In this document: positions 1 to 21,501 of the stretch, one piece after another
Position numbering within the stretch: the first letter of the stretch is position 1
Layout of the letters: every line of letters starts with the position of its first letter
Virus record (IMG/VR): IMGVR_UViG_3300050139_000304
Span: 1-21,501 of that record
Strand: one strand, 5' to 3'
DNA length: 21,501 nt
From: a virus
Made by a program: the position numbers and the translations under genes
The notes under the pieces: generated by a model
The model's input: the letters and a program-made list of their open reading frames with translations, nothing else
The model's database searches: none
Told to the model about the DNA's origin: nothing

Positions 1-55
1 CTGGGAAAATTCATCGTTAAATATAGGGAACAAACCGTTAAAGATCGTTATTCCG

Positions 56-481
56 TCAACCGCGCCTCAGGAGCACGCTCCAGTGGCAGGAACCGGATGC
101 CAGTTCACCGATGATCGTTTCGGTTTTGGCGGTGCCGTCTTTTGCCTGACCCTGGAAGCTGATGGAACTGACCTGCTTCTCCGCGCCGGGGCGGACCATC
201 GTCCCTTTCATGTGGCCATCGGGTGCCACATCCCCGGTGATCACCACCGTGCTCTGAAACGGATCGAAGCCGAATCTCGTCGGGCCGATGTTCATTGTTC
301 CCTTGGTGGCCGCGCCGCAGCCGGGACCTTCCGGCGTCACCTCTCCCACCCAGCGGCCTTCCAGCCCTGCCAGCCGGAACACATGCCCCGACTGAAACCG
401 CTCTCCCAGATCGCGCTCACCGCATGCGCCAATCGTCAGGATCAGCCCCAGCAGGAGGATTTGAGAAAAATTGCGTATCAC
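56..481 (-). CDS. Small lipoprotein of unknown function
   Basis: This 141-residue protein begins with a GTG codon. Its N-terminus is a lipoprotein signal: two early polar residues with one Arg, a hydrophobic stretch (ILLLGLILTIGA), and Cys20 in a lipobox-like TIGAC. The mature part is soluble, rich in Gly and Thr, contains two more cysteines (Cys55 and Cys132), and has no domain I recognise. It is probably lipid-anchored in the cell envelope. It is divergent from the phage operon that starts about 50 bases away, so it may be a host gene at the edge of a prophage or an independently transcribed lysogenic-conversion gene; the window does not decide. The lipoprotein call is well supported by sequence; the function is unknown. 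Confidence 0.6.
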   Translation of the reverse strand: MIRNFSQILLLGLILTIGACGERDLGERFQSGHVFRLAGLEGRWVGEVTPEGPGCGAATKGTMNIGPTRFGFDPFQSTVVITGDVAPDGHMKGTMVRPGAEKQVSSISFQGQAKDGTAKTETIIGELASGSCHWSVLLRRG

Positions 482-531
482 AGGAATATTTACCTTGCCC
501 AGATGCCCCAGAAAGCTGTATCAATTCGTCC

Positions 532-1992
532 ATGATGGAGGAACGCGCGCAGGACGGCACGCCGTTCCCACCCATCCCGACCGACGCATCGTATCCCCAG
601 CGTCAAGGGGAACAGACCATTCAACCAGCGGCGCGGATCAGCCTCACGGAATGGGCCGGGTCCGCCCTGTCTCCGCAGGGCTACACGCCCGCCGCCCATC
701 ATCGCTTGCTGATCCAGGAATTGGAACTGATTGCCGGCGGCGAGACCGATCGCCTGATGCTGCTGCTGCCGCCGGGCAGCGCGAAATCCACCTATGCCTC
801 TATTCTGTTCCCGGTCTGGTGGTTTACCCGCCATCCAAGAAGCTCGATCATTGCCGCGTCGCACACCGCCGACCTCGCGCAGCATTTCGGTCGCCAGGTC
901 CGCGATCATGTGTCCGAACACGCGGAGCTTCTGGGATACCGCCTGGTTTCCGACAACCGTGCCGCCGGGCGCTGGCGCATTTCCACCGGCGGCGACTACT
1001 ACGCTGCCGGCGTTCGCGGTCCCATCACCGGGCGCCGCGCCGATCTGGCCATCATCGACGATCCCGTCAAGTCGCACGCCGAGGCCGACAGCGCGGTGTT
1101 CCGCGAGCTGGTCTGGAACTGGTATCGCTCCGATCTCGTCACTCGCCTGAAGCCCCGCGGGCGCATCGTGTTGATCATGACGCGCTGGCATCAGGACGAT
1201 CTCGGCGGTCGTCTGCTTGCCCGCCAGCGCGACGAGTGGCGCGTGCTGCGCCTTCCGGCGCTGGCCGAGGCGGACGATCCGCTCCATCGCGCCCCAGGCA
1301 TGCCGCTGTGGCCAGAGTGGGAGGACACAGCCGATCTCGCCCGCAAGCGCGCCACGGTGGGCGAGCGGGTGTGGTCGGCGATGTATCAGCAATCGCCGCG
1401 CCCGGCCGAAGGTGCGCTATTCAATGTCAGGCCGATCGTGGTGCTCGACATGTCGCCAGCTTCGCTGCCGGCGCGAACCGTACGTGCCTGGGATCTTGCC
1501 GCCACGCCCAAGCGCGACGGCAACGACCCGGATTGGACCGTCGGGCTGAAATTGCAACGCGACGAGAACAACCGCTTCACCGTTCTCGACCTGATCCGCC
1601 TGCGCGGCGGTCCGCACGAAGTGGAAGCCGCCATTCTGCATGCCGCCAAACTGGACGGAAGGACGGTGGCGATCTCCCTGCCGAAAGACCCCGGCTCCGC
1701 CGGCGGCTTCGTCGCGAGTTATCTCGCTGGCCAGCTTGCCGGGCACAAGGTGATCGTCTCCGCCGAAACCGGATCGAAGCTCGCGCGCGCCACGCCGGCC
1801 GCCGCGCAGATCGAGGCCGGCAATGTCGCCCTTGTCCGCGCTGCCTGGAACCACGCCTTCATCGAGGAACTCAGCGATTTTCCGCACGGCACCAAGGACG
1901 ATCAGGTCGACGCGCTCTCTCGCGCCTTCGCCGCGCTGACCGACACCACCTTACCATCGCGTCGCATGAGCGTGCCCTTCGTGGCGCGGTAG
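532..1992 (+). CDS. terL: Phage terminase large subunit
   Basis: This is the ATP-driven DNA packaging motor that translocates the genome into the prohead and cuts it with its nuclease domain. From the ATG at 532 (a second ATG follows directly) the protein has 486 residues, a normal size. The ATPase domain shows a Walker A (PPGSAKST, residues 80-87), a Walker B (DLAIIDD, 171-177) and a coupling motif (TRWHQDDLGG, about 217-226). The C-terminal RNase H-like nuclease shows AWDLAA (Asp321), KDPGSAG (Asp387) and TKDDQVDALS (454-463). The reading frame is open further upstream to 295, but that part overlaps the divergent lipoprotein gene and lacks terminase character, so I start at 532. The Shine-Dalgarno is weak. 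No small terminase gene is visible next to it; it probably lies outside the window. Confidence 0.95.
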   Translation: MMEERAQDGTPFPPIPTDASYPQRQGEQTIQPAARISLTEWAGSALSPQGYTPAAHHRLLIQELELIAGGETDRLMLLLPPGSAKSTYASILFPVWWFTRHPRSSIIAASHTADLAQHFGRQVRDHVSEHAELLGYRLVSDNRAAGRWRISTGGDYYAAGVRGPITGRRADLAIIDDPVKSHAEADSAVFRELVWNWYRSDLVTRLKPRGRIVLIMTRWHQDDLGGRLLARQRDEWRVLRLPALAEADDPLHRAPGMPLWPEWEDTADLARKRATVGERVWSAMYQQSPRPAEGALFNVRPIVVLDMSPASLPARTVRAWDLAATPKRDGNDPDWTVGLKLQRDENNRFTVLDLIRLRGGPHEVEAAILHAAKLDGRTVAISLPKDPGSAGGFVASYLAGQLAGHKVIVSAETGSKLARATPAAAQIEAGNVALVRAAWNHAFIEELSDFPHGTKDDQVDALSRAFAALTDTTLPSRRMSVPFVAR

Positions 1993-2047
1993 CGCCTCTA
2001 TCACAAGATGCCCGCCGCCAGCCGCGCCCCGGCCCGACAGGAAACCC

Positions 2048-3469
2048 ATGTTCGAAACCATCTGCGATCTGATCCCCCGGGACCAGGACTATCCGCCGCG
2101 CGCCCGTGCGCTGGACATTCTCAAGCGCGTGCTGGACGGCACGTTCTACGACGTGCTGCCAAACCAGTTCCATGAGGAACGTGGTGCCGGTGGCGAGTAT
2201 ATCCCGCTCCGCGACCGCCGCCCCTCCGTCCGTTACGCCCTCAGCCGCATCGTCGTCGAAGACAGCGTCTCGCTGCTGTTCAGCGAGGGGCATTTTCCGA
2301 CGATCGACTGCGCCGACCGCGCGCTGCGCGCCACGCTCGCCGACATCGTCAAGGAAGCGCGCCTCAATCAGGTGATGACCGAAGCCGCCATCCGCGGCTC
2401 TATCGGATCGGTCGCCGTCCTCATGCGCGTGCTGCGCGGACGCGTCTTTTTCAGCGTCCTCGATACGACCTGGTTGACGCCGGTCTGGGACCGGGAAGCG
2501 CCCGATACGCTCGCCTCGATCACCGAGACCTACAAGGTCTCCGGCACGTTTCTTGCTGCCGGCGGCTACGATATCGCCGACCCGACCGGGGAATACTGGT
2601 TCTCTCGTACCTGGGACAATCAGAACGAAACCTGGTTCCTGCCGCAACCGACCGGGTGCGCCGACCAGCCCCAGATCGACGACGCACGTTCGGTTCGCCA
2701 CGGCCTTGGCTTCGTGCCGATCGTCTGGATCAGAAATCTCCCCGGCCTGTCCGCGACCGGCGATGCCAACGACGGCGCCTGCACGTTTCGTGCTGCGATC
2801 GAGACGCAGATCGAGATCGACTACCAGCTCAGTCAGGCCGGCCGCGGCCTGAAATACAGTTCCGATCCCACGCTGCTGATCAAAGAGCCCGCCACCACCG
2901 ACAACGAGATCGTCAAGGGTGTCGGCAATGCCCTGGTGGTCAGCGAGAAGGGGGATGCCAAGCTGCTGGAGATCGGCGGCACGGCCTCGGCCGCCGTCAT
3001 CGAATATGTCCGTTGCTTGCGGGAATACGCCCTGGAAAGCGTCCACGGCAATCGCGCCAGCGCGGACCGGCTGACAGCCGCGCAGTCCGGCCGTGCGCTG
3101 GAGCTGATGAACCAGGGCCTGATCTGGCTCGCCGACAATTTGCGTATCAGCTACGGCGAGGGTGCGCTGCTGCAACTCGCGCGCATGATCCTGCGTGCCT
3201 CCAACGTCTACCGCCTCAAGGTGATGGAGCAGGAGATCGGTGCCCTCGATCCCACCGCGCGGCTCAGCCTGAAATGGCCCCGCTGGTATCCCTCGACCGC
3301 GGAAGACCGTCAGCGCGACGCCCAGACGCTCGCGACCCTCATCGCCTCCGGCCAGATCAGCCGTGAAACCGCCGTCAAGTCGATCGCCGACACCTACGAC
3401 ATCGAGGACGTGCCGGCTGAGCTGGCACGCATTTCCAACTCCCGCAAGAACGTCAGGAAGGGTGTATGA
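2048..3469 (+). CDS. Phage portal protein
   Basis: This 473-residue protein would form the dodecameric ring at the unique vertex through which DNA enters and leaves and on which the tail docks. Evidence is partly positional: it lies directly after the large terminase and before the scaffold and capsid genes. It is also compositional: soluble, mixed alpha/beta, of portal-like length, with a region rich in aromatics and charges (about residues 170-260) and a helical C-terminal half (about 300-400) ending in a basic tail (NSRKNVRKGV). An AGGAAA-type ribosome binding site precedes the ATG. Its last codons overlap the next gene by four bases (ATGA), implying translational coupling. I see no alternative function that fits this position. 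Confidence 0.82.
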   Translation: MFETICDLIPRDQDYPPRARALDILKRVLDGTFYDVLPNQFHEERGAGGEYIPLRDRRPSVRYALSRIVVEDSVSLLFSEGHFPTIDCADRALRATLADIVKEARLNQVMTEAAIRGSIGSVAVLMRVLRGRVFFSVLDTTWLTPVWDREAPDTLASITETYKVSGTFLAAGGYDIADPTGEYWFSRTWDNQNETWFLPQPTGCADQPQIDDARSVRHGLGFVPIVWIRNLPGLSATGDANDGACTFRAAIETQIEIDYQLSQAGRGLKYSSDPTLLIKEPATTDNEIVKGVGNALVVSEKGDAKLLEIGGTASAAVIEYVRCLREYALESVHGNRASADRLTAAQSGRALELMNQGLIWLADNLRISYGEGALLQLARMILRASNVYRLKVMEQEIGALDPTARLSLKWPRWYPSTAEDRQRDAQTLATLIASGQISRETAVKSIADTYDIEDVPAELARISNSRKNVRKGV

Positions 3470-3870
3470 CCGAACCCCAACTTCCCCCCGATCCCGCCGA
3501 CCCGCTGGCCGAACTGCGCGCGCGCGCCGATGCGCTGGAACGCCAGCTCGCCGCGAGCCACGCGGACACCGATGCCCGCGTGATCCGCGCTGAACTGAAG
3601 GCCGAAGCGATACGCGCCGGCATGGTGGATCTCGATGGCCTGAAACTTCTCGATCTCGCCGCCGTGAAGCTGTCGCCGACCGGAGAGGTCGATGGCGCGG
3701 GCGCGCTGATGGCGCGGATGAAGCGGGACAAGCCCTGGCTGTTCGGGGGCGTGTCGTCTTCCTCCTCGTCCACGCCGCCGCCAGCGCAGGCCCCGCGCAA
3801 GAAGCTGGCCAAGGACATGACCGACGCCGAGTACCGCAGCGCACGCGCGGACCTCATCAAACGCCGCTAA
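3466..3870 (+). CDS. Probable scaffolding or internal head protein
   Basis: This 134-residue hydrophilic protein sits between portal and capsid, the usual place of a scaffold. Residues about 15-50 form a charged, Ala/Leu/Arg-rich helix likely to be a coiled coil (LAELRARADALERQLAAS). The middle contains GMVDLDGLKLLDLAAVKLSPTGEVDGA, a pattern like those of small scaffold or GP20-type proteins (alternating short acidic helices). A Ser/Pro linker (six serines then PPP, near residues 96-105) leads to a basic tail ending in IKRR, which could bind capsid subunits. AGGAAGG lies 4 nt upstream of the ATG, and the start overlaps the portal stop. No protease domain is seen nearby. The scaffold role is inferred from position and composition. 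Confidence 0.6.
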   Translation: MTEPQLPPDPADPLAELRARADALERQLAASHADTDARVIRAELKAEAIRAGMVDLDGLKLLDLAAVKLSPTGEVDGAGALMARMKRDKPWLFGGVSSSSSSTPPPAQAPRKKLAKDMTDAEYRSARADLIKRR

Positions 3871-3891
3871 CAAGCTCAAGGAATTTTTCGC

Positions 3892-5214
3892 ATGGGTATC
3901 CAGAATTTCCCCGCCGCCCTTCAGCCGATCATCCAGCAGGGCTTCCTCGAACGCGAGTTCGAGCAGGCACTGCAGTCCCGCCTTGGTTATCGCGCCTGTG
4001 CCGACCGCGAAGACATCGCCGTCGGCATCGGTGAGACGCTGACCAAGACCCGCGCCGGCCTGAAGCCGTCGGTCACGACCCCGGTTCCGCCCGCCACCAA
4101 CACCAACCTCGACAACGGCCTCACGCCCAGCACCTGGGGGATCGAGCAATATACGCTTACCATCAACCACTATGCCGCGACCACCGACCTCAACATGGTC
4201 ACCAGCCGTGTCGGCATCGCCTCGCAGTTCCTGCAGAATGCCCATGTGAACGGCGAACAGGCGGCGCGCAGCCTGGATGAGCTGGCCCGCAACGCCCTGT
4301 TCAATTCCTATTTCGGCGGCAACACCCGCGTGCGGACCACGCTTGGCTCGCCGGGGGCGGCGGTCGCGGTGGACGATATCCGCGGCTTTCTCACCGTCTT
4401 CGTCAACGGTGTGCAGACGCCGGTCAGCACGTCCAACACGCTGACCGTCACCATCGGTGCCAATCCCTACACGCTGCTCGGCGCGGTGACGGATACCACC
4501 AATGTCTCCACCGCGCCGAACGGCATCTCCGGCGTGCTGACCCTGTCCAGTGCCGTGTCGGTATCCGACGGCACCGCCGGCAACAGCGTCACCTCGGCGA
4601 TTGCCTCGGTGATCGTCCGTCCGTCGCAGCGGGGCAATACCTCCAGCCTTCTCGCCGGCGACACGCTGACGATGTCGGCGTTGCTTGATGCGGTGGCCAA
4701 GCTGCGCATGAACGCGGTGCCGGAAATCGACGGCGTCTACAACTGCTATCTGGATCCGGTCTCGGCGCGCCAGCTGTTCGCCGACCCGGATTTCCGTCAG
4801 CTGTTCCAGGGCGCCACCTCGGCCAACCAGGTGTTCCGTCAGGGCATGGTCAACGACTTTCTCGGCCTGCGCTTCATCCCCACCACGGAAGCTTTCGTGC
4901 AACCGCACCCCAGCCTGGCGGGCCTGATGATCCGGCGCCCGATCGTCTGTGGTCAGGGTGCGCTGATCGAGGGCGACTTCGCCGGCATGGCCGCGGAGGA
5001 TATCGCACCCGCCGACAGCATCGTTTCCATCGTCGATGGCGTGGCGATGGTGACGCGCGAGCCGATCGACCGCTTGCAGCAGATCATCGCCCAGTCCTGG
5101 TACTGGATCGGCGGCTTCTGCACGCCGTCCGATACCACCACCAACCCCAGCACGATCCCCACCGCGACCAACGCCGCCTTCAAGCGGGCGGCGATGATCG
5201 AGCATATCGGCTGA
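3892..5214 (+). CDS. Major capsid protein
   Basis: This 440-residue protein forms the icosahedral shell. It follows the scaffold-like gene and has an AAGGA ribosome binding site. The N-terminal part (GETLTKTRAGLKPSVTTP, then TWGIEQYTLTINHYAATTDL at about residues 81-100) and the segment VYNCYLDPVSARQLFADPDF (282-301) look like the E-loop and P-domain elements of HK97-fold capsids of the N4-gp56/P22 broad type. A Thr/Ser/Val-rich beta segment of about 85 residues (about 160-245) separates the two halves and looks like an insertion domain. There is no obvious N-terminal delta domain or cleavage site, consistent with a separate scaffold gene. The capsid call is strong by position, length and composition; the exact subfamily is uncertain. 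Confidence 0.85.
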   Translation: MGIQNFPAALQPIIQQGFLEREFEQALQSRLGYRACADREDIAVGIGETLTKTRAGLKPSVTTPVPPATNTNLDNGLTPSTWGIEQYTLTINHYAATTDLNMVTSRVGIASQFLQNAHVNGEQAARSLDELARNALFNSYFGGNTRVRTTLGSPGAAVAVDDIRGFLTVFVNGVQTPVSTSNTLTVTIGANPYTLLGAVTDTTNVSTAPNGISGVLTLSSAVSVSDGTAGNSVTSAIASVIVRPSQRGNTSSLLAGDTLTMSALLDAVAKLRMNAVPEIDGVYNCYLDPVSARQLFADPDFRQLFQGATSANQVFRQGMVNDFLGLRFIPTTEAFVQPHPSLAGLMIRRPIVCGQGALIEGDFAGMAAEDIAPADSIVSIVDGVAMVTREPIDRLQQIIAQSWYWIGGFCTPSDTTTNPSTIPTATNAAFKRAAMIEHIG

Positions 5215-5236
5215 ACCAGCAGGGAGCGGAACAGAC

Positions 5237-5545
5237 ATGGCCATCGGATCAACCTTGCCGTTCCGCCCAGCCGGAACGGTCGCGCTTGGTGCAACCGCGA
5301 CCTCGGCCAGCGTTCCGCTGGCTGGCGGCGGCGATTCGGTGGTGGTGACCAACACCACCACCTCGCTTGCCTATGTCCGTTTCGGGGCCGACCCTTCGGT
5401 GGTCGCCACGGCGGCGGACATGCCGGTGCTGCCGAATTCCCGGATCATGCTCGGGATCAACACGCTGATAACCAACGTGGCGGCGCTGCTCGCCAGCGGT
5501 TCCGGCACGGTGTTGTTCACGCGTGGTGACGGGTCCTATCTCTGA
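5237..5545 (+). CDS. Small head decoration-like structural protein
   Basis: This 102-residue protein lies immediately after the capsid gene with a GGGAG ribosome binding site. It is almost entirely beta-prone and rich in Ala, Thr, Val and Gly, with no cysteine and few charges. Alternating hydrophobic segments such as SVVVTNTTTSLAYVRFGADP and GSGTVLFTRGDGSYL suggest a compact beta sandwich. Proteins of this size and place often decorate or stabilise the capsid, but some phages put a small neck protein here. Its stop overlaps the next start (TGATG), so the two are probably translated together. The role is inferred from position. Confidence 0.6.
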   Translation: MAIGSTLPFRPAGTVALGATATSASVPLAGGGDSVVVTNTTTSLAYVRFGADPSVVATAADMPVLPNSRIMLGINTLITNVAALLASGSGTVLFTRGDGSYL

Positions 5546-5925
5546 TGTCGCTCACGGATGCGGAAAAGACGGATGCCCGCCGCTTCTGCGGCTATCCCGC
5601 CTATGGCGCGGGATCGGCGGGCTTCCAGAACTGGCGATTCTACCAGGCGTACGGCCTGATGGAATTCCGCCTGAACAACCTCGCTCCCGCCGAGGAAGCC
5701 GTGCTGCGTCGCTACCTCACTACGCTGCTGTCGCTCGAATTCGCCGTTCCCCGATCCGGCGAGAACCTGGACACCGATCAGGCGGCGGTCTGGACCCACA
5801 ACCGCTCGGAGACCGAGGACCGTGCGGCGCTGTTCGACGACTGGCGCCGCCGTCTCTGCGGTTTCCTGGGCATGCCGCCCGGCCCGGCGCTCGCGTCCGG
5901 CGGCAGCATCGCCTTGGTGGTGTGA
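5545..5925 (+). CDS. Probable head-tail adaptor protein
   Basis: This 126-residue protein is probably one of the joining proteins placed below the portal. It is mainly helical in its first half (SLTDAEKTDARRFCGYP, then NLAPAEEAVLRRYLTTLLS at about residues 49-67) with a second helix containing DDWRRRLCGFLGMPPG (about 99-114). The size, helical makeup and position between decoration-like and neck genes match gp6/gp15-type adaptors. The start overlaps the previous stop and the next gene begins one base after its own stop. I do not recognise a specific family, so the role rests on gene order. Confidence 0.58.
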   Translation: MSLTDAEKTDARRFCGYPAYGAGSAGFQNWRFYQAYGLMEFRLNNLAPAEEAVLRRYLTTLLSLEFAVPRSGENLDTDQAAVWTHNRSETEDRAALFDDWRRRLCGFLGMPPGPALASGGSIALVV

Positions 5926-5926
5926 C

Positions 5927-6571
5927 ATGGATCAGAGCCGTTTGCAGGATCGTATCAGCTGGGGCTTGAACGTGGCGGCCCGTCGCCTCGGCGCCTCCGC
6001 CGACGCGTATCGTCCCAACAGCACGGCCCAGCCGCTCGCGCCCGCCAACCGGTTTTTGCGCCTGCATGCCGCGTTCACTGGGCCGGACGGCAAGTTCGCC
6101 CAGCCGAACGGCTACGGCGCGGCGCTCTGGCATGGCGTGTTCGACACCGCCTACACCAGGCCCGGCGACTATCTGGCGCAGGACGGCGCCATCTGGTTCG
6201 TCGCCGCGCAGCAACGCCTGCTGCCCGCGCTCTGCGTCAGCACCAACCGCGTCGTCAGCTTCGTCCGTCCCGCCGCGCCCACGACGAATGGCGTGAACCT
6301 GTATGGCGGTGTTTCGCTCGCCGATGCCACCACGCTGCTGACCCATTGGCCCGCCAGCGTGCTCGGTGCCTCCGGCAGCGGCCATCCGGATGCCGACCTG
6401 CCCACCGACGGCGCCATTCCCTACTGGACCGTTCTGCTGCCCGCGTTTCCCGGCGCGCTGTTGCGTCCGGCCGATCTGATGACCGACGAGCTCGGCCGTA
6501 CCGCCACGATCTCCTCCGCCGAACTGACCGAACTCGGCTGGCGTCTCACCGTCAAGCAGGCGACTACCTGA
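5927..6571 (+). CDS. Probable neck (head-closure) protein
   Basis: This 214-residue protein starts at the ATG directly after the adaptor stop; the frame is open upstream to 5822 but that part lies inside the adaptor gene. It has a helical N-terminus (SRLQDRISWGLNVAARRLGA) followed by a beta-rich core. The core includes the block TRPGDYLAQDGAIWFVAAQQ and then LCVSTNRVVSFVRP, a pattern resembling head-completion or stopper proteins, whose core reads as a short barrel. The stop overlaps the next start (TGATG). Position between adaptor and tail-terminator-like genes supports a neck role. The exact function is inferred. Confidence 0.55.
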   Translation: MDQSRLQDRISWGLNVAARRLGASADAYRPNSTAQPLAPANRFLRLHAAFTGPDGKFAQPNGYGAALWHGVFDTAYTRPGDYLAQDGAIWFVAAQQRLLPALCVSTNRVVSFVRPAAPTTNGVNLYGGVSLADATTLLTHWPASVLGASGSGHPDADLPTDGAIPYWTVLLPAFPGALLRPADLMTDELGRTATISSAELTELGWRLTVKQATT

Positions 6572-7380
6572 TGGCCGATCAATCCGATGTGGAGACGGCG
6601 CTCGCAGCACTCGTCTCCGCCGCCCTCTATCCGAACGGTACCGGCGCGGACAGCGTGCCGGGCATGCCGTGCCGCATCTATCGCGGCTGGCCCAATCCGA
6701 CGGCGCTGGATGCCGATCTCGCCGCCGGCCGGATCAACGTCACCATCTTCGCCGGCGAGGCGGCGACGGAGTTGACCACCCGCTATCCCGAGGAATGGGA
6801 AGTCTCCCCCGTCGTGCCCACGCTGACCGCGACCGTCTCCGGCATTTCCGTGGCTTTCGCGGGCAGTGCCGACGCGGGACAGGCCGCGGGCCTGCTGGTG
6901 GACGGCAAGCCCTACGCCTACCGCGCCGTGGCGAACGATACCCCCGCGCTGGTCGCGGCCAATCTTGCCGCCCTGGTCCGGGCAGACAGCATCGTTACGC
7001 TCAGCGGCGCCATCCTGACCATACCAGGCGCCGGCGATCTGCTTGCCCGCGTGGTTGCCGATGCGCCGGCGATGCGGGAAATCCGCCGCCAGCGTCAGAA
7101 TTTCCGGCTTACCTGCTGGTGCCCGACGCCCGCCAGCCGCGACGCGGCCGCTGTTGCGATCGACACCGCTTTTGCCGCCATGAACTTCATCACATTGGCG
7201 GACACATCGGTGGCACGGATCCGATACGCCGCCAGCACGGTGTTCGACCAGTCTCAGGACGCCTCGCTCTACCGTCGGGACCTGCTTTACAACGTCGAAT
7301 ACGCAACGACCGTCGTCGCCTCGCAGACCTCGATGTTGTTCGGCGTGCTGGCGCTGAATTCCCAGAATCTCACCGCATAA
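6571..7380 (+). CDS. Probable tail terminator or tail-completion protein
   Basis: This 269-residue protein starts at the ATG overlapping the previous stop, because the open frame upstream of 6571 lies inside the neck gene. Residues 1-83 (VETALAALVSAALYPNG, then GRINVTIFAGEAATELTTRYPEEWE) and 166-269 (AMREIRRQRQNFRLTCWCPT, then ARIRYAASTVFDQSQDASLYRRDLLYNVEY) look like the two halves of a tail-terminator fold. Between them sits a beta domain (about 84-165) with GLLVDGKPYAYRAVANDTPA, like repeats used as decorations in phage structural proteins. Its position just before the sheath fits a protein that caps the tail tube and sheath. A 15-bp tandem duplication covers its stop codon. Confidence 0.62.
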   Translation: MADQSDVETALAALVSAALYPNGTGADSVPGMPCRIYRGWPNPTALDADLAAGRINVTIFAGEAATELTTRYPEEWEVSPVVPTLTATVSGISVAFAGSADAGQAAGLLVDGKPYAYRAVANDTPALVAANLAALVRADSIVTLSGAILTIPGAGDLLARVVADAPAMREIRRQRQNFRLTCWCPTPASRDAAAVAIDTAFAAMNFITLADTSVARIRYAASTVFDQSQDASLYRRDLLYNVEYATTVVASQTSMLFGVLALNSQNLTA

Positions 7381-7395
7381 AATCTTACCGCATAA
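7366..7395 (+). repeat. 15-bp tandem duplication across a stop codon
   Basis: Two adjacent 15-base units, AATCTCACCGCATAA (7366-7380) and AATCTTACCGCATAA (7381-7395), differ at one base. The first unit encodes the last residues and the TAA stop of the tail-terminator-like gene; the second repeats them, including a second in-frame TAA. The copy adds 15 bases between this stop and the ribosome binding site of the next gene. Confidence 0.9.
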
Positions 7396-7408
7396 AACTG
7401 GAGTGACC

Positions 7409-7570
7409 ATGGACATGCATCTGGTCGTGGTGAGGCCGTTCGGCGGCCTCGCCCGGGGTGAGGCAATCACCGACGCGGCACGCATCGCCGCGATCCTCAA
7501 CAGCGAGCACGCGGCGAATGTCGTGCGTGTCGGCACTGCGTCCGCCGCGCCCGCGCCGAAGGAGGACTGA
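7409..7570 (+). CDS. 53-residue protein before the tail sheath
   Basis: This short ORF starts at an ATG preceded by TGGAG and encodes 53 residues, MDMHLVVVRPFGGLARGE followed by a helical middle and an Ala/Pro-rich end (SAAPAPKED). Small proteins at exactly this position, just upstream of the sheath, are common in Mu-like and related myoviruses (for example the DUF2635 type), although I cannot confirm membership. The open frame, start signal, matching GC content and lack of alternative coding support it. Its 3' end carries the AAGGAGG Shine-Dalgarno (7559-7565) that serves the sheath gene, so it may also couple translation. The function is unknown. Confidence 0.65.
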   Translation: MDMHLVVVRPFGGLARGEAITDAARIAAILNSEHAANVVRVGTASAAPAPKED

Positions 7571-7575
7571 ACCAC

Positions 7576-9138
7576 ATGCCGATCGTTCAACAGGGCAGCA
7601 TCAACACCACCGCTCTGGTGGTGCCCGATCTCTATGTCCAGATCGTCCCGCCGCAGAATCTGGTGCTCAACGGCGTGCCGACCAATGTGGTCGGTGCGGT
7701 CGGCACAGCCGCCTGGGGGCCGGTTGGCCAGCCGGTGATCGTTGCCACCATGGCCGACTATGCGCGCAATTTCGGCCCGGTGATGGCGCGCAAATACGAT
7801 CTTGGCACCCAGATCGCCACCGCCGTGCAGCAGGGCGCGCAGAATTTCCGCTGCGTGCGCGTGACCGATGGCACCGACACCGCCGCACAGGTGCAGGTTC
7901 CCGCAACCACGGCCACCTTCACCGCGCTCTACACCGGATCGCTCGGCAATTCCGTCGCGCTGGCGCTCAATCCCGGTTCACGGCCGAATAGCTGGCGCCT
8001 AACCGTTTCGCTCCCTGGCATCGCGCCGGAGGTGTTCGACAATATCGCCGGCACCGGCTCTGCCTTTTGGGTCGCGCTCGCATCCGCGGTGAACCAGGGG
8101 CAGGGGCCGCAGCGTGGCCCCTCGCAATTCGTTACCGCCAACGCTGGTGGCGCCATCGTCGCGCCGGCCGCCTTTGCGCTGACCCTTGGCTCTGGCACCG
8201 CGGGAACCGACGGCGCAGTGACCGTCAATGCGGCAACGCTTGTCGGTACGGACACCCCGCCTCGCCACGGCATGTATGCGCTGCGCGGCCAAGGCTGCTC
8301 GATCGGTCTGCTCGCGGATGCCGACGATCCGACGCAATGGACCACCCAGGCATCGTTCGGCCTGCAAGAAGGCGTCTACATGATCCTCACCGGCCCGGCC
8401 GGCGACACGATCGGCAACGCTGTCACGGTCAAGCAGCAGGCCGGCCTCGACAGCTACGCCGCCAAGCTGATGTTCGGCGACTGGCTGTGGTGGAACGACC
8501 AGGTCAACGGCACGGTCCGTCTGGTCTGCCCGCAGGGCTTCGTCGCCGGCCGGCTGTCCAACCTCTCGCCCGAGCAGTCGAGCCTCAACAAGCAGCTCTA
8601 CGGCATCATCGGCAGCCAGAAATCCGGCACGCCGGGATCGGGCCAGAGCACGTCCTATTCGTCGGCGGAACTGGCGGTGCTGCTCGGCGCTGGGATCGAC
8701 GTGATCTCCAACCCGCAGCCCGCCGGCAGTTTCTGGGGCGTGCGCGGTGGGCATAACTCGTCCAGCAACACCGGCACCAACGGCGACAACTATACCCGCC
8801 TGACCAACTACATCGCCGCCACGCTCGCCGCCGGCATGGGCATCTATGTCGGCCAGCTCATCAACGCCAACCTGTTCCGCCGCGTCCGGGCGACGCAGCT
8901 CAGCTTTCTGCAGAATATGCTCGGCCAGGGTCTGCTCGGCAGCGCCGACGGGTCGCTGCCGTTCAGCGTCATCTGCGACACCTCGAACAACCCGCAAAGC
9001 CGCACCGCGCTCGGCTACGTGCAATCGGACGCGCAGGTCCAGTACCAGGCGATCAACGAAAAGTTCATCGTCAACATGGAAGGCGGCCAGACCGTGCAGG
9101 TCGCTCGCCAGACCCTGCCCGGCGGTCAGCCGGCCTGA
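7576..9138 (+). CDS. Contractile tail sheath protein
   Basis: This 520-residue protein polymerises around the tail tube and contracts to drive the tube through the host envelope. The N-terminus has the familiar start of sheath proteins: PDLYVQIVPPQNLVLNGVPT, then NVVGAVGTAAWGPVGQPVIV and a segment on targeting and flow of the ring (YARNFGPV). The middle (about residues 115-260) is a variable beta-rich insertion. The C-terminal part (about 400-520), with NYTRLTNYIAATLAAGMGIY, RVRATQLSFLQNMLGQGLLG and QYQAINEKFIVNMEGGQTVQ, matches the conserved C-terminal domain that forms the interlocking mesh. A strong AAGGAGG lies 10 nt before the ATG. Length and position before the tube gene are typical. 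Confidence 0.95.
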   Translation: MPIVQQGSINTTALVVPDLYVQIVPPQNLVLNGVPTNVVGAVGTAAWGPVGQPVIVATMADYARNFGPVMARKYDLGTQIATAVQQGAQNFRCVRVTDGTDTAAQVQVPATTATFTALYTGSLGNSVALALNPGSRPNSWRLTVSLPGIAPEVFDNIAGTGSAFWVALASAVNQGQGPQRGPSQFVTANAGGAIVAPAAFALTLGSGTAGTDGAVTVNAATLVGTDTPPRHGMYALRGQGCSIGLLADADDPTQWTTQASFGLQEGVYMILTGPAGDTIGNAVTVKQQAGLDSYAAKLMFGDWLWWNDQVNGTVRLVCPQGFVAGRLSNLSPEQSSLNKQLYGIIGSQKSGTPGSGQSTSYSSAELAVLLGAGIDVISNPQPAGSFWGVRGGHNSSSNTGTNGDNYTRLTNYIAATLAAGMGIYVGQLINANLFRRVRATQLSFLQNMLGQGLLGSADGSLPFSVICDTSNNPQSRTALGYVQSDAQVQYQAINEKFIVNMEGGQTVQVARQTLPGGQPA

Positions 9139-9151
9139 GGAGACATAATAG

Positions 9152-9580
9152 ATGGCACTCAACACCTTCTCGGTCGGTCGCGACACTCAGCTCGTCGTGA
9201 TGGGCCCCAACGGCCGCATCGACCTTACCCACGTCACCGCCTTCGAGAGTCACCAGCTCACCCATCCCGTCCGGGTCGATCGCCTGGACGGCACCCAGCT
9301 CGGCACCGAACTGCCCAAGGGCTGGGAGGGCACGTTCGAGGTCGAGCGCGGCAACTCCGCCGTCGACGACTTCATCGCCGCCGCCGAGAATAGTTTCTAC
9401 GCCGGCAACCATGTCGGGCTGGGCACGCTTTACCAGTATGTGACGGAGCCGGACGGTTCCGTATCCACCTATCAGTACGAAAGCGTCACTTTCCACCTGG
9501 CCAGCGCCGGCCAGTGGAAGGGCGATTCCAGCGTCAAGCAGAAGCTCGAATTCTTCGCCTCCCGCCGCAAGCGCGTCTGA
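9152..9580 (+). CDS. Tail tube protein
   Basis: This 142-residue protein forms the stacked hexameric rings of the inner tail tube. It directly follows the sheath, as in other contractile phages, and is almost wholly beta-strand: MALNTFSVGRDTQLVVMGPN, an extended loop through LPKGWEGTFEVERGNSAVDD and a final strand TYQYESVTFHLASAGQWKGD. This pattern (an N-terminal strand, a loop with GWEGTFEV, then a closing strand before a basic tail KQKLEFFASRRKR) is characteristic of the tube family. AGGAGA (9138-9143) lies 8 nt before the ATG. Its stop overlaps the start of the assembly chaperone (TGATG). Confidence 0.9.
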   Translation: MALNTFSVGRDTQLVVMGPNGRIDLTHVTAFESHQLTHPVRVDRLDGTQLGTELPKGWEGTFEVERGNSAVDDFIAAAENSFYAGNHVGLGTLYQYVTEPDGSVSTYQYESVTFHLASAGQWKGDSSVKQKLEFFASRRKRV

Positions 9581-9927
9581 TGACCCCGAGCGCAACAATC
9601 CTCGCCGCCGCCGCCGCCGAGAAGACGGTGACGGACGGGCAGGGCAGGCGGCTCACGCTCCGGCGCATGACCGCGCTCGACCGGCTGCGCCTGTTCAAGG
9701 CCGCCGGTCCGGTGCTGGCCCAGAACGACCGCTGGCTCGGCATGGCAATGCTCGCCGTCTCCGTCACCGCGATCGACGACGTTCCGGTGCCGCAGCCGGC
9801 GAGCGAGCAGCAGATAGAGGCCCTGGTCGTTCGCCTCGGCGACGCCGGTATCGCCGCCGTCGCCGCCGCGCTGGACCCCGCCCCGCCGCCACGCGCGCCC
9901 GAAACCGTGGCCAACGCGGGAAACTGA
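9580..9927 (+). CDS. Tail assembly chaperone, short (unshifted) product
   Basis: This 115-residue protein starts at the ATG overlapping the tube stop; the upstream open frame lies within the tube gene. It has a helical fold: MTPSATILAAAAAEKTVTDG, a strand of GRRLTLRRMTALDRLRLFKA, then helices to a Pro-rich end (PAPPPRAPETVANAGN). Short proteins between tube and tape measure in contractile phages (P2 gpE, Mu gp41) coat the tape measure during assembly. As in those phages, this gene is followed by an overlapping reading frame reached by -1 frameshifting at GGGAAAC (9918-9924), immediately before its TGA at 9925. The short form should be the majority product. Confidence 0.78.
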   Translation: MTPSATILAAAAAEKTVTDGQGRRLTLRRMTALDRLRLFKAAGPVLAQNDRWLGMAMLAVSVTAIDDVPVPQPASEQQIEALVVRLGDAGIAAVAAALDPAPPPRAPETVANAGN

Positions 9928-10097
9928 GCCGGCACCCCGACCTGATCGATTGTCTCTACCTGGTCAGGCACGGGGTGCCCTTCGACGTCGCCTTTTCCCT
10001 GCCCGAGGACGAGCGTCTCGCCTTCGTCGTCGTTCTCGGCACGCTCGAAGGCCGGGTGTTCGACTGGCCGAGCCTCAGTTGGAAGGACCGGACATGA
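9580..10097 (+). CDS. Tail assembly chaperone, -1 frameshift fusion product
   Basis: A programmed -1 shift at 9918-9924 fuses the first 115 residues to 57 residues read from 9924, giving 172 residues. The extension begins LSRHPDLIDCLYLVRHGVPF, continues through DVAFSLPEDERLAFVVVLGT and ends RVFDWPSLSWKDRT; it is a coherent, protein-like helix-strand sequence with no start codon of its own. Its TGA (10095-10097) overlaps the ATG of the next gene as ATGA, which fits the tight packing of this operon. This is the same architecture as lambda G/GT and P2 E/E', where the minor fused form links the tape measure to the assembling tail. The shift is predicted from sequence, not measured. Confidence 0.8.
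9918..9979 (+). promoter_or_regulatory. Programmed -1 ribosomal frameshift signal
   Basis: The slippery heptamer GGGAAAC occupies 9918-9924 in the required phase (codons GGA AAC), followed by the zero-frame TGA. After a 6-nt spacer (9925-9930), GGCACCCCG (9931-9939) pairs perfectly with CGGGGTGCC (9971-9979). An inner stem CCTGATC (9941-9947) pairs with GGTCAGG (9962-9968), with one G-U. The only mismatch between the stems is a small internal bulge, and the apical loop is about 12 nt. A slippery site 6 nt upstream of a GC-rich hairpin is the textbook geometry; lambda uses GGGAAAG. Confidence 0.88.
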
Positions 10098-10474
10098 TCG
10101 CTCTCGACGGTCTGCGGGCGCTTGCCGATCGCCTGGCCCGCCTCGATCTTCCCGCCGTGCAGCATGCGGCGCTGGAAGACGCGGCGGAGCGGCTGGATGC
10201 GGCGGTGCGGCAATCGCTTTCCAACCCGCCCGGCGGCGATCACGCAACGCCCTGGTTGCGCACCGGCGCGCTGCGCGCCTCCATCGACCACCGTACGGAT
10301 GCCGACAGCGCCGTCGTCGGCTCCGACGACCCGGTCGCGGTCGATCAGGAGCTTGGCACGATGCGCGTCCCCCCGCGTCCCTTCCTCGCCACCACGGCGG
10401 CGACGCATGCGGCGGAGATCGCGCGTTCCGTCGGCGCCGCCATTGCCGAGGCGCTCAACGGAGCCCTGCGATGA
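10094..10474 (+). CDS. HK97 gp10-like tail-completion protein
   Basis: This 126-residue protein starts at the ATG overlapping the frameshift-product stop, with GGAAGGA 6 nt upstream. The N-terminal half is helical (LRALADRLARLDLPAVQHAA, then LDAAVRQSLSN). The C-terminal half has the family-type sequence TPWLRTGALRASIDH, a strand AVVGSDDPVAVDQELGT, and RVPPRPFLATTAATHAAEIA with a terminal helix. This arrangement (LRTGALRxSI, then a mid Glu-Leu-Gly-Thr and RPFL) is typical of HK97 gp10/phage G-like head-tail connection proteins. Its placement after the chaperone is unusual since these genes normally precede the sheath or tube. The stop overlaps the next start (ATGA). Confidence 0.72.
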   Translation: MIALDGLRALADRLARLDLPAVQHAALEDAAERLDAAVRQSLSNPPGGDHATPWLRTGALRASIDHRTDADSAVVGSDDPVAVDQELGTMRVPPRPFLATTAATHAAEIARSVGAAIAEALNGALR

Positions 10475-11349
10475 TCGACGCCTACACCATCGGCATCACG
10501 CTCGCGCTCGACAACGGCGTGGCCGCCGGCATCGCCGCCATCCGCCGGGATCTCGCCGCGCTGGACCGCGCCATCGCCAACTCCGCCGCCGGCCTGGTGG
10601 ATTTGCGCCACTTGTCGGAAGCGCTGCCGGCAACCACGCCGGCGCGTCCCGCCGCCCAGCCGCCCGCGCCCAGACCGCCAGTACCCGTCCCGGAGCGATC
10701 CGAGGCAGCACCGCGCGCCGCCGCCGCGCCGGCCTTTCCGCCGCCGAGCCCCACGCAGCGCTCCGTCGCGTCGCCGCCGGAGCTGCTGGCCGCCCGGCCC
10801 ATGCCCGGGGCAAACCAGACGGCGGCGGTGCCACCAGCGGTCGCTCTGGCGGCGCCGCCAGCCGTCGATGTCGGGGGAATCCCCACGGCTCCCTCCGCCT
10901 CCCCACCGGCGGCGCGGCAGCCGGCTTCGCCCTCCGCGCCCGCAGTGCGTTTCCTCGCCCCGACCGCTCCCGTCGAGCCGGTCCTGTCGGCGCCGCTCGC
11001 GCCGCCTGCGCCGGCGGTAGCATCCGCAACAATCCGCCCCGCCGCGCCATATCCTTCTGTCGGCCCCTCGGACGTCCGTCCGGCTGCCCCGGTGGCGCCG
11101 TCGACACTGCCGCCCGCGTCCCAGCCGGCCGCCGCCGCCACCACTGCGCCACCATCGCCCGCTCCGTCGGAACAGTCGCAGCAACACCAGGACGCACCGA
11201 CCCAGGCGGAGCTGCATCTGGACGGCGCCCTGCTGGGTCGCTGGGTCGGTCGCTACCTCGCGCGTCAGGTGAACCGTCCCCCGGCCGGCACCACCGGGAT
11301 CGACCCCCGCATCAGCCCGGAGTGGGCCGGCGCGCCCACCGGAGGCTGA
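10471..11349 (+). CDS. Short Pro/Ala-rich protein at the tape-measure position
   Basis: This 292-residue protein lies where the tail tape measure belongs, after the chaperone pair. The N-terminus, residues 1-50 (IDAYTIGITLALDNGVAAGI, then AAIRRDLAALDRAIAN), is a helical start like those of tape measures. The C-terminus, about 247-292 (ELHLDGALLGRWVGRYLARQ, then PPAGTTGIDPRISPEW), also looks conserved. The middle, about 50-240, is a low-complexity stretch of Pro, Ala and Ser with no transmembrane helix, coiled coil or lysozyme domain. If it sets tail length at about 0.15 nm per residue (the general rule), the tail would be about 44 nm, which is short. It could also be an internally deleted or linker-type variant. 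The identity is inferred from position. Confidence 0.5.
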   Translation: MIDAYTIGITLALDNGVAAGIAAIRRDLAALDRAIANSAAGLVDLRHLSEALPATTPARPAAQPPAPRPPVPVPERSEAAPRAAAAPAFPPPSPTQRSVASPPELLAARPMPGANQTAAVPPAVALAAPPAVDVGGIPTAPSASPPAARQPASPSAPAVRFLAPTAPVEPVLSAPLAPPAPAVASATIRPAAPYPSVGPSDVRPAAPVAPSTLPPASQPAAAATTAPPSPAPSEQSQQHQDAPTQAELHLDGALLGRWVGRYLARQVNRPPAGTTGIDPRISPEWAGAPTGG

Positions 11350-11356
11350 GCCGGCC

Positions 11357-12019
11357 ATGGACGATCTCCGTATCCCCTGCCTGCTGTGGTTCCCGGGCGA
11401 TCCGCCGCCCGATCTGTCCGGTTTCGCCGAGCCCATTCGATTGCCGGTCCGGGTGGTCTGGCGGGCGGATGCGGCGGCGGAACAGCCCGTGCCGACCGAA
11501 CCGCCGCCCCAGGCTCAGCCGCCTGAGCCGCCAGGCAACGATCTGCCCGCCAACACCGATCCAGGCGAGCCGATGTCATCGCGGATCGGGAATGCGATAT
11601 TGCGCTTGATCGTCCCAGCGGCGCAGGCACAAACTCTTGCGCCCGTAGCCGAAACAAGGGAACTTACAGGCTTCGCTACCTTCTATAATCAACCTGGAAA
11701 CAGGACAGCGAGCGGACGGACATTCGATCGAAACGGCTTAACTGCCGCAATGACATCAGATAGGGCCAAAATCGGAGATAAAGTGCGCGTCCAATTGCAA
11801 TCCGACCCGAGCAGATCGGTGGATGTCATCATAAACGACACAGGGCCTTTCGAAAGAAGGCCGGATGGAATGGTGATCCGTCCTTTGCGGCCTGATCCCA
11901 AGATCGTAATTGATCTTACTCCGCACGCTTTCGATGTATTAACTGGCGATAAGAGAGCCCTCGGGAAAGTCCAGGTCATTGTAACGGTAATGGGCCATGC
12001 TGAGCGATCACCCAGATGA
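11357..12019 (+). CDS. Phage N-terminus fused to an RlpA-like double-psi beta-barrel protein
   Basis: This 220-residue protein has two parts. Residues 1-35 (MDDLRIPCLLWFPGDPPPDL and on) form a phage-type segment that occurs again, damaged, at 13034-13117. A Pro-rich linker (about 40-70) follows. Residues about 104-197 are an RlpA-type double-psi beta barrel: GFATFYNQPGNRTASGRTFD, LTAA, VIINDTGPF (Asp161) and IDLTPHAFDVLTG. RlpA proteins bind and sometimes cleave peptidoglycan stripped of side chains. Here the Glu normally found in TASGE is Arg121 and the His of TAAH is Met132, so catalysis may be lost. An ATG at 11573 (Met73) could give a separate form beginning MSSRIGNAILRLIVPAAQAQ, with a weak signal-peptide look. 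GC content falls from about here. Confidence 0.75.
   Translation: MDDLRIPCLLWFPGDPPPDLSGFAEPIRLPVRVVWRADAAAEQPVPTEPPPQAQPPEPPGNDLPANTDPGEPMSSRIGNAILRLIVPAAQAQTLAPVAETRELTGFATFYNQPGNRTASGRTFDRNGLTAAMTSDRAKIGDKVRVQLQSDPSRSVDVIINDTGPFERRPDGMVIRPLRPDPKIVIDLTPHAFDVLTGDKRALGKVQVIVTVMGHAERSPR
11365..11447 (+). repeat. Direct repeat, copy 1 (intact)
   Basis: This 83-base segment at the 5' end of the RlpA-fusion gene matches 13034-13117 with about seven differences, one of which is a single-base indel (GGGCGA here, GGGGTGA in copy 2). It encodes the LRIPCLLWFPG part of the phage-type N-terminus. The copies lie about 1.67 kb apart in the same orientation and bracket the AT-rich genes. Confidence 0.9.
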
Positions 12020-12489
12020 AACGCACTAAAATCCTGATACTATGCCTGCTGCTCGGGCTTGCCGCGGTGACAACTCGGTCTGCTCAATCCGAAACAGTAT
12101 GGCTGTCTGTCCCCTTTGCCAAAATTGGCGAGACCGAGCGGATCGTCGATTTTGAGTTGAAAATAACCGGCGCGACAATTCGTTCCATTCCCCAGGTTCC
12201 GGAAGGTTGGTTCCTCTCGCTGACCAATGATGCATCGGGTTCGTCCGAAATCAGGGGGAACATCCAAGTGGGCGCTGCGGCATTGTATAGATCGTTTTTC
12301 AGTTCATTCCTATTTGTGGATAAAAAAAATGACCCCCAAATCAAATTCAGCATTGCTATGGATGTATCCGTAACCAAGGATTTTGAAAAATTCAAATATA
12401 TAAATATCAACACGAGCGAGATGATTGTCTCCGTAACGGCGAGATCGAGCCAGCCGCGTCCACATCCTGAGCGTAAAGCTCTCCGATAA
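12016..12489 (+). CDS. Secreted protein of unknown function
   Basis: This 157-residue protein begins at an ATG overlapping the stop of the RlpA-fusion gene (ATGA), so the two are likely co-translated. It has a clear Sec signal peptide: MKRTK followed by ILILCLLLGLAAVTT, with likely cleavage near SAQS-ETV (about residues 26). The mature part is beta-rich (VPFAKIGETERIVDFELKIT, then a Pro/Gly turn VPEGWFLSLTND, then IRGNIQVGAAAL) and contains no cysteine. Codon use and base content are far more AT-rich than the phage genes, which indicates recent acquisition. I recognise no family. A periplasmic or exported role is inferred from the signal peptide; no enzymatic motif is visible. Confidence 0.7.
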   Translation: MKRTKILILCLLLGLAAVTTRSAQSETVWLSVPFAKIGETERIVDFELKITGATIRSIPQVPEGWFLSLTNDASGSSEIRGNIQVGAAALYRSFFSSFLFVDKKNDPQIKFSIAMDVSVTKDFEKFKYININTSEMIVSVTARSSQPRPHPERKALR

Positions 12490-12593
12490 CGTCCCGCCAA
12501 CAACAACGAGCCGCCCTACCGCCCGAAATCAAAATTTCCTGCCTGCGCTGGTGGATTATTTCCCGCATATTCGTAACCCGGAATAGGCATAGA

Positions 12594-12962
12594 ATGCTGG
12601 CTTTCCTACGTGGGCTGTTAATAGGCATCGTGCTGTGTGCCGCGTTCCTATCGTTGTTATTCGTTGCGATTGCTGCATTTCCCCAATGTACGTCACAGGA
12701 TCTCCGGATTGCTTCTCCCAGCGGCGAAATGGCAATCGTCACGAGATTAGAAGATTGTGGAAATGCACTGTCGGGAGCCTTTTCTTACGCCGCGTATGTA
12801 GTTAAAGGCAATATGGACACCGGATCGGCATCCGAAGAAAACAAGATTCTCCAAACCGATGTGATGGACACGTATCCCGAGATCGGCATTCATTGGAACG
12901 GCGAATCTTCGGTGGTGCTGTTGATACCAAAACAAACGCCAATCAGGCTGCAGGAAATTTAA
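12594..12962 (+). CDS. Membrane-anchored protein of unknown function
   Basis: This 122-residue protein starts with an N-terminal transmembrane segment (FLRGLLIGIVLCAAFLSLLF) and a short exposed domain. The exposed domain contains PQCTSQDLRIASPSGEMAIV, then a DCG motif, then GIHWNGESSVVLLIPKQT. The pattern SP-G-x-V...DCG...W...V-L resembles small uncharacterised proteins of Gram-negative accessory regions, but I cannot confirm that. Two cysteines (Cys32 and the one in DCG) could form a periplasmic disulphide. Base content is AT-rich, like the gene before it. A 104-base gap separates the two genes, which probably share a transcript. The membrane topology is clear; the role is unknown. Confidence 0.65.
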   Translation: MLAFLRGLLIGIVLCAAFLSLLFVAIAAFPQCTSQDLRIASPSGEMAIVTRLEDCGNALSGAFSYAAYVVKGNMDTGSASEENKILQTDVMDTYPEIGIHWNGESSVVLLIPKQTPIRLQEI

Positions 12963-13033
12963 AAATTCAATACACGACTATATTACGAATATCAGTAATT
13001 ATAAAACGGGGCATGTCTGATCGCCAACGGCTC

Positions 13034-13117
13034 TCTCCGCATTCCCTGCATGCTGTGGTTCCCGGGGTGATCCGCCGCCCGATCTGTCGGGTTTCGCCGA
13101 GCCTGTTCGATTGCCGG
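13034..13117 (+). repeat. Direct repeat, copy 2 (frameshifted)
   Basis: This is the 84-base counterpart of 11365-11447 in the same orientation, about 91 percent identical by eye, with a one-base insertion that breaks its reading frame. It bounds the right side of the three-gene AT-rich segment. Confidence 0.9.
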
Positions 13118-13158
13118 CCAAGTCGATGGCGCTGAAGTTTGATTACCCGAAACTGTAG
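13034..13158 (+). pseudogene. Broken second copy of the fusion-gene N-terminus
   Basis: This stretch repeats the N-terminal coding sequence of the gene at 11357. It reads LRIPCMLWFPG, then a single extra G (GGGG, 13064-13067) shifts the frame into TGA. Correcting one base restores DPPPDLSGFAEPVRLPAKSM and then ALKFDYPKL to a TAG at 13156. No good start codon is in frame. It is most likely the remains of the phage gene that was interrupted or duplicated when the island arrived. Confidence 0.75.
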
Positions 13159-13162
13159 GGAA

Positions 13163-13303
13163 TCACGGCCGGTCGTGACCTGCCACTGATCTTTCATCCA
13201 GCGGCGACCAGACCCTCGGCGAGGGTCGACCCGTTGCGTTCATGTGCGCGGCATAGGCCGCAGGCATCCGATACCCGATCGATGAATGCGGCAGACGGAT
13301 GTC
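13163..13303 (-). mobile_element. Fragment resembling an IS3-family transposase C-terminus
   Basis: On the - strand, reading from 13294 toward 13163, the translation gives LPHSSIGYRMPAAYAAHMNA and then TGRPSP. RPHSSLGYxTPAAYAA followed by TG is the hallmark end of IS3-family OrfB transposases. Only about 40 residues remain and nothing upstream resembles the catalytic DDE domain, so it is a remnant. I could not identify terminal inverted repeats or a target-site duplication. It lies between the broken gene copy and the U-like gene. Confidence 0.55.
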
Positions 13304-13387
13304 GCGGGCCGCCGCGTTTCCGGCTTTACCTCCATAGCGCCGCCACCCCAACCGCACGCCGACAGGCGCGCATCGGAACAATCCCGC

Positions 13388-14128
13388 ATGTCCGACATCG
13401 TCCTCCTCCTCGGCCCGATCGTGTTCAACGATTTCGAGGTGCCCGGCGGCATCGTCTTCGGCGGTGCTCAGCGTCTGGCGATCCATCGCCTGCCCGGCGG
13501 CGCCCGGGTCATCGATGCGCTCGGTCGCGACGACCGGGCGCTGTCCTTTTCCGGCACCTTCTCCGGCGCCGACGCCACATTGCGGGCCCGGGCGCTCGAC
13601 GAACTGCGCTCGGCCGGCCTGCCGTTGCCGCTGACATGGGATGTCTTCTTCTACACGGTCGTCATCGACAGTTTCCAGGCAGACTACCGTGCCGGAAACT
13701 GGATTCCCTACAAGGTCAGTTGCACGGTCATTCGTGACGAAGCCTCGGCGGTGATCCAGGCGGCGGCTTCGCTCGCCACCACGGCGCTCGCCGATGTCGG
13801 CAGTGCCGTTGTCCCGGCTTCCGCCGCCGGCATCGATCTGACCGGCGCGCAGTCCACACTTGCCACCGCCGGTGCGACCACGCGCGGCAGTGCCGATTAC
13901 AGCGCGGCCGGCGCGGCCATCGGCAGCGCGCAAACCACCATCGGCACCAGCCTGGCGGATGCCGGAGCCGCGCTGTCCTCCGCCGGCCTGGTCGGTGCCA
14001 TGTCGGCCGATGCCGGCGTCACCGGCCTCAATGCCGCCGCGCAGGCGGCCCGCCAGATCGGTCAGCTTACCCAGGCGTCCGGCTATATCGGCCGTGCCGC
14101 CGTCAACCTTGCCAACGCGAGCACATAG
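13388..14128 (+). CDS. P2 gpU-like / baseplate-associated tail protein
   Basis: This 246-residue protein starts at the ATG at 13388; the frame is open upstream to 13286 but runs through IS-fragment sequence. Residues 1-120 are a beta-rich domain: MSDIVLLLGPIVFNDFEVPG, then IVFGGAQRLAIHRLPGGARV, SFSGTFSG and LPLTWDVFFYTVVIDSFQAD. The order resembles P2 gpU-type and DNA-circulation N-terminal domains, whose GG-x-x-x-x-V-H-R-L-G-G and W-P-x-x-x-F-x-x-x-V-x-x-F features it shares. Residues about 125-246 are a low-complexity Ala/Gly/Thr helix-rich tail. Gene order (tape measure, U, X, D) is that of P2. It probably sits at the tape-measure/baseplate hub interface. The ribosome binding site is weak. 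Confidence 0.6.
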   Translation: MSDIVLLLGPIVFNDFEVPGGIVFGGAQRLAIHRLPGGARVIDALGRDDRALSFSGTFSGADATLRARALDELRSAGLPLPLTWDVFFYTVVIDSFQADYRAGNWIPYKVSCTVIRDEASAVIQAAASLATTALADVGSAVVPASAAGIDLTGAQSTLATAGATTRGSADYSAAGAAIGSAQTTIGTSLADAGAALSSAGLVGAMSADAGVTGLNAAAQAARQIGQLTQASGYIGRAAVNLANAST

Positions 14129-14131
14129 GAC

Positions 14132-14317
14132 ATGCGAACCATCACCGTCGCCGGCGGCAACCTGTTTCGCATCGCCGCCGAACAACTCGGCGACGCCGCG
14201 CAATGGCTGCGCATCGCCCAGCTCAACGCCCTGTCGGACCCCAACCTTACCGGTGTCGTCACCCTGCTGATCCCGGATGTGGACCCCAACGCCGGAGGCG
14301 GCATTGCTGCCCAATGA
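14132..14317 (+). CDS. Tail protein X-like LysM protein
   Basis: This 61-residue protein is a single LysM-type domain: MRTITVAGGNLFRIAAEQLG, then DAAQWLRIAQLNALSDPNLT and a closing strand VVTLLIPD. The pattern (a strand, then LF-x-IA, W-x-x-IA-x-LN and a final strand-Pro) matches P2 gpX and other LysM proteins of contractile-tail baseplates, where the domain joins hub to tube. It lies four bases after the U-like gene stop, with a weak AGGA. The next gene overlaps its 3' end. Small size and position make this call reliable. Confidence 0.85.
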   Translation: MRTITVAGGNLFRIAAEQLGDAAQWLRIAQLNALSDPNLTGVVTLLIPDVDPNAGGGIAAQ

Positions 14318-15416
14318 CGCCGTTATTCCCTGGCGCGCACCGCGTCTGCGTCTGCTCGCCAATGGCATGCGGATAACCGGCGTGATCGACGCGGAGGTGA
14401 TCGCCAACAATCACTACGGCGCGGACCGCTTTTCGGCGGCGGTGGCGCTCGGCACCGATCCGTGGGCACCAGCCGGGTTCTGGGCATCGCAGACCGACAT
14501 TCAGGTGGATGTCCAGTTCAGTCTCGATGGCGGCGCGTCGTTTCAGAGCCTGCTGGTGGGTGCGGTCGATTCGGTTGCAATCGATCCCATCCTCGGCCAC
14601 GTCCAGATCCATGGCCGCGATCTGACCGCTGGGCTGATCGAGGCCCGCACCCAGGAGACCTTCGCCAACCGCACCGCCAGCGAGATCGCCACTATCCTCG
14701 CAGGGCGTCACCAGCTGGTTCCGGTCATTACCCAGACAACCACACCGGTCGGCCGCTATTACCAGAGCGAGCACGACCGTATCACGCTGGGCCAGTTCAG
14801 TCGCGCCACCACGGAATGGGACCTGTTGGTCTTTCTCGCCCGGCAGGAAGGCTTCGACGTCTTCGTGCAGGGCCAGGAGCTGCATTTCCAGCCGCCCTCC
14901 AGTGCGCCGACCCTGGCGCAGGTCATTCGTCCTACCGATGCCACCGAACTTCGCCTGGAACGCGCGCTTACGCTGGCGCGGGATATCGAAGTGACGGTAA
15001 AAAGCTGGAATTCGCGCAATCAAGCCGCGTTCACCCAGACCGCCCGCGCCGCCCGTCAGCAAGGCGGCGCGGGACAGGGCGGCGGCAAGTCCGGACCGCC
15101 TCAGCGCTATGTCTTCGTCCTGCCCAACCTGACGCCGGATGCGGCACTCAAATTCGCCCAGACCAAGCTTCAGGAGCTGACGCAGCACGAGCGGGTCATC
15201 GAGGTGTCGATGCCGGGGGAACTGTCGCTGTCCCCGCGCAGCACGCTGATCCTGGATGGTACCGGCACGGAGTTCGACCAGACTTACTTCATCGACACGA
15301 TCGAGCGTCGTCTGCATCGCGACAGCGGTTTCACCCAGCGCATCCGCGCCAAGAACGCCAGTCCACGCAGCCAGACCGCCGTACCGGCCGACGTCGTCGC
15401 AACAGTCACGGGGTAG
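14304..15416 (+). CDS. P2 gpD / Mu gp44-like baseplate hub protein
   Basis: This protein forms the trimeric hub that joins the tail tube to the spike. The open frame has an ATG at 14277, but a strong GGAGG (14294-14298) lies 5 nt before a TTG at 14304 (LLPNDAVIPWRAPRLRLLAN), so I prefer that start (370 residues) despite the shorter overlap with the LysM gene. Features include a beta domain with LLVGAVDSVAIDPILGHVQI, a stretch DRITLGQFSRATTEWDLLVF, then LARQEGFDVFVQGQELHFQP as in hub proteins of the late-control D family. The C-terminus has STLILDGTGTEFDQTYFIDT. It is followed by the V, W, J, I genes, as in P2. Confidence 0.82.
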   Translation: MLPNDAVIPWRAPRLRLLANGMRITGVIDAEVIANNHYGADRFSAAVALGTDPWAPAGFWASQTDIQVDVQFSLDGGASFQSLLVGAVDSVAIDPILGHVQIHGRDLTAGLIEARTQETFANRTASEIATILAGRHQLVPVITQTTTPVGRYYQSEHDRITLGQFSRATTEWDLLVFLARQEGFDVFVQGQELHFQPPSSAPTLAQVIRPTDATELRLERALTLARDIEVTVKSWNSRNQAAFTQTARAARQQGGAGQGGGKSGPPQRYVFVLPNLTPDAALKFAQTKLQELTQHERVIEVSMPGELSLSPRSTLILDGTGTEFDQTYFIDTIERRLHRDSGFTQRIRAKNASPRSQTAVPADVVATVTG

Positions 15417-15420
15417 TCCT

Positions 15421-15936
15421 TTGGAACGATTCCTCAATGCCATGAAGGCGCAGGCTGGCGCGTTGGATCAGGGGCAGGCCCAGCCGCGTTTCGCGATGGT
15501 CGTCTCGGTCGATCCCGCCACCGCCACCGCGCGCGTGCTGTTGCAGCCGGAGGCGGTGCTGAGCGGCTGGCTGCCGGTGCTTTCGCCCTGGATCGGTGCT
15601 GGCTGGGGCATGTCCTGCCCGCCAAGCCCTGGGGATCAGGTGCTGGTGTTGGGCCAGGAAGGCAATGCCGAGCACGGCCTGATCGTCGGGCGCGCGTTCA
15701 GCAACTCGGCACCCCCGCCGCCAGCGCCGGCCGGCGAGTGCTGGTTGGTGCATGCCTCGGGCAGCTTCGTGAAACTGCTGAACGACGGCACGGTGCGGGT
15801 GAACGGGGATCTTCATGTGAATGGGGATGTCTATGACCGGCACGGCGCGCTTTCCGCCCTGCGTGCCCATTACGACGCGCACACGCATACGGATTCCCGT
15901 GGCGGCGCGACCTCGGTTCCCAGCCAGCAGGATTGA
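15421..15936 (+). CDS. Baseplate spike protein V (gpV / gp45-like)
   Basis: This 171-residue protein is the central spike that pierces the outer membrane. It begins at a TTG at 15421 (LERFLNAMKAQAGALDQGQA) four bases after the hub stop; the internal ATG at 15442 is an alternative. The OB-fold region reads RFAMVVSVDPATATARVLLQ, then LSGWLPVLSPWIGAGWGMSC, and PGDQVLVLGQEGNAEHGLIV. The C-terminal stem has repeats GTVRVNGDLHVNGDVYDRHG that form the beta-helical needle. Near the end lies YDAHTHTDS with His154 and His156, the HxH pair that in P2 gpV binds iron at the spike tip. The gene precedes W, J and I as in P2. Confidence 0.88.
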   Translation: MERFLNAMKAQAGALDQGQAQPRFAMVVSVDPATATARVLLQPEAVLSGWLPVLSPWIGAGWGMSCPPSPGDQVLVLGQEGNAEHGLIVGRAFSNSAPPPPAPAGECWLVHASGSFVKLLNDGTVRVNGDLHVNGDVYDRHGALSALRAHYDAHTHTDSRGGATSVPSQQD

Positions 15937-15939
15937 TCC

Positions 15940-16317
15940 ATGGCCGATATCTCGCATCAGTGGGGCTCGGATCTCACCACCGGCCCAACCGGCGATCTGG
16001 CCGTCGTCACCGGCCCGGCGCTTGGACAGCAGCGGGTGCTGCGGCGCCTGCTCACCAACCCCGGCGATTACATCTGGCAGCCTGATTATGGCGCGGGCCT
16101 CGCCCGCTTTATCGGCCGGCCGGGCAACGTGCTGGCCATTCGCGCCGTGGTGCGCAGCCAGATATTCAAGGAAGCGGCGGTGGCGCGGACGCCGGAGCCG
16201 GTGATCGACGTCACCCTGGATCCCGCCGGCGCGGCCGGGACCGTCTACGTCCATGTCCGTTACGTCGATGCCGACAGCAGTCAGACGCAGATACTTTCCT
16301 TTTCAGTGGGTGCATAA
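15940..16317 (+). CDS. Baseplate wedge protein W (T4 gp25-like)
   Basis: This 125-residue protein is the gp25/gpW-type wedge subunit, which joins the baseplate to the sheath. The N-terminus ADISHQWGSDLTTGPTGDLA, followed by GQQRVLRRLLTNPGDYIWQP and then DYGAGLARFIG (residues about 46-57), is the signature of this family: the R-x-LLTxxGDxxWxPxxG motif is distinctive. The C-terminal half is beta-strand (VIDVTLDPAGAAGTVYVHVR). A CAGGA ribosome binding site lies upstream. The size is normal and it comes directly after the spike gene. Confidence 0.92.
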   Translation: MADISHQWGSDLTTGPTGDLAVVTGPALGQQRVLRRLLTNPGDYIWQPDYGAGLARFIGRPGNVLAIRAVVRSQIFKEAAVARTPEPVIDVTLDPAGAAGTVYVHVRYVDADSSQTQILSFSVGA

Positions 16318-16321
16318 TCCG

Positions 16322-17446
16322 ATGCAGCTCTCGCTCCAGAACTTTACCAGCCTTGTGCAGAACATGGCCGCTTCGGTGCAATCGGCCGCCACGCAGCTGC
16401 TGGACCTGACTGTGGGTTCCACCCTGCGCGCGGTGGTGGAAGCCAATGCGTCCATCGCGCTGTGGATGCAGTGGTTGATCCTCCAAGTACTGCAGACGAC
16501 ACGCGCCGCCACCAGCACCGGGGCCGACCTCGATAGCTGGATGGCCGACATGTCGCTCACTCGTCTTCCCGCCGTCGCCGCCAGCGGCCTGGTTGCGTTC
16601 TCGCGCTTTACCGCAACGGCGGTCACCCTTGTCCCCGTCGGCGCGCTGGTGCGTACCGCCGACGGAACGCAGACCTTCGCGGTGATCGCCTCGCCTGCCG
16701 TTGCCGCCTTCAACGCGGGACAGAACGGCTACGTGCTGGCAGCGGGGGTTGCCTCGCTCGAGTTGCCGGTGCGGGCGCTGAGCCCTGGGAGCGCTGGCAA
16801 CGTGCAGGCGGGCTCGGTCAGCTTGCTTGCCTCCGCCATTCCCGGGATCGATGCCGTCACCAACGCCAACGCGTTCCAGAACGGGCTGGATGCGGAGCAG
16901 GACAGCGCCTTCCGCGCGCGATTTCAGAATTTTATCGATAGCCGTTCCCGGGCAACCCCGCTCGCTATCGGTTACGCAATCGGCAACATCCAACAGGGGC
17001 TGGAATATACCATCCAGGAAAACGTCGACACCGCCGGCAATCCGCGGCTCGGCAGTTTCGTTGTTACCGTGGACGATGGCTCCGGAAGCCCTTCGGGCTC
17101 GTTGCTGGCAACCGTCACGGCGGCGGTGGATGCGGTGCGGCCCATCGGCTCGATCTTCGCCGTGCAGCCGCCCAGCGTGATCCAGGCCAATGTTGATCTG
17201 ACAATCGCCGTTTCCCCGGCGACGGCCCGGGCGCAGGCCGCGGGTGCCGTCGGTGCCGCGATTGCGGTCTATATCGACGCGTTGCCGATCGGCGCATCCC
17301 TGCCGATCAGCCGGATCGTGCAACTTGCCTACGGCGCGCATCCAGCGGTGAGCAATGTCAGCGGGGTTCAGATCAATAGCGCCACGGCCGACATCGCCCC
17401 GGCGGCTTCGGGTGTGGTCAAGGCCGGCACGATTGCGGTGAATTGA
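16322..17446 (+). CDS. Baseplate wedge protein J (gpJ / gp47-like)
   Basis: This 374-residue protein is the J-type wedge component that links the hub to the periphery. I start at the ATG at 16322; the open frame upstream to 16253 lies within the W gene. The sequence is typical: TSLVQNMAASVQSAATQLLD followed by LTVGSTLRAVVEANASIALW, then TSTGADLDSWMADMSLTRLP and VRALSPGSAGNVQAGSVSLL. Later come GLDAEQDSAFRARFQNFIDS and GLEYTIQENVDTAGNPRLGS, both hallmark blocks of the J family. The C-terminal part repeats a mixed alpha/beta domain with VDLTIAVSPATARAQAAGAV. Position between W and I supports the call. Confidence 0.93.
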   Translation: MQLSLQNFTSLVQNMAASVQSAATQLLDLTVGSTLRAVVEANASIALWMQWLILQVLQTTRAATSTGADLDSWMADMSLTRLPAVAASGLVAFSRFTATAVTLVPVGALVRTADGTQTFAVIASPAVAAFNAGQNGYVLAAGVASLELPVRALSPGSAGNVQAGSVSLLASAIPGIDAVTNANAFQNGLDAEQDSAFRARFQNFIDSRSRATPLAIGYAIGNIQQGLEYTIQENVDTAGNPRLGSFVVTVDDGSGSPSGSLLATVTAAVDAVRPIGSIFAVQPPSVIQANVDLTIAVSPATARAQAAGAVGAAIAVYIDALPIGASLPISRIVQLAYGAHPAVSNVSGVQINSATADIAPAASGVVKAGTIAVN

Positions 17447-17463
17447 ATGAGAGGGGGGCGGCA

Positions 17464-18123
17464 ATGACCGGCGATCAGCAGGATATGTTGGCGCGGCTGA
17501 AAGCCGTGCTTCCCTCGCTTTGGTTTCCCGACGACACGCCAGTGCTGGACGGCCTGCTTACTGGCGTCGCGTGGGCCTGGGCATGGGTTTACGCAGTGTT
17601 GCAATATGCCCGCACGCAGACCCGGATCGCCATGGCGACCGATGTCTGGCTCGACATGATCGCGCAGGACTTCTTCGGTTCGCGTGTCGTTCGTCGCGCC
17701 GGCCAGAGCGATGACTCGCTTCGCCGGCGCATCCAGCATGAACTCGGGCGCGAACGCGGCACCCGTGCCGCCGTGGTCTCGGTGCTGACCGACCTGACCG
17801 GCCGGCCCCCGGTGGTTTTCGAACCTGCCCGCGCCACGGATACCGGCGGCTATGCCACCGGCGGCGTGGGCTGGGGCGTCGCCGGCGGCTGGGGCAATCT
17901 GGACCTGCCGTTTCAGTGCTTCATCACCGCCTATCGTCCGCTGGGCAGTGGCATCGCCTCTGTGGCCGGCTGGGGCGATGGTGGCGGAGGCTATGGGACC
18001 GGTGCTGTGGAATATGCATCGCTTGCCATGGTGCAAGGCCAGGTGACGGATACCGACATCAACGCCGCCATCGCCGACGTGCTGCCGGTCAGCTTCATTG
18101 GTTGGACCGCGATCAGCGACTGA
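17464..18123 (+). CDS. Tail protein I-like baseplate protein
   Basis: This 219-residue protein fills the P2 gpI slot after J. I start at the ATG at 17464 because GAGAGGGGGG lies just upstream; a TTG in frame at 17443 overlapping the J stop is the alternative. The N-terminal half is helical: DQQDMLARLKAVLPSLWFPD, then AWAWAWVYAVLQYARTQTRI and MATDVWLDMIAQDFFGSRVV, followed by DDSLRRRIQHELGRERGTRA. That order is common for I-type proteins, which connect wedges to fibres. The second half is Gly/Trp/Tyr-rich (GGYATGGVGWGVAGGWGNLD) and ends with a helix TDINAAIADVLPVSFIGWTA. Confidence 0.7.
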   Translation: MTGDQQDMLARLKAVLPSLWFPDDTPVLDGLLTGVAWAWAWVYAVLQYARTQTRIAMATDVWLDMIAQDFFGSRVVRRAGQSDDSLRRRIQHELGRERGTRAAVVSVLTDLTGRPPVVFEPARATDTGGYATGGVGWGVAGGWGNLDLPFQCFITAYRPLGSGIASVAGWGDGGGGYGTGAVEYASLAMVQGQVTDTDINAAIADVLPVSFIGWTAISD

Positions 18124-18145
18124 ACCAACTCTTTCGAGGAACCAA

Positions 18146-19393
18146 ATGGACAGGAACCTGGTCTATCCGGGCAGCATTCCGCTTGACACGGATCTGCTCG
18201 CGCTCAATCGCAACACCATGGTGGCGCTCGGCTATCTGGCACAGGCGATACTTGGCACATCCGTGCTGGTGGATGGGCTGGCTTGCGTGCCCACCGTGCC
18301 GGCCTCGCTCGCCATCACCGTGGGTGCCGGCAGCATCACCCAGCTGTCGGTGGTCGATACATTGGCCTATGGCTCGCTGCCGGCCGATACCGTCGATCCG
18401 TTGCTGAAGATGGGCGTCAACTTGCAGCCCACCAGCTTTACCCTTGCCGCACCGACAACCTCGGGGCAATCGGTGAACTACCTGATTCAGGCGGCGCTGC
18501 AGGAAGCCGACACGAACCCGATCGTGCTGCCCTACTACAACGCGGCCAATCCAACGCAGCCCTATAGTGGCCCGACCAATTCCGGCGTGGCCCAGAACAC
18601 CCAGCGCATCCAGCGTGTTCAACTGCAACTCAAGGCCGGCGCCGCGGCCTCGACGGGCACGCAACTCGCGCCGCCGATCGACAATGGCTGGGTCGGCCTC
18701 TACGTCATCACTGTCTCCTACGGCCAGAGCGCCATTACCGCCGGTGGCATCTCCACGTTGCCGAGCGCGCCCTTCCTTACCTGGAAGCTGCCGACGCTGC
18801 GTCCGGGATTTGCGTCCGGCGTTCAGACTTTTACTGGTTCCGGTAGTTTCGTCGTTCCCGCCGGGGTCAGCCAGGTCGAGGTCGAACTCTGGGGTGGTGG
18901 TTCCGGGTCGTATGCGTCGCTCTCCAGCATCGCCGCTGGCGGTGGCGCCGGCGGAGGTTACGCTAGGAAGCGCGTCACCGGCCTGACCGTCGGTCAGGTC
19001 GTTCCCGTCACCGTTGGCGCGGGCGGTGCGGGTGGCACGACCGCCGGCGGTGCTCCCGGCGTGGGCGGCACATCGAGTTTCGGCTCCTATGTCAGCGCCA
19101 CCGGCGGTGCGCTCAATGTGTTTGCCACCGTCAGCGCGCCGCAGAATGGCGCCGCCCCTTCCGGCGTCGGGGTCGGTGGCGACGTCAATATCAGCGGCTC
19201 CGCCGGTCAGAACGCGATCTCGTATTATGGCGGTCTCGGCGGCGGTGCGCCGATGGGCGGCATGCAGAACAGCGGCACCTACGGCCTGTCTGGCACATTT
19301 CCCGGTGGCGGTGCGTCCGGCGCGGGCAATCCCGGCGGCACCGCCTACAACGGCGCGCAGGGCGCGGCCGGTGTTGTCGTGGTCAGGTGGTGA
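18146..19393 (+). CDS. Tail fibre protein with glycine-rich C-terminal domain
   Basis: This 415-residue protein starts at the ATG at 18146, preceded by CGAGGA. The N-terminal part (about residues 1-220: MDRNLVYPGSIPLDTDLLAL, then VPASLAITVGAGSITQLSVV) probably attaches to the baseplate. The C-terminal part (about 225-415) begins FTGSGSFVVPAGVSQVEVEL and WGGGSGSY, then runs as Gly-rich blocks with short hydrophobic strands (VPVTVGAGGAGGTT) and ends GAAGVVVVRW, a form found in Gly-rich phage adhesin domains. The Gly-rich part is the probable receptor-binding end. No chaperone is obvious apart from the small protein that follows. The fibre call is supported; the receptor is unknown. Confidence 0.78.
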   Translation: MDRNLVYPGSIPLDTDLLALNRNTMVALGYLAQAILGTSVLVDGLACVPTVPASLAITVGAGSITQLSVVDTLAYGSLPADTVDPLLKMGVNLQPTSFTLAAPTTSGQSVNYLIQAALQEADTNPIVLPYYNAANPTQPYSGPTNSGVAQNTQRIQRVQLQLKAGAAASTGTQLAPPIDNGWVGLYVITVSYGQSAITAGGISTLPSAPFLTWKLPTLRPGFASGVQTFTGSGSFVVPAGVSQVEVELWGGGSGSYASLSSIAAGGGAGGGYARKRVTGLTVGQVVPVTVGAGGAGGTTAGGAPGVGGTSSFGSYVSATGGALNVFATVSAPQNGAAPSGVGVGGDVNISGSAGQNAISYYGGLGGGAPMGGMQNSGTYGLSGTFPGGGASGAGNPGGTAYNGAQGAAGVVVVRW

Positions 19394-19401
19394 GGGCGCA
19401 G

Positions 19402-19584
19402 ATGAAAACCTATGCACGGATCGAGAACGGCATCGTGGTCGAAACGCTGACGACCGAGCAGGGGATCGTCGGATGGTTCCATCCCGCGCTGTTCTGGGTC
19501 GATGCCACTGGCATCGAAGGTTTGGCCGAGGGCTGGCGGTACGACGGAACGCATTTTGTCGCATCGACCGACCCTGCCTCATAG
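19402..19584 (+). CDS. Small fibre-associated protein (possible fibre chaperone)
   Basis: This 60-residue protein starts at the ATG at 19402, with GAGGG upstream (in-frame GTG codons at 19387 and 19390 are possible but overlap the fibre stop). The sequence MKTYARIENGIVVETLTTEQ, then FHPALFWVDATGIEGLAEGW and YDGTHF, has the general layout (K-x-YA-R-I-x-x-G, V-x-E, then P-x-x-WVD and GW-x-Y-x-G-x-x-F) of small proteins found next to tail fibres, some of which help fibre folding. It lies immediately after the fibre gene. Confidence 0.65.
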   Translation: MKTYARIENGIVVETLTTEQGIVGWFHPALFWVDATGIEGLAEGWRYDGTHFVASTDPAS

Positions 19585-19653
19585 CGGTCGCGGTTCGGCG
19601 CCTGGCCCGCACGCCTGATATCCCGCTGTTCGATTTCCTGACTGGAGAGCATC

Positions 19654-20136
19654 ATGTCGACGTTGGCCACGCATGTCTGGCGACCGAGTAGCGCGCGCAG
19701 CATTACGCTCGATGCCTTCGTTCCGGTGACGCGCGGCGCCGTGGCGGTTGCCCCGTCGCCGCTTGCTTGGCCGGCCAAGGACCCGAGCGACGTGCTTGAC
19801 TATCAATTCAATATTTCTCCCGCTGTGACCGGCAACGATGGCGATGCCATCGCCACGCTGGATGTGGCGATCCTGCCGAACGCCCCAGGCGATCTCGTGC
19901 TGAACTCCGCGACCGCGGACGGCCTGTCGGCGGTGTTCTGGTTCGCCGGCGGCCAGACCGGGGTGGCCTATACCGTGACCATCACTGTCGGCACGACAAA
20001 CGGCCGCCACCTTCAGCGCGGTGTCATCCTGCCGGTGCTTTCGCTTTCCAGCCCGACGGTCCCCACCACCGCGTTGGAGACCGACACCGGTCTGATGCTC
20101 GTCGACCAGAACGGCAATCCCGTTCTCATCTCCTGA
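19654..20136 (+). CDS. Phage fibre-tail adaptor-like protein
   Basis: This 160-residue protein starts at an ATG with TGGAGA upstream. It has a mostly beta fold: WPAKDPSDVLDYQFNISPAV, then DAIATLDVAILP, AVFWFAGGQTGVAYTVTITV and NGRHLQRGVILPVLS. The order VLDY-x-x-x-x-S, a strand, WF-x-GGQ-x-G-x-Y-x-V and a T-x-x-G-R motif followed by a final strand is that of proteins annotated as fibre-tail adaptors in other phages. It is likely the connector between baseplate and fibre or tailspike, and it lies immediately before the tailspike gene. The family call is by pattern only. Confidence 0.65.
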   Translation: MSTLATHVWRPSSARSITLDAFVPVTRGAVAVAPSPLAWPAKDPSDVLDYQFNISPAVTGNDGDAIATLDVAILPNAPGDLVLNSATADGLSAVFWFAGGQTGVAYTVTITVGTTNGRHLQRGVILPVLSLSSPTVPTTALETDTGLMLVDQNGNPVLIS

Positions 20137-20225
20137 TTTAGCCCACCCTTCGCGCCGCGCGTGCCGTGTTCCTTTTCCGGAATGCGGAACGCGAACTTGC
20201 GCCCATTTTCCGGAGCACGGCCCGC

Positions 20226-21501
20226 ATGCCGACAATCGACCAGCTCGCCCCCGCCACGGCCGCATCGGATACCGACGAGATACTCGTCAGTCAGAACGGC
20301 ACCGCGCGGAAAATCACCCGTGCCCAGGTTCTGGCGGGGGTGCAGCCGGAAATCGCCCTTGCATCCGGTGTTTTGTTAGGCCGTGCCAGTTCCGGCACCG
20401 GCGCGCCGGAACCGCTGACGATCGGCGCCAATCTGCAACTCTCGGGCAGCACGCTGTCCGCGACCGCGCAGCCGTACAGCGTTGCCGCGCTGCTCTCCGG
20501 CATCGTGCCTGTCGCCACCGATCTGGTCCCGTTGGGCCAGGGTGGGGCGAACACCGCGGTTCCCTACGCCCAGTTCATGAGCGGCGTGTCAGGCGTGTCC
20601 AATCTCGACGCATCGAAGATGATCGTTACGCCCACCGGCGTCGGCACTGGAGCGACACTTGCCGATTTCGCCGCCGGCACGATGCGGCTGACCGGTGGGA
20701 CGATGACGGGTCCCGTTGTATTGGCGGCCGATCCGGCGGTGCCGCTCCAGCCCGCGACCAAGCAATACGTTGACGCAATATCCCATGTCATCGCGACCGG
20801 CACATCAACGGCGAGGATGCTGGCGAGCAGGTTCATGGACGAGGTTTCAGTCGAGGACCAGGGCGTCGTCAACGATCCGACCGGGGTCCATGTCGCCGCG
20901 AACACAGCCGCCTATCAGGCGATCCTCAACAATTTCGCGGGTGTCGCTCGCATCAGGCATCGCGCCGGTCTCGCGGTGGTTGCAACTGCCCTCACGGTTC
21001 CGTCGAATGCGGACCTGGAATTGGATGGGCTGCTTAAGCTGGCGCCAGGAGCGACAACCTCTTTCATCACGATCAGTGGGTCGAATCTCAGGATTTCCGG
21101 CACTGGAACAATCGACGGCAACAAATCCGCCGCTCCCGGTGCAAGCGCGGGTATCACGACCAGTGGCACGCCATCCAACATAACGCTCGAAGACATCACT
21201 ATTACCAATTGCGTGAATTGGCCGTTCAACCTCAACGGTTCCGGGCATAGGGTCCGGGGAGTTCGAGCGTCGAATTCGGGCCATTCTTGCGAATTCGTGG
21301 TGGGGGCGGTCGATTGCCACGCTGAAGGTCTCTCCATCAGCGGCATTGGCGATGTCGGCTTTTCGTTTTACGGTGGCAACACTGATTGCAGCATTACTGG
21401 ATCGCGTGTGACCGGATGCAGGGGCCAGGGCATTTCCGTCCTGTCCGACTTGGCACAGTCCGGCGCAAACACCCGAATCGTCATTTCCGGCAACATCTGC
21501 A
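20226..21501 (+). CDS. Tailspike with beta-helix domain, 3' end outside the window
   Basis: This gene starts at ATG 20226, preceded by CGGAG, and is open for 425 codons to the window edge without a stop, so the true end is unknown. The N-terminal part (MPTIDQLAPATAASDTDEIL, then GVLLGRASSGTGAPEPLTIG) is typical of phage fibre N-domains. The block LTGGTMTGPVVLAADP (residues about 155-170), followed by ATKQYVDA, is a common fibre trimerisation or hinge module. From about residue 250 the sequence becomes repeats of short strands (ITISGSNLRISGTGTIDGNK, ITLEDITITNCVNW, GLSISGIGDVGFSFYGGNTD), the pattern of a right-handed parallel beta-helix as in polysaccharide-degrading tailspikes. It may bind or cut a surface glycan. 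Confidence 0.82.
   Translation, partial: MPTIDQLAPATAASDTDEILVSQNGTARKITRAQVLAGVQPEIALASGVLLGRASSGTGAPEPLTIGANLQLSGSTLSATAQPYSVAALLSGIVPVATDLVPLGQGGANTAVPYAQFMSGVSGVSNLDASKMIVTPTGVGTGATLADFAAGTMRLTGGTMTGPVVLAADPAVPLQPATKQYVDAISHVIATGTSTARMLASRFMDEVSVEDQGVVNDPTGVHVAANTAAYQAILNNFAGVARIRHRAGLAVVATALTVPSNADLELDGLLKLAPGATTSFITISGSNLRISGTGTIDGNKSAAPGASAGITTSGTPSNITLEDITITNCVNWPFNLNGSGHRVRGVRASNSGHSCEFVVGAVDCHAEGLSISGIGDVGFSFYGGNTDCSITGSRVTGCRGQGISVLSDLAQSGANTRIVISGNIC

Follow-up and report, generated by a model that had tools for sequence, protein, structure and literature searches.

A conserved −1 frameshift signal in a predicted G/GT-type tail assembly chaperone gene of contractile-tailed phages of Acetobacteraceae and related bacteria

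We examined a 21,501-nt stretch of viral DNA (IMG/VR record IMGVR_UViG_3300050139_000304, positions 1 to 21,501; hereafter the window) and found a gene that, from sequence comparison, almost certainly encodes a G/GT-type tail assembly chaperone whose long form would be made by a −1 ribosomal slip, in a phage or prophage with a contractile tail and with Acetobacteraceae and related bacteria as hosts. Frameshifting in tail chaperone genes is textbook knowledge for tailed phages; judged by its sequence, the present case is a well-supported and previously unannotated example of a kind that is itself already known. The features of the region are as follows.

7576..9138, + strand: tail sheath (phrog_23, E 2e-43)
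9152..9580, + strand: probable tail tube, just upstream of the chaperone (position and length; phrog_12993, E 3e-45, function unannotated)
9580..9927, + strand: zero-frame gene, predicted 115-aa tail assembly chaperone of gpG / P2 E type (phrog matches, fold, position 3' of the sheath and tube genes)
9918..9924, + strand: slippery heptamer G_GGA_AAC (sequence; GGGAAAC or AAAAAAC at 93/93 distinct sites)
9925..9927, + strand: zero-frame stop TGA, directly 3' of the heptamer and within the 6-nt spacer
9924..10097, + strand: −1 frame extension of 57 aa (gpT / P2 E' type), predicted to be made only within a 172-aa fusion
9931..9939, + strand: outer stem, 5' arm GGCACCCCG (paired in 99.7% of cells at 84 sites; silent positions frozen)
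9941..9948, + strand: weaker inner stem, 5' arm (RNA fold; paired in 90% of cells)
9961..9968, + strand: weaker inner stem, 3' arm (RNA fold; paired in 90% of cells)
9971..9979, + strand: outer stem, 3' arm CGGGGTGCC (complementary to 9931-9939; kept in relatives)
10094..10474, + strand: Neck1 / tail-completion-like protein (phrog_5, E 1e-10)
10471..11349, + strand: gene in tape-measure position, 292 aa, with a Pro/Ala-rich middle (position; in 47 relatives the ends are conserved and the middle varies)

The zero frame, set by the ATG at 9580, divides the heptamer as G_GGA_AAC and gives a product of 115 aa. The −1 frame, translated from 9924, reads LSRHPDLIDCLYLVRHGVPFDVAFSLPEDERLAFVVVLGTLEGRVFDWPSLSWKDRT (57 aa) up to a TGA at 10095-10097 that overlaps the ATG of the next gene at 10094-10096 (ATGA), and the predicted fusion is 172 aa long. 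No ATG or TTG was found in this frame between the upstream stop (9441) and 10097, and its sole GTG codons there, at 9975 and 10056, both lie inside the conserved domain. The outer stem is a perfect 9-bp helix that begins 6 nt 3' of the heptamer, and an RNA fold of 9915-10000 recovered both the outer and the inner stem (−36.3 kcal/mol, where shuffled sequences averaged −27.5; z = −2.8). These elements had been described in the initial annotation, made from the letters of the window: the GGGAAAC in correct phase with the TGA directly after it and the open −1 frame of 57 residues overlapping the next ATG both match base for base, the extension indeed has no start codon other than the internal GTGs, and the 9-bp stem six bases on, with its inner companion, was confirmed. 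Just 29 heptamers of XXXYYYZ type occur in the window, counting both strands and any frame. We estimate that about 0.007 in-phase heptamers would be expected by chance at most about 25 nt from the stop of a given gene, and that the corresponding figure for a 9-bp stem both perfect and plausibly spaced is about 0.001; a chance origin of the two is untenable because both are conserved in relatives.

We searched for homologues with the predicted fusion protein and recovered 80 IMG/VR loci and 20 loci from GTDB genomes. Most belong to Acetobacteraceae and unplaced Proteobacteria metagenome assemblies, one contig, of an Acetobacteraceae assembly, being identical. After removal of duplicates, and with enough downstream DNA required, this first set comprised 84 distinct sites, the window's own among them as well as an isolate genome and two complete phage genomes. 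The heptamer was in phase at 84/84 sites (77 GGGAAAC and 7 AAAAAAC), with the zero-frame stop directly after it in 70 and 18 nt later in 14. Since the fusion itself had served as query, we repeated the search with the zero-frame protein alone, and GGGAAAC was present at 61/61 distinct sites. The union of both searches, drawn from IMG/VR, GTDB genomes and two Komagataeibacter phages, holds 93 distinct sites, all in phase, of which 86 have GGGAAAC and 7 AAAAAAC; the last heptamer base is C at 93/93. The stop lies directly 3' of the heptamer in 74/93 and is absent there in 19/93, where it comes 18 nt further on. In a subgroup without the direct stop (loci L014, L018, L043, L050, L072, L073, L079, L086, L088, L091-L093, L095 and L102) the zero-frame product after GGGAAAC is six codons longer, its stop being a TGA that falls within the inner stem.

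Conservation of the heptamer, proposed earlier as a check, thus extends to all sampled relatives except one metagenome contig (L075, around 1200-1377), which has no heptamer and in which a different shift links the two frames; the heptamer was apparently lost there through a 1-nt loss in GGGAAAC, either a sequence error or real. The same counts bear on whether the window merely carries a chance heptamer within a sequencing or assembly frameshift error that splits one gene. All that speaks for this explanation is how often metagenome contigs carry such errors in general, and the relatives already refute it, with the same split at 84/84 sites of the first set, isolate genome and both complete phage genomes included, and at the 61/61 sites of the second search; we give it next to no probability.

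The outer stem was paired in 99.7% of cells across the 84 sites, compared with 35-49% when one arm was slid, and its arms are retained even in the Komagataeibacter phages phiKX1 and phiKX2. Compensatory changes had been suggested as a further check on the stem. They are nearly lacking in the outer stem, with classical covariation in a single cell, because each silent position faces a codon-constrained position in the other arm; the inner stem has 7 cells with changes on both sides. Covariation being nearly impossible without an amino acid change, we took the freezing of silent sites as the test of the stem, and it is this freezing, together with the retained pairs, that bears the stem out. The codons GGG (82/82) and GTG (83/83), both of fourfold families, and CAC (83/83) are invariant at positions where silent variation would disrupt or weaken a stem pair. 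The stem CCC varies to CCT alone (7/82), which retains a G-U pair, and the arginine codons are CGG and AGG alone, with the third G paired in both. The proline codon at 9978, whose third position lies one base outside the stem, varies freely (CCG 35, CCC 18, CCA 17, CCT 13). This pattern indicates that the silent-site constraint in the stem acts on the RNA and not on the protein. The hairpin is conserved and selected and is a putative stimulator of slippage; the stem was sought in Rfam, where it has no entry. The stem also weighs on whether the fusion could arise through slippage of RNA polymerase instead of the ribosome. The six A of the AAAAAAC variants would suit a slipping polymerase; however, the common GGGAAAC has runs of three at most, runs of three bases are too short for polymerase slippage, and a frozen RNA stem at 6-nt spacing fits a ribosomal signal, so that slippage at transcription is extremely improbable.

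The extension itself is under strong purifying selection, as judged from its codons. Pairwise pN/pS over the extension was 0.216 in the −1 frame versus 1.65 and 2.06 in the other two frames, where stops number 1.8-2.2 per sequence. For the part 3' of the stem (9990-10067), the values were 0.277 versus 1.52 and 1.98, and the zero-frame gene had a pN/pS of 0.299. No premature stop was found in the −1 extension of the 84 sequences. The codon conservation that had been put forward as a check on the −1 frame is therefore present. Readthrough of the TGA at 9925 was considered and rejected, since the next in-frame TGA follows at 9943 and the conserved extension would be out of reach.

The extension could also be read as a small gene of its own, with a start within the −1 frame that might depend on translational coupling to the stop upstream. 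This is how phiKX2 is annotated, with BCZ76137 beginning at an ATG 17 nt past the stop, and the window does have a GTG at 9975. However, many relatives have no ATG, GTG or TTG from the upstream −1 stop to the first 30 bases of the domain, conservation is among the highest at the residues ahead of any such start (LSRHPDL), and a separate gene would leave the invariant in-phase heptamer and the phased stem unexplained. We consider separate initiation very unlikely and a frameshifted fusion the preferred reading. In phiKX2 (BCZ76137, L001 6348-6527) and in L002, the public annotation splits the fusion and begins its second part at an internal ATG. The initial annotation had warned that automatic annotation would cut the extension short, and the phiKX1 and phiKX2 records do show a truncated second protein.

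The 115-aa product matched phrog_20383 (E 1.4e-25), whose function is unannotated; of 53 relatives, 28 had a weak match to phrog_508, 'tail assembly chaperone' (best E 8e-4). The AlphaFold model of this product had a pLDDT of 82.7, and its best PDB match was the HK97 tail assembly chaperone 2ob9, with moderate Foldseek scores (E 0.11, prob 0.85). In VIA, the match to 2ob9 had a Z of 5.3, which is below the level that the tool calls safe, with an rmsd of 4.6 and 96 aligned. The next VIA match was B. subtilis YqbN (3klu), which we take to be a prophage chaperone-type protein, and the BFVD structure matches included several tail assembly chaperones. Pfam scans of the zero-frame part and of the extension gave nothing credible, the search of solved-structure sequences and the DNA-level search of phage records gave no match, and hhalign of the family profile against the single sequences of lambda G, P2 E and Mu gp41 gave nothing significant, the nearest being Mu gp41 (E 0.017). 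Folded alone, the extension was modelled with low confidence (pLDDT 65, pTM 0.40). The gene order runs sheath, probable tube, chaperone, Neck1-like gene and tape-measure position, which places the chaperone between the probable tube and the tape-measure position. With this order and the frameshift signal added to the moderate fold and profile scores, the gene is firmly assigned as a G/GT-type tail assembly chaperone, its predicted fold being nearest to the HK97 chaperone.

Most ribosomes would end at the TGA at 9925 and release the 115-aa chaperone. A minority would be held up by the hairpin 6 nt downstream and slip back by one base on G_GGA_AAC, the P-site pairing changing from GGA to GGG and that of the A-site from AAC to AAA. 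These ribosomes would add 57 residues and so make a chaperone of 172 aa that has a second domain. In the established lambda model, the tape measure protein is bound by the short form. The frameshifted form, which is rarer, binds the tail tube protein as well and initiates its polymerisation, and neither form is part of the finished tail (PMC5009743). By analogy, the short form would coat the tape measure protein here and the long form would also recruit tail tube subunits. What the comparison shows is the sequence, its conservation, and the selection on the −1 frame and on the stem; ribosome slippage, its rate and the roles of both products are what we infer.

The heptamer GGGAAAC has already been reported in Colossus (PMC3556154), KL1 (PMC3483164) and HCTV-1 (PMC5009743). 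As in lambda G/GT, the window has a −1 extension near the end of the chaperone gene, downstream of the tail tube gene, and the start of the next gene overlaps the end of the extension; the lambda site, GGGAAAG, has 6/7 bases in common with the window's. Unlike in lambda, the heptamer ends in C and not G, the stop follows it directly, the stem is strong and conserved, the extension has 57 aa, the tail is contractile and a Neck1-like gene precedes the tape-measure position; the two have no detectable sequence similarity. P2 E / E+E' resembles the window in its contractile tail, in the order of sheath, tube and chaperone, and in the size of its extension (91 aa to 142 aa), but its tape measure gene T directly follows and overlaps, and no sequence similarity was found. 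The initial annotation had likened the arrangement to lambda G/GT and P2 E/E', and this holds for a chaperone with a −1 extension but not for the Neck1-like gene before the tape-measure position, which is as in HK97 and KL1. Burkholderia phage KL1 (gp18/gp19) likewise has GGGAAAC directly before TGA, a predicted stem-loop and an intervening gene before the tape measure, the last also reported for HK97; it is a siphovirus with products of 142 and 264 aa, likened here by signal and gene order (PMC3483164). The Caulobacter phages Colossus (GGGAAAC) and phiCbK (AAAAAAC) have the same two AAC-ending heptamers and alphaproteobacterial hosts but are large siphoviruses, and are likened here by heptamer (PMC3556154). 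The Komagataeibacter phages phiKX1 and phiKX2 (PhiKX2_400/410) carry a true homologue: each of the two domains is ~34% identical, the heptamer is AAAAAAC and the outer stem is unchanged in kind; they differ in that the gene is annotated as two hypothetical proteins and that a 742-aa protein occupies the tape-measure position.

The gene in tape-measure position (10471-11349) has a conserved start of ~48 aa, a conserved end of 55 aa and a Pro/Ala-rich middle (~40%) of variable length; its 47 distinct relatives (L005, L013, L087, L099 and others) measure 267-511 aa, with a median of 364. The 742-aa counterpart in phiKX2 looks similar at its ends but has a long middle of the ordinary kind. A spacer that looks disordered would be unusual in a tape measure, and we regard the window's gene as a putative one. 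Between this gene and the gene at 13286, positions 11357-12962 contain two small ORFs as well as a gene for an RlpA-like protein of the double-psi beta-barrel type (Pfam DPBB_1, E 1.7e-8). Few relatives match this set of ORFs, which could represent cargo that was inserted or else a tail protein that degrades the wall. The gene at 13286, kept by most relatives, is a putative DNA circulation protein, assigned by position.

AAG outperforms AAC as a slip codon in E. coli, because the sole tRNA-Lys(UUU) there pairs weakly with AAG, and a second lysine tRNA reading AAG would be expected to dissociate poorly (PMC5009743). The poorer performance of AAC counts as a point against the slip proposed for the window. 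Among ten genomes carrying relatives, several of them incomplete metagenome assemblies, ARAGORN found tRNA-Lys(CUU) in seven, with an eighth by pattern, mostly alongside tRNA-Lys(UUU); tRNA-Asn(GUU) was found in 6/10 of the same genomes. The host tRNA-Lys(CUU) may explain the invariant AAC of the 93 sites: AAG would slip poorly in such hosts and phages would fix AAC. Whether the last heptamer base tracks host lysine tRNAs in general, with AAC where a separate tRNA-Lys(CUU) exists and AAG where there is tRNA-Lys(UUU) only, as in E. coli, is a tentative idea that we think somewhat doubtful.

The analysis supplies a function for the unannotated family phrog_20383, together with an extension that automatic annotation drops or truncates. 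It also provides a natural data set, with more than 90 variants of one frameshift signal in which the silent sites of the stem are visibly frozen. Finally, the uniform AAC in hosts with tRNA-Lys(CUU) makes the general question of slip-codon choice testable.

What the first reader, a model, noticed from the sequence alone, without database searches (positions are those of the whole stretch)
11365..13117. Direct repeat of a phage gene segment brackets an AT-rich cargo
An 83-base segment in the 5' end of the RlpA-fusion gene recurs at 13034-13117 (about seven differences, one indel). Between the copies lie three AT-rich genes that have no tail role. The pattern suggests that a phage gene was duplicated or split when the cargo was inserted, leaving a live N-terminal copy driving the fusion and a decayed copy at the far end.
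Basis: partly seen in the sequence, partly recalled or inferred. Interest (0 to 1): 0.75.

Follow-up and report, generated by a model that had tools for sequence, protein, structure and literature searches.

The report
Phage tail gene carrying swappable toxins
The repeated piece is the start of a small phage tail gene that, in this and related phages of soil bacteria, looks like a socket for interchangeable toxin-plus-antidote cassettes, and the second copy is a broken leftover of that socket.

Summary
In detail: 11365-11447 recurs at 13034-13117 (76 of 83 aligned bases identical, one indel), around genes of 50% G+C in a 67-72% G+C tail operon. The repeat is the N-terminal part (Nt) of a small accessory gene between the tape-measure-like and U-like genes. 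Of 115 distinct sites with both neighbours, 66 have no gene there, 17 have a stand-alone 47-75 aa Nt gene, and 13 are loaded. Where Nt is fused to cargo, the tips differ: RlpA-like here, others in L012/L003, L137 and L184, with an immunity-like gene just behind (DUF4279, DUF6188-like, or secreted/anchored proteins). The host MAG carries a cassette outside a tail operon with the same Nt but another tip; homology ends where the tip begins. The partner g2 follows RlpA-type genes at further places. I read this as a phage-tail polymorphic toxin system: Nt is the carrier, the RlpA-like domain the toxin tip, g2 its periplasmic immunity protein, g3 an orphan immunity protein, and copy 2 a displaced carrier remnant. 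Toxicity and tail delivery are inferred, not shown.

The parts
10471..11349 (+). Tape-measure-like gene (292 aa, Pro/Ala-rich middle), left neighbour of the site
   Evidence: Conserved N and C termini in relatives; C-terminal profile used to anchor the site. The name tape measure is inferred from position.
11357..12019 (+). Nt-RlpA fusion gene (220 aa), no signal peptide
   Evidence: ORF; DPBB_1 E 1.7e-8 at residues 104-200; low N-terminal hydrophobicity
11357..11559 (+). Nt carrier domain and Pro-rich linker
   Evidence: Stand-alone gene in 17 relatives, fused in 6 sites; 82% DNA identity to orphan cassette C367 over 11303-11547
11365..11447 (+). Direct repeat copy 1 (live carrier)
11666..11956 (+). 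RlpA-like double-psi beta-barrel tip
   Evidence: Pfam DPBB_1; AF2 model, Foldseek to 4avr (PA4485) TMt 0.81
12016..12489 (+). g2: signal-peptide protein, candidate periplasmic immunity protein for the RlpA tip; 4-base overlap with the fusion gene
   Evidence: Homologues behind RlpA-type genes in G001:C331, G005:C141, G381:C215, G253:C2; z 15 to the C331 protein
12594..12962 (+). g3: N-terminally anchored protein, candidate orphan immunity protein of another tip type
   Evidence: z 13 to the immunity-like protein behind the L184 tip, which is z 12 to that of C367; direct g3-C367 similarity is weak, z 2.8
13034..13117 (+). Direct repeat copy 2 (broken carrier remnant: no start codon, frameshift, truncated)
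   Evidence: Nt profile hits
13118..13315 (-). Possible insertion-sequence remnant (reads like a transposase C terminus); identity not established
   Evidence: Motif recalled; 38 bases at 95% in G001:C463; one weak plasmid hit, unannotated
13388..14128 (+). U-like tail gene, right neighbour of the site
   Evidence: phrog_21362 E 7e-41; start from alignment

Best explanation
The site between the tape-measure-like gene and the U-like gene of these contractile-tailed phages holds an accessory carrier gene (Nt) whose 3' end is exchanged, with its immunity gene, as in polymorphic toxin systems. In the window the carrier bears an RlpA-like, peptidoglycan-directed tip. The fusion has no signal peptide, so it should stay harmless in the producing cell; I infer that Nt docks it on the tail and that it reaches the periplasm of the next cell with the tail. 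g2, exported to the periplasm, protects the lysogen and its kin. g3 is an immunity gene kept from another tip. The direct repeat arose when a cassette with its own Nt recombined into the resident Nt gene; copy 2 is the displaced carrier, later broken. Shown: repeat, site, variety of tips, orphan cassette, RlpA-g2 linkage. Inferred: toxicity, neutralisation, tail loading, order of events.
For: One carrier with differing tips at one site: window, L012/L003, L137, L184, plus a divergent case in L208. Immunity-like families behind them: DUF4279, DUF6188-like (E 1.9e-5, just under cut-off), DUF7336-like genes in L208 (weak). A cassette in the same MAG, outside a tail operon, shares the tape-measure end, Nt and linker (82% over 245 b) and then carries another tip and a membrane protein; a decayed cassette with that same tip lies in G327:C45 (z 54). 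g2-type genes follow DPBB_1 genes in 5 of 7 hits with E below 1e-10 among 395 genomes; two of the five seeded the profile, so 3 of 5 independent. Partners of the RlpA tip and of the C367/L184 tips have signal peptides or anchors, the DUF4279 and DUF6188-like partners do not. Stand-alone Nt genes are followed directly by U (17 of 17). Overlapping toxin/immunity frames in window, C331, G005, L137, L012. Precedent: displaced Rhs tips keep part of the core without start signals and recombine over 522 bp (PMC3967940, passages).
Against: No toxicity, immunity or virion data. The non-RlpA tips match no toxin family in Pfam or NCBIfam. g2 homologues at G010 and G363 have no RlpA gene upstream, and the G363 hit is a short fragment. 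The RlpA tip lacks the Glu of TASGE (Arg here), so its activity is uncertain. Seven of 13 loaded sites show no Nt by profile; L033, L044 and L048 look like insertion sequences, only L048 by Pfam. Nt-like segments also occur at chromosomal places, so Nt need not be a phage tail part. AF2 gives Nt high confidence but no secondary structure. The C367 and C331 contigs rest on MAG binning.
Confidence: 0.66

Rival explanations
1. Tail lysin: the RlpA domain is a virion enzyme that opens peptidoglycan for DNA entry, fused to a small tail protein; g2 and g3 are unrelated passengers.
For: Foldseek's first hit is the baseplate entry of cyanophage A-1(L) (8kea_A, E 7.4e-7); that phage's hub carries hydrolase domains active on cells (PMC10966104, passages). 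Tail lysins are common (recalled).
Against: Most relatives have no such domain; other phages carry non-RlpA tips at the same place with partners lacking signal peptides; g2-type genes track RlpA-type genes outside phages.
Confidence: 0.16
2. One reading: tandem duplication or splitting of the small gene during insertion of unrelated cargo, followed by neutral decay of copy 2.
For: The repeat brackets the cargo; copy 2 has lost start and frame.
Against: Both copies have private derived bases; 5 of 7 differences are synonymous (P about 0.03); toxin/immunity logic at sister sites; the orphan cassette has its own Nt.
Confidence: 0.1
3. Lysogenic-conversion cargo: g2 and g3 change the host envelope (for example superinfection exclusion) and the RlpA gene remodels the cell wall of the lysogen.
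For: g2 and g3 are predicted exported or anchored; cargo is AT-rich like many moron genes (recalled).
Against: The RlpA fusion has no export signal; g2 follows RlpA-type genes in non-phage loci; the partner changes with the tip.
Confidence: 0.06

Closest known systems
MuF polymorphic toxins of temperate phages (Jamet et al. 2017, PMC5576092; abstract and passages read)
   Same: Phage structural gene as N-terminal carrier, variable C-terminal toxin domain, small immunity-like ORF behind, stand-alone short carriers in other phages
   Different: MuF sits in the packaging module, mostly in siphoviruses, toxins mostly in Firmicutes; here the carrier lies between tape measure and U of a contractile-tail operon in Acetobacteraceae-type hosts and has no MuF match
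Orphan Rhs-CT/RhsI modules (Koskiniemi et al. 2014, PMC3967940; passages read)
   Same: Displaced carrier fragments without start signals, retained immunity genes, recombination through the shared core
   Different: Rhs core and its own secretion route; here a short Nt and a phage tail operon
RlpA septal lytic transglycosylases (DPBB_1, PF03330)
   Same: Fold and DPBB_1 match above the Pfam cut-off; conserved Asp motif NDxGPF
   Different: No signal peptide, no SPOR match, Glu of TASGE replaced by Arg, far below the TIGR00413 cut-off
Phage tail lysins, e.g. the A-1(L) hub (PMC10966104; passages read)
   Same: Wall-degrading domain in a baseplate region protein
   Different: Core hub protein there; accessory, variable tip with immunity-like partner here

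Membership tests
Polymorphic toxin system | Constant N-terminal carrier joined to different C-terminal domains | tested here: met
   Nt with differing tips in window, L012/L003, L137, L184 and C367; C367 and L184 tips are distantly similar (z 9)
Polymorphic toxin system | Immunity gene directly downstream | tested here: inconclusive
   A small gene follows at once in window, L012, L003, L137, L184, C367; DUF4279 is called immunity in PMC13304343 (passage). Neutralisation not tested
Polymorphic toxin system | Same tip/immunity pair on other carriers or as orphan cassettes | tested here: met
   RlpA+g2 type in C331, G005, G381, G253; C367-type tip in G327:C45
Polymorphic toxin system | Known toxin activity | not testable with these tools
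   Only the RlpA tip has a known domain (DPBB_1); others no family match
MuF toxins | MuF domain in the carrier | tested here: not met
   Pfam scans of the window fusion, L012, L137 and C367 proteins list no MuF family
RlpA lytic transglycosylase | DPBB_1 fold | tested here: met
   35 bits against cut-off 28.8; 4avr match
RlpA lytic transglycosylase | TIGR00413 curated score | tested here: not met
   22.1 bits against 82.15
RlpA lytic transglycosylase | Catalytic acids (Glu of TASGE, Asp of NDxGPF; assignment recalled; PMC8820737 names an Asp as predicted active site) | tested here: not met
   Asp present, Glu replaced by Arg (alignment to PA4485)
RlpA lytic transglycosylase | Sec export signal | tested here: not met
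   N-terminal hydrophobicity 0.83 against 2.69 for g2; crude test
Contractile-tailed phage | Head, packaging and sheath genes in the same record | tested here: met
   Terminase, portal, major head protein, tail sheath, baseplate wedge by PHROGs

The most novel reading that the evidence does not exclude
Nt is a short, transferable loading signal for contractile tails. A strand-turn-strand-like motif ending in ...IPVRIV heads toxin tips at the tape-measure/U junction of phages and also stands in chromosomal loci of the same order, so phages and their hosts would trade toxin cassettes through a shared address tag of about 35 residues, and infecting particles would deliver antibacterial toxins together with DNA.
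Probability: 0.28. Interest if true: 0.87.

Novelty: new variant of a known kind. Interest (0 to 1): 0.7.

Why it matters
Polymorphic toxins carried by phage structural proteins are known in print, as far as my searches went, for the MuF packaging protein. A second carrier, in the tail operon of contractile-tailed phages, with a tip that points at the periplasm, would mean that whole phages can act as toxin injectors, would give a very small and testable carrier, and would explain a cargo hot spot in a tail operon as traffic in toxin cassettes between phages and chromosomes.

Tried and rejected
Direct look for relatives of the cargo: tblastn of the fusion in 50,697 phage records found nothing; viral-contig scans with g2 and with the fusion found no relative. 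The U-like protein hit only three isolated phage records, partially.

Family names for the other tips: Pfam and NCBIfam gave none. From memory I thought of a 'toxin 44' type for the C367/L184/G327:C45 tips; no scan supports it, so the name is not used. A Citrus tristeza virus 6-kDa match of g3 (E 4e-4, under cut-off, hydrophobic stretch) is taken as chance.

Insertion-sequence reading of 13118-13315: motif recalled; one plasmid hit (E 1e-3, unannotated), short DNA matches in G001, nothing clear in the loci around them. Left open.

Fold of g2: Ig/cohesin-like beta sandwich, best Z 8.0, Foldseek E 2e-3; the aligner's own note says that such Z may mean only a common arrangement, so no function is drawn from it.

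Literature: searches (listings seen) showed no paper on toxin cassettes between tape measure and U; the library lacks most subscription journals. Papers: PMC5576092 outline, abstract, passages; PMC3482391, PMC3967940, PMC13304343, PMC10966104, PMC8820737, PMC7824862 passages only.

Counts: 169 loci (window included as one of the sources searched) gave a U match and 128 were kept after removing duplicates by identical U sequence (the MAG copy L002 was merged with the window); 13 lacked the tape-measure end and are outside the 115. L007 and L008 are near-copies and both counted. Of the 12 g2-profile hits, I read the window, C331, G005, G010, G363, G381, G253 and G347; G267, G290, G310, G385 were not read. 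Of the Nt-profile hits not seen before, I read L247, L249-L252 and L258; L248 and L253-L256 were not read.

Full report
Observation. The 83-base segment 11365-11447 recurs at 13034-13117 with 7 substitutions and one inserted base. The similarity stops sharply on both sides of copy 2 (11 of 28 bases identical upstream, 9 of 23 downstream). In copy 2 the start codon is gone, the frame is shifted, and the homology ends at codon 30. The stretch between the copies has 50% G+C against 67-72% around it, and third-position G+C falls from about 0.8 to 0.53. The change in composition comes behind the repeat, at about 11560: the repeat belongs to the phage-like DNA, the tip does not.

The record. The window is one IMG/VR virus record of 21,501 bases with terminase, portal, major head protein, tail sheath and baseplate wedge genes: a contractile-tailed phage, not a bare tail. 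The MAG palsa_911 (Acetobacteraceae) holds the same DNA at 99.97% over the 2,895 bases compared.

The site in relatives. The U-like protein was used to find the same place elsewhere: 128 loci after removal of duplicates, 115 of them with a recognisable tape-measure end. 66 have less than 100 bases between the two genes; 36 have 100-300 bases, and in 17 of these an Nt profile finds a stand-alone gene of 47-75 residues that ends at, near or just inside the U start; 13 have 500 to 4,072 bases. One further stand-alone case came later (G421, L247).

Loaded sites. Six of the 13 loaded sites show Nt fused to something else. Window: RlpA-like tip, then g2 and g3. L012 and L003: a tip of about 160 residues followed by a DUF4279 protein (E 4e-6 and 3e-6); in L003 the end of the tip's frame is broken. 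L137: a tip followed, with overlapping frames, by a DUF6188-like protein. L184: a tip followed by an anchored protein and then several small genes, one DUF6188-like. L165: an 87-residue frame, possibly decayed. L208 has a divergent Nt (by eye only), a tip, and several genes of one small family with a weak DUF7336 match. L007/L008 and L039 carry other genes; L048 carries an IS200-type transposase (Pfam), L033 and L044 look like insertion sequences by eye. The Nt-fused cargos of the window, L012, L003, L137, L184 and L165 have lower G+C than the genes upstream.

An orphan cassette in the same MAG. Contig C367 of the MAG has, between metabolic genes, the last codons of the tape measure, then Nt, the Pro-rich linker and a different tip, then a membrane protein. 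Against the window the DNA match is 82% over 11303-11547 and ends where the RlpA tip begins. A decayed cassette with the same tip (z 54) and a related partner lies in another genome, G327:C45. This is the pattern that tip exchange leaves.

g2 as immunity protein. A g2 homologue follows an RlpA-type gene in C331 of the same MAG (overlapping frames), in G005:C141 (overlapping frames), in G381:C215 and in G253:C2; the upstream genes match DPBB_1 above Pfam's cut-off. Of the seven hits with E below 1e-10 among 395 genomes, five have this neighbour; two of the five (window, C331) made the profile, so the independent score is 3 of 5; G010 and G363 lack it. g2 and its relatives begin with a hydrophobic signal, whereas the RlpA fusion does not. 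A wall-directed enzyme held in the cytoplasm beside an exported partner fits an effector that must be delivered from outside. The partners of the L012 and L137 tips have no such signal, as expected if those tips act in the cytoplasm. g3 resembles the anchored protein behind the L184 tip (z 13), which resembles that of C367 (z 12); g3 against C367 directly is weak (z 2.8). I take g3 as an immunity gene left from another tip.

The repeat. Using C367, L012 and L003 as outgroups, copy 1 is derived at two positions and copy 2 at three plus the insertion; two are undecided. Five of the 7 differences are synonymous, P about 0.03 if they had accumulated without constraint. Copy 2 was therefore probably a working carrier for most of its history. 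A crossover between the resident Nt and the Nt of an incoming cassette gives this structure directly: carrier, new tip, its immunity gene, older immunity gene, then the displaced carrier. The sample is one case and the order of events is inference. The DNA between copy 2 and U may include an insertion-sequence remnant; this was not established.

The tip and the carrier in structure. AF2 gives the RlpA domain with good confidence; Foldseek matches PA4485 (4avr, TMt 0.81) and, first, a baseplate protein of cyanophage A-1(L). That match keeps the lysin reading alive as a rival. Nt residues 1-30 have pLDDT 83-91 but no secondary structure, as one might see for a peptide that lies on a partner; this is only suggestive. 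The Glu of TASGE in PA4485 is Arg in the tip, so the enzymatic activity is open; E. coli RlpA itself has no detectable activity according to PMC8820737 (passage).

What is known. Phage-carried polymorphic toxins are described for MuF in the packaging module (PMC5576092; abstract and passages), and displaced carrier fragments with orphan toxin/immunity pairs for Rhs (PMC3967940; passages). Six searches of the open library (listings seen) showed nothing on toxin cassettes at the tape-measure/U junction. I file this as a new variant of a known kind: it works like a polymorphic toxin system, passes the architecture and cassette tests, and remains untested for toxicity and delivery.

Noticed in passing
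L249 1465-1638, L250 1420-1644, L251 1444-1764, L234 1745-2530 (-): In four genomes an Nt-like ORF of 57-261 aa stands beside the same glutamate-synthase-like chromosomal gene (name by eye); in G381 (L234) it is fused to an RlpA tip with a g2-type gene, a chromosomal parallel of the phage site.
   Followed up: partly
L075 5093-5488 and L235 1106-1465: Two RlpA-type genes share an N-terminal motif DQGRQxHGYFGHG and are followed by g2-type genes; possibly another carrier or loading motif.
   Followed up: no
L184 (reverse strand), about 4000-6530 in oriented coordinates: Row of small genes behind the Nt fusion in G327, among them related short proteins (C.CLNE.CNG motif) and a DUF6188-like one: looks like an immunity gene array.
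   Followed up: partly
L208 oriented 4109-5581: Several related genes with a motif like GIYSS..A..RL....GFRDWP.GFRI behind a possible toxin gene at the same tail site.
   Followed up: partly
window 10471-11349: Very short tape-measure-like protein whose Pro/Ala-rich middle is poorly conserved while both ends are well conserved among relatives.
   Followed up: no
window 13118-13315 (-): Reverse-strand reading resembling the C terminus of an insertion-sequence transposase (recalled motif); abuts copy 2.
   Followed up: partly
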